Assembly: GCA_013298545.1 (NCBI GenBank)
Contig: JAAFIA010000009.1
Span: forward strand, 39,995 to 90,152
Origin: Bacteroidota bacterium
GTDB lineage: Bacteria > Bacteroidota > Bacteroidia > Palsa-965
Length of the DNA stretch: 50,158 bases
Direction of reading: 5' to 3'
In this document: piece by piece, positions 1-50,158 of the stretch
Layout of the letters: each line of letters starts with the position of its first letter
Position numbering within the stretch: position 1 is the stretch's first letter
Position numbers and translations under genes: made by a program
Notes under the pieces: generated by a model
What the model was told of the DNA's origin: nothing
Database searches by the model: none
What the model saw: the letters and a program-made list of their open reading frames with translations, nothing else

Positions 1-768
1 CGTATAAGCGGGCACAGGAAATCCCCAAGCACGGGCGGCTTCTAAACTTTCGTAATGTGTTTTGAAGGGTAAATTTTCGCCGAGTACGAAGTATAAATAA
101 CATCCCAATTTGCGCGATGCTACAACAGCCGAATCTTGCATTTTCAATGTTCCTGCGGCGGAATTGCGCGGGTTGGCGAGTAAGGCTTCGCCAGCTTCTT
201 CTTTTTCTTTGTTGATAGCATCAAAAACTTCGTGCGGCATAAATACTTCGCCACGAATTTCAAAATCATCGGGCCAATTTCCGGCTTGCAATTTGAGTGG
301 AATGCTGCGAATTGTTTTTACGTTAGTCGTTACATCATCGCCCTGCACCCCATCGCCGCGCGTTACGGCTTGCGTCAAGATCCCATTCACATACCGAATG
401 CCAATCGCTACGCCATCGTATTTCAATTCGCAAACATAGTTCACGGTATCGCCGCCAAGTCCTTTCGATACGCGGCTATCAAAATCGGCAAGTTCTTCGG
501 CAGAATAGGTATTGCCGAGCGAAAGCATGGGATAGCGGTGCGCAACGGTTTCAAACGATTTGGTGATTTGTCCACCTACGCGCTGCGAAGGCGATTCGGG
601 CGATAAAAATTCGGGGTATTGTTTTTCGAGTTTCCCTAATTCTTCGAGCAACATATCGAAATCGTAATCGCTGATAACGGGTTGCGCTAAAACGTAGTAT
701 TTATAATTATGCTCGTTGAGTTCGGAAACGAGTTGTTCGATGCGTTGTTGGGCCTGATCGCTGGTCAT
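1..768 (-). CDS. ligA: NAD-dependent DNA ligase, N-terminal 256 residues (partial)
   Basis: Seals nicks in DNA during replication and repair, using NAD+ to adenylate the active-site lysine. Reading the minus strand from the ATG at 768 gives 256 codons with no stop up to the window edge, so the C-terminal part (rest of the adenylation domain, OB, zinc finger, HhH and BRCT domains) lies outside. The Ia domain typical of bacterial LigA is present (YYVLAQPVISDYDFD near residues 24-38), and the adenylation motif CELKYDG puts the nucleophile lysine at about residue 116. Further family blocks include TRGDGVQGDDVT (about 136-147) and ANPRNSAAGT. It is divergent from the acetyltransferase gene, with 55 bp between the two start codons. 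A CGAAAATA box (minus-strand TATTTTCG) ends 4 bp before the ATG. Identification is near certain. Confidence 0.97.
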   Translation of the reverse strand, partial: MTSDQAQQRIEQLVSELNEHNYKYYVLAQPVISDYDFDMLLEELGKLEKQYPEFLSPESPSQRVGGQITKSFETVAHRYPMLSLGNTYSAEELADFDSRVSKGLGGDTVNYVCELKYDGVAIGIRYVNGILTQAVTRGDGVQGDDVTTNVKTIRSIPLKLQAGNWPDDFEIRGEVFMPHEVFDAINKEKEEAGEALLANPRNSAAGTLKMQDSAVVASRKLGCYLYFVLGENLPFKTHYESLEAARAWGFPVPAYT

Positions 769-772
769 GGCA

Positions 773-780
773 CGAAAATA
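773..780 (-). promoter_or_regulatory. Candidate -7 box of ligA (TATTTTCG)
   Basis: Read on the minus strand this is TATTTTCG, 7 of 8 matches to the Bacteroidota TAnnTTTG box, with only 4 bp between it and the ligA ATG. Transcription would start at or next to the start codon. No clear -33 TTG was seen at the usual spacing. Confidence 0.45.
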
Positions 781-808
781 CGATTTCGCAACAGATTTTT
801 TTAGTTTG

Positions 809-816
809 TATCTTGT
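809..816 (+). promoter_or_regulatory. Candidate -7 box of the GNAT gene (TATCTTGT)
   Basis: TATCTTGT resembles TAnnTTTG and lies 7 bp before the ATG at 824. It supports that ATG over the upstream in-frame start at 767, which would put the promoter inside the coding region. Confidence 0.4.
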
Positions 817-823
817 TTGCCGC

Positions 824-1384
824 ATGATTCAGATTCCATCGCTTTCGGGTACACAATTGGAAACGCCACGCCTGATGTTGCGTCCGTGTGCGCGCGCCGA
901 TGCAGCGTCGTTGCTGAAATTGGTAGAAAACAACCGCACATTTTTAGTGCATACGCATCCACAAACGGAGAAAGATGTCAACGGACTTTGGGGTGCGCGG
1001 TCTTATCTAGCCCATAAGCGCGATGAGATGCGGGAGGGAAGAAATTTGCCTTGTGGTATTTTTTTGCGCGAAACGCAGCAACTGATTGGGTATGTGCAGT
1101 TGTTTCAGATAGACTGGAACGTGCCGCGGGGCGAATTGAGTTATTTTATCGATGTCGCTTTTCAAAAGCAGGGATTGATGAGCGAAGCCATAGCAGCTTT
1201 ATGCAACCATGCTTTTACGAAATTAAACATGGCGAAATTATTTCTTCGGGTAGCGCCAGAAAATACCGCTTCTATTCGCATTGCGGAGAAAACTGGATTT
1301 CAATTGGCGGGGAAGTTGCGCCATGATTTTCGCGATGGCAATGGAGTTTTGCAGGATGTGTTGGTGTATGATCGGATTGGTTGA
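824..1384 (+). CDS. GNAT family N-acetyltransferase (RimJ/RimL-like)
   Basis: Predicted acetyl-CoA-dependent N-acetyltransferase of 186 residues. The N-terminus has the RimJ/RimL signature (LETPRLMLRPCARADAASL). The central IGYVQLF and GELSYFIDVAFQKQGLMSEA segments correspond to the acetyl-CoA-binding core: the family loop Q/RxxGxG/A appears as QKQGLMSEA. The C-terminal NTASIRIAEKTGFQLAGK block (N-x-x-S-x-x-x-x-E-K-x-G-F) is typical of this subfamily. Ribosomal-protein or antibiotic targets are both known in the family and the substrate cannot be told here. The ATG at 824 is chosen over the in-frame start at 767 because a promoter-like box lies between them and the conserved domain begins just after it. 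No operon partner. Confidence 0.9.
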   Translation: MIQIPSLSGTQLETPRLMLRPCARADAASLLKLVENNRTFLVHTHPQTEKDVNGLWGARSYLAHKRDEMREGRNLPCGIFLRETQQLIGYVQLFQIDWNVPRGELSYFIDVAFQKQGLMSEAIAALCNHAFTKLNMAKLFLRVAPENTASIRIAEKTGFQLAGKLRHDFRDGNGVLQDVLVYDRIG

Positions 1385-1431
1385 GTAATTTTTATGGTTA
1401 GTGATGTGGGAAAGAAGATATTCATATTGAA

Positions 1432-1497
1432 TTGGGGAGTTGGTGAGTTAGTGAGTTGGTGAATTGGTGAATTGGTGAATTGGTAAATTGGTGAATT
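1432..1497. repeat. 8-bp tandem repeat (TTGGTGAA), 8 units
   Basis: Eight consecutive octamers starting at 1432, 1440, 1448, 1456, 1464, 1472, 1480 and 1488. Units 4, 5, 6 and 8 are exactly TTGGTGAA; the first three end in G (TTGGGGAG, TTGGTGAG, TTAGTGAG) and unit 7 is TTGGTAAA. The array lies between the GNAT and DivIC-like genes and is not coding. Its length could change by strand slippage. Confidence 0.9.
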
Positions 1498-1510
1498 ACC
1501 AATTTACCAA
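1480..1510. terminator. 13-bp perfect hairpin at the end of the octamer array
   Basis: Arms 1480-1492 and 1498-1510 are perfect reverse complements with a 5-nt loop (gaatt). The left arm is made of the last two tandem units. It lies about 95 bp after the GNAT stop. There is no following T-run, so its action as an intrinsic terminator is uncertain; it may only be a product of repeat rearrangement. Confidence 0.55.
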
Positions 1511-1613
1511 CTTTCTAGGTTTTATGCTTGCGCGGGCCATTTGCGGGTAGGAAATACATTATTAACAATCCGTCCAACTTATTCACAACTAAGAAAAACA
1601 GATCGGAGTGCTG

Positions 1614-1621
1614 TACCTTCG
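1614..1621 (+). promoter_or_regulatory. Candidate -7 box of the DivIC-like gene (TACCTTCG)
   Basis: TACCTTCG matches TAnnTTTG at 7 of 8 positions and lies 4 bp before the ATG at 1626, so the transcript would be nearly leaderless. It decides the start in favour of 1626 rather than the in-frame start at 1608. Confidence 0.5.
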
Positions 1622-1625
1622 GGGC

Positions 1626-1931
1626 ATGAAAGTGGCTCAATTTCTTTTGCGTATTCTTAAAAACAAATATGTCTTGGCGATTTTATTGCTAGCGGGTTGG
1701 TTATTGATTTTTGATAAAAACGATTTATTTACGCAGTTGAAGCGGAGCAAAGAAGTTAAAACATTGGAAGCGGAGCGCGATTATTATGTGCAAGAGATTG
1801 AACGGAGCAAACGCGAAACCAAAGAATTACAAAGCAACCCCAAACTTCTCGAAAAATTTGCGCGCGAACATTATTTGATGAAACGCGATAATGAGGATGT
1901 GTATATTGTTGTTACCGATTCGGTCAAGTAG
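1626..1931 (+). CDS. DivIC/FtsB-like septum formation protein
   Basis: Small bitopic membrane protein (101 residues) of the septum formation initiator family, part of the FtsL-FtsB/DivIC-FtsQ subcomplex that activates septal peptidoglycan synthesis. A short cytoplasmic N-terminus is followed by one membrane segment (about residues 15-30, VLAILLLAGWLLIF), then a periplasmic coiled coil (about 37-72, rich in E, K and R). The conserved C-terminal block LEKFAREHYLMKRDNEDVYIV resembles the REKYGM/MKRPGE region of the family. The ATG at 1626 is preferred because of the promoter-like box directly before it. It stands alone between the octamer repeat and the convergent TonB receptor gene. Confidence 0.9.
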   Translation: MKVAQFLLRILKNKYVLAILLLAGWLLIFDKNDLFTQLKRSKEVKTLEAERDYYVQEIERSKRETKELQSNPKLLEKFAREHYLMKRDNEDVYIVVTDSVK

Positions 1932-1973
1932 AAATTCGTTTCAACCACAAACTACTTGTTCTATCAACTAATT

Positions 1974-4481
1974 TTAAAAACGTGCAATCAACCGCACACT
2001 TAACTGTCGATTGGTTAAATAATTCGGCACACCGTACTGACGGCCTGTAACGTCTTTTACCCAGTAATACGAAATGGTATTGTTGACTTGAAGCAAATTA
2101 TAAACCTCCGCACCAATCCAAAGTGATTTTAGGAAACGAAATGTTTTAGACGAATCGAGTGGTTTTTCTGGATCGATGATTTGATACGAAAAACCAATAT
2201 CAACGCGGCGGTAGGGCGGCATACGGAAAACAGCTTTGTAACGTTCGCGTGTGGGCGGACCAAACGGCAAACCTGTTCCTAAAATCAATCCCAAATTCAT
2301 TTTAAACTTCGGAAATTTGGGCAAGTAATCTTGGAAAAACAAAGCAAACGTGAGCAGTTGATCGGTTGGACGTGGAATAAATCCGGGCGATTGTAAAATG
2401 CTATCTGTTGGTGTATTATTCAGTGTATAGCCAGGCACAATTGTATCGCCATCGCTGTTCAAGTAAAGAAAATAATCGTCGTTTGTTAAATCTTCGCGTG
2501 TACGCAGGAGCGATAAATTGACCCATGATTCTGTTCCTTTTACAAATTCACCATTCATGCGTAAATCAAGTCCGTAAGCGTACCCATTGGCTAAATTTTG
2601 TCCGAAATAACGAATGCGCACATCATTTACTTCGTAAGGAATAATGTTTGTCAATGCTTTGTAATAGGCTTCGGCAATAAACCGAAACGGACGATCCCAA
2701 GCTTTGAAATCGAGATCGCTTCCAACTAAAATATGATACGAATTTTGCGCTTTAATCTGGTCATTGATTTTTCCATCAAAACCACGCAACTCGCGATAAA
2801 AAGCAGGTTGACTATACACACCACCTGCTGCTTTAAGCGTAAGACGACTATCCCAACGCGGCTTCCAATACAATTGTGCCCGTGGCGAAATGAGTGTTTG
2901 ATTGGTAAACGACCACCAATTGCCACGCACACCAACCGTTAATCCCAAAACTGATGAATCGGCCAACATAAACTCGCGCTTGTACTGAATGTAAGCCATA
3001 GCGCGATAAGAAAATAAATTCGCTTTGGTCTTCACCACATCTTGTAAATCGAGGCTCGTCAAGGGATAATATGGAATGGAATAGCCCGAGGAATCAACAA
3101 AATTCCATTCGCTCAATTGATCGTAAATGCGTTCGTTTTGGCCACGCATGCCCCAAGTCCAATTGTTGAGGGAATCTATTTTCCATCCTTTGATTTCGAC
3201 ATTGGTTACATACGCATCGAGGTAATTTCGGGCATGGTTGATGAATGTGCCGACACCACGATTAAAGGCAACTTGACCAAACGTTGGTTTTCCAAAATCA
3301 GCTTCCAGTTGATCGATGTAATATTGTCCTTGTACATCAAACGTTTCGGTTTCGCTGGTGTAGAATGACGATACCGAAAATTTCCAGCGGGTATCGCGGT
3401 TATTGCTGTAATCAAGCGATAACGCATTGAAGGCCGTTTGAAAGGAATTGATTTCTTGTCCGTCGAAAAAAACCGTAAAGCGCAAGGCATTGTTGAGTGT
3501 TCCAAATTCCGTTTCGCGTGTTTGTGGAACAAGCCTGTATTTATTTACTGCATAATTGCCCAAATAATTGAGTTGCCAATTTTCGGTCAAATCATACGTC
3601 AGCAAAGTTTGAATATCGGTAAAGGAGGCCGTGTAATCGCCTTCTGTATCGAGTGATTTTAATAAATAGCGGTTGGATTTTTGACGAATACCCAACATCC
3701 ACGAAAACCGCATGTCTTTGGAAAGACCCTCAACTTCTACACTGCCACCAAGCAAACTGGCCGAAAAAACACCCGCAAAATGACGTGGGCGGCGATAGCG
3801 AATATCTAAAACAGAAGAAAGTTTATCGCCGTACTTGGCTTCAAATCCACCTGCCGAAAAGAAAATCGATTCAACCATATCCACATTGGTAAAACTCAAT
3901 CCTTCTTGCTGTCCGGCGCGGGTGAGGAAAGGGCGATAAACTTCAATGTCGTTGACATAAACGAGGTTTTCATCAAAATTACCACCACGTACGGAGTATT
4001 GCGAACTCAATTCATTGTTTGACGTTGCGCCAACAAAACGTAAATAGGCCGAAATATCTTGCGAAGGCGCGGGTAAGTTCTGGAATCGAAGCGGAGGAAG
4101 TGTTGTGCCAAATTCGCCTTTTCGGTCGCCATAAATTTCAGTGGCTTTCGTCGTACTATTTTTAGAACGCAACGAAACATTGATGGATTGCGTAGCTCCC
4201 GCAGGCAAATTGATCGTACGCTGTTGTTCGCGACAATCGACAAACTGATAAACGAGTGTAATGTCTTTTCCGGCGGGTATTTGAATCGTATAACGTCCTT
4301 GAGCATTGGAGAAAACGCGCTCTGTTCCGCCAATCCAAGTAACGCTTGCATTTTCGATTGGCCGTCCAACAGAATCGGAAACGATTCCGGTAATCGTGGC
4401 GGTAGTTTGTGCTTGAAGATGTGTTGCAGAAAAGAGCAAACACAGACACACCCATACAAAAGAATACCGCAACAAGGACAT
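1974..4481 (-). CDS. TonB-dependent outer-membrane receptor with N-terminal regulatory-like domain
   Basis: Outer-membrane beta-barrel receptor of 835 residues, expected to import a ligand with energy from TonB-ExbBD. It has a signal peptide (about 1-24, cleaved after LQAQ), a carboxypeptidase-D-regulatory-like beta-sandwich (about 28-105: ITGIVSDSVGRPIENASV...) and a plug domain (about 125-230) with YSVRGGNFDENLVYVNDIEVYRP and SFTNVDMVESIFFSAGGFEAKYGDKLSSVLDI blocks. The rest, to the C-terminal aromatic ending RLIARF, is barrel. There is no SusD partner, so this is not a classical SusCD polysaccharide pair. The gene follows 4495-5133 after 13 bp, so the two are probably co-transcribed. The substrate is unknown. 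Confidence 0.95.
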   Translation of the reverse strand: MSLLRYSFVWVCLCLLFSATHLQAQTTATITGIVSDSVGRPIENASVTWIGGTERVFSNAQGRYTIQIPAGKDITLVYQFVDCREQQRTINLPAGATQSINVSLRSKNSTTKATEIYGDRKGEFGTTLPPLRFQNLPAPSQDISAYLRFVGATSNNELSSQYSVRGGNFDENLVYVNDIEVYRPFLTRAGQQEGLSFTNVDMVESIFFSAGGFEAKYGDKLSSVLDIRYRRPRHFAGVFSASLLGGSVEVEGLSKDMRFSWMLGIRQKSNRYLLKSLDTEGDYTASFTDIQTLLTYDLTENWQLNYLGNYAVNKYRLVPQTRETEFGTLNNALRFTVFFDGQEINSFQTAFNALSLDYSNNRDTRWKFSVSSFYTSETETFDVQGQYYIDQLEADFGKPTFGQVAFNRGVGTFINHARNYLDAYVTNVEIKGWKIDSLNNWTWGMRGQNERIYDQLSEWNFVDSSGYSIPYYPLTSLDLQDVVKTKANLFSYRAMAYIQYKREFMLADSSVLGLTVGVRGNWWSFTNQTLISPRAQLYWKPRWDSRLTLKAAGGVYSQPAFYRELRGFDGKINDQIKAQNSYHILVGSDLDFKAWDRPFRFIAEAYYKALTNIIPYEVNDVRIRYFGQNLANGYAYGLDLRMNGEFVKGTESWVNLSLLRTREDLTNDDYFLYLNSDGDTIVPGYTLNNTPTDSILQSPGFIPRPTDQLLTFALFFQDYLPKFPKFKMNLGLILGTGLPFGPPTRERYKAVFRMPPYRRVDIGFSYQIIDPEKPLDSSKTFRFLKSLWIGAEVYNLLQVNNTISYYWVKDVTGRQYGVPNYLTNRQLSVRLIARF

Positions 4482-4494
4482 AGAGGAACTTTAC

Positions 4495-5133
4495 TTATTT
4501 GCCAAGCGATTGAATAAATTTCGACCAGGCGATGGGATTGAGCAGATTGTTGGGGGCGTACTGCCCTGCATAATAATTTTTGGCCACTTGTTGGCGCATG
4601 GTCGTACTGTATGCCATTTTACCATCTTGACCAATGTTCTGTGCTAAAAGCGCCATCTGTTGCTGTTCGAGGTTGCGCTCGGCACGGCGCAAATCATCAT
4701 CGGGAACATTGAGCGCTAAAAATGCTTCTTTAAATTCTTCTTTCGTAGGCCACGGATAAATAACTGCGGCGTGAAGTAGCAGGGTGTCGGATTTTAAGGC
4801 TTGAACGTGATTGTAGGTAGCAGTTGTAATGGTATCGGGAACAATAAAATAAGCGTGTTTGTATCCGAGTGAGAAAAACTCTACGGTATCACGTGGTTCA
4901 CAGGCAATGGTGAAATAACCTGCGTAAGTAGAATAGACACCACGGTTTTTACTTTTAATAACAACAGCAGAAAAAGGAACACCAACAAGACTATCAGCGT
5001 CAACGACAAGACCTGAAAATTGAATAACAGGTGAACGGGTTGTATCGGGAGAATTTTGAGCCTGAGCTTTTCCTTGAAAAAGGGAAAGACAAATTGCCAA
5101 TAGCGCAGCACTCAAAAATCGGAACATGATCAT
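4495..5133 (-). CDS. Secreted protein with carboxypeptidase-regulatory-like domain
   Basis: 212 residues, unknown function. A signal peptide (about 1-25, ending AQAQ) is followed by a beta-sandwich of the carboxypeptidase-regulatory-like type (about 37-115; VIQFSGLVVDADSLVGVPFSAVVIKSK then GYFTIACEPRDTVEFFSLGYK), the same kind of domain found at the N-terminus of the downstream TonB receptor. The C-terminal third is charged and glutamine-rich (RRAERNLEQQQMALLAQNI), probably helical. It is the first gene of the pair with the receptor, 13 bp apart, so it may be an accessory surface or periplasmic subunit. The second in-frame ATG at 5127 is an equally good start. Confidence 0.85.
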   Translation of the reverse strand: MIMFRFLSAALLAICLSLFQGKAQAQNSPDTTRSPVIQFSGLVVDADSLVGVPFSAVVIKSKNRGVYSTYAGYFTIACEPRDTVEFFSLGYKHAYFIVPDTITTATYNHVQALKSDTLLLHAAVIYPWPTKEEFKEAFLALNVPDDDLRRAERNLEQQQMALLAQNIGQDGKMAYSTTMRQQVAKNYYAGQYAPNNLLNPIAWSKFIQSLGK

Positions 5134-5261
5134 GGAATCAAAGATAAGGAATCTGTTTCATTTGCCGAAAAGTGCTGCATTTGATTTAAAAATACGCCCA
5201 ATAACGCTTCGAAAACTGATTTATTTTATCCATCAGACTAAAAAAAACGGGATGGTTGCCT

Positions 5262-5269
5262 TATCTTGC
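5262..5269 (+). promoter_or_regulatory. Candidate -7 box (TATCTTGC) of the T9SS type A gene
   Basis: TATCTTGC is a weak match (6 of 8) to TAnnTTTG, 11 bp before the ATG at 5281. It favours 5281 over the upstream in-frame start at 5266. Confidence 0.35.
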
Positions 5270-5280
5270 GTTCAATTATC

Positions 5281-6363
5281 ATGAAAAAAACACTTGCTCT
5301 CGGTTTTCTGCTCGGCTGTTTTAGCCTCGATGCTCAAATTACCATCAACCAGAACGATATGCCTGATGTGGGCGATACCATTCGGGTATCTTATGCTGGC
5401 AGTACCAATGTCGATCATACGCTTACAGGAGCAAATTACCTTTGGGACTTTTCAACGCTGGTTCCCAATGCACAAGAACGGATTGAGTTTATTGCGCCAA
5501 CAGCTTTGCCTTTCAATTTTTTAGCAGATCTTGGAACTTTAAACCCATCTCCCGATTCGATTCCATTTATCGGCGATGTTCCAACCAATTTTATCGATTA
5601 TTTCAAAAATGGCTCTTCGGGCTACCGGCAAATTGGATCTAGTTTTGATTATGCACCAATTGGTTCGTTTTCGATTCCCGTGATATTTAGCAGTTCGGAT
5701 TATATTTATCGTTTTCCATTGCAGTATGGCAACTTAGATAGTTCCAACTCGGCTTATGGTATTCCTTTGCCGAGCATCGGATACATTGGACAAAATCGTA
5801 AACGTGTAAACGAAGTTGATGGTTGGGGTACGCTGATTACGCCTTATGGTACATTTCAAGTTTTACGGATTAAATCCATTGTAAACGCAACAGACACAAT
5901 TTCGTTGGATAGCACAACTGGTTTTACGATCCCGCGTCCACAAGAAATTCAGTACAAATGGCTTGCAAACGGTATGGATATTCCCATACTGGAGATTGAT
6001 GTACAACTACTCTTCAATAATGAAGTTATTTCTGCAATTACATATCAAGATAGCATTCGCGATAGTGTCTTTCAAGTAGGTTTAGCAGAACCAATAAAAA
6101 ATATTTCTTCTTTGGCTATATATCCAAATCCGGTTGCCAATCAGGCTACATTATCCTATAACCTAATTAATCCATCTCAGGTAACGATGCGTATCTTTGA
6201 CATAACAGGCAAATCGATCCAAACAACTGATTTAGGGCAACAATCTATCGGCAAACAGCAATTTTCTATCGACGTAACTTCTCTTTCAGCAGGAGTTTAT
6301 TTTATTCAAATCGACACCGGAACGGCTATTTATGCGCAGCGGTTAGTCGTTGTTCCTAATTAG
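5281..6363 (+). CDS. T9SS type A sorting domain-containing secreted protein
   Basis: Secreted protein of 360 residues carried across the outer membrane by the type IX system. The signal peptide is about residues 1-19 (MKKTLALGFLLGCFSLDAQ). The middle region (about 20-275) is beta-rich and not recognised; family members with this layout are often of unknown function. The last about 80 residues form the T9SS type A C-terminal domain: the SLAIYPNPV motif, then FDITGKSIQ, LSAGVYFIQI and the final RLVVVPN, as expected for por secretion system sorting signals. The ATG at 5281 fits the signal peptide and the nearby promoter box. It stands alone; the next gene starts 269 bp later. Confidence 0.92.
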   Translation: MKKTLALGFLLGCFSLDAQITINQNDMPDVGDTIRVSYAGSTNVDHTLTGANYLWDFSTLVPNAQERIEFIAPTALPFNFLADLGTLNPSPDSIPFIGDVPTNFIDYFKNGSSGYRQIGSSFDYAPIGSFSIPVIFSSSDYIYRFPLQYGNLDSSNSAYGIPLPSIGYIGQNRKRVNEVDGWGTLITPYGTFQVLRIKSIVNATDTISLDSTTGFTIPRPQEIQYKWLANGMDIPILEIDVQLLFNNEVISAITYQDSIRDSVFQVGLAEPIKNISSLAIYPNPVANQATLSYNLINPSQVTMRIFDITGKSIQTTDLGQQSIGKQQFSIDVTSLSAGVYFIQIDTGTAIYAQRLVVVPN

Positions 6364-6632
6364 TAATCGCGGATAGTTTTTTACATTCATCTTCATCTGG
6401 TTGTGAGTTTGGGCAGGTTTATTTTGTAACCTTGTAGTGCTAGCTTCGTAGAAAGGCACACTTAATTACTCTTTCTAATACATCCAAGATCATGCTTGTT
6501 CTGCTTATTAAGTATTTGCAAACCGTCTTGTTTTCGGCCTTCGAAAAACAGGTTCGTTTTCAAACAATCCGCATTCGCAATCACAAACACATCAATAAAC
6601 GTAATTTCTAAATACTCCTAAATCATACAGGT
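6364..6632 (+). other. 269-bp intergenic region before the type B adhesin operon
   Basis: No gene is visible. A TAACCTTG sequence at about 6427-6434 could be a -7 box for the adhesin operon, giving a leader of about 200 nt, but this is weak. The 60 bp just before the ATG are A/C-rich without a Shine-Dalgarno sequence. Confidence 0.4.
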
Positions 6633-9600
6633 ATGAAGCGCATTCTTACGCTACTCGCCTTTTTGTTTTTGTCGGCTGGTATCTCTGCACAAGATTTATC
6701 GGTCATTGCTATTCCTGCTCCTGTTAGCGGTTGCGCTTTGACATCAACTCAGGCTGTTACGATCCGAATTTTCAACTATGGAACTAACCTTCCAGCTGGA
6801 ACTTCTTTCAACGTATCGTACACCATCAATTCGGGAACTCCGGTGGTGGAACTGCTCACCTTGGGTAGCACGATGCTTACAAACTCAACCATCAACTATA
6901 CATTTACCACAACAGCAAACTTATCTGTTCCGGGTATTTACGAGTTTGATGCAACGGTTAGTATCGCTGGCGACATTAACCCAACAAACAATGCGTTCAA
7001 CGATTATTTCGTAACCAGCACAGCTCCATCTGTTGGTGGAACGATTTCTGGACCTACAAGTGTTTGTATTTCTGGAAATAGTGGCTTATTGACACTAACT
7101 GGTAATACAGGAAGTATTTTGCGTTGGGAAGTTTCAACCGATGGTGGTTCAAGTTGGGTAACGTTATCAAACACCACAGCAAACCAACCGTACAACAATA
7201 TTGCTGTTCCGACACAATACCGTGCAGTTGTTCAAAATGGTGGCTGTACACCTGTCAATTCATCAACGATTTCGATTGCCATTGATCCGGCTTCTGTTGG
7301 CGGAACAGTTTCTGGAAGTGCTAGTGTTTGTGCTACCGGAAACGGTGGAACAATGACCTTGAGTGGGCGCGTTGGCTCGATTGTGCGTTGGGAATTTTCG
7401 ATTGATGGTGGTGCTACTTGGACCAACATTGCCAATACCACAGCATCACAAACCTATTCAAACCTGACACAATCTACCCTCTATCGTGTTCGTGTTCAAA
7501 GTGGTACTTGCAATGCGGTTTACTCTTCTGCAGCTAATATCGCTGTAAGCCAACCTGCTGTTGGTGGCGATCTATCACCAATTGCAGTAACCGAGTGTAG
7601 TGGTTTAAATTCGGGCATATTGACACTTGCAAGCAATACAGGTGCAATTAACCGTTGGGAGTTTTCGGTAAACAATGGCATTACTTGGACCAATGTTACC
7701 AATACAACCAATACGCTTGCATACAGCAACCTCACGCAAACACGTTGGTATCGTGTGCGGGTGTTGAATGGAGCTTGCCCTCAAGCTTATTCCGATACAG
7801 CAATCATTACTGTAAATGGAACATCAGTAGGTGGAACAGTTACACCATCAACTACTACCGTCTGTGGTGGTGTCAATAGTGGTACACTTACGTTGAGCGG
7901 ACAAACTGGTGCTGTCAATATGTGGCAGTTCTCGATAGATGGTGGTTTAACATGGAATAACATAGCCAATACAACGAACACGCAAACATTTACAAACCTA
8001 ACCACAACTACGTTGTATCGTGCAATGGTTCAAAATGCGCCTTGCGTAGTTGCCTTCTCATCCACGGCAACGGTAACCGTAAATCCGGCATCTGACGGCG
8101 GTACAGTTTCTGGTGGAATAACAGTTTGTAGCGGAAGCAATAGTGGTATGCTTAACTTAACTGGACAAACAGGAACAGTAACCTTATGGCAATCATCCAA
8201 TGATGGCATTACTTGGACCAATATTGCCAATACCAGTGCCACACAAAATTACAGCGCATTAACAGATACGACCTATTACCGCGCTATTGTTACAAATGGT
8301 GTTTGTCCTTCAGACACATCAACAGTAGATTCTGTGGTTGTAGATCCTATATCTGTTGGTGGAACATTGGCGCCTGCTACGTTATTGTTGTGTAGTGGAA
8401 ATAATTCAGGTACAATTACGCTCTCGGGCCATACAGGAAACGTTGTACGTTGGGAATACTCTACTGACAATGGTTCTTCATGGATTTCAATTTCAAATAC
8501 CGCTACCACGCAATCGTATAGCAATATTCCAACCTCTACCATTTATCGGGCTTTGGTTCAAAGTGGTGTTTGTGCTCAGGTGTATTCCTCTTCTACACTC
8601 ATTACCGTTGATCAACCGTCAGTGGGTGGAACACTTTATGGTTCTTCTACGGTTTGTAGTGGCAGCAACAGCGGTGTTTTGACATTGGTGGGTGCAGTTG
8701 GTGTAATATCGAACTGGGAATCGTCTAACGATGGTGGTGTAACTTGGAATACGATTGCCAATACAACAACCAGTAACAATTATTTGAATTTGACCGATAC
8801 AACACTCTACCGTGTTTTGGTCATGAATGGTGTTTGCCCCAGCGATACTTCTACACTCGTAACGATTTTGGTTGATGAACCTTCTGTTGGCGGAATCGTA
8901 ACGCTTGATGATACGGTTTGTAGTGGAGCAAATTCAGGAACACTCACACTTAGCGGTCATACAGGCCTTGTCAATAGTTGGGAATTTTCTACCGATGGTG
9001 GCATTACATGGTTATCCATTTCTAACAACACTACTTCGCAGGGATATTTCAACCTGACACAAACAACACGTTACCGTGCTACGGTGAAAAATGGAGTTTG
9101 TAACCCAATTCCATCTAGTGTTGCAACCATTACAGTTGATGTTCCTGCAACTGGCGGAAGCATTGCAGGAAGTACATCGGTTTGCAGTACTGCAAATAAC
9201 GGAGCTTTAAATCTTGTTGGTTCTTCTGGTACAATTGTTTCGTGGGAAACCTCAACAGATGGCGGTTTGACATGGACTCCAAACGGAAATACTACAACAA
9301 CAGAAAATTATACGAATCTGACAGATACCACATGGTATCGTGCTATTGTAACAAGCGGAACTTGCGGAAATGACACTTCTTTGGTGGGCATGATTACGGT
9401 TGATCCGGCAACGGTTGGTGGTGTGCTTGCCAATAACGATACGGTTTGCAGTGGATTGAATGGCGATACCATTCGCTTGAGTGGTCATATTGGTACGGTG
9501 CTTCGTTGGGAGTATTCGTTTGACGGTGGCAACAATTGGATTGCTGTTTCAAACAATTCCGATTCGCTCATCTATTCCAATTTAACCATCACCACACTTT

Positions 9601-10910
9601 ACCGCGCTGTTGTTCAGAGTGGAACTTGTGTTAGTTTGTATTCGTCTATTGATACGATTACTGTAACACCCGCTACTGATGCTGGAGTGATTATGGGTGC
9701 AACTTCAACCTGCGAAGGAACAGGAAATGGTACACTCACACTCAATAATCAAGTTGGTAATGTGATTGACTGGGAAACATCAACCGATGGCGGTTTGACT
9801 TGGGTAAGCCTTGGCAATACAGGAACATCGCAAACGTGGAGCAATTTATCAGATACAACGTGGTATCGTGCCATTGTTGGAAGTGGTTCTTGTGTAAGCG
9901 ATACAACGGCTCCGGTTACCATTATTGTTCATCCAAAACCTGTGGCAGCTTTTTCAGTAGCTGATGTGTGCCAAGGAATTGCTTCTGCTTTTGTCAATAC
10001 AACAACCGTTGGCTCAGGAAACATTCAATTCCAAACTTGGGATTTTGGCGATAACGATGCTTCTGTAACGGGCAATCCAACACACAACTATGCCTCAGCT
10101 GGATTGTATAACGTCAGTCTAATTGTTGTATCGAATCAGTCTTGTGCTGATACGGCAACAGGAACAGCGTTGGTCAATGCATTACCAAACACCAATATTT
10201 CAGTTGCTGGTAGCACCACGCTTTGCCTTGGTGATAGTGTTGCATTAAGTGTTGTATCCAATATCAATTACAGCTACCTCTGGAGTACAGGCGATACACT
10301 CAATACAACACAAGCCAATTCATCAGCTTTTTACACCATTACCATCACTGATACATCAACCGGATGTATGGCAATGGATTCTGTTGAAATTGTTGTTGCC
10401 CCTGGCATACCCGTCAACGCTGGGCCAGACACAACCATCAGTGCCGGAACATCTATTATGCTTCAAGGAACTGGAAGTGGAAATTTGGTTTGGTCGCCAT
10501 CTATTGGTCTGAGCGATCCATTTATTGCCAATCCGATTGCAACACCGCCCTACTCCATTGTTTATGTTTTATCCTCAAATAATCCGGGAGGTTGTGCATC
10601 AACAGATTCAGTTACGGTTACACTCCGCAACGATTTTAACGTGATTGTATCGAATATGATTACGGCCAATGGCGACGGGCACAACGATACATGGGTCATT
10701 CAGCACATTGAGTTTTATCCAGATAATAAAGTAACCGTTTACAACCGCAACGGTATGGTTGTATTTGAAGCTGATGATTATCTCAATGGTTGGACAGGAA
10801 CATACAATGGACAACAATTGCCGGATGGAACATATTATTATGTGATTCAAATCACCGGATCGGAAGAGGTGATTCAGGGAGCAGTAACCATCATCAGCGA
10901 AAACAAATGA
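6633..10910 (+). CDS. Giant T9SS type B adhesin with 11 tandem Ig-like repeats
   Basis: Cell-surface protein of 1425 residues. Signal peptide about 1-20 (ending GISAQ), then a CARDB-like domain (about 21-130). Next come 11 tandem repeats of about 88 residues (133 to about 1102). Each starts near S/TVGGT, has a Cys about 10 residues later (VCSG), a core W-E/Q-x-S-x-D-G-G-x-x-W, a Y-x-N-L-T then T-x-Y-R-A/V motif, and a second Cys, probably disulphide-bonded to the first. A PKD domain follows (TWDFGD, HNYASAGLYNVSL), then two further Ig-like domains. The gliding-motility-associated type B C-terminal domain ends the protein (MITANGDGHNDTW, VTVYNRNGMVVFE, LPDGTYYYVIQI). SprB-type adhesins share this end. 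The PorP/SprF gene follows 23 bp later, as is usual for type B cargo. Confidence 0.93.
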   Translation: MKRILTLLAFLFLSAGISAQDLSVIAIPAPVSGCALTSTQAVTIRIFNYGTNLPAGTSFNVSYTINSGTPVVELLTLGSTMLTNSTINYTFTTTANLSVPGIYEFDATVSIAGDINPTNNAFNDYFVTSTAPSVGGTISGPTSVCISGNSGLLTLTGNTGSILRWEVSTDGGSSWVTLSNTTANQPYNNIAVPTQYRAVVQNGGCTPVNSSTISIAIDPASVGGTVSGSASVCATGNGGTMTLSGRVGSIVRWEFSIDGGATWTNIANTTASQTYSNLTQSTLYRVRVQSGTCNAVYSSAANIAVSQPAVGGDLSPIAVTECSGLNSGILTLASNTGAINRWEFSVNNGITWTNVTNTTNTLAYSNLTQTRWYRVRVLNGACPQAYSDTAIITVNGTSVGGTVTPSTTTVCGGVNSGTLTLSGQTGAVNMWQFSIDGGLTWNNIANTTNTQTFTNLTTTTLYRAMVQNAPCVVAFSSTATVTVNPASDGGTVSGGITVCSGSNSGMLNLTGQTGTVTLWQSSNDGITWTNIANTSATQNYSALTDTTYYRAIVTNGVCPSDTSTVDSVVVDPISVGGTLAPATLLLCSGNNSGTITLSGHTGNVVRWEYSTDNGSSWISISNTATTQSYSNIPTSTIYRALVQSGVCAQVYSSSTLITVDQPSVGGTLYGSSTVCSGSNSGVLTLVGAVGVISNWESSNDGGVTWNTIANTTTSNNYLNLTDTTLYRVLVMNGVCPSDTSTLVTILVDEPSVGGIVTLDDTVCSGANSGTLTLSGHTGLVNSWEFSTDGGITWLSISNNTTSQGYFNLTQTTRYRATVKNGVCNPIPSSVATITVDVPATGGSIAGSTSVCSTANNGALNLVGSSGTIVSWETSTDGGLTWTPNGNTTTTENYTNLTDTTWYRAIVTSGTCGNDTSLVGMITVDPATVGGVLANNDTVCSGLNGDTIRLSGHIGTVLRWEYSFDGGNNWIAVSNNSDSLIYSNLTITTLYRAVVQSGTCVSLYSSIDTITVTPATDAGVIMGATSTCEGTGNGTLTLNNQVGNVIDWETSTDGGLTWVSLGNTGTSQTWSNLSDTTWYRAIVGSGSCVSDTTAPVTIIVHPKPVAAFSVADVCQGIASAFVNTTTVGSGNIQFQTWDFGDNDASVTGNPTHNYASAGLYNVSLIVVSNQSCADTATGTALVNALPNTNISVAGSTTLCLGDSVALSVVSNINYSYLWSTGDTLNTTQANSSAFYTITITDTSTGCMAMDSVEIVVAPGIPVNAGPDTTISAGTSIMLQGTGSGNLVWSPSIGLSDPFIANPIATPPYSIVYVLSSNNPGGCASTDSVTVTLRNDFNVIVSNMITANGDGHNDTWVIQHIEFYPDNKVTVYNRNGMVVFEADDYLNGWTGTYNGQQLPDGTYYYVIQITGSEEVIQGAVTIISENK
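7029..9940 (+). repeat. 11 coding repeats of about 264 bp
   Basis: Tandem repeat block inside the adhesin gene. The first two repeats begin at 7029 and 7293, exactly 264 bp apart; later ones keep a period of about 88 codons with one- to two-codon changes. The DNA copies are clearly diverged while the protein pattern is kept, so the array is old and under selection rather than a recent amplification. Confidence 0.9.
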
Positions 10911-10933
10911 TAACCTCTTCAAGCAACACAGCC

Positions 10934-11875
10934 ATGAAAAAAATTTTTCTCTCCACCGTTTTTGCTGCATTGGTTCTTTCAACCTCAGCACAACAGTTGC
11001 CTTTGTATAGCCAGTACGCTTTCAATCCATTTTTGTACAATCCTGCCATGACGGGCATTTCAGGCGAAACCAATGCGTTTTTGATTCATCGTTCGCAATG
11101 GGCGGGAATTTCTGGCGGGCCAGTTACCAATGCGTTTACCATTGATGGATTTCTGGAAGAACGCAATACGGGTTTAGGTCTGAATATCTTCAACGATGTG
11201 CAAGACATTAACGAACGTTTGGGCATTTATGCTTCGTATGCCTATCGGCTGAAAATCAATGACGACATGCATGCGCGTTTTGGTCTTTCGCTCGGTTTTC
11301 TCGACAATCGACTTGATTTTTCGCGCGCGGTTGTAAGCGACAACAATGACCCGATGTTGTTTGGTCAGATTCAACGCAAAAGTGCCTTAGATGCGACAGT
11401 GGGTGGCATGTTTGCTTGGAAGGATTTGCGCGTTGGTATTTCGGTCCCTCAACTTCTCGGACAACAAGTAAAATACCAAACATACGATACGCGTTCGTTT
11501 TACGAATTGAACCGTCATTACATGGGTAGCGTGGGTTATCGTTGGATGTTTAACGAAACCAATCAACTCACCTTAGAACCGACAGCATTGGTGCGTTGGG
11601 TTCAAGGTGCACCTGTTCAGTACGATGTAAACGCACAAGTCAACTGGAAAGATTTTGCATGGCTTGGGGTTTCGTACCGCAGCAATTACGCGGTTGGTGC
11701 TAATGCGCGCATTCGGTTATGGAATAGCTTGAGCGCAGGTTATGCATACGATTTTATCATCACACCATTGCGTACTTCGGCGGGCATCAGTCATGAATTT
11801 ATGCTCGGCTATACATTTGGTAAAGTGCAGGCTGCAAGCACGTCTGGTGGTCATGTTCGTGGTAAATACGATTAA
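10934..11875 (+). CDS. PorP/SprF family type IX secretion outer-membrane protein
   Basis: Outer-membrane protein of 313 residues in the PorP/SprF family, which serves secretion and anchoring of T9SS type B cargo. It has a signal peptide (about 1-18, MKKIFLSTVFAALVLSTSAQ) followed by the family hallmark QLPLYSQYAFNPFLYNPAMTG and then HRSQWAGI..GGP. The rest is a beta-barrel with alternating strands, ending in SHEFMLGYTFGK. The ATG at 10934 is the start: the reading frame is open further upstream but that part overlaps the adhesin 3' end and lacks a signal peptide. It sits between the adhesin and the PorE-like gene in one operon and is probably dedicated to that adhesin. Confidence 0.93.
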   Translation: MKKIFLSTVFAALVLSTSAQQLPLYSQYAFNPFLYNPAMTGISGETNAFLIHRSQWAGISGGPVTNAFTIDGFLEERNTGLGLNIFNDVQDINERLGIYASYAYRLKINDDMHARFGLSLGFLDNRLDFSRAVVSDNNDPMLFGQIQRKSALDATVGGMFAWKDLRVGISVPQLLGQQVKYQTYDTRSFYELNRHYMGSVGYRWMFNETNQLTLEPTALVRWVQGAPVQYDVNAQVNWKDFAWLGVSYRSNYAVGANARIRLWNSLSAGYAYDFIITPLRTSAGISHEFMLGYTFGKVQAASTSGGHVRGKYD

Positions 11876-11892
11876 TCTTCTGATTGCTGGAT

Positions 11893-13878
11893 ATGAAACG
11901 TTTTCGTTGGATTTTAATGTTGGTGCTTGGAGGATTATTCTTCCTGCAACAAGATGTTTTTGCTCAGACGGGGTCTGAAAAAACAATGATTTCGCACGCG
12001 GATCAGTTATTTCAGCAACGCGAGTATGAACAGGCGTTTTCATATTACATGAAGTTGAAAGAACTGCATCCCGATATTTTAATGTACCAGTTTCGTGCGG
12101 GAGTGTGTTGTATTTATCAGGGCGATGGCGAACAAGCATTGACACTTCTCAAACCGTGTTATGATAAAGAACCCAATACGGTTGACATCAATTTCTTCCT
12201 TGGACGTGCTTATTTGTTGAACGATATGTTTGACGACGCGTTGTTGCAGTTCAATTTGCAATTGGCGAAAGAGACCAATGAAGCAGAAAAAGTGCGTTTG
12301 CAGCAATATGTAACAAACTGCATGAGTGGAAAAGAATTGATTGGTAAACAAGCCAACACGTTGATCGAAAATCCGGGTCGTCCACTCAATACGCCAGGCG
12401 CCGAGTTTGCACCCATTCTAACCCGCAATGATTCCGTTGTTATTTATACATACAAAGGGCCGTTGAGTACAGGTGGTAAAGATTATACGTTTGGAAAGAA
12501 AGATTCGGCAGGTGTTTATTACGAAGATGTTTTTCTGAGTATGAAAGGTCGGAACGGTTGGTTTTTCCCACAAGGATTAAGTCCATCGCTTAACTCAAAT
12601 GCGCATGATGCATGTACTGCCATTTCAAACGACGGTAAGAAACTATACACGTATCGGAGTTCAAACAAAGATGGTGGCGATATTTATGTTTCCCAAGCGC
12701 GTGGCAAAGACTGGACAATTCCAGTTAAACTCAATGGTATCAATTCTCCAGCATGGGAAGGAAGTGTAGCGTTTACACCCGACGGAAAAACGATGTATTT
12801 TGCCAGTGATCGTGCAGGTGGTTTTGGAGGAAAAGATATTTATAAAGCGACCCAAATCAATGATTCAGTTTGGGGAAATGTAGAAAATCTTGGTGCTGCC
12901 ATCAATACAGCACAGGACGAAGATGCTCCAAGTATTTACCCCGACGGAACACGGTTAATTTTTGCTTCGCGCGGACACAACAGCATTGGTGGTTACGATA
13001 TTTTTGTGAGCGAATTAGCAGATGATTTAAAAAACTGGAAAGCACCAAACAATGTGGGTGTTCCGATCAATAGTACAGCAGACGATATTTACTACACAGT
13101 TGCCAGTGATGCAACACGGGCTGCTTTTGCCTCCAATCGTAAAGGCGGTTCGGGGCAAATGGATATTTACTTTGCCGAGCCTGGGCTGCCAGCTAAAGCC
13201 AATGAATTAATTTTATTGAAAGGACAAGTAACGCTCGACGCAAAACCTATTGCGGCCATCGTTACGGTTACCTATACAAACAAAGAAATTGTTCAAGGTG
13301 ATTATAAAAGTAATGCTGAAAATGGTCGCTATGCCATTACGCTTCCACCAGGAGAAGATTACCGTCTCGTCTTCATGATTAGTGGTCAAGAAGAGTATAT
13401 GCGCACGTATGATGCAACACAAATAAAGAGTTTTACTTCAAATGAAATTAACGTCGAATTTTTTACGGACACATTTAAAATGAAGCATCCTGAAAAATTT
13501 GGTGTCATGAGTAAATCCGATTCTACTCGCATTGCCAACGAACAGAAAAAAGACAATCAAATGGTTGGTAAGGATGGCAAAAAAATTAGAATGGTGCGCG
13601 ATTCTATCGGAAATTTTAAAGTAATGGATGAAGGCTACAAACCCGAACCTGGTTATTATGTTGTTATTGGTTCTTTCAAAAATAAAGATTACGCCAAACG
13701 TTTAGAAGCCAAAGAACTTGGTCTTGCCCGTTATCCCAAAATACAACGTGTGTTTAATAGCAAAAATGGGTTCATGTATGTTACTGTTGCCCATCCCGCT
13801 ACACGCGAAGAAGCAGAAAAAATGATACAAGAAATTCGCCCCGAATATGCGGACGTTTGGATTCAATTATTGGAGTGA
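11893..13878 (+). CDS. PorE-like TPR / PD40 propeller protein with C-terminal SPOR-like domain
   Basis: Periplasmic or envelope protein of 661 residues. Order: signal peptide (1-25, ending VFAQ); TPR-type helices (about 30-140; ADQLFQQREYEQAFSYYMKL); a PD40/WD40-like propeller (about 165-425) with blades such as FTPDGKTMYFASDRAGGFGGKDIY and SIYPDGTRLIFASRGHNSIGGYDIF; a carboxypeptidase-regulatory-like domain (about 435-520); and a SPOR-like domain (about 587-661; YYVVIGSFKNKDYAK...MYVTVA). PorE of the T9SS has TPR, propeller and regulatory-like domains in this order but ends in an OmpA-like peptidoglycan-binding domain. SPOR domains also bind peptidoglycan, so the role (anchoring the secretion or adhesin complex to the wall) may be kept. 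The ATG at 11893 is used rather than an in-frame TTG at 11884; it follows the SprF stop by 17 bp. Confidence 0.88.
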   Translation: MKRFRWILMLVLGGLFFLQQDVFAQTGSEKTMISHADQLFQQREYEQAFSYYMKLKELHPDILMYQFRAGVCCIYQGDGEQALTLLKPCYDKEPNTVDINFFLGRAYLLNDMFDDALLQFNLQLAKETNEAEKVRLQQYVTNCMSGKELIGKQANTLIENPGRPLNTPGAEFAPILTRNDSVVIYTYKGPLSTGGKDYTFGKKDSAGVYYEDVFLSMKGRNGWFFPQGLSPSLNSNAHDACTAISNDGKKLYTYRSSNKDGGDIYVSQARGKDWTIPVKLNGINSPAWEGSVAFTPDGKTMYFASDRAGGFGGKDIYKATQINDSVWGNVENLGAAINTAQDEDAPSIYPDGTRLIFASRGHNSIGGYDIFVSELADDLKNWKAPNNVGVPINSTADDIYYTVASDATRAAFASNRKGGSGQMDIYFAEPGLPAKANELILLKGQVTLDAKPIAAIVTVTYTNKEIVQGDYKSNAENGRYAITLPPGEDYRLVFMISGQEEYMRTYDATQIKSFTSNEINVEFFTDTFKMKHPEKFGVMSKSDSTRIANEQKKDNQMVGKDGKKIRMVRDSIGNFKVMDEGYKPEPGYYVVIGSFKNKDYAKRLEAKELGLARYPKIQRVFNSKNGFMYVTVAHPATREEAEKMIQEIRPEYADVWIQLLE

Positions 13879-13905
13879 TTTTCGTGGTCATTTAGAACAT
13901 ATATT

Positions 13906-13939
13906 GACGAACAATGCCTAGTCCTTGTTCGTCTTTTTT
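13906..13939 (+). terminator. Intrinsic terminator of the adhesin-SprF-PorE operon
   Basis: Perfect 9-bp arms (13906-13914 and 13925-13933; GACGAACAA) with a 10-nt loop, followed by six T. It lies 28 bp after the PorE-like stop codon. Confidence 0.9.
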
Positions 13940-14060
13940 ATTTCATCCCATTAGCATGCTAGGCCAGCTCATTGCAAGCGCATTTATCGTTTAGCACTTG
14001 CTATTTAAGATGAAGAGCATGCAGGCTGCACCATCGAGGATTAAATCCATTCAAATTGCG

Positions 14061-14068
14061 TAATTTTG
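14061..14068 (+). promoter_or_regulatory. -7 box of the E1 dehydrogenase gene (TAATTTTG)
   Basis: Exact TAnnTTTG match, 24 bp before the ATG at 14093. An upstream in-frame TTG start would lie inside this box, so the ATG at 14093 is used. Confidence 0.6.
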
Positions 14069-14092
14069 TGCCGCAAATTTTACGCAAAACGC

Positions 14093-16093
14093 ATGATTAC
14101 TGCCGAAACACCCATACGCTACGACCGAAAATCGTACACCGACGAAAATTTACTGGAGCTTTACCGTGCGGTATTAAAGCCACGCATGATCGAAGATAAA
14201 ATGCTTGTTCTGCTTCGTCAAGGGCGCATTTCGAAATGGTTTTCGGGCTACGGACAAGAAGGCATTTCGGTTGGTTCGGCAATGGCTATGCATGAAGAGG
14301 AATACATTCTTCCCATGCACCGCAATCTCGGTGTTTTTACAGCTCGCAACATTCCGTTGAACCGCTTGTTTGCTCAGTTTCAGGGCAAAATGTCGGGTTA
14401 TACCAAGGGCCGCGATCGCTCTTTTCACTTCGGTGCAAAAGAATTAAAAATCGTGGGCATGATCTCGCATCTTGGTCCACAACTCGGTATTGCCGATGGT
14501 ATTGCACTGGCCCATAAAATTAGAAAAGAAGGTCGTGCTACACTTGTATTTACTGGCGATGGCGGCGCGAGCGAAGGCGATTTTCACGAAGCATTGAATA
14601 CGGCTGCTGTTTGGCAATTGCCCGTAATTTTTGCCATCGAAAATAACCAATGGGGCCTATCAACACCTTCTTCCGAACAGTTTCGCTGCAAACAATTTAC
14701 GGATAAAGGAATTGGCTATGGCATGGAAGCCATTCAGGTGGATGGCAATAATTTACTCGAAGTGTACGACACGGTGCGCCGCATTGCAAACGATATTCGC
14801 GAAAATCCGCGCCCAATCTTGCTCGAATGCGTTACCTTCCGCATGCGTGGACATGAAGAAGCGTCCGGCACCAAATATTATCCCGATGGCTTGCAAGACA
14901 AATGGTCTGTCAAAGATCCGGTAAGCAATTACGAAACGTATTTGCGTAGCCTCAATTTACTTGACGACGAAAAAGTAGAAACCATTCGCGCAGCAATCAA
15001 AACCGAAATTGATAACGGTCTTGAAACTGCTTTTGCCGAAGAACGTCCAACAGCCGATACACAGCGCGAACTAACCGATTTATACGCGCCGCATCAGTTT
15101 ACACAAACACTTCCGGCAACAGCAGCAACAAGCGATAAACGCCTCATTGATGCCATCTCCGACGGCTTGCGCCAAGCCATGCAAAAACACCCCAACCTGA
15201 TTTTGATGGGACAAGACATTGCAGAATATGGCGGCGTATTTAAAATCACCGATGGTTTTCTAGCCGAATTTGGTAAAGAACGCGTACGCAATACACCGCT
15301 TTGCGAAGCTGCAATCATTGGTTCTGGTCTTGGCCTTTCTATCAACGGCATGAAAGCCATGGTAGAAATGCAATTTGCCGATTTTGTTACCGAAGGATTT
15401 AATCAGATTGTCAATAACCTCGCAAAGATGCATTGGCGTTGGGGACAACATGCCGACGTGGTGGTGCGTATGCCTACGGGCGCAGGCGTAGCGGCTGGAC
15501 CATTTCATTCGCAATCAAACGAAGCGTGGTTTTTTCATACACCCGGATTGAAAATTGTTTATCCTTCTAACCCGTACGATGCGAAAGGTTTATTGCTTGC
15601 CGCTTTTGAAGATCCGAATCCGGTAATGTTCTTTGAACACAAAGCGCTTTACCGCAGCATTTCAGCAACCATTCCAGACGATTATTATACGCTCGAAATT
15701 GGTAAAGCAAAAGTGGTGCGCGAAGGAAAAGATTTGTCCATCATCACGTATGGTTATGGTGTGTTGTGGGCCGAAGAAATGATGAAAAAGCATCCCGAAA
15801 TCGATGCCGAAATCATTGATCTACGCACCTTGCTCCCACTCGATACTGAAACGATTTATACCAGTATTCGCAAAACCGGAAAAGCACTTGTCTTGCATGA
15901 AGATTGCTTGACAGGCGGTATTGGTGCAGAAATTGCCGCACGCATCAATCAAGCATGTTTTGAGTATTTAGATGCACCAGTTATCCGTGTTGGAAGTTTA
16001 GATACACCCGTTCCGTTTGCTGAAGAATTGGAGAAAAACTTCTTGCCACGCGAACGCTTTGAAACGGAATTGTTGCGTCTGAAAAACTACTAA
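14093..16093 (+). CDS. Fused alpha/beta E1 subunit of a 2-oxoacid dehydrogenase (branched-chain type)
   Basis: Thiamin-diphosphate-dependent decarboxylase component of a 2-oxoacid dehydrogenase complex, 666 residues, with both E1 chains in one polypeptide. Alpha half (about 1-330): thiamin-diphosphate motif GDGGASEGDFHEALN (about 155-169) with the closing Asn near 184, and FSGYGQEGISVG and YILPMHRNLG blocks. Beta half (about 345-666): MGQDIAEYGGVFKIT, NTPLCEAAIIGSGLGLSING, MPTGAGVAAGPFHSQSNEAWF and LHEDCLTGGIGAEIAARI. Bacteroidota commonly carry such fusions, annotated as 2-oxoisovalerate or pyruvate-type dehydrogenase E1; the branched-chain assignment is the more likely. E2 and E3 genes are not nearby. 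Its stop overlaps the convergent DUF5683 stop by 4 bp. Confidence 0.93.
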   Translation: MITAETPIRYDRKSYTDENLLELYRAVLKPRMIEDKMLVLLRQGRISKWFSGYGQEGISVGSAMAMHEEEYILPMHRNLGVFTARNIPLNRLFAQFQGKMSGYTKGRDRSFHFGAKELKIVGMISHLGPQLGIADGIALAHKIRKEGRATLVFTGDGGASEGDFHEALNTAAVWQLPVIFAIENNQWGLSTPSSEQFRCKQFTDKGIGYGMEAIQVDGNNLLEVYDTVRRIANDIRENPRPILLECVTFRMRGHEEASGTKYYPDGLQDKWSVKDPVSNYETYLRSLNLLDDEKVETIRAAIKTEIDNGLETAFAEERPTADTQRELTDLYAPHQFTQTLPATAATSDKRLIDAISDGLRQAMQKHPNLILMGQDIAEYGGVFKITDGFLAEFGKERVRNTPLCEAAIIGSGLGLSINGMKAMVEMQFADFVTEGFNQIVNNLAKMHWRWGQHADVVVRMPTGAGVAAGPFHSQSNEAWFFHTPGLKIVYPSNPYDAKGLLLAAFEDPNPVMFFEHKALYRSISATIPDDYYTLEIGKAKVVREGKDLSIITYGYGVLWAEEMMKKHPEIDAEIIDLRTLLPLDTETIYTSIRKTGKALVLHEDCLTGGIGAEIAARINQACFEYLDAPVIRVGSLDTPVPFAEELEKNFLPRERFETELLRLKNY

Positions 16094-16686
16094 AACTGTA
16101 AACCAATTCCGAATGTTGGTTGCATGCTATTGAAACCATACTGCATGCCCGGACGGAAATGAATGCTCAAATCATCGCTGACATCGAACGATGATAAATG
16201 TGCATCAACAACCGCATCAATCACATTTAACGTATAAAGCGCAGCCGAGCCAATAATGCACAAGTCGCGCCAACGCTGATACGTGCGTTTGAGCGTTACT
16301 AAATTATCATCTGTAAATGTTGTGTACGGATCAATTGTTGACACATCATCGTCGTAACGATAACGCAAAGCCGTACTGTATTTTTTATAATACTTGTGGT
16401 TGAAATAAATACCGTAGCCAAGCCCACCAAGCCCCGCATAAATAATCGGAATTTTCCAATACTTTTTATTGTAGGCTTGTCCCAATCCCGGCAAACACGC
16501 ACTCATAATCGCAGCCTTTTTCGGATCGCGTGTTACGGGTTTTACCTTTGTTACTTTATTGGTGGAATCAAAAGCAAGTGTTGAATCTTGCTGCGCAAAA
16601 GCGGTCATGCACAACAACAACAAGCATGCGCTAAAAACCAGTTTCAGTTTTCGCGAAAAAAATATTGTTGTTTCTAACACCTTCAT
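16090..16686 (-). CDS. DUF5683 domain membrane protein
   Basis: 198 residues, function unknown. Signal peptide (about 1-31, ending AFAQ), then the DUF5683 core: PKKAAIMSACLPGLGQAYNKKYWKIPIIYAGLGGLGYGI (two hydrophobic segments, about 58-95), a charged stretch with RYRYDDD, and YQRWRDLCIIGSAALYTLNVIDAVVDAHL (about 135-165) followed by FDVSDDLSI. It directly follows parB by 5 bp, the usual place for this family in Bacteroidota, which suggests an envelope role tied to growth or division, still undefined. Its stop codon overlaps that of the convergent E1 gene. Confidence 0.9.
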   Translation of the reverse strand: MKVLETTIFFSRKLKLVFSACLLLLCMTAFAQQDSTLAFDSTNKVTKVKPVTRDPKKAAIMSACLPGLGQAYNKKYWKIPIIYAGLGGLGYGIYFNHKYYKKYSTALRYRYDDDVSTIDPYTTFTDDNLVTLKRTYQRWRDLCIIGSAALYTLNVIDAVVDAHLSSFDVSDDLSIHFRPGMQYGFNSMQPTFGIGLQF

Positions 16687-16691
16687 GGAGT

Positions 16692-17591
16692 TTAAATATC
16701 AAGCGCGTCGAGCAACTTTTCGAGATCTTCTTCACTGGCAAACGGAATCACCAATTTGCCTTCACCTTTTACGTTACTCTTCAATTCGATTTTTGAACTG
16801 TATTGTTTCGAGAGGCTTTTGATTTTGTCTTTGTATTTGGCTTCGAGTTCGCCTTGCATATTGCTATGCTTGACACGTGGTTCGATTGATTTTTTATCGC
16901 GCGCCAACTCTTCTACATCGCGCACCGAAAGATCTTCGCGGATGATGCGGTTATAAATTTCGAGTTGATCTTTTTCGTTATCGACATTGATCAATGCGCG
17001 TGCATGGCCCATGCTGATGGCTTTTTCGCGAATGCCCAATTGCAATTCGACCGGAAGTTTGAGCAAACGCAAATAGTTGGCAACGGTTGAACGTTGCTTA
17101 CTTACTTTTTCGCTCAATTGTTCTTGTGTCAAATTACACTCGTCGAGCAAACGCTTGTAACTGATCGCAATCTCAATCGCATCTAAATTTTCGCGCTGAA
17201 TGTTTTCAACCAAAGCCATTTCGAGCATGCTCTGATCGTTGGCAATGCGCACATAAGCGGGAATTGCTTCTAGTCCGGCCAATTGCGATGCACGGAAACG
17301 ACGTTCGCCCGAAATGAGTTGAAACTTATCGTAACCCATTTTACGTACCGTAACGGGCTGAATGATGCCATGCAGTTTGATGGAATCGGCCAGTTCTTGA
17401 AGTGCTTGCTCTTCAAAATGTGTACGCGGTTGAAACGGGTTAGCTTCAATTTGGCTGACCGGAATATTGGTTACTGCGCCAGCCACCGCACCTATCTCGC
17501 CCGACAAGCGATTGGTATTGGTAATATCGGTATTTGCATTTTCGAGCAAGGCGCTGAGTCCTTTGCCGAGTGCGTTACGTTTGTTGCTCAT
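16692..17591 (-). CDS. parB: Chromosome-partitioning protein ParB
   Basis: CTP-dependent DNA clamp that loads at parS sites and directs origin segregation with ParA; 299 residues. The N-terminal ParA-interacting stretch NALGKGLSALL (about 6-16) is followed by the CTPase boxes: NPFQPR (51-56), GERRFRAS (95-102) and ENIQRENLDAIE (129-140). The helix-turn-helix follows (about 153-178; LTQEQLSEKVSKQRSTVANYLRLL), and a C-terminal dimerisation region ends with SEEDLEKLLDALDI. It follows parA after 74 bp. No parS sequence is evident in this gap. Confidence 0.97.
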   Translation of the reverse strand: MSNKRNALGKGLSALLENANTDITNTNRLSGEIGAVAGAVTNIPVSQIEANPFQPRTHFEEQALQELADSIKLHGIIQPVTVRKMGYDKFQLISGERRFRASQLAGLEAIPAYVRIANDQSMLEMALVENIQRENLDAIEIAISYKRLLDECNLTQEQLSEKVSKQRSTVANYLRLLKLPVELQLGIREKAISMGHARALINVDNEKDQLEIYNRIIREDLSVRDVEELARDKKSIEPRVKHSNMQGELEAKYKDKIKSLSKQYSSKIELKSNVKGEGKLVIPFASEEDLEKLLDALDI

Positions 17592-17665
17592 GATCGTGTG
17601 TGCGTGCGCGTGAAGAATTGTTTAACATCCGAATCACAACGCGTATGCGTTTTCTAAAATGCGGT

Positions 17666-18478
17666 TCAGCCCTGCGTAATGTTGATTATTTTTTCTTCGT
17701 CATTCATCCGCGTCATGTTGTTTTTCTGCAAAATTTCACGCGCCAGATTGAGGTAATTAATCGCTCCTTTACTTGTTGCATCGTGCATGATAATCGTTTC
17801 GCCAAAACTCGGTGCTTCACCCAATTTGGTGTTGCGTTGAATGATGGTATCAAACACCATGGACTGAAAATGAGTTTTCACTTCTTCTACAACCTGATTG
17901 CTCAGGCGCAAACGAATATCGTACATCGTGAGCAAAATACCTTCAATAGCCAAATCTGGATTGAGGCGTGTTTGCACAATTTTGATGGTATTGAGGAGTT
18001 TGCCCAAACCTTCGAGCGCGAAGTATTCGCACTGCACCGGAATCAAGACAGAATCGGCGGCGCAGAGGGAATTGACGGTAACTAAGCCCAGCGAAGGCGA
18101 ACAATCGATGATGATAAAATCGTAATCGTTCTTGATTTTTTGAAGCGCGTGCCGCATCATTTTTTCGCGGTTCGGCATGTTGATCATTTCGATTTCGGCA
18201 CCAACCAAATCAATGTGTGCGGGAAGCAAATCGAGATTGGGTGTGGTTGTTTCGAGAATAATATCGCGCGGCTCTTTCGCCTCAATGATGCACTCGTAAA
18301 TTCCGGTTTTGATGTTTTTAGGATCGAAACCTACGCCCGAAGTTGCGTTGGCTTGCGGGTCGGCATCGACCAACAAGGTACGGTATTCGAGCACCGCAAA
18401 ACTGGCGGCAAGATTAATGGCCGAAGTGGTTTTCCCTACTCCGCCTTTTTGATTGGCGACTGCAATGATTTTGCCCAT
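17666..18478 (-). CDS. parA: Chromosome-partitioning ATPase ParA (Soj type)
   Basis: Deviant Walker ATPase of 270 residues that forms a DNA-bound gradient pulling ParB-parS complexes. Motifs: deviant Walker A KGGVGKTT at 11-18, Walker A' VDADPQANAT (about 37-46), and Walker B FIIIDCSPSLGL (about 113-124). The C-terminal end is slightly longer than Soj and rich in acidic residues (NDEEKIINITQG). It is followed by parB and preceded, 17 bp upstream, by the metallo-beta-lactamase-fold gene, so the order UPF0173 - parA - parB - DUF5683 is one transcriptional unit. Confidence 0.97.
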   Translation of the reverse strand: MGKIIAVANQKGGVGKTTSAINLAASFAVLEYRTLLVDADPQANATSGVGFDPKNIKTGIYECIIEAKEPRDIILETTTPNLDLLPAHIDLVGAEIEMINMPNREKMMRHALQKIKNDYDFIIIDCSPSLGLVTVNSLCAADSVLIPVQCEYFALEGLGKLLNTIKIVQTRLNPDLAIEGILLTMYDIRLRLSNQVVEEVKTHFQSMVFDTIIQRNTKLGEAPSFGETIIMHDATSKGAINYLNLAREILQKNNMTRMNDEEKIINITQG

Positions 18479-18495
18479 GCCTTGATTGCTGTGTA

Positions 18496-19179
18496 CTATG
18501 GTTTATGAATCGTTTCGCCGATTATCGGCAAGATCAGTTGTTTTCCAGTCATGTTGAATTTTTCAATGGCCTCAGCATGATTGATTTTAATGTAACCAAA
18601 GGTATCGTAGTGCATGCCAATGATTTTAGTGCAATTGATAAATTCACTTGCAAGAATCGCATTGTCAACACCCATTGTAAAATTATCGCCAATCGGAAGG
18701 AATGCAAAATCAATCTGGCGGTATTCGCCAATCAATTTCATCTCCATCGTCAAAGCGGTATCTCCGGCATAATAAAAATTACCTTCTTCGCTTTCAATGA
18801 TAAAACCCATTGGATTTCCACCATACGTGCCATCGGGAAGGCTACTCGAATGCTGCGCCGCAACACATTTGACTTTTCCAAAATCAAACAGCCATTTACC
18901 ACCCGTATTCATCGGATGGGTTTTCTCAACACCATTTTTATTGAGCCAAACACTGATTTCCCAAGAACAAACAACCGTTGCTCCGGTACGTTGTGCAATG
19001 GCGATGCAGTCAGCGATATGATCAAAATGGCCATGCGATACCAGAATATAATCTGCCGGAACAGCATTCACATCAATGGATGCAGCCAGTTCGTTCTGCG
19101 AAATAAACGGGTCAAACAACAAATGCTTGCCTTTTATCTCGACTCCAAAACAGGAATGTCCGTAATAGGTAATTTTCAT
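18496..19179 (-). CDS. UPF0173 family metal-dependent hydrolase (MBL fold)
   Basis: Predicted metallo-beta-lactamase-fold hydrolase of 227 residues, usual length for UPF0173. The metal motif SHGHFDHI puts ligands at His49, His51, Asp53 and His54, and the strand YAGDTALTMEM supplies the bridging Asp. A final conserved His is seen in IIGMHYDTFGYIK. The physiological substrate of this family is unknown. It begins the minus-strand run leading to parA (17 bp gap). Divergent from the flavin reductase gene, with a 182-bp region between. Confidence 0.93.
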   Translation of the reverse strand: MKITYYGHSCFGVEIKGKHLLFDPFISQNELAASIDVNAVPADYILVSHGHFDHIADCIAIAQRTGATVVCSWEISVWLNKNGVEKTHPMNTGGKWLFDFGKVKCVAAQHSSSLPDGTYGGNPMGFIIESEEGNFYYAGDTALTMEMKLIGEYRQIDFAFLPIGDNFTMGVDNAILASEFINCTKIIGMHYDTFGYIKINHAEAIEKFNMTGKQLILPIIGETIHKP

Positions 19180-19247
19180 AGACTTTTATCTTTCCCGACA
19201 ACAAATAGTAAGATTGCTTGTTACAACAAACGAGCAGTAAAAATACC

Positions 19248-19350
19248 TTACTTTGTATCCGAAGTCCGGGGGCTTAAATTTCGACCTCGAAGGTACGAAA
19301 ATTAGCCTTAAACGCCTCGGAGAATTATGAACAGCCGCATGTTCGGCAAG
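19248..19350 (+). promoter_or_regulatory. Promoter-like box and structured leader before the flavin reductase gene
   Basis: TTACTTTG at 19248-19255 fits TAnnTTTG at 7 of 8 positions. The DNA after it can fold: TCCGGGGGC (19265-19273) can pair with GCCTCGGA (19314-19321), enclosing GGCT/AGCC and ATTTCG/CGAAAAT arms, followed by a GCCG/CGGC hairpin (about 19334-19347). The leader is about 100 nt. It may be a regulatory RNA element; no known riboswitch family was recognised. Confidence 0.4.
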
Positions 19351-19361
19351 CTAAACACCTG

Positions 19362-19883
19362 ATGATCACAATCATTTCGGGCACAAATCGCCCCAAAAGC
19401 AATACCCGTATCGTAGCCCAAACGTATAGTGCCATTTTGACCGAATTGGGGCACGAAAATCAAGTTCTTTCGCTCGAAGATTTACCACGCGATTTTGCGT
19501 TCGGCGATCTTTATGGCCAACGCACCGAAACATTCAATGGCCAACTCAACCAGTTCATCATTCCGGTTCAGAAGTTTGTCGTCGTTATGCCTGAGTATAA
19601 TGGCAGCTTCCCTGGTATTTTGAAACTTTTCTTGGATGCGGTTCATCCCGACCATCTGAAAACAAAAAAAATGGCCCTCGTAGGTGTGTCGGCTGGGCGC
19701 GCGGGCAACCTGCGTGGCATTGACCAATTGACCAATGCGCTTCATTATTTACGGGTCAATATTTACCCCAATCACTTGCCTATTTCTATGATTCGTAGCT
19801 TGATGAATGAACAAGGACAGTTGACCGAAGAAGCTACTATAAACGCATTAAAAACTCAAGCTGCTGGCTTTGCAGCATTTTAA
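19362..19883 (+). CDS. NADPH-dependent FMN reductase family oxidoreductase
   Basis: Flavodoxin-like NAD(P)H:FMN oxidoreductase of 173 residues. The N-terminal phosphate-binding loop SGTNRPKSNT (6-15), the MPEYNGSFPGILKLFLDAV block (binding of the flavin ring, about 75-95), and the VGVSAGRAGNLRG segment (about 107-120) are the family signatures. It could be a flavin reductase, azoreductase or chromate/quinone reductase. The ATG at 19362 is the only start near the first motif. The peroxidase gene follows after 24 bp, so a shared redox or stress role is likely but inferred. Confidence 0.92.
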   Translation: MITIISGTNRPKSNTRIVAQTYSAILTELGHENQVLSLEDLPRDFAFGDLYGQRTETFNGQLNQFIIPVQKFVVVMPEYNGSFPGILKLFLDAVHPDHLKTKKMALVGVSAGRAGNLRGIDQLTNALHYLRVNIYPNHLPISMIRSLMNEQGQLTEEATINALKTQAAGFAAF

Positions 19884-19907
19884 ATCGAACAACTAAATAT
19901 CATTTCC

Positions 19908-20507
19908 ATGAACAAAATTTTGCTTCCCGCATTGCTCATCTTAGCTGTTTCTTGTAAGCCAAGCGCACAAACCGAAACGGTTAATACAGACAACAATACA
20001 ACATCCGCAGCACAACAAGAAGTTGTTCGCAATTCCATTCACGATCAGAGTTTTGGTCTGAAAATGATTGATGGAACGCCTCAAGAATTGTCGAAATGGA
20101 AAGGCAAAAAAATTCTGCTTGTCAATACAGCATCGGAATGTGGTTTTACACCGCAGTATGAAGATTTACAGAAACTTGCTGCAGCGTACCCCGAAAAACT
20201 CGTTGTCATTGGTTTTCCGGCCAATGATTTTGGTGGGCAAGAACCTGGTTCCAATACTGAAATCACCTCATTTTGTAAGAAAAACTATGGTGTAACATTT
20301 CCACTTTTCGAGAAAATTTCGGTGAAAGGCGAAACCATGCACCCGCTCTATCAATGGCTGAGCGACCCCAAGAAAAATGGGTGGAATGATAAAGCACCCA
20401 ATTGGAATTTCTGCAAGTATTTGCTCGATGAAGAAGGTAAATTGGTGAAGTTTTTTCCTTCGCGGGTGAATCCGATGAGTAATGAGATTACGGATTTGTT
20501 GAAATAG
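19908..20507 (+). CDS. Lipoprotein glutathione peroxidase (thioredoxin-type)
   Basis: Thiol peroxidase that reduces hydroperoxides; 199 residues. The N-terminus is a lipoprotein signal (LAVSC, Cys16), so the enzyme is attached to a membrane facing the periplasm. The catalytic tetrad is visible: Cys78 (NTASECGFT), Gln111 (GGQEPGS), Trp166-Asn167 (PNWNFCKYL). A second Cys at 123 (SFCKKNYGVTFP) is the resolving cysteine of the two-Cys, thioredoxin-dependent subgroup, not the selenocysteine form. The flavin reductase gene lies upstream, and a terminator that belongs to a duplicated fragment of the neighbouring glycosyltransferase begins 25 bp after the stop. Confidence 0.95.
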   Translation: MNKILLPALLILAVSCKPSAQTETVNTDNNTTSAAQQEVVRNSIHDQSFGLKMIDGTPQELSKWKGKKILLVNTASECGFTPQYEDLQKLAAAYPEKLVVIGFPANDFGGQEPGSNTEITSFCKKNYGVTFPLFEKISVKGETMHPLYQWLSDPKKNGWNDKAPNWNFCKYLLDEEGKLVKFFPSRVNPMSNEITDLLK

Positions 20508-20509
20508 GT

Positions 20510-20604
20510 AAATCATTCCCATACATCAAAAGATCACCGATAAATTTTCGGTGATTTTTTTTGCCGTTAAATTTTTCGTGGAATAATTTTTTTGCGCCTT
20601 CGCG
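20510..20604. repeat. 95-bp direct repeat, copy 1 (glycosyltransferase 3' fragment)
   Basis: Identical base for base to 21030-21124, offset by exactly 520 bp. On the minus strand it would code the last 31 residues of the glycosyltransferase at 21026-22285, but here it is detached from the gene. It begins 2 bp after the peroxidase stop codon. Confidence 0.95.
20533..20562 (+). terminator. Intrinsic terminator of the peroxidase gene, within repeat copy 1
   Basis: ATCACCGA (20533-20540) and TCGGTGAT (20548-20555) are perfect arms with a 7-nt loop, followed by T to 20562. It serves the flavin reductase/peroxidase unit on the plus strand. The same hairpin recurs at 21053-21082 inside the glycosyltransferase coding region. 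Confidence 0.85.
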
Positions 20605-21029
20605 TTTTTTATGAGTTGGATTGACGATTGGAGTACAATACTCCTGCGGAGGGCTGACGGTTTGGGCGTAGAAATGGAAGTTTTATTATTACTTTTTTGC
20701 TTGTCCAAAAAAGTAACCAAAAAAAGACACCACGAATACCAACCGACAATAAAAAATGGCCTGACGATATTGGCCGGTTAGCCATTTTTTAAATGTCGGT
20801 TCACACGATTCGTGGACTCCCGCCCGCAGATACTAGCGACATTCGTAGTAGCATGATACTCCTTAGCTGGTGCTCCTATCGCTAGTCCTCTTCCGATCAG
20901 CACTAATCCTCGTTTGCAACGAGGACTTTTGAGACGCGCGTTTGTAACGCGCGTTTGATGAATAATTATAACGCGCGTTGCAAACGCGAATCTCGCCCCA
21001 CCGCGTTGCAAACGCGGTGGAGTTATTAC
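20605..21029. mobile_element. 425-bp non-coding hairpin-rich insert between the 95-bp repeats
   Basis: No convincing gene. A long imperfect palindrome spans 20730-20815: three arm pairs, CCACGAAT/ATTCGTGG, AACCGACA/TGTCGGTT and AAAAAATGGC/GCCATTTTTT, with a 20-nt loop. Four short hairpins with 3-nt loops follow: 20907-20925 (TCCTCGTT arms), 20934-20954 (ACGCGCGTT arms), 20974-20988 (CGCGTT arms) and 20998-21020 (CCACCGCGTT arms). Such clusters of CGTTTGCAACG-type palindromes resemble REP-like or non-autonomous transposon sequences of Bacteroidota. No transposase is present. That it is mobile is inference. Confidence 0.6.
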
Positions 21030-22285
21030 AAATCATTCCCATACATCAAAAGATCACCGATAAATTTTCGGTGATTTTTTTTGCCGTTAAATTTTTCGTG
21101 GAATAATTTTTTTGCGCCTTCGCGCTTTTGTTTTTGTGCCAATTCGTCGCTTAAGAAATTACGGATCAATGTGGCAACTTCATTGGCATCAAACGTATAG
21201 GGAATGGTAAAACCGGAAACCTCATTCGCTACTTCTGGACTTCCATACACATCGGTTGCTAGCACCGGAATACCAAAACTAATGGCTTCCATCAACGAAA
21301 CCGGAATGCCTTCTGCTTCGCTCAAGCTTAAAAATAAATGTACAGGTGCTGATGCGTAAAATGATTTAATCTGATCATTAGGCGTAAATCCACGCAATTC
21401 TACTTCAATATTTTTAGGCAAATTTTTAATCGCTTCGCGCACTTCGTTTTCGCGATCGCCCCCCGCCCCGAAATGCACCCAACGCACAGGTAAGTCTATG
21501 CGCGACAACAATTCAATCATCCGATGAACGCCTTTGCTACGACTAATTTGCGAACACGTTACCAAAACAAAAGGTCCTGTTGCCCGAAATGGATTATCGC
21601 CCAAATCATCGACGCCTAAACGGTGTGTTGCAAAATGTGCTGCACGTTGCGGAAATTTTTGCTGCAAATGTTTTGTCCCATGCTCCGAAATCGACCATAC
21701 GGCATCCGCTTGTTCCATATTAAAATGATGAAACGGCAAAACTTTTGTGCCTTGCGTTTTGACCAAAGCCCAATCGCGGTCATACAAATCAATCGAGTGC
21801 GCGCGGCAGATGTAACGCGAAATGACGTTGCGCCGCTTCAACAACCCCAAAATCACAGCCGAATTGTGTACCCAATACGCATAAAAAAAAGTTTCTGCAT
21901 CGCCCAATTCACGAAGCGTTGCGGCAATTACATCCGCAGAAGCTTGTTGGTGTTTCAGCACACTGCGGTAACGCCACAACTCACGCAAAAACCAAATTTT
22001 ATCCGAACACCGCACAAATTCATACCACATCACGGAAAACCATTCGCTCCAAGCATGACGCTTTTGGTGAGTCCCTTTTGCAACCAGTGTGTTGATGTCG
22101 AGAATTTCAAAATTTTCCGGTATCGGACGTTGTACAGCTTTTTGTTCGTTGGAAAAAACTTCACATGGAATTAAAAAAACACGATCAAAATATTGTGCTA
22201 ACAATTCCTGTTCGTCGGCCACATACTGCTCCGGCTTTCCGAACGGATAATTTTTGGTGAACAGAAAAAGTACTTTTGGCTTCAT
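21026..22285 (-). CDS. Glycosyltransferase family 4
   Basis: Predicted retaining GT-B glycosyltransferase of 419 residues acting on a nucleotide sugar. The N-terminal Rossmann region starts MKPKVLFLFTKNYPFGKPE. The C-terminal domain shows the GT4 pattern: VTCSQISRSKGVHRMIELL (about 253-271), VHFGAGGDRENEV, the FLSLSEAEGIPVSLMEAISFGIPV block with the E-x7-E pair, and a nucleotide-binding GSPEV. Last gene of the glycan operon; its start overlaps the previous stop by 4 bp. The final 31 codons lie in the 95-bp repeat (21030-21124) and only the last codon and stop come from the insert. In the ancestral arrangement inferred from copy 1 it would have ended GNDLPISTNP, overlapping the peroxidase gene end. 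Confidence 0.93.
   Translation of the reverse strand: MKPKVLFLFTKNYPFGKPEQYVADEQELLAQYFDRVFLIPCEVFSNEQKAVQRPIPENFEILDINTLVAKGTHQKRHAWSEWFSVMWYEFVRCSDKIWFLRELWRYRSVLKHQQASADVIAATLRELGDAETFFYAYWVHNSAVILGLLKRRNVISRYICRAHSIDLYDRDWALVKTQGTKVLPFHHFNMEQADAVWSISEHGTKHLQQKFPQRAAHFATHRLGVDDLGDNPFRATGPFVLVTCSQISRSKGVHRMIELLSRIDLPVRWVHFGAGGDRENEVREAIKNLPKNIEVELRGFTPNDQIKSFYASAPVHLFLSLSEAEGIPVSLMEAISFGIPVLATDVYGSPEVANEVSGFTIPYTFDANEVATLIRNFLSDELAQKQKREGAKKLFHEKFNGKKNHRKFIGDLLMYGNDL
21030..21124. repeat. 95-bp direct repeat, copy 2 (inside the glycosyltransferase gene)
   Basis: Perfect copy of 20510-20604. Here it is coding and gives the C-terminal helix of the glycosyltransferase. Bases differ immediately beyond both ends (T versus C on the left; T versus C on the right), so the limits are exact. 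Confidence 0.95.
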
Positions 22286-23466
22286 GCTTTTTTGCGGGTC
22301 AAATCAAGCATTGCAAGATACAATTGTTCAACAATTTTAGTCGCGTCGTGATGTGCCGCAACATATTTTTTTCCTGCTTCGCCGATGTTCGCTAGCATGA
22401 TCTCGTTCCGCAACAAATCGTCCAGTTTACCTGCAATCACATCCGGCGCATCGTTTGCCACATAGAGGCCACAACCATGCACAGACAGCATGGCATTCGG
22501 ATCGGAAGCAACAGAAACAACAGGAATGCCCAACTTGGCTGCTTGTAAAAAAGTATTGGCAAAACCTTCGGCAGATGATGTGTTGACGAGTGTTTTACAA
22601 AAACGCAAAGTCGCTTCCATCAGTTCTGGTGGCACGTGTTCGATGATGTGCACATGGTTTGGCTTATCGCGTTGGATGTGTTCAAAACGAATGGTTTCTG
22701 TTCGGTTGAGCACCATCAAAAAACGGCGCATGGGCAAGCGCTTCGCTACTTCTAAAAATAATTCAGGACGTTTGACATCCGATGTTTTTCCAATCCAAAT
22801 GGCATCGTACTCATCCATCACCAGCGATGTTCCTGCTTTAACTGCAAGCGAAATCGGATTGAGTAAAAGCATCGCTTTTTTCTGATGGCGTTGCTCCAAA
22901 ACGTTTGCCTGTACTGGTGTTTGTGCCAAGACAAGCGAAGCAGATGCCAAAACTTCGGTGAGTTCCTCGTGCTTCAGTCCGGTCCATTTCAATAAAAAAT
23001 CGTCCGAAATCACATCACCACCAAGATCATTATCAGAAGCCAATCCGAAAATAAACGGAATGCCAACCTGCTTGCAATACTGCGCCAGTTCTAAAGCTTC
23101 GGGCGACATGCCAAGAATAAGTGCCAGATCGGGCTGAACTGTATTGAATACCTCCGTTGTATCTTGAACCGCATCGGTTTGAAAAACACGATTCAAAATT
23201 CGTCTTCCTAAATGTCGTTGCTTTGCCCAATATCCTTCGCTTTTTCTTCGTGGATGTGGCATGGTTGTGATGGCACCAAATTGTTCGATACCCAAACCAT
23301 GATCGAGTGTAAAAAGGGTAACGTCAATCGCATGATTTTGAGCCAAGCCTTGCACCAGTTGTACCACTCGAATTTCGGCACCACCAAAAATAAAGCGGGT
23401 TTGCTTATTCAGTAAAGAATAAGCATCGAGCGAGACTACGAGCAGTTTCAGGCGTTTCGAAACCAT
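22282..23466 (-). CDS. Glycosyltransferase family 4
   Basis: 394 residues, GT-B fold. The N-terminus LKLLVVSLDAYSL then FGGAEIRVVQLVQGLA (GGAE motif, about 28-31) is typical of GT4 enzymes. The C-terminal domain has DAIWIGKTSDVKRPELFLEVAKRLP (about 219-243) and the acceptor/donor-site motif TSSAEGFANTFLQAAKLGIPVVS (about 320-342) with the E-x7-x pattern: the second acidic residue is replaced by Gln (FLQAAK), a common variant. Sugar and acceptor are unknown. It overlaps the downstream glycosyltransferase by 4 bp and the upstream epimerase by 19 bp, so all are translated from one message. Confidence 0.93.
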   Translation of the reverse strand: MVSKRLKLLVVSLDAYSLLNKQTRFIFGGAEIRVVQLVQGLAQNHAIDVTLFTLDHGLGIEQFGAITTMPHPRRKSEGYWAKQRHLGRRILNRVFQTDAVQDTTEVFNTVQPDLALILGMSPEALELAQYCKQVGIPFIFGLASDNDLGGDVISDDFLLKWTGLKHEELTEVLASASLVLAQTPVQANVLEQRHQKKAMLLLNPISLAVKAGTSLVMDEYDAIWIGKTSDVKRPELFLEVAKRLPMRRFLMVLNRTETIRFEHIQRDKPNHVHIIEHVPPELMEATLRFCKTLVNTSSAEGFANTFLQAAKLGIPVVSVASDPNAMLSVHGCGLYVANDAPDVIAGKLDDLLRNEIMLANIGEAGKKYVAAHHDATKIVEQLYLAMLDLTRKKA

Positions 23467-24443
23467 TCAACAGTAAGATCAAGTCCTTTGTCGAGTTCGA
23501 CTACTGGGCGAAAACCAAGAATACGTTTTGCAAGCGAAATATCGGCAAAACTATCGCGAATATCGCCTTTGCGAATAGCGGCATAATTGGGTGCTTCCGA
23601 GAATCCAATGCGCTTGGCAAGCAAGGCATAAATCGCATTGAGCGATGTTGTTCCACCAAAAGCAATGTTCATGACGGGAGCATCATGGCCAATATCAGGT
23701 TGAATAGCGGCAAGTAAATTGGCATAAATCACATTTTCGACAAATGTAAAATCGCGTGTGTTATTGCCGTCACCAAAAATGGTTGGACGTTCGCCGCGAA
23801 GCATGGCTTCAATAAAAAGTGGAATTACTGCGGCATAAGGGCCTTTGATGTTTTGGCGTGGACCAAATACATTAAAATAACGCAAACCGATAACGGACAT
23901 ACCATAAACATCAGCAAAAACTTTTGCATAACGTTCGTTGGTATGTTTGGTAACCGCATACGGTGAAAGCAAACGGCCTGTTTTTTCTTCTTGTTTAGGC
24001 ATAGTTGCATCATCGCCATACACAGAAGATGATGATGCATAAATAAATCGTTTGGTATTTGCCAAACGCGAAGCATTCAGCATGTTTAGGAAACCATCAA
24101 TATTAACAGCATTGGTAGCAATCGGATTGTCGATGCTTCGCGGAACGGAGCCAAGCGCAGCTTGATGCAATACAACATCGACTCCGGCCACCGCCTCCCG
24201 ACACACGGTTTCGTCGCAAATGGATCCTTTGATGAATGTAAACGATGTTGCCGTCTTCAGCAATTCGATGTTGCTTTCAAAGCCTGTAGAAAGATCGTCG
24301 AGAACGCGTACTTCTTTTGCGCCAAGTGCCACAAGAGCATGTGCAATGTTGGAACCGATAAATCCGGCTCCACCCGTTACCAAAAAACGCGAGCTGCGAA
24401 TTGTAACTAATTGTGATGTGGTAAAAAACTGCTCCATAGTCAA
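23448..24443 (-). CDS. UDP-N-acetylglucosamine 4-epimerase, WbpP-like
   Basis: Short-chain dehydrogenase/reductase-type NDP-sugar epimerase of 331 residues. The NAD-binding VTGGAGFIGSN motif (22-32) is followed by the WbpP/TviC hallmark HQAALGSVPRSI (93-104), NIDGFLNML, the ASSSSVYGD serine region (136-144), and the catalytic YAVTK (Tyr162, Lys166). RYFNVFGPRQ and AVIPLF also match WbpP, which interconverts UDP-GlcNAc and UDP-GalNAc (and their uronic acids). This supports a HexNAc-type product rather than plain GalE. It lies between the membrane protein (4-bp overlap) and the first glycosyltransferase (19-bp overlap). The second ATG at 24437 is an alternative start. Confidence 0.92.
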   Translation of the reverse strand: MTMEQFFTTSQLVTIRSSRFLVTGGAGFIGSNIAHALVALGAKEVRVLDDLSTGFESNIELLKTATSFTFIKGSICDETVCREAVAGVDVVLHQAALGSVPRSIDNPIATNAVNIDGFLNMLNASRLANTKRFIYASSSSVYGDDATMPKQEEKTGRLLSPYAVTKHTNERYAKVFADVYGMSVIGLRYFNVFGPRQNIKGPYAAVIPLFIEAMLRGERPTIFGDGNNTRDFTFVENVIYANLLAAIQPDIGHDAPVMNIAFGGTTSLNAIYALLAKRIGFSEAPNYAAIRKGDIRDSFADISLAKRILGFRPVVELDKGLDLTVEWFRNA

Positions 24444-26017
24444 ACAACAAGCGAATATAAGGTAAATCTCTCGGTGCGTATCAATGTTTTCGCAATCATT
24501 CCCGAAGAAAAAACGGTGTTTACATCTGTTTTTAATCCATGATGATCAATCAACAACGTATTTAACGCGTAACGTGTTGCGATTCGTGGCAATGCTTCCG
24601 GTGTTACAAAATTGTAATCGGTTGCATGCACATCGAGAAAATGAAATTCATCGTTGCTTGTTGCCGTTACCCAATAATAAAAGATGGGCAAATCGGTACG
24701 CAGCATGTATTTGGTACTTTCTGTGGAATTGCACAGCAAACGTACGACTTGTGTTTCTTGACGTTGACGAATGAATTGATTGATCTGTTCGAGTTCATTT
24801 TCATACGAAGCACTTTTGGCTTGTGCTTCAAACGCTAACCGCAGCAAGGCATACAAAACGCGTAGGACGCAGTAGAGCAGCACACCCAGCAAGAAACCAT
24901 CGGGCAAAGCCAATACCGACCAGACGATGAGTGCTGGTAAAACCATTTCGACGTAGCGTTCAGGCTCGCCCAAAAAACGTGTTTTACGCAACGAAGTAGC
25001 TAGAAAAATGAGTGCAGCACTAATGCTCAAGAAGGTCCAATTTTTAAAATCACCCAGTAGCGCAAAACCAATCAGGGTGGGAATGAGCAAGGGTAATTCC
25101 AACAAGAGAATGATGAGTGGGTTGGTAAAAATATAACGATTGGTAAAAATTTTCCGCAAGGCTTCTGTTTTCGTTTTTGAAGTGCGAAAAAGATGCAAGA
25201 CGAGGCGCGGAATATCGTTCCATAAATCGCGCCAGATGCTTGGCCGGTAATTGAGGAGTAAGCGTTCGGAAAGGTGTTTATAAAACAATTTCTTATGTCC
25301 CAATTGGCCGCGAATGGTTGAGATTGCCATGCTTGGAAATAGGGCGAGGTAAACCAAATATCCGGCTATCGGAAAAAGTAACAACAACGGATCGCGATAA
25401 AAAATGCTGAATAGAACAGTGCCAAAAACTAAAAATTGTGTTGCAAATTGACTTGAAAACAAAATCAGAAACGCAAGTAGCGCAAGGCCGCCAGCGAGTC
25501 CCCACGAGAAATTTGTTTGCTCCTCAAAAACGAGTGTGAGTGCGGCATACAGATACCCCAACAGCAAACCAATGCCTCGCGCACTCAAGCCCACATTTTT
25601 TGCATTGGAGGTATTGTAATGGTATGGCGTGAGTACAAAAAGCAGTTCGGCCAAAAGGCGTTCTTCAAATCCCCAAAATGTGAATGTACTTTTGAATTGA
25701 GCTGGAATTTGAAAAATAAAATATACAGCAGCACCGAGTAAAACATTAACCAAAACAGGCATGTAGTTCGATAAAAATGTTTCGGCTTTTTTAGGCAGCC
25801 AAGCAATCAAAACATGCAGCAGTTGCGGGTAGCTTTGGGTGTGGGTATTGACAATATTTTCGTGCGAGGTAATGGGTCGTCCACCATTTTTGCGAATGAG
25901 TTGGATGAGTAATTGGTGGTAAAAACGATCAGAAGCGGGACGTTTAAAGCGTCGAACGCTAAACGCTGCAAAGAGCGCAGGAAACAACAAAATCAATACA
26001 AGAATGAGTTCGCTCAT
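24440..26017 (-). CDS. Multi-pass membrane protein of the glycan operon (possible GT-C enzyme)
   Basis: 525 residues with about 9-11 hydrophobic segments spread over the first 400 residues and a soluble C-terminal domain of about 120 residues (after LRLAFEAQAKSASYENELEQ). No catalytic motif is certain. The layout (short N-terminal loop, many spans, large extracytoplasmic tail) is seen in GT-C-type sugar transferases and polymerases, but no family was identified. Gene context with a HexNAc epimerase and two glycosyltransferases supports a role in surface glycan assembly. The ATG at 26017 is used: the upstream in-frame TTG at 26026 is part of the TATCTTTG promoter box. First gene of the operon. 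Confidence 0.75.
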   Translation of the reverse strand: MSELILVLILLFPALFAAFSVRRFKRPASDRFYHQLLIQLIRKNGGRPITSHENIVNTHTQSYPQLLHVLIAWLPKKAETFLSNYMPVLVNVLLGAAVYFIFQIPAQFKSTFTFWGFEERLLAELLFVLTPYHYNTSNAKNVGLSARGIGLLLGYLYAALTLVFEEQTNFSWGLAGGLALLAFLILFSSQFATQFLVFGTVLFSIFYRDPLLLLFPIAGYLVYLALFPSMAISTIRGQLGHKKLFYKHLSERLLLNYRPSIWRDLWNDIPRLVLHLFRTSKTKTEALRKIFTNRYIFTNPLIILLLELPLLIPTLIGFALLGDFKNWTFLSISAALIFLATSLRKTRFLGEPERYVEMVLPALIVWSVLALPDGFLLGVLLYCVLRVLYALLRLAFEAQAKSASYENELEQINQFIRQRQETQVVRLLCNSTESTKYMLRTDLPIFYYWVTATSNDEFHFLDVHATDYNFVTPEALPRIATRYALNTLLIDHHGLKTDVNTVFSSGMIAKTLIRTERFTLYSLVV

Positions 26018-26023
26018 GCCGTG

Positions 26024-26031
26024 CAAAGATA
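26024..26031 (-). promoter_or_regulatory. -7 box of the glycan operon (TATCTTTG)
   Basis: Exact TAnnTTTG on the minus strand, 6 bp before the ATG at 26017. It would drive the four-gene operon down to 21026, with an almost leaderless message. Confidence 0.6.
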
Positions 26032-26053
26032 CATATTCAGGATGCAGCTGGTA

Positions 26054-26776
26054 TTAAAAATACAGGTAGTAATCGCGAGTAAGTTCTTTGTATGCTTCGG
26101 AATAATGTTGTGCGTTGGCATTGTCCAATTCGATGACGAGTGTTGAATCGGACACTTGGGGTTTGGCTACATATCCAAATTGCATGAGCCAGCGTTTTTC
26201 TGCTTTTTCGGGAGTTGTTTTAACGCGCGTGAGGCGTTGCAGATGCAATCCTTTAGCAAGTGCAAGCACGCGTACTTGTTCGGCCTCGCGGGGGGGGAGA
26301 ATGAGGCAGAACTTTCCTTCTTTATGCAACAACCGATTTACACCGTACACCAATTCTTCAAACGGTAGCGATTCGGTATGGCGCGCGAGGGCGCGTTGCT
26401 TTTCACCACCTTTATAAGCATCGGTAAAATATGGCGGATTGCTTACGATCAATTCGTATTGCTGATCATGTTTTTGTGCAAAATCTTGAAACGAGGTTTG
26501 ATGCACTTCGATGCGGTCGTGCCAAGGCGAATTGCGCACATTCTCACGCGCTTCCATGCAGGAAGGAATATCGATATCAATGGCGTCGATCTTTGCGCCG
26601 CTGCGTTGTGCGAGCATGAGGGCAATGACACCCGTGCCGGTACCAATATCCAGAATGCGCCGAACGTTGTATGTCTTTGCCCACGCGCCAAGCAACACAG
26701 CATCTGTGCCTACTTTCATGGCACATTGCTCCTGATGGATGGTAAATTGTTTGAATTGAAATGTTTTCGTTGACAT
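26054..26776 (-). CDS. trmN6: tRNA1(Val) (adenine37-N6)-methyltransferase
   Basis: SAM-dependent N6-adenine methyltransferase of 240 residues modifying A37 of tRNA-Val; YfiC family. The N-terminal FQFKQFTIHQEQCAMKVGTDAVLLGAWA block (6-33) is diagnostic. Motif I DIGTGTGVIAL (43-53) binds SAM and the catalytic NPPY is at 113-116 (IVSNPPYFTDAYKG). The length fits the family. It is the next gene upstream of the glycan operon, with its stop 22 bp before that operon's box; no shared function is implied. A CTAAGGTA box (minus-strand TACCTTAG, 26825-26832) may be its promoter. Confidence 0.94.
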   Translation of the reverse strand: MSTKTFQFKQFTIHQEQCAMKVGTDAVLLGAWAKTYNVRRILDIGTGTGVIALMLAQRSGAKIDAIDIDIPSCMEARENVRNSPWHDRIEVHQTSFQDFAQKHDQQYELIVSNPPYFTDAYKGGEKQRALARHTESLPFEELVYGVNRLLHKEGKFCLILPPREAEQVRVLALAKGLHLQRLTRVKTTPEKAEKRWLMQFGYVAKPQVSDSTLVIELDNANAQHYSEAYKELTRDYYLYF

Positions 26777-26880
26777 AAACCGGCACTCCGGCGCAGAAGG
26801 TTCATGGGTTTCATTCTGCTTATACTAAGGTAATTGTTTTTTTAATAGCCCTATCAACAAATTAAAAACCTGTCTAAATT

Positions 26881-27258
26881 TTATCTTTTCTTGCTGTGTT
26901 TCAATTTCTGAAACAAAGCTTCATCTATCAACAAAGCTTCTTGCACGATTTCATATAAAATAGATTCATCTATTTCACTTATTTCGTTCAAATAAATTCC
27001 CGCTACTTGTTTACGCCCTCGCGCATCCAACACACCTTGCACATTGGATAATTTTTTTCCTTGCAAAAAAACAAGCTCAACACCTTTCTTTTTGATCGGA
27101 TTCACATAACATACCCACGACTTGTGATCGTAAAATGGAATTTTGAAACGTAGTTTACACGACATTCCAATTTTAACCGTAAAAAAATGATGCAGAAAAA
27201 GATATAAATCGCGCTGTTTGCCTTCGCTATGGTCTATAAAAGATTCGAAGTCTCGCAT
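26881..27258 (-). CDS. DUF1801 domain protein
   Basis: 125 residues, small cytoplasmic protein. The DUF1801 (YdhG-like) pattern is seen: RFKIPFYDHKSWVCYVNPIKKKGVELVFLQGKKL (about 37-70), then ARGRKQVAGIYLNEISEIDESIL (about 79-101). The function is unresolved; some relatives were suggested to be iron-chaperone-like, which is not shown here. It starts 8 bp after the stop of the peptide-binding lipoprotein gene and is probably co-transcribed with it. Confidence 0.85.
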   Translation of the reverse strand: MRDFESFIDHSEGKQRDLYLFLHHFFTVKIGMSCKLRFKIPFYDHKSWVCYVNPIKKKGVELVFLQGKKLSNVQGVLDARGRKQVAGIYLNEISEIDESILYEIVQEALLIDEALFQKLKHSKKR

Positions 27259-27266
27259 TGCTGCAT

Positions 27267-28934
27267 TTATTTCTTTTTTACGCGTTCCAAGTTGATTGTA
27301 TTGGTCGGATCGATGCCCAAATCTTGCACGTTTTTAGATACAATGCGTACCACTTCGTCGTAATACAATGGCACCACCGGCGACTCGTTCACTAAAATTT
27401 GATCCATCTGCAAAAACAAATCGCTGCGAATAGAATCGTTGCGTTCGATGAGGCAGCGTTCGTATAAACGGTCAAATTCGGAATGGTTGAAATGGGTATA
27501 ATTACTTCCTTCTGGACTTTTATTTTTCGAATAAAACAAAGCCATAAAATTTTCAGGATCGGGATAATCACCAATCCATGATTTGCGGAAGAAATTGACT
27601 TTGCTATCGGCAACAGCTGTTTTAAAAACGGTTGGTTGCATCACTTCTACTTCCATAGTAATACCCACCGCCGCAAGTTGATTGCGTACAAAATCGGCAA
27701 TGTCTAAATACTGCGGTGTGGTGCGTAGCGTAATGATGCCCAATCCGTTGCCACCCGGAAAACCAGCCATATCAAGCAATTCGCGCGCGCGGTCGGGATT
27801 GTAGGTATATCCACGCAATTTTGTAGCATCATACGCATGTAAACCGGGCGGTAAAAAACCAGCGTTGGCAGGTGTTCCCAAATTGTATCGTAAAAAACGC
27901 ACCAACTTATCGCGGTCAATTGCAAAATTGATGGCTTGACGCAAATATTTTTTCTGCAAAGGCGAAGATTTTGAGGCTTCTAAATCGGGATCAATCAACA
28001 TACCGAAATAATCGGTTTTGAGGTAAGGAGTGGTTTGCAGAAAAAAACGATCCTGCATATCGGCTTTCAATTCGCCCGATTTGTCAAGTGTTTTTTCTTT
28101 GTTGATGGCATCAATGCCAGAGAGAATATCGAGTTCGCCACTCATAAATTGCAAGAAAGCGGATTCTGCATTTTTAATGAAACTAACCGAAACCACATCG
28201 AGATACGGCAAGCGATTGCCTTGTGCATCGAATTTAAAATAGCGTGGATTTTTGGTCATCACCACACGTGTATCCAGTGTCCAATCTTTGAGCATAAACG
28301 GACCTGTACCAATGGGGTGAGAACTGAATTTATCGCCGTAATGTGCAACAATCTCGCGGGGAACAACGGAGAAAAATTTCATCGTAAGAATACCGAGAAA
28401 TGGTGCAAACGGTTTTTTCATGTGGATGATGAATGTACTATCGTTTGGTACATCGAAACCACTTTTGCCATTGGCGGGATCGTGATTGATCACATCGAGC
28501 AAGGTTGATGCATTCGAGATCCGTTTATCAAACAAGCGATCAAAGCTGTATGCAAAATCGTCTGATTTGACGCGCCGCCCTTTGCCACCCGGAAAAAGTG
28601 GATCATCGTGAAAAACAACATCCGTACGCAAGTGAAACGTATATTCCAATCCATCATCGCTTATGTTCCACGATTTGGCCAAGCAAGGTTGCGGTTGCAG
28701 TTCTGGATTCATTTCAACCAAGCCATTATACAATTGGTTGAGCGCGAAATTATTTTCAAACGAACCGGCAGCAGCAGGATCAAGCGAAGTAATATCGCCT
28801 AGTTCGTTGAGTTTAAAAATTTGACGGTTATCTTTTTCTTCCGTTTCGCCACCACAATTTAAGGTCATACATGCAATGATCGTCAGCAACACGAGTGGAC
28901 TAAAAAAAGTGGATTTCGACAGGGTACTTTTCAT
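27267..28934 (-). CDS. Peptide/nickel-type ABC transporter substrate-binding lipoprotein (SBP_bac_5)
   Basis: 555 residues. A lipoprotein signal (IIAC, Cys22, or the later Cys27) anchors it in a membrane. The family-5 solute-binding pattern follows: FKLNELGDITSLDPAAAGS, NQLYNGLVEMNPELQPQPCLAKSWNISDDGLEYTFHLR (about 67-104), FSYSFDRL-like KSDDFAYSFDRLFD, IGTGPFMLKDWT, and LRQAINFAIDRDKLVRFL (about 330-347). DppA/OppA proteins have the same layout. No permease or ATPase gene is nearby, so its partners are elsewhere or it is an orphan. Weak box TAAACTTG (minus strand, about 28937-28944) precedes the ATG. Confidence 0.92.
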   Translation of the reverse strand: MKSTLSKSTFFSPLVLLTIIACMTLNCGGETEEKDNRQIFKLNELGDITSLDPAAAGSFENNFALNQLYNGLVEMNPELQPQPCLAKSWNISDDGLEYTFHLRTDVVFHDDPLFPGGKGRRVKSDDFAYSFDRLFDKRISNASTLLDVINHDPANGKSGFDVPNDSTFIIHMKKPFAPFLGILTMKFFSVVPREIVAHYGDKFSSHPIGTGPFMLKDWTLDTRVVMTKNPRYFKFDAQGNRLPYLDVVSVSFIKNAESAFLQFMSGELDILSGIDAINKEKTLDKSGELKADMQDRFFLQTTPYLKTDYFGMLIDPDLEASKSSPLQKKYLRQAINFAIDRDKLVRFLRYNLGTPANAGFLPPGLHAYDATKLRGYTYNPDRARELLDMAGFPGGNGLGIITLRTTPQYLDIADFVRNQLAAVGITMEVEVMQPTVFKTAVADSKVNFFRKSWIGDYPDPENFMALFYSKNKSPEGSNYTHFNHSEFDRLYERCLIERNDSIRSDLFLQMDQILVNESPVVPLYYDEVVRIVSKNVQDLGIDPTNTINLERVKKK

Positions 28935-29028
28935 ACAACAAGTTTACCACATCGCTTGCTTGGTTTGGGTTGTTGAAGTAATTCGGTTTTAAACAGGTTT
29001 TTCAACAAATAGCCCGTCTTAAAATGCT

Positions 29029-29036
29029 TATTTTCG
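29029..29036 (+). promoter_or_regulatory. Candidate -7 box of the amidotransferase gene (TATTTTCG)
   Basis: Same box as the one preceding ligA, here 3 bp before the ATG at 29040, again giving a leaderless message. Confidence 0.45.
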
Positions 29037-29039
29037 AGC

Positions 29040-29960
29040 ATGATTCGGATTCATATTTTCCTACATGTGGCATTTGAAGGCCCAGGCTATATTGCGCAAT
29101 GGGCTAACGAGCAAGGCCACGCACTCAGCTACACGCGCTGGTTTGAGGGCGACCGTGCGCCCAAAACAAGCGATTACGATTGGCTTGTGATCATGGGTGG
29201 GCCAATGAGTATTCACGATACGGACAAGTATAATTGGCTTCAACCGGAACTCAATCACATCAACCGAGCCATCAAACAGGGAAAAATTGTTCTTGGGTTT
29301 TGCCTCGGTTCACAATTAATTGCCAAAACACTTGGCGCAACGGTGAGCCGTAATGCAGAAAAAGAAATTGGTTGGCACGAAGTCAGTCTGAGTAAACAGG
29401 CACAAAATTTAAAAGCATTTCAAGCCATTCCCGAAAAAATGCAAGTCTTTCATTGGCATGGCGAAACATACACATTACCCGATTCTTCGCTGCCACTTTT
29501 TGCAAGCAAAGCAACACCCTTACAAGGTTTTATGTACTGCGACCGTGTCATTGGTTTGCAATTTCATCCCGAAGTGTTGTTGGACGATTTAGAAGCCATG
29601 CTTGCAAACGGACAAAGCGAATTGCGCGAACAAGGCGCGTGGATTCAATCCGAGCAAGCCATGCGCGATGGTGTTGCACAATATGCAAGCAATGGGCAAT
29701 TGTTGCTTTCGCATTTGTTTGGTTTGTTGGGTAAATCGCGTACGAAAACGAGCGAAGAAGAAACCAAACCGAAAAGATATAAATTTGATACAACCAATTT
29801 TTTGATCAAAGTGGCCGTGGTTGTTCTGGGTATGTTCCTGTTGCGGCACAGTCGTCCACGTTATCTGGAAATGCATTTCCTCAAAGAAGTGTTAATCGTA
29901 ACTATTTTAATTGCCATTGCGTATGGCATTTCTTGGCTATTCAAATGTGTAAAAAAATAG
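29040..29960 (+). CDS. Class I glutamine amidotransferase-like protein with C-terminal membrane segments
   Basis: 306 residues. Residues 1-240 are a class I glutamine amidotransferase fold of the GMP-synthase-like type: MGGPMSIHD (52-60), nucleophile elbow GFCLGSQ with Cys88, and the catalytic pair in LQFHPE (His176, Glu178). The family removes the amide from glutamine for transfer, or hydrolyses gamma-glutamyl-type bonds. Unlike usual members of about 230-240 residues it continues with a charged linker (KTSEEETKPKRYKF) and two hydrophobic segments (about 253-270 and 282-302), ending in a basic tail. The stop is 4 bp from the convergent gene's stop. The role is unknown. Confidence 0.88.
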   Translation: MIRIHIFLHVAFEGPGYIAQWANEQGHALSYTRWFEGDRAPKTSDYDWLVIMGGPMSIHDTDKYNWLQPELNHINRAIKQGKIVLGFCLGSQLIAKTLGATVSRNAEKEIGWHEVSLSKQAQNLKAFQAIPEKMQVFHWHGETYTLPDSSLPLFASKATPLQGFMYCDRVIGLQFHPEVLLDDLEAMLANGQSELREQGAWIQSEQAMRDGVAQYASNGQLLLSHLFGLLGKSRTKTSEEETKPKRYKFDTTNFLIKVAVVVLGMFLLRHSRPRYLEMHFLKEVLIVTILIAIAYGISWLFKCVKK

Positions 29961-29964
29961 CCGA

Positions 29965-31320
29965 TTAATCTTCCAAATCAAGTACAATACGTTCGCTGTA
30001 TAAAAATTTGGTCTGTATCGATTCGTACGGGCGGTGGATGTAATACACAACGCCATCGCGGATGTGAATGTGCTTGGCATAAATGCTAGAAATTTTAAAC
30101 GTACCAATTACGTTTCCGGTATTCAAATCTATTTTTTTGAGGTAGGTAAATCCACCACGATCATGGAGTGCATACAATTCGCCAGTATGTTCATCTTGAA
30201 TCATTTTCCGGCTCCATTCTTTCCAATTTTTCGGATGGTGATACTTGATGGCTGATGAATCAATTGCTTGTCCATTGCGGTTGTAGCGAAATAATTTATC
30301 GGCACAATGATCAAACACACAAATGGTATCGTGCACAACAAACATGGGCGCATAAAGCGGTGTGTAATACTGCGATTGTGGAAATCCGGTAATGGTAGCC
30401 GCTATGATGCGTTCATCAATTCCTGTTTCGAGCGCCATTTTGCGGGCATACAAACGGTCTTTGGGTTTGAGGTAATCAAATTCCCAATTGTATTGTGCCA
30501 GCAGCGGTCCATCGACAATGGTGCGCAATTTAAAAACGGTTGTGTCGCGCGGATTGTAGGTGAAGTAGGAAAACGCAGGATACGCTTTGTGGTAATTAGA
30601 AAACAAAATTTTACCGCCAAGTGTATCAATACAGGGCAAAACACGTTCGCAAAAATCGGTGTACGGAAGCGCCATGAGTTGAATGTGCATATCGGCAAAA
30701 ACATGAATGCGAAATGCGGAATCTTTACACATGACGTTGACATGGCCTTGATAATCGAGGTACAATTCGCGGGCTTCTATGGGAACAGCTACGGCATCAA
30801 TAATTTTTTGCTGTCTAGTGGCAAGCATGATGCGGGCCGCTTTCAGGCTTTTCTCATACGTGAGTAAAAGCAGTTGTGAGTCATTTACAAACGCATAATC
30901 TTCGATAAAAAATTTCCAGTTTCCGATGACGGTATCTGGACCTGATTTTGCCAAGATGGAGGCTTCGGGTAAAATAACCGATTGCTGTTCCATCTTAATA
31001 TTTAACACCAACGTATCGTTTATACATTGTGCCAAAAGTTGTGGTGTGAGTATTTTTACAACGGTGGCGTAGCCAAAAGAACGATACGAAATTTCAAGCC
31101 CAGTTTTCCGAATCGTGGTCAATCCATACTTGCCATTTTTGCCCGAAAGAATTGCTGTTGGCGGTGTTTTTACCACAACCTGTACGCCTTCTAATGGTTT
31201 CCCATCTTGCGCAGCAGTAATTTGTCCGCGAATAAAAAGGCATTTTTCCTGCGCATGCATGGATGCGTGAACGATGAGTGCAAAAAATGCAATAAGGAAA
31301 AAAGTAAACTGCTTCTTCAT
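29965..31320 (-). CDS. Secreted protein with carboxypeptidase-regulatory-like N-terminus (unknown function)
   Basis: 451 residues. Signal peptide about 1-24 (ending MHAQ). A carboxypeptidase-regulatory-like domain (about 30-115; IRGQITAAQDGKPLEGVQVVVKT...YGLTTIRKTGLEISYRSFGY) is followed by about 330 residues of beta-rich sequence with propeller-like repeats (DGYVYYIHRPY-like ends, FVNDSQLLLLTYEK, MFVVHDTICVFDHCADKLFRYN). A propeller is the most likely fold. No catalytic motif or C-terminal sorting domain. It follows the neighbouring propeller-like gene after 70 bp. Confidence 0.75.
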   Translation of the reverse strand: MKKQFTFFLIAFFALIVHASMHAQEKCLFIRGQITAAQDGKPLEGVQVVVKTPPTAILSGKNGKYGLTTIRKTGLEISYRSFGYATVVKILTPQLLAQCINDTLVLNIKMEQQSVILPEASILAKSGPDTVIGNWKFFIEDYAFVNDSQLLLLTYEKSLKAARIMLATRQQKIIDAVAVPIEARELYLDYQGHVNVMCKDSAFRIHVFADMHIQLMALPYTDFCERVLPCIDTLGGKILFSNYHKAYPAFSYFTYNPRDTTVFKLRTIVDGPLLAQYNWEFDYLKPKDRLYARKMALETGIDERIIAATITGFPQSQYYTPLYAPMFVVHDTICVFDHCADKLFRYNRNGQAIDSSAIKYHHPKNWKEWSRKMIQDEHTGELYALHDRGGFTYLKKIDLNTGNVIGTFKISSIYAKHIHIRDGVVYYIHRPYESIQTKFLYSERIVLDLED

Positions 31321-31390
31321 ACGACTTTATACGAGGACGCAGATTGATTTAAAATTGCACAAGCAGGGTGATACATTTTCAAAAAAAAAA

Positions 31391-32182
31391 TCATTTGGTA
31401 TATAATTCTACTTTGCCTGCTTTCAATATAAAAACGCCAGCTTGTTCAATGCGCGCATTGAGGATGCTGGTATCTTGCGGAAATTCATAACTTGATTCTT
31501 CGAGTGTTTGCAAATGGATATTGCGCAATTCGGGCGATTTAAAATAAATGAGTTTTTCTTGTTTGATCTGCATGCTGTGCAAATCGGTAATGGGAAGCAT
31601 TTTAATGTATGTTCCAAAAATATCGAATAGAAAAACACCGCGTTTGGGATCGTTGAGCAAGAGGTAATTTTCTTGTTGCATCATAAAATCGGGTTGCATT
31701 TCTACGCCTATCAATTGTGCGAGATTGCCCGTGCGACGTTCAATGGCAAGGTTGCGATCGAAGCGCACCAATTCGTAATTGAGTGGATCGTAAATCCAAA
31801 GGCCGTTATCGTGCGAAGATGCAGCGAGCGAGGCGTTGGCAAAACCCAACATTTCGAGGCGCACCGGATCGCCATTAGCTGTAAGCGTATTGTCGAGAAA
31901 CGCAATGCGTGCAAAATCGCGGTTGAACACTAAAATACGAAGTGGATTTGTGGCATCTATGGAAGAAATGGTACCGAACGTTTTATCGCTGTAATTGCGC
32001 ACGAGCTTACCAGAAGCATCGTATTTATTTAACTCATCATTTTGCGAGAGATAAACATTGCCTAACGGATCGGTGGTCAGTTGCCGAGAGGTCGTATCAA
32101 TGGTTGCCGTAAGCACTGGCGTACCAGAACGAAAGGCAAACAAGAGAATAACCACAAGAAGAGCAGACCAATTCAATCGCAT
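31391..32182 (-). CDS. Exported beta-propeller-like protein (unknown function)
   Basis: 263 residues from the ATG at 32182. A hydrophobic N-terminus (SALLVVILLFAFRSG) may be a signal peptide or anchor. The rest shows propeller-like repeats: TTDPLGNVYLSQNDELNKYDASGKL (blade with D-x-x-G-N-x-Y), SHDNGLWIYDPLNYELVRFD, NYLLLNDPKRGVFLFDIFG. A possible NHL or six-bladed propeller; no active site is evident. The ATG at 32182 is chosen over 32209 because a minus-strand TACCTTTA box lies directly before it (32187-32194). Confidence 0.72.
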   Translation of the reverse strand: MRLNWSALLVVILLFAFRSGTPVLTATIDTTSRQLTTDPLGNVYLSQNDELNKYDASGKLVRNYSDKTFGTISSIDATNPLRILVFNRDFARIAFLDNTLTANGDPVRLEMLGFANASLAASSHDNGLWIYDPLNYELVRFDRNLAIERRTGNLAQLIGVEMQPDFMMQQENYLLLNDPKRGVFLFDIFGTYIKMLPITDLHSMQIKQEKLIYFKSPELRNIHLQTLEESSYEFPQDTSILNARIEQAGVFILKAGKVELYTK

Positions 32183-32186
32183 GAGG

Positions 32187-32194
32187 TAAAGGTA
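32187..32194 (-). promoter_or_regulatory. Candidate -7 box (TACCTTTA)
   Basis: Minus-strand TACCTTTA (7 of 8 to TAnnTTTG) ends 4 bp before the ATG at 32182 and would sit inside the coding region if the upstream start at 32209 were used. Confidence 0.4.
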
Positions 32195-32242
32195 AGAAGT
32201 GAAACGCATCGGCAGAAAAAATTCTACCGATGCGTTTTGTTG

Positions 32243-33568
32243 TTATTTCAGGTGTTTTTGATAATTGGCGCGGGTACAGTCTTTGACTTTAAATTTCGTG
32301 AGCCATTTTTCTTCGGTGAGCAATTGCTTTTGACAGTATGCTTTTACGTGGTCATTGCTGTCGTACGAATAAATACTTTTTCGCTTGATTTTTGCTTCGA
32401 GCAAATCGGTCTTGGCAATGGTTTCTTTAAAACTCGCATCGAGAAGTGTAAAAGCTACACGCAAATTTTTATCGGCCATGAGTGCTTTATACGTTTCAGG
32501 GTGGTTCGACTCGGCATAATGCAAGTACCAGGCCATAAACAACCGAAATTCATAGTACGCGTTTTGTGTTGCGCGCGCTTGATGCAAGAAGTTATAAGCT
32601 TTGCTCGTATCTTTTTCGGAGAGTGCTTTTTGTGCAACCAGAAAACTAGCTTTTGTTCCCGAATGGTATGCCGAAAATTCATCCATCAATCCATAAATTC
32701 CAGAAACATTTGCACTCACAATACTTCCTTCAGAAACGTATGTGTTGTATCTGAAAATACTATCAGACGCGCCCGCAGGAACGATTGCCGCAAATTCAGC
32801 ACTTCGAAATACTTTTTGTTCGGGCACAGCAATCACAATATTATCATCGATGAAATACTGGTTAGTATTAAAACGATGCACGGATTCATGAATCACCGTA
32901 TTGAAATTTGAATTGAGATAAGCAGCACTCGTATCGCCGTCGTAAGGAACTTCTGCACCATTGACGTAGCTGGTATAATCGCCTGGGCCGTTGTAAAAAC
33001 TGCGCATGATGTCGGTATAAAATGGCGAATAATTTTCGGCCATGGCGATATAATACTGTTGCGCATAAGCACGACGAAGTTTAAGCTCTTGCGCAGATAA
33101 GGATTTGGGCTGAACAACAGCGGGTGTTGGCGGCGAAGGCTTTCCGTTTACATCGAGAATTTCTCCGGTCATCGGATTGTGTGGCCATGCTTCGAGCAAT
33201 ATCGGATCATCGCTTGTTTCTAAAATACTTTTCTTGCCAAACAGTGCTTGTGTACGTGTTTCAAACAAGCCTCTGGGCGTGATGAACATTTTCTTGCGCA
33301 GTAAAGGATTGGGGCCGTGCTTCTTTAATGTTGATTTGAGTACAAGGCGTTTGTTGCGGATGACAAATTCGCCAGCATCGCGCGTCGATTTCTTTTTGGT
33401 GTAACGGCAATATTCGTATTTACCATTATCAAACAACCGAAGTACGTTGAGGGAATTGGTACCAACCTGATGCGCAAAAACGCGCGATACGGTTGCGGAA
33501 TCAGAAGTGGCAATCAGTGGTGCGCTTACGAAAAGCAGCAACAAGCCAAGGAGAAGACGAGTACGCAT
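32243..33568 (-). CDS. Secreted putative zinc metallopeptidase (HExxH)
   Basis: 441 residues, not assigned to a named family. Signal peptide about 1-21 (ending LIATS). A beta-rich N-terminal domain (about 25-120) is followed by a mainly helical domain with the zinc motif HESVH at 227-231 (NTVIHESVHRFN) and an acidic helix DEFSAYH (296-302) whose Glu297 could be the third ligand. This spacing (about 66 residues) fits a gluzincin-type HExxH...E protease. It is on the minus strand with the two propeller-like genes downstream, 60 bp and more apart, so a shared role is only possible. Proteolytic activity is not shown. Confidence 0.7.
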   Translation of the reverse strand: MRTRLLLGLLLLFVSAPLIATSDSATVSRVFAHQVGTNSLNVLRLFDNGKYEYCRYTKKKSTRDAGEFVIRNKRLVLKSTLKKHGPNPLLRKKMFITPRGLFETRTQALFGKKSILETSDDPILLEAWPHNPMTGEILDVNGKPSPPTPAVVQPKSLSAQELKLRRAYAQQYYIAMAENYSPFYTDIMRSFYNGPGDYTSYVNGAEVPYDGDTSAAYLNSNFNTVIHESVHRFNTNQYFIDDNIVIAVPEQKVFRSAEFAAIVPAGASDSIFRYNTYVSEGSIVSANVSGIYGLMDEFSAYHSGTKASFLVAQKALSEKDTSKAYNFLHQARATQNAYYEFRLFMAWYLHYAESNHPETYKALMADKNLRVAFTLLDASFKETIAKTDLLEAKIKRKSIYSYDSNDHVKAYCQKQLLTEEKWLTKFKVKDCTRANYQKHLK

Positions 33569-33745
33569 GTGCAGTTGTTTTTAGTAACATGTAGAATCGT
33601 TGCATAGGCTTGAATGCGTATTTCTTTTCAAAAGGCAAGAATTGGTCCGTTTTATAGCATAACGCATTGCTTTAATTTTTGTTACGATTTAAATGGTTCA
33701 TTTTATTGTGTCATCTGTAAAAAAAAAGTGATTCGTTTGAGGTGA

Positions 33746-33778
33746 TTGAGCAAAGGGAATTAATCGTAATTTTACGAT
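33746..33778 (+). promoter_or_regulatory. Promoter and operator of the arsR-aquaporin operon
   Basis: A TTG at 33746-33748 and TAATTTTA at 33767-33774 are 18 bp apart, the spacing of Bacteroidota promoters. A perfect palindrome ATCGTAA-TT-TTACGAT (33763-33778) covers the -7 box, a probable site for the ArsR repressor. The start codon is at 33797. Confidence 0.6.
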
Positions 33779-33796
33779 CATTAATTTTAAGCTGTT

Positions 33797-34126
33797 ATGG
33801 GAGTAACTAAAACAGAAGTATTTTCAGCGCACGATGTGGTGTTGGCCAATTTTGCCAAAGCCCTCGCACATCCCGCCCGCATTGCCATTCTCAAAGTCTT
33901 GATGCGTCGGCAAGCTTGTGTTTGTGGCGATATTGTTGATGAAATTCCGTTGGCACAATCCACCATTTCGCAGCATTTGAAAGCACTCAAAGAAGCCGAA
34001 TTGATACAAGGCGACGTGGAAGGAACAAGCGTGTGTTATTGCTTGAATCCAACAACGTGGAAAAAACTAGGTGTTGATTTATTGGGGTTTGTAGAAGCCA
34101 TCTCACAATCAAAATCGTGTTGCTAG
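33797..34126 (+). CDS. ArsR/SmtB-family metalloregulatory repressor
   Basis: Winged-helix repressor of 109 residues that leaves its operator on binding a metal or metalloid. The ArsR pattern [16 protein letters not shown] (23-38) is followed by ACVCGDIV with a Cys-x-Cys pair (41 and 43), the position used by arsenite-type sensors such as the CVC motif of ArsR. Helix 3-4 recognition region [23 protein letters not shown] (48-70). Extra cysteines at 80, 82 and the C-terminal CC (108-109) could add ligands. The aquaporin gene follows after 7 bp, and a palindrome overlaps the promoter. The metalloid specificity is inferred. Confidence 0.93.
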
Positions 34127-34133
34127 TGCTCCT

Positions 34134-34805
34134 ATGAAATTTTCTTACAAAAATATTCTTGCCGAATTTTTAGGAACATTCCTCATGGTGTTTTGCGGAA
34201 CAGGCGCAATCATCATCAACCAAGCATCGAACGGAGCAATCACGCATGCGGGTATTGCCTTTACGTTTGGTGCAGTCGTATTTGCGTTGATTTATACATT
34301 TGGCGAAGTTTCGGGCGCACATTTCAATCCAGCCGTAAGCATTGCCTTTGCCTTGTGCAAACGTTTTTCGTGGACACGCGTGCCGGCCTATGTGCTGTCG
34401 CAATGCTTGGGGGCACTTGCAGCCTCGTTCCTACTCTATTTGCTTTTTCCTGAAACAAAAACGCTTGGCGAAACGCTTCCTACTGGATCAATTTGGCAAG
34501 CGTTTAGTTTAGAACTCCTGCTTACTTTTTTCCTCATGCTTGCGATTCTTCAAGTTTCGTCGGGAGCTACCGAGAAGGGAATTGTTGCGGGTTTGGTTAT
34601 TGGTGCAGTTGTTGGACTGGAAGCGATGTTTGCTGGGCCAATTTGTGGCGCGTCTATGAATCCCGCGCGCTCACTCGCACCCGCGCTCGTATCCACGCAC
34701 ATACACGATCTTTGGATTTATTTATTGGCACCAGTTTTAGGTGCAGCAATAGCCGTTCCTATACATCAACTATTGAAGGAAAAACGCGTGGAATCGGAAG
34801 CATAA
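34134..34805 (+). CDS. MIP/aquaporin-family channel (AqpS/GlpF-like)
   Basis: Six-span channel protein of 223 residues with both pore motifs: NPA at 65-67 (AHFNPAVSIA) and NPAR at 176-179 (SMNPARSLAPA). Aquaporins and aquaglyceroporins pass water, glycerol, and in some cases arsenite. Co-transcription with an ArsR repressor is like the arsR-aqpS arrangement of Sinorhizobium, where AqpS lets arsenite out of the cell in place of an ArsB pump. No arsC reductase is nearby, so arsenate reduction would need a distant gene. The substrate has not been shown. Confidence 0.9.
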   Translation: MKFSYKNILAEFLGTFLMVFCGTGAIIINQASNGAITHAGIAFTFGAVVFALIYTFGEVSGAHFNPAVSIAFALCKRFSWTRVPAYVLSQCLGALAASFLLYLLFPETKTLGETLPTGSIWQAFSLELLLTFFLMLAILQVSSGATEKGIVAGLVIGAVVGLEAMFAGPICGASMNPARSLAPALVSTHIHDLWIYLLAPVLGAAIAVPIHQLLKEKRVESEA

Positions 34806-34824
34806 TGCAAACCGAACTTACCGT

Positions 34825-35775
34825 TTAAAATAAATGGTAGCGTTGGCGTTGAAAATCTTGAAATCCTTTGTACCCACCTTTGGTGCCGCCAATATTTAAG
34901 CGGTAAGCAAGCATCAACTCGTGTGTTCCTGAATGGCCTTTTCGCAAACGGGAAATGCCAATATCGTAGGAATAAATGGCCTGAAAATTATCGAGGAAAA
35001 CTAATCCGGCCTGAAGTGCAACCGCATCACGCATACGCCAAGCCACGCCTGCCGTGATTTTTTCTTTGTAATGTACACGCAAGTTATAATTGATGGTCAT
35101 GGGCAAACCAACGACATAAGAAAACAGGATGTTGTTTTCCCAAACATAATCGGGATGGCCATGAAAATTGTATCCTGTAGAAAAATAATAGTGATTGACC
35201 CAAGGGATGTTTGCTTGTGTTGTATCTTGAACAAAAAGTTCAGCGCGGTTATTGACAACCTGCATCACTCCCAATCCAAAATGGAAACGGTCGTTGTACA
35301 ACAAAATACCAGCGGAAACATTGTTGTTTTTATCAAAATTGCTTGAGGCTAGCGGAACAGCGGCATCGGCATAGTGTGTTGTAGCGTTTGCTGTATTGAA
35401 CGTTGTTTTAGCGCGGTTGTAGCCAATTCCAGCAGAAAATTCAACATCCGGGAAACGCAAGTGATAAGCTGCGGTAAAACCATAATTGAAGCGTTGAATC
35501 GGGCCAGTAGCATCTTTGTACATGACACCACCAACACCAATGCGTCCTTTCCAGAGACGGCTGTGCACCGCAATGGTCTGTGTTGTGGGCGCACCGTCAA
35601 AGCCCACCCATTGACGGCGGTAATTGATGCGTGCATCGAGATGTCCTTTTGTTCCTGTATAAGCTGGATTAACGACAAATAAATGGGCCGGATACTGCGT
35701 GAAATCGGGAAGTTGTTGTGCCTGAAGAGCGAATGAAAACAAGCTTGCAACAAGGCAAAAGAGAATACGGTTCAT
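34825..35775 (-). CDS. PorP/SprF family outer-membrane protein
   Basis: 316 residues from the ATG at 35775. The upstream extension of the open frame to 35991 overlaps the preceding gene and does not code a signal peptide. Signal peptide about 1-19 (MNRILFCLVASLFSFALQAQ). Family signature: QLPDFTQYPAHLFVVNPAYTG then RRQWVGFDGAPTTQ and VHSRLWKGRIGVGG; later VDFSAGIGYNRAKT-like barrel strands (FPDVEFSAGIGYNRAK) and the C-terminal SGTHELMLAYRLNIGG. It follows the type B secreted protein after 13 bp, so it is probably its partner. A second pair of this kind in the window, unlinked to the first. Confidence 0.92.
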   Translation of the reverse strand: MNRILFCLVASLFSFALQAQQLPDFTQYPAHLFVVNPAYTGTKGHLDARINYRRQWVGFDGAPTTQTIAVHSRLWKGRIGVGGVMYKDATGPIQRFNYGFTAAYHLRFPDVEFSAGIGYNRAKTTFNTANATTHYADAAVPLASSNFDKNNNVSAGILLYNDRFHFGLGVMQVVNNRAELFVQDTTQANIPWVNHYYFSTGYNFHGHPDYVWENNILFSYVVGLPMTINYNLRVHYKEKITAGVAWRMRDAVALQAGLVFLDNFQAIYSYDIGISRLRKGHSGTHELMLAYRLNIGGTKGGYKGFQDFQRQRYHLF

Positions 35776-35788
35776 GGTCATAAGGGCA

Positions 35789-36850
35789 TCAACGAATAAT
35801 GGTAACTGAACTACGAATGATTTCCGAACCATCGCCCAGATCAAGTGTGAAATAATAGACTCCAGCAGGGAGTTTATCGCCGTAGTTGGTACCGTCCCAC
35901 GAATTATCATAGCCAGTTTTGGCAAACACCAACTGTCCGGTACGGTCATATACTTCCAAACGGTTATTGGGATACTTAGCAATATTGCCAATAAACCAAA
36001 TATCGTTTACATAATCTCCATTGGGAGAAAATGTGTTGTAGAGGACAACTTCAGAACTGGGAATAACGATGATGCGAACGGTATCTTCATCGGTACAACC
36101 ATTGGCATCAACACCATAAACAGTATAAACCGTTGTTACAGGAGGTTCTGCATTGGTTGAAGCTAAATATGGATTGGATGTAAACTGACTGGGTTGCCAA
36201 ACATACTGCGATGCTCCAGTAGCCGAAATAATGGTTGTTTCGCCTTCGTTAATGGTTGCATCGCCAGAAGCAACAACAACAGGTTTTGGATTCACCGTAA
36301 CGGTTACTTGATAGTTTTTGGTAGGGCAATTGGGACTAGTAATAACAACACTATAAACCGTTGTCGCCGTAGGTGTAGCAATTGGCCTCGGATCATTCGG
36401 ATTGTTGAGTGTGGAAACAGGAGTCCAAGAATAATTTACACCACCCGTAAAATCGTTTGCCGCTGCGCCGAGGGTTGCCGATTGTCCCAAGCAAATACTT
36501 TGATTCGCGCCAGCATTGTATGCATATACGGGATAAAGATCAACATGAACCGTATCATAAGCGACAGCGCCTGTATCGTCGGTAACTTGGAGCACATACC
36601 AATGTGGCGTAGCTGGTTGCGCGATAGGATTGGCAACTGAATTAGAACTCAGATTAATGGGGTTAGCAATCCAGGCATACGTGTAGGGGGGTTGCCCACC
36701 TGTTGCAGCAGGAGTACCTCCTAGCACAGCCGTTTGGCCCGGGCAAATTAGAGCATCTACTCCGGCATTGGCAACCAATGATTGCGCCGTGAGCAATTGC
36801 GAGGCCGAGCAAGAAAAAAGAAGAGTGAATAAAAACAGGATTCGAGTCAC
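35789..36850 (-). CDS. T9SS type B sorting domain-containing secreted protein
   Basis: 353 residues, starting at GTG 36850 (no in-frame ATG lies before the signal peptide). Signal peptide about 1-22 (ending LLTAQ). Three beta-sandwich, PKD/Ig-like domains follow (about 25-105, 110-190 and 195-265), each with G-x-x-x-x-x-C or NAGANQSICLGQSATLG-type starts. The type B gliding-motility-associated C-terminal domain ends the protein (NTFSPNGDYVNDIW, LEVYDRTGQLVF, YDNSWDGTNYGDKLPAGVYYFTL). The SprF-type gene downstream is its likely secretion partner. Smaller than the SprB-like adhesin at 6633. Confidence 0.92.
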   Translation of the reverse strand: MTRILFLFTLLFSCSASQLLTAQSLVANAGVDALICPGQTAVLGGTPAATGGQPPYTYAWIANPINLSSNSVANPIAQPATPHWYVLQVTDDTGAVAYDTVHVDLYPVYAYNAGANQSICLGQSATLGAAANDFTGGVNYSWTPVSTLNNPNDPRPIATPTATTVYSVVITSPNCPTKNYQVTVTVNPKPVVVASGDATINEGETTIISATGASQYVWQPSQFTSNPYLASTNAEPPVTTVYTVYGVDANGCTDEDTVRIIVIPSSEVVLYNTFSPNGDYVNDIWFIGNIAKYPNNRLEVYDRTGQLVFAKTGYDNSWDGTNYGDKLPAGVYYFTLDLGDGSEIIRSSVTIIR

Positions 36851-36875
36851 GAGAAAAATTGCTTGGTATGATATA

Positions 36876-36883
36876 CAAAGATA
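36876..36883 (-). promoter_or_regulatory. -7 box of the second type B/SprF pair (TATCTTTG)
   Basis: Exact TAnnTTTG match on the minus strand, 25 bp before the GTG start at 36850, consistent with a short leader. Confidence 0.6.
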
Positions 36884-36919
36884 ACGATTGAAACGGGACG
36901 AAAAAAGCCCTTTTTGCTT

Positions 36920-37084
36920 AGAGGCTGTTTAAAATTTATTTTTGAGAATTGTTATGATGGATTTTTGTGCCAGACGAGGCGCGTTTTGCAGGCCATAGTA
37001 GAACGCCTACGGTCAAAAAACGCAACGAAGTATGGTGCAAAAAGGCGCATAACAAACTCAAAGGATGAAATTTAAACAGGCTCT
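36920..37084. mobile_element. 165-bp palindromic MITE-like element
   Basis: The ends are 14-bp inverted repeats with one mismatch (AGAGGCTGTTTAAA and, read inwards from the right, AGAGCCTGTTTAAA). Similarity continues inwards: TTTGAG, TTGTTATG and TTTTTG/TGC blocks pair on both sides up to the middle, so the whole element could fold into one long hairpin. No coding sequence. It ends 3 bp from the histone-deacetylase stop. A relic of the right end is at 38061-38077. Copies elsewhere in the genome would prove mobility. Confidence 0.75.
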
Positions 37085-37087
37085 TAC

Positions 37088-37990
37088 TTAGAAAAAAATT
37101 AATGCCGCTTGCCGAAATGTATTCACGTGCGCATCAACAATTGTTTTCAATTCAGGTGAGTAGCCACCGCCCATGCTTACCGCAACTGGAATCCGATTCT
37201 GCTTGCATTGTTCAAAAACAAACCGATCTCGGGCTTCGCAACCTTGCAGTGTAATGGCAAGCCGCCCAAGCTTATCCGTTTCGAGAATATCAACACCAGC
37301 TTGATAAAAAATAAAGTCGGGTTGCACTTGGTCGATCAGTCGGGGTAGGCTCTCTTGCAACGTTTTTAGATACTGTTTATCGTTACAGCCATCGGGCAGT
37401 TCAATGTCTAAATCGGATTGTTCTTTGTGCATGGGATAATTTTTTTCGCCGTGCATACTAAACGTAAATACTTCCGGTTTCGTATGAAAAAGCGATGCCG
37501 TGCCGTTTCCTTGATGCACATCGAGATCAACCACCAACATTTTCGATGCTATTTTCTCCTGAAGCAAAACATTAGCGGCAAAAGCAATATCGTTCAACAC
37601 ACAAAATCCTTCTCCACGGTTGGCAAAAGCGTGATGTGTTCCCCCAGCAACATTCAACGCAACGCCTGATTTCAAAGCAGCATACGCACAATCCAATGTA
37701 CCTTGTAGTATTTGAAATTCACGTTTGACCAATGCTTCACTGAGCGGAAATCCAATTTTCCGAATCTCGGCAGGTGTTAATTTTTGGTATTGCAAACGAT
37801 CCAAATAATCGCTGGTGTGCGTCCATTGCAATTGATTTAACGGAGCAATTTCAGGACGTTTTAGATCAGACTCGCGCACAATTCCTTCGTAACATAACTG
37901 TTCTGGAATCCATTCATATTTCTGCATCGGAAAACGATGGCCTTCGGGCAGTGGCAAAACAAATTCAGGCGACCAAGCGATGTGAAGCAT
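37088..37990 (-). CDS. Histone deacetylase family protein (AcuC-like)
   Basis: Zinc amidohydrolase of 300 residues, similar to bacterial HDAC-like deacetylases acting on acetyl-lysine, acetyl-polyamines or acetoin-pathway proteins. Active-site features: GGTHHA (His119-His120, general base dyad), the zinc ligands Asp157 and His159 in DLDVHQGNG, and Asp234 in QAGVDILETD. The later Gly-rich SMGGGYSP matches the family Gly-Gly-Gly-Tyr loop. The length fits. No operon partner; the gene is bracketed by a full MITE-like element at its 3' side and a relic of it about 70 bp upstream of its start. Confidence 0.93.
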   Translation of the reverse strand: MLHIAWSPEFVLPLPEGHRFPMQKYEWIPEQLCYEGIVRESDLKRPEIAPLNQLQWTHTSDYLDRLQYQKLTPAEIRKIGFPLSEALVKREFQILQGTLDCAYAALKSGVALNVAGGTHHAFANRGEGFCVLNDIAFAANVLLQEKIASKMLVVDLDVHQGNGTASLFHTKPEVFTFSMHGEKNYPMHKEQSDLDIELPDGCNDKQYLKTLQESLPRLIDQVQPDFIFYQAGVDILETDKLGRLAITLQGCEARDRFVFEQCKQNRIPVAVSMGGGYSPELKTIVDAHVNTFRQAALIFF

Positions 37991-38060
37991 ATTGTAAACG
38001 TAATTTTTTTAATTCAAAAGCTTTTGTGGTGAAAATACAAATTCCAAATTCCACAGCATC

Positions 38061-38077
38061 AAATTTAAACAGGCTCT
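38061..38077. repeat. 17-bp relic of the palindromic element
   Basis: Identical over 17 bp (AAATTTAAACAGGCTCT) to the right end of the element at 37068-37084 and in the same direction. Flanking bases are not related, so this is a remnant or a convergent terminal sequence. Confidence 0.6.
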
Positions 38078-38115
38078 CAGTCTCAAGGCATCGGAACAAA
38101 GGGTAAGGCTCTTAT

Positions 38116-38150
38116 AAAAAGAAAACACCCGACACATGCCGGGTGTTTTC
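38116..38150 (-). terminator. Intrinsic terminator of the type A adhesin gene
   Basis: Perfect 11-bp arms (38121-38131 and 38140-38150; GAAAACACCCG) with an 8-nt loop. On the minus strand it is followed by TTTTT and lies 17 bp after the adhesin stop codon. Confidence 0.9.
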
Positions 38151-38167
38151 AAAAGCGAAAATTGTTT

Positions 38168-41100
38168 TTAGTATTTGACTAAACGCATCACAGCAATAAC
38201 ACCACGATTCACTTCAATGACTTTGAGCGAATAAATACCGGCTCCTTCAGATTCTGCAATTTTTGCCGACAAAGACGAACGACCAGCTTGTACGCTTCGT
38301 TTCTCATCAACGACAACGCGGCCCGTCATGTCTGTGATGACAATTTGTACTTCAGTTGCATCAGGTGTCTGGAAATCGAAATTCACATCACCTGTCGTTG
38401 GATTAGGATGCAAATTATCAATCACCATATTGCCCGTGTGGTATTCTAAGTGAATCACATTGGAATAGGTAAACTGCCCATTGAAATCGACTTGTTTGAG
38501 GCGATAATAATTACTTCCTTGTTCGGCAAAATAATCGTCAAATACATAATTATGTAATTCCGAAGTAGTGCCACTCCCTTGGATTTCAGCAATCGTATTC
38601 CAGTCGCCACCATTTGTAGAACGTTGTACTTCAAAATGATCGTTGTTTATTTCTGAGGCGGTTGACCAATACAAATGGTTGTAATCAGCCGTTGCCTCGC
38701 CACGGAAATAAAGCAATTCGATTGGAAGCGGAAGTACAGATTGTGCAATGGCAAACGCCGAAAATCCATTCATGCCCGTACGTGATGTAATAGCAGCGGT
38801 ACTCGTCCCAACACAGGTACCACTCAATCCCCACGGACCACCTGCTCCAGGAGCTTTGGTAATGGTCCAACCCGCAGCCGCAGCCGCATTGGTATAGCCC
38901 TGATTGTAGCACGTCATATCATAATTGCCTGAGGTTGGATTTGCAGAAGCCGTAATGATCCAACATCCATGATTTTCAACATTCAGTGCATTGTAGGTAT
39001 TGGTTGTACATTCACTCGCCGCAGGACCAATGGGTACAACACCCCAACTAGAGAAAGTACCCAAAAGATCAGGAATAGTTGTGCTCGTTGTAAATGTAAT
39101 GGTTGCTCGTTCATAGCCCATTGTTGTATGACCAAGCGGAAACTCATAAGCGGCGGCAGCTCCATTGAGGAAGCGGCGGAGATTGCCAATGATATGACTG
39201 TTGTTATTTCCAGCAGTACACGAAGCTGGAGAAGTATTGGTTGTTTGTACCTCATTTGCACCGGTTACAATTCTCCCCGATGTCAAGGTCAAGGTACCCG
39301 TCGCAATGACCATATTGGTATTGGTTGTCAAATTTGTTCCCGCAGTTTTATTCATCAATACATGATTCAAGTTGAGTGTAGAAGCCCCCTGATTGTATGT
39401 TTGAGCACCCGTTCCATTAAATTCAAATGTACTACCAGCAACATTGGTCATGGTTGTACCACCGTTGTTATTAGCAAAGTTCCCTGCAACACGAACATAA
39501 CGGTTATTGACATCGAGAACGCTCGTTCCATTTGTGGTGGTTAAATTTCCACCTACGTCAACGTTGTTGTTTAGTATTACAGAGCCGCCTGTTTTTGTAA
39601 CTGTTAAATGTCCAACTTTATCGGCACCAACAAACGAGCCTGTCATATTTTGTACCACAGCAGCATTGTCAAAAACAATGGTTGAAGTAGGCGAACAAAC
39701 GAGTGAGCCATTATTGATAAAGTCGCCACAAACATGCAATATTGCGCCTGCATTTAAGGTCAAAACTCCACCGGGATTAATGGTCAAGTTGTTGACATAA
39801 AAGTTGCCTGCATTGAGTATGGGTTGGTTTGCAGAAGAAGGTAAAACCACAGCACTAATACCACAAGCAGGCGGTACGCAGCCACCCCAGTTTGCGGCTA
39901 AAAGCCAAGAAGTATTATTTCCACCCGTCCAAGTAACGGTACTTCCAACAGCGGAATAATTGATGGGCGAAGCACCAAAATTCATGGTAAATCCAGAAGT
40001 CGAATTCGAGAAATTACTTACCACGAGCAAATAAACTTCACCAGCAAGCACAGGAATCTGCGTTTCGTATGCAGAATTAAAACCCGGATAAGCCGCAGGA
40101 GCGGTATTTACCGTGTTGCTAAAGCATCCTGTAACACCTAATCCGCTATAATTGCACCGCACCGGAGTCGATCCACCAACAGAAGCAATTGCTGCACAAG
40201 TAGTAGAACCCACACCAGCAATTTTCCAGATAGCGTAATCATAATCGGTTCCTGCCGTGCTTGGTGCACCGGGCCAATCGTTTGGAATAATATCGAAAGC
40301 AAGATTTCCGTTGGCATTAATCGGAATGTTGTACCAAGCCGAACCGCGTTCGCCAGATGTTAGACAAGTACCCGTACCATTGAAATCACAGATATTTCCA
40401 TACGCTTGGTAGCCGGGGTTTCCAACGGTAATTGACGCTGCACAAACCGGATTTGGCGAACCACAATCTTGACCTGCCGCAGCAGCAAAGCCAACAGCAC
40501 CATCAACAGCCATCATATCAAACGTTCCTGATAAATTACCAACACCATCGACGACAATGAAATAAGTACTTCCTGCAGTTAAACCAGTGGCTAAAATTTC
40601 TGAATTATTATACGTAGAAGTTCCACATGAAGGTGCATTATCGTTACAGGCCACATACGTTAATGAACCACATGTACCCGAATATAATGCCATCTGTGTA
40701 TTCGTCAATGTTCCAAGTGTTGTCCGAATGCGAAGTTGACCTGATGCCGGACAAACAACCGAATACCAAACTGTATTGATTGTGCCATTTGTCCAACAAG
40801 CGGGAGCAGCTGGCTCACTTCCATTACCACTACACGTATTGTCACCAGAGAGATTTACATTTAATGGAAGTGCTGTTGCATTACATGGAAGATCATTGGC
40901 TGGACCACCACCAAAACTGGCTATCGCAATATCATAACTAGCACTTGTAGGTGCTGCCCATGTATCCACAACAATGTAATAAGTACCTGCAGCGGGAAGT
41001 GTAATTGTTCCTGAAAGTGGATTTGAGCCTCCAAAATTGGCAACGCAAGTTGTACCTACATTTCCAGGACATCCGTTGTAAACCTGAAAACCAATTGAAG

Positions 41101-42349
41101 TCGTACTCGCATTCGACAAGGTAACACCGATACAAGTAGCACTAGCAACAGTTAAAGCATAAACGCGATCTTCACCCGATTCGTAAAAAGAACCGCAAGA
41201 TCCTGCACTGGCATTGGTATAGTCATTGCCATAACAAGCGGTTGTTTGTCCAGTGGCACTGTATGGTAGTGTAATGTTAGGTGCTGTGGCACAAACCGTT
41301 CCTGCGGGTGCTGATGCGGGTGTGCTAATACTAATATCATAGGGATTGCAAGCTGGTGCAGCGTAAGAATCTAGAATTAAATAATATGTTGTGCCAGCAT
41401 TAACAGATGCGCAAAGCGATTTATTTCCAATACTTCCTTGTACGTTGGCTATACATGAACCGCCACCCGAACAAACAGCACTCGAAGGGCAACCATCGTA
41501 TAGCATTAACCCCGTATTTGTTCCCGTAGAAGTTAATGTAACAGTAACATTTCCTGATGTGGCAGGCGTAAATGTATAAATCACATCTTCTCCTGTATAA
41601 TAGTTGCTGCTACCGCAAATAGTTGTATTGCTTGGCGTTTGATCGTTGATCTTCCCGCAAGTTGTTTGACCTGTTGCTGAATAGGGCAACGCGGCAATAT
41701 TGGTAACTCCAGTTCCTAATGTACTGACACATGTTGGCCCAACGCTATTTGAGACCAATGAGATATTATCAACGGCAATAGGCGGTTGTGTTCCAACAGA
41801 CCCATCACACCGAAATGAAAATACCAAGCGTTGTGTCGTTCCAGCCAATGAACAAGGCAATGAAATAGTTGCCGTTTGCCATGTGGCTTGGTTATTATAA
41901 TTGACACCGATTTGACCTGCGGCCAATTGTGTTCCGGCTACTGGCGTTGTTGCCGTTGGTACAATAAATACACGCAAATAATCACAACAAGATTCCATCA
42001 CCCCTTTCCAATTAAATGTCAAGGTAATATATGGCTCGCCCGCAGGGAAAGTAACATCGCGGTAAAAATGCTGCACACGAGCAGTACCTACGCCATAGGC
42101 ATTTGTTGTTCCATTATCATTAGAAATGTATGCCGCTCGAGCACCAGCATTGGTAGTCGCATTACCAACCTGCCATTTGCTTGCTGTTGCATTGCCATTT
42201 TGAACAACCGTCCAATTGTTTAAAGCCAATGAATTTCCTGTTTCAAACCCACCATCACCAGTAGGGTTAATCAGCGTAGTTTGTGCTTGTAGCCTCAATC
42301 CACACAAAACAAAAAATATAGCTAATGCGATATGTAATTTTTTATACAT
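38168..42349 (-). CDS. Giant T9SS type A adhesin with PPC-like modules and beta-helix-like region
   Basis: 1393 residues from the ATG at 42349 (a GTG at 42364 is an alternative). Signal peptide about 1-23 (ending LQAQ). Jelly-roll-like N-terminal domain (about 30-205; GDGGFETGNSLALNNWTV). Three pre-peptidase C-terminal-like modules (about 215-345, 350-480, 485-618) share LPYSATGQTT, GEDVIYTF or GEDRVYAL and YYLILDS or YYIVVDTW-type strands. A Cys-rich module follows (about 627-800), then a region of parallel-beta-helix character (about 800-1090; NNLTINPGGVLTLNAGAIL). A fibronectin-III-like domain (FEVQRSTNGGDW, NYYRLKQVDFNG) precedes the type A sorting domain (LHPNPTTGDVNF, VITDMTGRVV, AGIYSLKVI). 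Expected at the cell surface. Preceded 22 bp upstream by a small exported protein. Confidence 0.93.
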   Translation of the reverse strand: MYKKLHIALAIFFVLCGLRLQAQTTLINPTGDGGFETGNSLALNNWTVVQNGNATASKWQVGNATTNAGARAAYISNDNGTTNAYGVGTARVQHFYRDVTFPAGEPYITLTFNWKGVMESCCDYLRVFIVPTATTPVAGTQLAAGQIGVNYNNQATWQTATISLPCSLAGTTQRLVFSFRCDGSVGTQPPIAVDNISLVSNSVGPTCVSTLGTGVTNIAALPYSATGQTTCGKINDQTPSNTTICGSSNYYTGEDVIYTFTPATSGNVTVTLTSTGTNTGLMLYDGCPSSAVCSGGGSCIANVQGSIGNKSLCASVNAGTTYYLILDSYAAPACNPYDISISTPASAPAGTVCATAPNITLPYSATGQTTACYGNDYTNASAGSCGSFYESGEDRVYALTVASATCIGVTLSNASTTSIGFQVYNGCPGNVGTTCVANFGGSNPLSGTITLPAAGTYYIVVDTWAAPTSASYDIAIASFGGGPANDLPCNATALPLNVNLSGDNTCSGNGSEPAAPACWTNGTINTVWYSVVCPASGQLRIRTTLGTLTNTQMALYSGTCGSLTYVACNDNAPSCGTSTYNNSEILATGLTAGSTYFIVVDGVGNLSGTFDMMAVDGAVGFAAAAGQDCGSPNPVCAASITVGNPGYQAYGNICDFNGTGTCLTSGERGSAWYNIPINANGNLAFDIIPNDWPGAPSTAGTDYDYAIWKIAGVGSTTCAAIASVGGSTPVRCNYSGLGVTGCFSNTVNTAPAAYPGFNSAYETQIPVLAGEVYLLVVSNFSNSTSGFTMNFGASPINYSAVGSTVTWTGGNNTSWLLAANWGGCVPPACGISAVVLPSSANQPILNAGNFYVNNLTINPGGVLTLNAGAILHVCGDFINNGSLVCSPTSTIVFDNAAVVQNMTGSFVGADKVGHLTVTKTGGSVILNNNVDVGGNLTTTNGTSVLDVNNRYVRVAGNFANNNGGTTMTNVAGSTFEFNGTGAQTYNQGASTLNLNHVLMNKTAGTNLTTNTNMVIATGTLTLTSGRIVTGANEVQTTNTSPASCTAGNNNSHIIGNLRRFLNGAAAAYEFPLGHTTMGYERATITFTTSTTIPDLLGTFSSWGVVPIGPAASECTTNTYNALNVENHGCWIITASANPTSGNYDMTCYNQGYTNAAAAAGWTITKAPGAGGPWGLSGTCVGTSTAAITSRTGMNGFSAFAIAQSVLPLPIELLYFRGEATADYNHLYWSTASEINNDHFEVQRSTNGGDWNTIAEIQGSGTTSELHNYVFDDYFAEQGSNYYRLKQVDFNGQFTYSNVIHLEYHTGNMVIDNLHPNPTTGDVNFDFQTPDATEVQIVITDMTGRVVVDEKRSVQAGRSSLSAKIAESEGAGIYSLKVIEVNRGVIAVMRLVKY

Positions 42350-42371
42350 GCGTTTGTCGTTCACTCGTTAA

Positions 42372-42776
42372 TTATTGTGTGCTTTGGTTCTGATCAACTG
42401 GAATGGTTGGCATATCGCAGGCTACAAGTACATCGTTAATTGTTGAGCCAATTTTGATTTCGTAAGCAAATGCTTGTGTATGCATGATGCTTTCTACAAA
42501 TTGGTCGTCGCTGTGTATATTCCGATCAACACGAAAAAAGAATACATGCAGTTTATCGCAGTAACCGTAATAACGAACACCTCCAGCCGCCACAATTGCC
42601 TGTTGAATTGCAGTTGCATTTTTAGTGGTCGATTCTGGAACACGAATAATTAAATCGACATAGTTTGGAGCTAGAAATTGGCTTTCCGAAAGCGGTTTAA
42701 CCGCGTATGCTGATGATAAATAACCCATGCCGTAAAAAAGCCCGATGGCAATACAAAATGCTCGAATAAGTTTCAT
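42372..42776 (-). CDS. Small exported protein upstream of the type A adhesin (unknown function)
   Basis: 134 residues from the ATG at 42776; an in-frame GTG at 42806 is less likely as the start. N-terminal hydrophobic signal about 1-25 (ending SSAYA). The mature part (about 35-115) alternates strands and helices (YVDLIIRVPES, AIQQAIVAAGGVRYYGYC, KLHVFFFRVDR, FVESIMHTQAFAYEIKIG), which looks like a small ferredoxin-like fold. Two Cys (about residues 73 and 119) may form a disulphide. Its stop lies 22 bp before the giant adhesin ATG, so they are one operon; a chaperone, inhibitor or surface partner role is possible. Confidence 0.72.
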   Translation of the reverse strand: MKLIRAFCIAIGLFYGMGYLSSAYAVKPLSESQFLAPNYVDLIIRVPESTTKNATAIQQAIVAAGGVRYYGYCDKLHVFFFRVDRNIHSDDQFVESIMHTQAFAYEIKIGSTINDVLVACDMPTIPVDQNQSTQ

Positions 42777-42965
42777 TTGTGTCAGGAATTTTTGTTTAGT
42801 AGCCACAAGTTAATTGTTGCCACATTCATTCTTACGCAAGAATTTGCAACTTGTTTGCATATAAGACAGAAAGATTTTATCTGCCGATAAACACAGCTAA
42901 TATTTCGACCATTAAATTTCTCTTGTTACAAGAAAAATCAGAAATCCCAAATCTCTCCAAAAACA

Positions 42966-42997
42966 AAAGCGTCCCTGATTGCTCAGAGACGCTTTTT
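42966..42997 (-). terminator. Intrinsic terminator of lolA
   Basis: 14-bp arms with one mismatch (42966-42979 and 42984-42997; AAAAGCGTC type) and a 4-nt loop. It lies about 20 bp after the LolA stop on the minus strand and is followed by GTTTTTG-like T-rich sequence; symmetrical, so it may work both ways. Confidence 0.8.
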
Positions 42998-43017
42998 AGT
43001 AAACTTCGTATGTAAAA

Positions 43018-43737
43018 TTATTCTTCGCGCAGATCAACAATCGCAACGCCAGGATGTGCTTTTACATCAAACGTAAATGTTGCATCTGGCGCATCTTGAT
43101 TGGCGACAAATGTTTTAACCGCATAAATGGTTTTTGAATTGTCTTTATTGAATAGGGTTGCAGAGACAATCTGTTTTTTCACTTTGTCAATCACCAATTT
43201 TACGGTGTGGTAATTCTTTTTATCAGGCTTTTCAGGATACAGCGTGATGATCTGAACCACACGTCCGTTTTGTGTTTCTTCTTTTTCAAATTTGTATTTG
43301 AATCCTTTTTCATGGATGGTAAAGATGTTGTTGGGTGATATACCATCTTTCGTTTCCTTATTTGGATCGGGAGCGTTGTCAATGGTTACTTCTTTGTTTT
43401 GCTCGCTATACACCCAATTGGTTTTGGTATCGTTGACATACTCTTCGGTGTATAATTTGTCTTTGACCTTGTTTTTCAAAGTCATGCGGTATTTTTTGCC
43501 TTTGATAATAATAGAACCTTCTTTCACATCTTTCTGTGCCCCTTTATCAAAGGTGATCGAGAATGTGGCGTTGATGGTTGTATAGGCTTTTGCCGTTTTG
43601 CTTACCTCATCGAGAATGGCTTTGGCTTTCGGATCTTGTGCAACTTGTGCAAAGGCGGGCATGCTGATTAGAACAGCACACAAACCAATAGCAATGGATT
43701 TGATCGGATTCATGGTAATTGTAGTTAAGGTTTTCAT
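43018..43737 (-). CDS. lolA: Outer-membrane lipoprotein carrier LolA family protein
   Basis: Periplasmic carrier for lipoproteins from the inner to the outer membrane; 239 residues. Signal peptide ending AFAQ (residue 31; a later ATG at 43713 would shorten it to 23). The LolA-type unclosed beta-barrel shows KAKAILDEVSKTAKAYTTINATFSITFDKG, then EGSIIIKGKKYRM, then NWVYSEQNKEVTIDNA (GxxxWVY pattern), and DAPDATFTFDVKAHPGVAIVDLRE at the end, all usual for Bacteroidota LolA. It has its own promoter box (43767-43774) and terminator. Another, divergent LolA-like protein is coded 1.3 kb away. Confidence 0.9.
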   Translation of the reverse strand: MKTLTTITMNPIKSIAIGLCAVLISMPAFAQVAQDPKAKAILDEVSKTAKAYTTINATFSITFDKGAQKDVKEGSIIIKGKKYRMTLKNKVKDKLYTEEYVNDTKTNWVYSEQNKEVTIDNAPDPNKETKDGISPNNIFTIHEKGFKYKFEKEETQNGRVVQIITLYPEKPDKKNYHTVKLVIDKVKKQIVSATLFNKDNSKTIYAVKTFVANQDAPDATFTFDVKAHPGVAIVDLREE

Positions 43738-43766
43738 AACAATTCAGATAATTTCAAAAACCGGAC

Positions 43767-43774
43767 CAAAGTTA
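43767..43774 (-). promoter_or_regulatory. -7 box of lolA (TAACTTTG)
   Basis: Exact TAnnTTTG on the minus strand, 29 bp before the ATG at 43737; it allows a leader of about 20 nt. Confidence 0.6.
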
Positions 43775-43833
43775 GAAAACATTGCAATATGTGGTCTTTC
43801 AATATTGGTAGATAGTGGTTAGACCGAAGTTCT

Positions 43834-44349
43834 TTAAGAAAGTTTAACGGTTGGCGCAGCTTCATTTGTTGTTTTATACAGCCTGAAACCACGTTTCTGG
43901 TAATTCATCAATGCACTTGGATGATCGTCTGAGCAAGTATGTACCCAAATGCGCTTCAAACTCCATGCACGCGCAAGGCGAATGGCTTCGCTGAGCAAAA
44001 AACCACCCAATCCTTTGCCAATAAAATCGGGACTTAAGCCAAAGTATTCGATTTTAACCTCTTGGTTTTTGAGACTCAATTCAAAATAGCCCGCAACCGA
44101 GCCATGCCAATAGGCAACAAAGGTTCGCAATTCGGGCCGTTCGGCATAGTTTTCCCAATCTTCCGATGCCCACACCAATTTATCATGCCATTGCCAGTTT
44201 TCGCCAACCAATTGATAAAGGAAACGATTCAAACGCCAATTCTTCATCACAGCTTCTTCAACCCGAAAGTTTGGATCTGGATTAATCAAGTGTTCAATGG
44301 TATCAGTTTCGGTAATTTCGAGATACCACGTCGTGATTTCAGGCTGCAT
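43834..44349 (-). CDS. GNAT family N-acetyltransferase
   Basis: 171 residues. The acetyl-CoA site is seen in KIEYFGLSPDFIGKGLGGFLLSEAIRLARAW (about 99-129: Q/R-x-x-G-x-G/A loop as FIGKGLGG), and the C-terminal HTCSDDHPSALMNYQKRGFRLYKTT (about 137-161) is the usual N/D-x-P-x-A-x-x-x-Y-x-K-x-G-F end. The N-terminal FVAYWHGSVAGYFELS strand completes the core. Its substrate is not known. Last gene of the ribBA / LolA-like / GNAT run, 3 bp after the LolA-like stop. Confidence 0.92.
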   Translation of the reverse strand: MQPEITTWYLEITETDTIEHLINPDPNFRVEEAVMKNWRLNRFLYQLVGENWQWHDKLVWASEDWENYAERPELRTFVAYWHGSVAGYFELSLKNQEVKIEYFGLSPDFIGKGLGGFLLSEAIRLARAWSLKRIWVHTCSDDHPSALMNYQKRGFRLYKTTNEAAPTVKLS

Positions 44350-44352
44350 GGT

Positions 44353-45030
44353 TTATTCGTGGCTAATAATTTTAACACGGTTAGGATTCGGAACAAAAAG
44401 TGTATCAGATAAGACCGTTTCCGTATCGTAACGCAATACTTCAATGTTCAAGTAATCACCATTTTTGTCGTACGTTTTGTAACTATGTAAGTGTCGCTTT
44501 TTTTGATTGGTACTCACCACAATATTTTTGTAATTAACCGCATTCAAGTTTCGCGGAATCAAATTCACCCGCACGATTTTATTTTCCGCAATGTTTGTAT
44601 CGGGTAAGGCTTGGCATTGAAATCCGGTTGTATCGATGTAAGCCATCCAACAAACGGGAATACCTTCCCGCGAATTGGCAAGCATGGTATCGGGAACTTG
44701 GAATGGCTCGGCAGTTTGGTTTTTTATATAATTGATGTACCAAAATTGAGTCCCGTTGCAGCGATAATCAACAAAAACAGACGGCCCAATGCAAAATTTG
44801 CGGCCCGACAATTTCAAATCACCTTCAGAGGTAGTAACTTCTTTATTCTGGCTTTTATACGCATCTACACGAAAATGAATACTGATATACTTCGTCTGTT
44901 TTGCTTTGAGCGCAACTGCATGCAAGAGCTTGATAGCGCGAACTCCCGATTTTTTCGAAGCCCCTGTCAAGCACAACAACGGAAAACAAACAAGTAAAAT
45001 ACGGACTGAAATCAACCAACTCAAACGCAT
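44353..45030 (-). CDS. LolA-like exported protein (divergent)
   Basis: 225 residues. Hydrophobic signal about 1-24. The order of strands resembles LolA: RAIKLLHAVALKAKQTKYISIHFRVDAYKSQNKEVTTSEGDLKLSGRKFCI and TQFWYINYIKN, then NIVVSTNQKKRHLHSYKTYDKNGDYLNIEVL, like the carrier's final barrel strands. Sequence identity to the LolA of this window is low and the usual C-terminal extension differs, so a shifted role (another lipid or lipoprotein cargo) is possible. It sits between ribBA and the GNAT gene with 3-bp gaps on both sides, although its link with riboflavin synthesis is not evident. Confidence 0.7.
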   Translation of the reverse strand: MRLSWLISVRILLVCFPLLCLTGASKKSGVRAIKLLHAVALKAKQTKYISIHFRVDAYKSQNKEVTTSEGDLKLSGRKFCIGPSVFVDYRCNGTQFWYINYIKNQTAEPFQVPDTMLANSREGIPVCWMAYIDTTGFQCQALPDTNIAENKIVRVNLIPRNLNAVNYKNIVVSTNQKKRHLHSYKTYDKNGDYLNIEVLRYDTETVLSDTLFVPNPNRVKIISHE

Positions 45031-45033
45031 AAC

Positions 45034-46248
45034 TTAATGATCGAGTTTGAGTGTATGCCCCATTTTATCGCGCTTGGTTTGCAGGTAAAGCAAATTGTGT
45101 TTGTTTGATTCAATTTCTAAAGCCACATTGTCCACAATTTCTAAACCGTACCCCATCAATCCGGCGCGTTTTTTCGGGTTATTGCTCATCAATCGGATTT
45201 TAGAGATGTTGAGATCGCGTAAAATTTGTGCACCAATGCCATAATCGCGCTCATCGGAACCAAAACCAAGTTCGATGTTTGCTTCAACGGTATCGCGGCC
45301 TTCTTCTTGCAATTTGTAGGCTTTCAATTTATTCAATAAGCCAATACCGCGGCCTTCTTGATTCATATATACAATCACGCCTTTTCCCTCCTGCTCGATC
45401 AATTGCATGGCCTTCTCCAATTGTGGCCCACAATCGCAACGGCACGATCCGAAAATATCGCCGGTGAGGCAAGAACTGTGTACACGCACCAAAACAGGTT
45501 CATCTTTTTTCCATTCGCCTTTGTATATGGCTAAATGCTGTTGATTGGTTGGTTCGTGTGTGTAGGCAATCATTTTAAAATCGCCAGCTTGTGTGGGCAA
45601 ATGCACTTCTACTTCACGACGAATCGTTGTTTCGGTGCGCAAACGGTATTCGATCAGGTCTTTAATCGAAACAATTTTGAGGTTGAATTTTTTAGCAATT
45701 TCGAGCAATTGTGGCAACCGCGCCATGGTGCCGTCTTCGTTCATAATTTCGACCAAAACTCCGGCAGGCTCTAATCCTGCCAACCGCGCCAAATCAATCG
45801 TAGCTTCGGTATGTCCGGCACGACGTAAAACACCTTCTTTTTTGGCACGAAGCGGAAAAATATGCCCGGGTTTTCCAAATTCTTCGGGCTTGATGTTGGG
45901 ATCAATTAATGCTTGAACCGTTTTAGAACGATCGTGTGCCGAAATGCCTGTTGTGCAACCATGTCCTTTTAAATCAATCGATACGGTAAACGGCGTTTCG
46001 TAAGTAGCCGAATTTTCTTTCACCATCAATTGCAAACCCAATTCATCGGCACGACTTTCGAGAATCGAAGCACAAATTAAGCCGCGTCCATGCGTGGCCA
46101 TAAAATTGATCACTTCGGGCGTTGCGTTGCGCGCAGCCGTTAAAAAATCGCCTTCATTTTCACGGTCTTCATCATCGACAACAATAATGATTTTGCCAGC
46201 TTTGATTTCAGCAATGGCTTCTTCGATGGTATTCAACACACGTTCCAT
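45034..46248 (-). CDS. ribBA: Bifunctional riboflavin biosynthesis protein RibBA
   Basis: 404 residues that combine DHBP synthase (makes 3,4-dihydroxy-2-butanone 4-phosphate from ribulose 5-phosphate) and GTP cyclohydrolase II, the two entry steps of riboflavin synthesis. RibB half (1 to about 200): [15 protein letters not shown] acidic loop (22-36), THGRGLICA, and [12 protein letters not shown]. RibA half (about 205-404): [25 protein letters not shown] with zinc-binding cysteines (about 261-280), [15 protein letters not shown] and [11 protein letters not shown]. Both catalytic halves appear complete. It has a perfect promoter box at 46270-46277 and is the first gene of a run with the LolA-like and GNAT genes. 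Confidence 0.97.
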
Positions 46249-46269
46249 ACAGAATTATTTTTGAGGGTA

Positions 46270-46277
46270 CAAAGGTA
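46270..46277 (-). promoter_or_regulatory. -7 box of ribBA (TACCTTTG)
   Basis: Exact TAnnTTTG on the minus strand, 21 bp before the ATG at 46248. No FMN riboswitch (RFN element) fits in the remaining short leader. Confidence 0.6.
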
Positions 46278-46367
46278 CGAAATGCCTTTGAGTATGCCGT
46301 TTTGAAAATCTGTTTCGACAATCAAAATCACGGAAAATCCTGCATAAAAGAGTCGTACAACACCACT

Positions 46368-47177
46368 TTACTGGCCACGCAGTTTGGATGCCGCAATAAT
46401 ATAGGCTTGTGGGCGCTTCAATTTTTCACGAACAGTTTCCAGATCTTTCTCTGCGGCTTCGTACGAAGGATACAATCCTACAACCGTCATCACATACTTC
46501 CCGCTACGAAACTGTCGTGCGTTGGGATAATGCGTTTTGGCCAGTTTCAATTCGTCTTGTACTTCCTGACTTAAAATATCTGTCCCAATCAAAATCGTGA
46601 ATTGTTTTGCGGCATCCACCTCCAGCGATTTATTCGGTGGAATATTATTATTCACAGGTGGTCTGTTTTGTATTGGAGGCTTCGGATTTTTCGGAATGGG
46701 TTTACTAACAGAATCTGTATGTTGCGTAGAATCTTGTACATACGCGTTTGTTTGATTCGCTTCTTGCGGCAATTCGCCATCCCGCTGTGCCAACGCTTGT
46801 GTAACCATGAGTTGTTGCTCGTGTGTCAAGGCAATGTAATTGAGTTTCGAGAGCAACTGGAGTTTGGTGGCAATAATTTCAGCATCATCACTTTCAAACG
46901 CCTTCATCAGCAAATCCGATTCTTGCTTCATCTTCGTATTCAAAGCCATCGCTCTGTTGTCCATGTGTTTCAAAACACGATCAAAGACAAAACCAAGCGA
47001 AGCCGTAATGATGGCTATAATTACCGGATTGGTAAAAAAGGACATCACACTACTTTTGCTTGATTGTTTCTCTTTCAAAACAAGTTCGCGCTCGCGCAAT
47101 TCAAAATCACGTTCGGCATGCGCTTTTTCAAACGCTAGTTTTTCGCGTTCAAAAAGAATATTGCTTTCGTCTGTCAT
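46368..47177 (-). CDS. Coiled-coil membrane protein with C-terminal SPOR-like domain
   Basis: 269 residues, family not recognised. N-terminal highly charged coiled coil (about 1-42; repeated E/K/R in ERDFELRERELVLKEKQ), then one membrane segment (about 48-66; PVIIAIITASLGFVFDRVL), a helical stretch (about 72-135), a proline-rich linker (about 158-185; KPIPKNPKPPIQNRPP) and a SPOR-like domain (about 190-265; QFTILIGTDILS...GKYVMTVVGLYPSYEAAEKDLETVRE). The predicted topology is N-terminus inside, SPOR outside, so it could tie a cytoplasmic partner to septal peptidoglycan. Stands alone, minus strand. Confidence 0.72.
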   Translation of the reverse strand: MTDESNILFEREKLAFEKAHAERDFELRERELVLKEKQSSKSSVMSFFTNPVIIAIITASLGFVFDRVLKHMDNRAMALNTKMKQESDLLMKAFESDDAEIIATKLQLLSKLNYIALTHEQQLMVTQALAQRDGELPQEANQTNAYVQDSTQHTDSVSKPIPKNPKPPIQNRPPVNNNIPPNKSLEVDAAKQFTILIGTDILSQEVQDELKLAKTHYPNARQFRSGKYVMTVVGLYPSYEAAEKDLETVREKLKRPQAYIIAASKLRGQ

Positions 47178-47247
47178 GGGTTATGCGGTATAAATTTCTA
47201 CAAATTAAAAATTATTCGGAACAACAACCAAAAAAATAAGAACACCG

Positions 47248-49182
47248 CTAACGTACATTCAACTTATTATCCAACATGCGTGTGCTGTACCCCTGCACAA
47301 TGGATTTGACGCGCTTTTCCAAAAGCGGCAATTCTTTAGGCGGAGTAGATATGATATTACGCTTCAACAAACTATCGACACGTAAATCAAACAAGGCATT
47401 CGTCTTTTCGCCATCCCACATCAAGAAATAATTGTCGTTCTGAAAATGCCACATTCCGTTGGCATAATACATCCCAAAACGCATTGCCGTTGAATCAAAT
47501 ACCGAATTGCCAAATGCCACAAACGGTTTTGCAATATGCAAATAATCGATCACCGAAGGCATAATGTCTGTATGTTGAACGAGCATTTGGGGGCGGCCCT
47601 TCAAACTTCCGTCAGGATGATAAAAAAGAATAGGAACGCGATGTTGACCAATGCTACTTTGGTAAAACGCATCGTGCGCTACAGATGTGTGGTCGGCGGT
47701 AATCACAAAAAGTGTTTGTGCAAACCAATCTGTTTTTTTCGCTGTCTCAAAAAAGCGACGCAAGGCATAATCCGAGTACGCGATACACTGTTGCACCTCA
47801 ATCGGGCCTTTCGGAAATTTGTTTTGATACGCGGATGGTATGCGGTACGGATGATGCGATGTGAGCGTAAAAATTGTTGCAAAAAAAGGCTGTTGAGAAG
47901 CATTCATTTTTTGCGCCGAAAATTGCAGAAAGGGCTCATCCCAAATTCCCCAATAACCATCGAAATCAGCTGGATTGGGATACTCGTTTTTTCCGATGTA
48001 CGTTTCGTAGCCAGCAGATTTTGCAAACACATCAAAATCCAATGTACCATTTTCGCCACCGTGGTAAAAGGTTGTTTGATACCCTTCATTTTTCAATACC
48101 GATGCCAAACCGTCAATTGAATTTTCGGCATACGATGAGGTGATAAAATCATTTGGCATCCATGCCGGAAGCGAGGCCGTAATTGCTGGAATGCCTTCGA
48201 TAGAACGTTTGCCATTGGCAAATCCTGTAAAACATAAACTCTGACCAATGAGGCTATCTAGAAACGGTGTAAAACCTGATTCGGGTTTCAACCCATTCAA
48301 CGCGCCAATGTGCTCGACCGAGAACCCTTCTAAAATAATAAGCACGACATTTTGCTTTTTTGCGGCCAAGGGAATGCCCAAACTATCGCGACGATCGTAT
48401 TTTTTCAAAGGCGAAAACACACGTTCGGCTTCTTCAAGCGATTCGAAATAGGTCTGGTGTGTTAGTTGCTTCACGACCACACTAATTAAAATCGAAAGCG
48501 ACGAATTGGAAACGAGTGGAATGTGTTTTGCTGGAACATAAGCCGCTGCATGCAAGGGCGAAATGGGACGTCTTTGCCAACCACCACGCATGGCGGTCAA
48601 CATCAAAAAAGCCGTAACTAAAACAGCCGCAATGACTCGAACATAATTGGGTTTTGAAAACGTTTGTGCTACTTGCCAACGCTTGTTTGCAAACCACAGC
48701 AGCCAACCAAAAAACAGCCAAATCAGCAACAAGTACCAAAAATCGGCCATAAAACGCGGCAATAAATGCCATACATCATTGCCCGTTCCGATAAAAGCGA
48801 ATATAGAAACATCCATGCGGCGCATCGTGTATGGAAAATAACCCACATCGATCATATTCGGTGCTAAAAAAATCAGGTTTGAAACCAGAAAAAGAACATT
48901 TAAAATCCGTTGTGTCCGGCGTTCTCGGATGAAAGCGAACGGCAGTATAAAAAGTAAAACATACAAGGCATTGGCATAACCAAGTGGTACAAGATCGAAA
49001 CGAACGCCGATCAAAAGATACTGAAGCAATTCGCCACTACCAATATCGGGAAACACACTCGGATTAAAAACGAACAACAGCAGACGGCTAACTACTTGCA
49101 AGACTAAAACGAGCAACAATTTCCGAAAGAGTATTCCGAATGTAGCATCTTTTGCAAAATAGGAAGCGAGTTGCTGCAACAT
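47248..49182 (-). CDS. LTA synthase family sulfatase (phosphoglycerol/phosphoethanolamine transferase type)
   Basis: 644 residues from the ATG at 49182. Five hydrophobic spans in the first about 200 residues precede a sulfatase-fold extracytoplasmic domain. Metal and nucleophile region: NVVLIILEGFSVEHIG (first acidic ligand Glu), NGKRSIEGIPAITASLP (nucleophile Ser, in the place of Thr of LtaS), FYHGGENGTLDF, and later VITADHTSV with the Asp-His pair. This form, with Ser in place of Thr, is usual for Gram-negative LTA-synthase-like proteins, which transfer phosphoglycerol or phosphoethanolamine to surface sugars or lipids. It follows the 167-residue secreted protein after 25 bp. The in-frame start at 49239 lies inside that gene and is rejected. 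Confidence 0.93.
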   Translation of the reverse strand: MLQQLASYFAKDATFGILFRKLLLVLVLQVVSRLLLFVFNPSVFPDIGSGELLQYLLIGVRFDLVPLGYANALYVLLFILPFAFIRERRTQRILNVLFLVSNLIFLAPNMIDVGYFPYTMRRMDVSIFAFIGTGNDVWHLLPRFMADFWYLLLIWLFFGWLLWFANKRWQVAQTFSKPNYVRVIAAVLVTAFLMLTAMRGGWQRRPISPLHAAAYVPAKHIPLVSNSSLSILISVVVKQLTHQTYFESLEEAERVFSPLKKYDRRDSLGIPLAAKKQNVVLIILEGFSVEHIGALNGLKPESGFTPFLDSLIGQSLCFTGFANGKRSIEGIPAITASLPAWMPNDFITSSYAENSIDGLASVLKNEGYQTTFYHGGENGTLDFDVFAKSAGYETYIGKNEYPNPADFDGYWGIWDEPFLQFSAQKMNASQQPFFATIFTLTSHHPYRIPSAYQNKFPKGPIEVQQCIAYSDYALRRFFETAKKTDWFAQTLFVITADHTSVAHDAFYQSSIGQHRVPILFYHPDGSLKGRPQMLVQHTDIMPSVIDYLHIAKPFVAFGNSVFDSTAMRFGMYYANGMWHFQNDNYFLMWDGEKTNALFDLRVDSLLKRNIISTPPKELPLLEKRVKSIVQGYSTRMLDNKLNVR

Positions 49183-49207
49183 GCGTGAACAATAAAAACC
49201 GACAGCC

Positions 49208-49711
49208 TTATTTGGCCGCTTGTTTGGGAATAAGCACAAAAGTCATTTCCTGTTTTTCAGGAAATTTTCGCGCAATGATGCGTATATTTTTATGCGATGT
49301 ATCGTAAAGCAGACAAGCGTTTTCGGCAGTCTTCTTGGGGCATTTCAACTGCGGAAAACGTTTGCGCAAAGCAATTAAGGCATTGTCGATATTTTGTTGA
49401 CCAACAACACGCACAAAGACATAAACCAATTCGCCTTCACAAAATTCGTACTCCACACGGGCCGCAACAAATCCATTGAGTTGTAGATTTTCTGCTTTGC
49501 GATAATACACCAAGCAGCGCGTAAGCCGAATATACGTTGCTGTATCGTGATAGGAAGAAGACGAATCAAGAATAACTGTTTTGTTTTTCAGTTCGGCAGC
49601 ATTCATTCCAAAACGCACCCCTTCAATGCCTAAAAAGCCCAAATCTTGCGCCTGAGCAACAGCGCAAAAAACAAAGAAGAGCATCAAAAAAGCAGAAATT
49701 TTCCGAATCAT
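49208..49711 (-). CDS. Small secreted protein (unknown function)
   Basis: 167 residues; signal peptide about 1-21 (ending AQAQ). The mature protein is short and beta-rich with four cysteines (RLTRCLVYY, YEFCEGELVY, PQLKCPKK and ENACLLYD), which suggests two disulphides in a periplasmic or surface protein. The opening LGIEGVRFGMNAAELKNKTVILD resembles the start of small exported proteins of unknown function in Bacteroidota. Co-directional with the LTA-synthase-like gene, 25 bp away, so it may help the same envelope process. Its box at 49723-49730 (minus-strand TATCTTTA) is 11 bp before the ATG. Confidence 0.75.
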   Translation of the reverse strand: MIRKISAFLMLFFVFCAVAQAQDLGFLGIEGVRFGMNAAELKNKTVILDSSSSYHDTATYIRLTRCLVYYRKAENLQLNGFVAARVEYEFCEGELVYVFVRVVGQQNIDNALIALRKRFPQLKCPKKTAENACLLYDTSHKNIRIIARKFPEKQEMTFVLIPKQAAK

Positions 49712-50057
49712 AAGAATGCGCGTAAAGATAGTTTTTCTCAGGCACAGAAATTAGCATCGGCATTCATGGGGGAAAGAAATTCAAAAACAAGCACCTAAGG
49801 ATATTGCCGTAGCATAAAAACAGGCAACGCATCAAGCGAATGTCCTGTAAATAAACTACAAAACACTTTTTTAATTAAAAATAATTACAAACAAAAAACA
49901 AGCTATGGCCTAGGAATACACTAGTTTTCAAGGCGTTTTCGTATGTCATAATTGGTCTATTTTTTTGATAAAATAGGTGTTCCAATAAGAAAACATAAGC
50001 CTTTCGAAGGTCTGTTGAAAACTCAAATAGTCGTTAGTAATTAAACGTAAAAATAAC
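49712..50057 (+). other. AT-rich intergenic region without recognised gene
   Basis: About 345 bp. It holds the promoter-like box of the secreted protein on the minus strand (49723-49730), and a hairpin of CTATTTT (49957-49963) and AAAATAG (49970-49976) with outer ATTGG/CCAAT pairs (49951-49955 and 49981-49985). No open frame with a signal or domain was seen. Confidence 0.5.
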
Positions 50058-50086
50058 TTGCATTGTTGAAAATTGCCCTACCTTTG
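50058..50086 (+). promoter_or_regulatory. Strong Bacteroidota-type promoter (TTG-18-TACCTTTG)
   Basis: TTG at 50058-50060 and exact TACCTTTG at 50079-50086 are separated by 18 bp, the same spacing as the arsR promoter. The transcript would begin near 50092, just before a palindrome. Confidence 0.65.
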
Positions 50087-50092
50087 TACTCA

Positions 50093-50158
50093 CAGTAACG
50101 CCCGTTACTGTTCTTTGCGGCGGCGGGGTTTAAGGGGTTAGGCCTTGCCGCTGCTTTT
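50093..50158 (+). ncRNA. Structured transcript start, possible small RNA or attenuator (cut by window edge)
   Basis: An 18-bp palindrome (CAGTAACG-CC-CGTTACTG, 50093-50110) is followed by a GC-rich hairpin: GCGGCGGC (50117-50124) pairs with GCCGCTGC (50147-50154) with one non-Watson-Crick (G-U) pair, enclosing AAGG/CCTT (50132-50135 and 50143-50146), and then TTTT to the last base. No start codon or protein is seen in it. It may be a short RNA ending at this terminator or the attenuated leader of a gene beyond the window. Confidence 0.5.

Follow-up and report, generated by a model that had tools for sequence, protein, structure and literature searches.

A SPOR-tailed, PorE-like partner in a Bacteroidota adhesin operon and its putative role as a cell wall tether

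What retains type B T9SS adhesins on the cell surface, and why some of them glide whereas others remain in place, is a standing problem in the biology of Bacteroidota. A three-gene cluster at positions 6633-13878 of the window (the whole stretch of Bacteroidota DNA that was analysed, 50,158 nucleotides) encodes a type B CTD adhesin, a PorP/SprF shuttle and a TPR-propeller-CRD protein with a SPOR domain at its C-terminus. The reading that we favor, with a probability of roughly 0.68, is that its product is a surface adhesin that is static and tethered to the cell wall.

The three-gene cluster and its PorE-like partner

The features on which the argument depends are these:

5281..6363, + strand, small secreted type A T9SS CTD protein, 360 aa (PF18962/TIGR04183)
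6633..10910, + strand, type B CTD adhesin, 1425 aa (PF19081, PF18911, PF13585, TIGR04131)
10644..10892, + strand, type B CTD, adhesin residues 1338-1420 (HMM of fused-operon CTDs)
10934..11875, + strand, PorP/SprF shuttle, 313 aa (PF11751, TIGR03519)
11893..13878, + strand, PorE-like partner with a SPOR tail, 661 aa, signal peptide (domain profile searches, structure model)
11956..12282, + strand, TPR domain of the partner, residues 22-130 (PF14559 and others; helical in the model)
12370..13197, + strand, beta-propeller with PD40 repeats, about residues 160-435 (PF07676; Foldseek list headed by TolB propellers)
13219..13404, + strand, CRD-like domain, residues 443-504 (PF13620 at 14.6 bits, below cut-off; beta-rich in the model)
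13648..13875, + strand, SPOR domain, residues 586-661, SprF-linked Gln-less subtype (PF05036, fold, subtype HMM)

The adhesin consists of about 11 Ig_7-type repeats, spaced by about 264 nt, followed by a PKD domain and the CTD (PF13585, 86.1 bits, cut-off 27; TIGR04131, 65.1 bits, cut-off 35), and this C-terminal CTD, together with a signal peptide (N-terminus MKRILTLLAFLFLSAGISAQ), qualifies it as a type B T9SS substrate. The shuttle gene starts 23 bp downstream, and its product exceeds the cut-offs of both PF11751 (237.7 bits) and TIGR03519 (250 bits), placing it among PorP/SprF proteins; the third gene follows after another 17 bp. The C-tail of this SprF terminates in RGKYD and contains no cysteine in any of the 7 orthologues, and hence no Cys-X-Cys of the kind that SprF requires for the GldK track (PMC12635249), whereas two other SprFs of the window genome (L163 and L164) have tail cysteines. 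A carboxylate-clamp TPR (CHIP-like) gripping the RGKYD end was considered and dropped because, in a by-eye comparison, the clamp residues are not conserved.

The partner displays the TPR, propeller and CRD domains in the order of PorE, with the PD40 repeats scoring 107 bits and the CRD being weak. The NCBIfam models of PorE (NF052230, 161.6 bits, cut-off 600) and of CHU_0125 (NF053607, 211 bits over residues 27-518, cut-off 620, the best-scoring NCBIfam match to the core) match only within residues 27-523 and thus leave out no more than the OmpA part. There is no lipobox cysteine within the first 40 residues, and an OmpA domain is absent, with SPOR in its place. The comparison with PorE drawn in an earlier note on this DNA, which was made from the sequence alone, accordingly extends to the first three domains but not to the score, the OmpA domain or the lipoprotein cysteine, and the protein is PorE-like but not a PorE. 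In the core tree, it groups with SPOR-tailed rather than OmpA-tailed relatives, although an AU test leaves open its placement with the SprF-linked OmpA cores (p 0.248). Orphan SPOR-tailed PorE-likes showed no linkage to SprF (none among the 39 rows with SPOR2 tails that the tree included, nor among 43 in a second set), and their sampled neighbors encode an HI0933-like flavoprotein and an M16 peptidase.

The operon is kept in 7 genomes of one family, that of the window included, with the relatives' sequences including uncultured MAGs. Six orthologous loci carry the same layout and the SPOR tail, a recurrence that argues against chance. The body of the small type A protein has homologues solely adjoining window-type operons (five further loci) and none at the SprF::SPOR loci read, so that it is likely an accessory of the locus. 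The window genome encodes a T9SS with SprA and PorK/GldK.

The SPOR tail and the SprF::SPOR fusions

PF05036 matches residues 586-653 of the partner at 32.7 bits (cut-off 21, E 1e-7), and the SPOR region extends to residue 661, the end of the protein. The AlphaFold model of the last 92 residues (pLDDT 89, pTM 0.80) has the strand-helix order of SPOR; RlpA (two entries), CwlC, DedD and DamX account for five of the top six VIA-align rows, with Z values, in this order, of 8.6, 8.4, 7.7, 6.8 and 5.5, and the top four Foldseek matches are SPOR structures. By family match and predicted fold, the tail is a SPOR domain and not OmpA, which bears out the earlier description of an adhesin-SprF-PorE-like operon with a SPOR-like end.

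The contact residues of this domain present a mixed picture. In a mapping taken from structural-alignment ranges, Phe595 aligns with RlpA F274 and the invariant Trp656 with DamX W416; the hallmark Gln (RlpA Q270, FtsN Q251, DamX Q351) corresponds to Val591, with Val or Ile in all 7 orthologues, and the position of FtsN R285/RlpA R309 to Tyr629; of the Gln and the basic patch that contact denuded glycan, the mapping covered the Gln and FtsN R285 positions. Trp is the sole invariant residue in a 19-row SPOR alignment. The Gln and Arg glycan contacts vary among accepted SPOR domains, so that their loss lowers the claim of glycan binding, not the assignment of the fold. That the loss of Gln might be peculiar to the window operon became less credible because Gln-less W-type SPORs are frequent in Bacteroidota (8 of 13 read); the position is V or I also in nearly all SprF::SPOR fusions read.

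We found 40 SprF::SPOR proteins, distributed over 21 family-level groups; 38 of them are encoded immediately downstream of the gene for a type B adhesin. The domain calls were Pfam-confirmed in a sample, and the spacer between SprF and SPOR is a coiled-coil or TPR segment of 100-300 aa. The arrangement is widespread, and the literature search found no relevant paper in which a SPOR domain is paired with PorP or SprF, and no published description of the fusions. The window tails score a median of 78 bits with the fused-SPOR HMM, compared with 9 bits for the HMM of the tails of the core's orphan relatives, and hhalign gives E values of 7e-30 and 3e-4, respectively; descent from the SPOR2 tails ('VQIGAYR...ITRFT') of the core relatives was rejected on those 9 bits. 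With the HMM of fused-operon CTDs, the seven window-type CTDs score 139-152 bits and all others at most 118, so that, judged by profile, the CTD of the window adhesin belongs to the subtype of the adhesins encoded ahead of SprF::SPOR fusions. The window SprF is nested among the fused SprFs (26 rows, 99 SH-aLRT; with L278, 96/84), the FUSED SprF set is monophyletic in 0% of bootstraps, and the AU test of the fused SprFs as a clade excluding the window gives p 0.052.

Thus, CTD, SprF and SPOR of the window all match subtypes of SprF::SPOR operons, with the SPOR residing on the next gene instead of in one polypeptide with SprF. On the sequence evidence, the three co-derive from one operon type, and the window is most simply interpreted as a split version in which SPOR would have moved from the shuttle onto the PorE-like partner. 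A second split form, L340, has the order adhesin, SprF and a single SPOR-TPR-propeller-CRD-OmpA protein. Because SPOR and OmpA occur together in one protein in L340, L341 and L353, SPOR is not merely a replacement of OmpA, and in these proteins, it may have a function other than wall binding. The suggestion that SPOR simply took the place of OmpA here is therefore not supported as stated, given the affinity of the tail with SprF::SPOR shuttles and the (statistically open) grouping of the core with SPOR-tailed kin, whereas that of a dedicated apparatus for one adhesin gains from the co-derivation of CTD, SprF and SPOR and from the precedent of a PorP-PorE-type B complex (PMC9143113).

A probable static tether and its rivals

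Under the static, wall-tethered reading, the SprA translocon would export the 1425-aa adhesin, and the cognate SprF barrel would capture its type B CTD and remain in the outer membrane as the adhesin anchor. The periplasmic partner would dock on SprF, probably via its TPR and propeller portion, with the SPOR tail linking the adhesin-SprF complex to the wall. The same SPOR module is joined directly to SprF in most relatives, and in the window lineage, it is carried by the separate PorE-like protein. Stasis is suggested by the SprF tail without gliding-track cysteines and by the static behavior of a comparable PorE-linked Flavobacterium adhesin. Against this reading, we counted the partial loss of glycan-contact residues (V591, Y629), the coexistence of SPOR with OmpA, the provenance of the sequences, which include uncultured MAGs, and the p values of the two AU tests, 0.052 and 0.248, which leave the history unsettled.

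The same SprF tail makes it very improbable that the product is a gliding adhesin on the GldJKN track: the SprB-like CTD, the SprF layout and the T9SS with SprA and PorK/GldK would fit, but cysteines are missing from the SprF tail in all seven orthologues, in contrast to L163 and L164, and the PorE-like partner recalls the static Fjoh_3952 operon (PMC12618676). Even slightly less credible is that the third gene simply encodes a PorE that serves the T9SS in general and has no tie to the window adhesin. The shared domain order and the NF052230 match speak for it, but the score lies far under the cut-off, OmpA and the lipoprotein Cys are lacking, the gene is inherited together with a single adhesin and a single SprF, and other SprF-linked PorE-likes with OmpA in the same genome score much higher, at 302-485 bits to CHU_0125.

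The two remaining alternatives concern what the SPOR tail binds. Recognition of denuded septal glycan would gather the adhesin at division sites, as the earlier note surmised, and hence at new poles, and it draws on the proximity of the fold to RlpA, CwlC, DedD and DamX and on the retention of Phe595 and of Trp656, the counterpart of a residue needed for septal localization (PMC6895207). With Val591 and Tyr629 replacing Gln and Arg, Trp alone invariant, V or I prevailing in the fusions and Gln-less SPORs common in Bacteroidota, septal targeting is not supported as stated, and we consider it unlikely. Somewhat less doubtful is that the Gln-less SPOR serves for docking to proteins, such as the SprF barrel or some shared partner in the periplasm, with wall binding coming from elsewhere or being absent; the lost glycan contacts, the polypeptides combining SPOR with OmpA and the strict co-occurrence of SPOR with SprF speak for this possibility. 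Against it, peptidoglycan is what known SPORs bind (PMC6895207), the aromatic face has been kept, the 100-300 aa spacer of the fusions resembles a reach toward the wall, and the window partner has no other wall domain.

Beyond the tether itself, it is conceivable, although at less than even odds, that these loci represent a widespread, undescribed class of Bacteroidota adhesin shuttles with a SPOR anchor of their own, on SprF or on a PorE-like partner, in which the Gln-less SPOR would recognize something else than canonical denuded septal glycan, be it a feature of the wall or a partner. If so, such adhesins would be placed at fixed cell sites, and SPOR would have a role outside division and sporulation. 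As direct evidence from genomes, the fusions of PorP/SprF with SPOR, present in at least 21 family-level groups, indicate that these shuttles are tied to something in the periplasm, most likely to the wall. They back the proposal of PorE-type tethering from an independent direction and extend SPOR from cell division to the display of surface adhesins.

Comparison with known systems

One close parallel is the PorE-PorP-PG1035 complex of Porphyromonas gingivalis (PMC9143113, PMC7192894), which likewise comprises a type B CTD protein, a barrel of the PorP/SprF type and, in the periplasm, a TPR-propeller-CRD protein with an end from a wall-binding family. P. gingivalis PorE is, however, a lipoprotein whose OmpA-like end binds stem peptides, and it is required for T9SS secretion generally, whereas the window partner has no lipid anchor and ends in SPOR. 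In Flavobacterium johnsoniae, Fjoh_3952-3951-3950 likewise combine an adhesin, a cognate SprF-like shuttle and a PorE-like gene in one operon, and the Fjoh_3952 adhesin forms static foci (PMC12618676); there, the PorE homologues retain the OmpA peptidoglycan-binding residues (PMC7192894), and here, SPOR stands in that position. CHU_0125 of Cytophaga hutchinsonii (NF053607; PMC5891637) has the same TPR-propeller-CRD core with an OmpA/Pal-like end, and the window partner falls under the cut-off of its model. The SprB-SprF gliding pair (PMC12635249) is similar in that a type B adhesin is held by its SprF barrel, but its C-tail Cys-X-Cys is bonded to GldK, in contrast to the window SprF, which lacks this motif and has a PorE-like partner instead. 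Finally, the SPOR domains of RlpA, DamX and FtsN (PMC6895207) share the fold and the equivalents of Phe595 and Trp656 with the window domain, which differs from them by the absence of the Gln and of an FtsN R285/RlpA R309 equivalent, and by its location on an adhesin shuttle system rather than on a divisome protein.

A split adhesin operon

The window locus is a split variant, with SPOR on a separate gene, of a type B adhesin system that is SPOR-tethered and widespread and appears to be undescribed in the open-access literature searched. Both the domain identity and the descent of the operon's parts are established. Its genes follow one another in the same direction, separated by 23 and 17 bp, and domain matches, together with the SPOR fold of the modeled tail, confirm the adhesin-SprF-PorE-like arrangement with a SPOR end described in the earlier note.

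Features of the operon and related window genes
6633-10910, gene 1: adhesin, 1425 aa, built from Ig_7-type repeats (one about every 264 nt) and a PKD domain, followed by a type B T9SS CTD
10934-11875, gene 2: PorP/SprF barrel, 313 aa
11893-13878, gene 3: 661-aa protein with TPR, PD40 propeller, weak CRD match and C-terminal SPOR domain
5281-6363, forward: type A CTD protein, just upstream of the operon
34825-36850, reverse: another type B CTD protein (353 aa), paired with a PorP/SprF gene of its own and lacking a PorE-like partner

The NCBIfam PorE and CHU_0125 models match the 661-aa protein far below their cut-offs and only at residues 27-523, that is, all but the OmpA part; in the full-length model, the TPR region is helical and the propeller is nearest to TolB. 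For the C-terminal 92 residues, the predicted structure (pLDDT 89) shows the strand and helix order of SPOR, and five of its six top-ranking structural alignments are to the SPOR structures of RlpA, CwlC, DedD and DamX.

A search for other operons of this layout was likewise positive: the same gene order and SPOR tail occur in five further members of the genus and in one genome from a second genus of the family, at 49-61% identity (one relative is the uncultured Flavobacteriales MAG Kiruna3_bin-3741), and were not found in four genomes of a third genus, three of them incomplete. The upstream type A CTD protein is kept at six of these seven loci, the window included; its body has homologues only beside window-type operons, and it was not found at loci encoding SprF fused to SPOR.

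SprF::SPOR fusions and a probable origin of the split

When 395 genomes of the class were searched with a profile built from window-type SPOR tails, the top matches were not orphans (SPOR-tailed TPR-propeller-CRD proteins without an SprF neighbor) but PorP/SprF proteins carrying the same SPOR as a C-terminal fusion. The 60 regions read contain 40 such fusions from 21 family codes, and 38 of these start no more than about 220 bp from where a type B CTD gene ends, mostly with a gap below 60 bp. In most of the fusions scanned, Pfam confirmed PF11751 and PF05036 together in one reading frame, some with TPR spacers; NCBIfam names them only PorP/SprF. Because regions were chosen by SPOR match alone (later ones also by long reading frame), never by SprF or CTD, the association of the three is not built in. 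No relevant report of PorP or SprF paired with a SPOR domain was found in the open-access literature searched.

All three components point to common descent. The seven window-type tails score a median of 78 bits with the fused-SPOR HMM versus 9 with the orphan-tail HMM (hhalign E 7e-30 versus 3e-4). A profile of fused-operon CTDs ranks the seven window-type adhesins on top, at 139-152 bits, with all other CTDs tested at 118 or less. The window SprF is nested among fused SprFs in a quick tree (26 rows, 99 SH-aLRT); in a careful tree, the window seven join one fused SprF (L278) at 96/84, the fused set is monophyletic in 0 of 200 bootstrap trees, and an AU test of a fused clade excluding the window is borderline (p 0.052). 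The simplest account is the splitting of an adhesin-SprF::SPOR operon, with transfer of the SPOR to a PorE-like protein. The earlier interpretation is supported in part: the SPOR end stands, but not a simple exchange of OmpA for SPOR, the closest kin of the tail being the SprF::SPOR fusions.

Domains joined in a single protein in some genomes and encoded by neighboring genes in others usually cooperate, which argues that SprF probably contacts its 661-aa partner.

Further combinations were encountered. Locus L340 presents a second, different split, with adhesin, SprF and then a SPOR-TPR-propeller-CRD-OmpA protein, and at L353 the combined protein lies directly behind the gene for a 1683-aa type B adhesin.

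Other combinations of SPOR and OmpA domains (coordinates of each locus)
L340:2387-5176: PorE-like, N-terminal SPOR and C-terminal OmpA, behind adhesin and SprF genes
L341:7291-9849: PorE-like, N-terminal SPOR and C-terminal OmpA
L353:2312-6064, reverse: PorP/SprF, OmpA and SPOR tail in one 1250-aa protein
L328:448-1623 and 2416-3729, reverse: two adjoining proteins, each with N-terminal SPOR and C-terminal OmpA domain

The PorE-like core

PorE-like proteins are plentiful: the richest genomes have at least 20 matches at E 1e-20. A tree built from 78 TPR-propeller-CRD cores mostly sets the SPOR-tailed members apart from the OmpA-tailed ones, and the window clade (seven rows, support 100) falls within a mainly SPOR-tailed branch of 49 rows (support 100), adjoined by 16 orphans (support 95), none with an SprF neighbor; another set, of 80 loci from named genomes, agrees, as none of its 43 orphan SPOR tails was SprF-linked. 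The OmpA-tailed proteins linked to SprF, of which the window genome itself encodes three, sit on long branches remote from the window clade. The window core thus likely descends among SPOR-tailed PorE-like proteins, apart from these, a history kept short of proven by an AU test that does not exclude their joining the window clade (p 0.248).

The orphan TPR-propeller proteins without SprF form a large family (L092:1518-4379, reverse; L093:7607-9625; L076, L080 and others), whose C-terminal end consists of one, two or three SPOR domains of the Gln type, with at least one paralogue in each genome. Separately, PorE-like proteins of about 520 aa, lacking a wall domain, are encoded with a type B CTD gene on one side and an SprF gene on the other, near position 7000 of loci L207, L211, L222, L237, L246 and others.

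Possible wall binding and a proposed static adhesin

RlpA holds the glycan with Q270, F274 and the patch R302/R309/R311, while W416 is important in DamX (PMC6895207). Across the structural alignment range, RlpA Q270 corresponds to V591, RlpA F274 to F595 and DamX W416 to W656, and the FtsN alignment places Q251 at V591 and R285 at Y629, so that the window SPOR lacks two key polar contacts and keeps the aromatic ones. Targeting of the adhesin to the septum by this tail, as the earlier note had envisaged, would fit the retained F595 and W656 but seems unlikely given V591 and Y629 at the polar positions. The Gln is also absent from 8 of 13 other Bacteroidota SPORs read; hence its loss is not peculiar to this operon and is no proof that wall binding is lost.

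We favor instead a static adhesin that would be tied to the wall by the SPOR protein and displayed on the surface without moving. PorP is known to bind both PorE and a type B protein (PMC9143113), and Fjoh_3952, a type B adhesin with a PorE-like gene in its operon, is static (PMC12618676). Taken together with the cysteine-free SprF tails, these findings suggest static display with a tie to the wall. The window genome has SprA and PorK/GldK. Movement of SprF on the gliding track requires a Cys-X-Cys C-tail bonded to GldK (PMC12635249), whereas each of the seven window-type SprF tails terminates in RGKYD and contains no cysteine; two other SprFs of the window genome have tail cysteines. The window system is a variant of the PorP/SprF-PorE kind rather than a new kind of machine.
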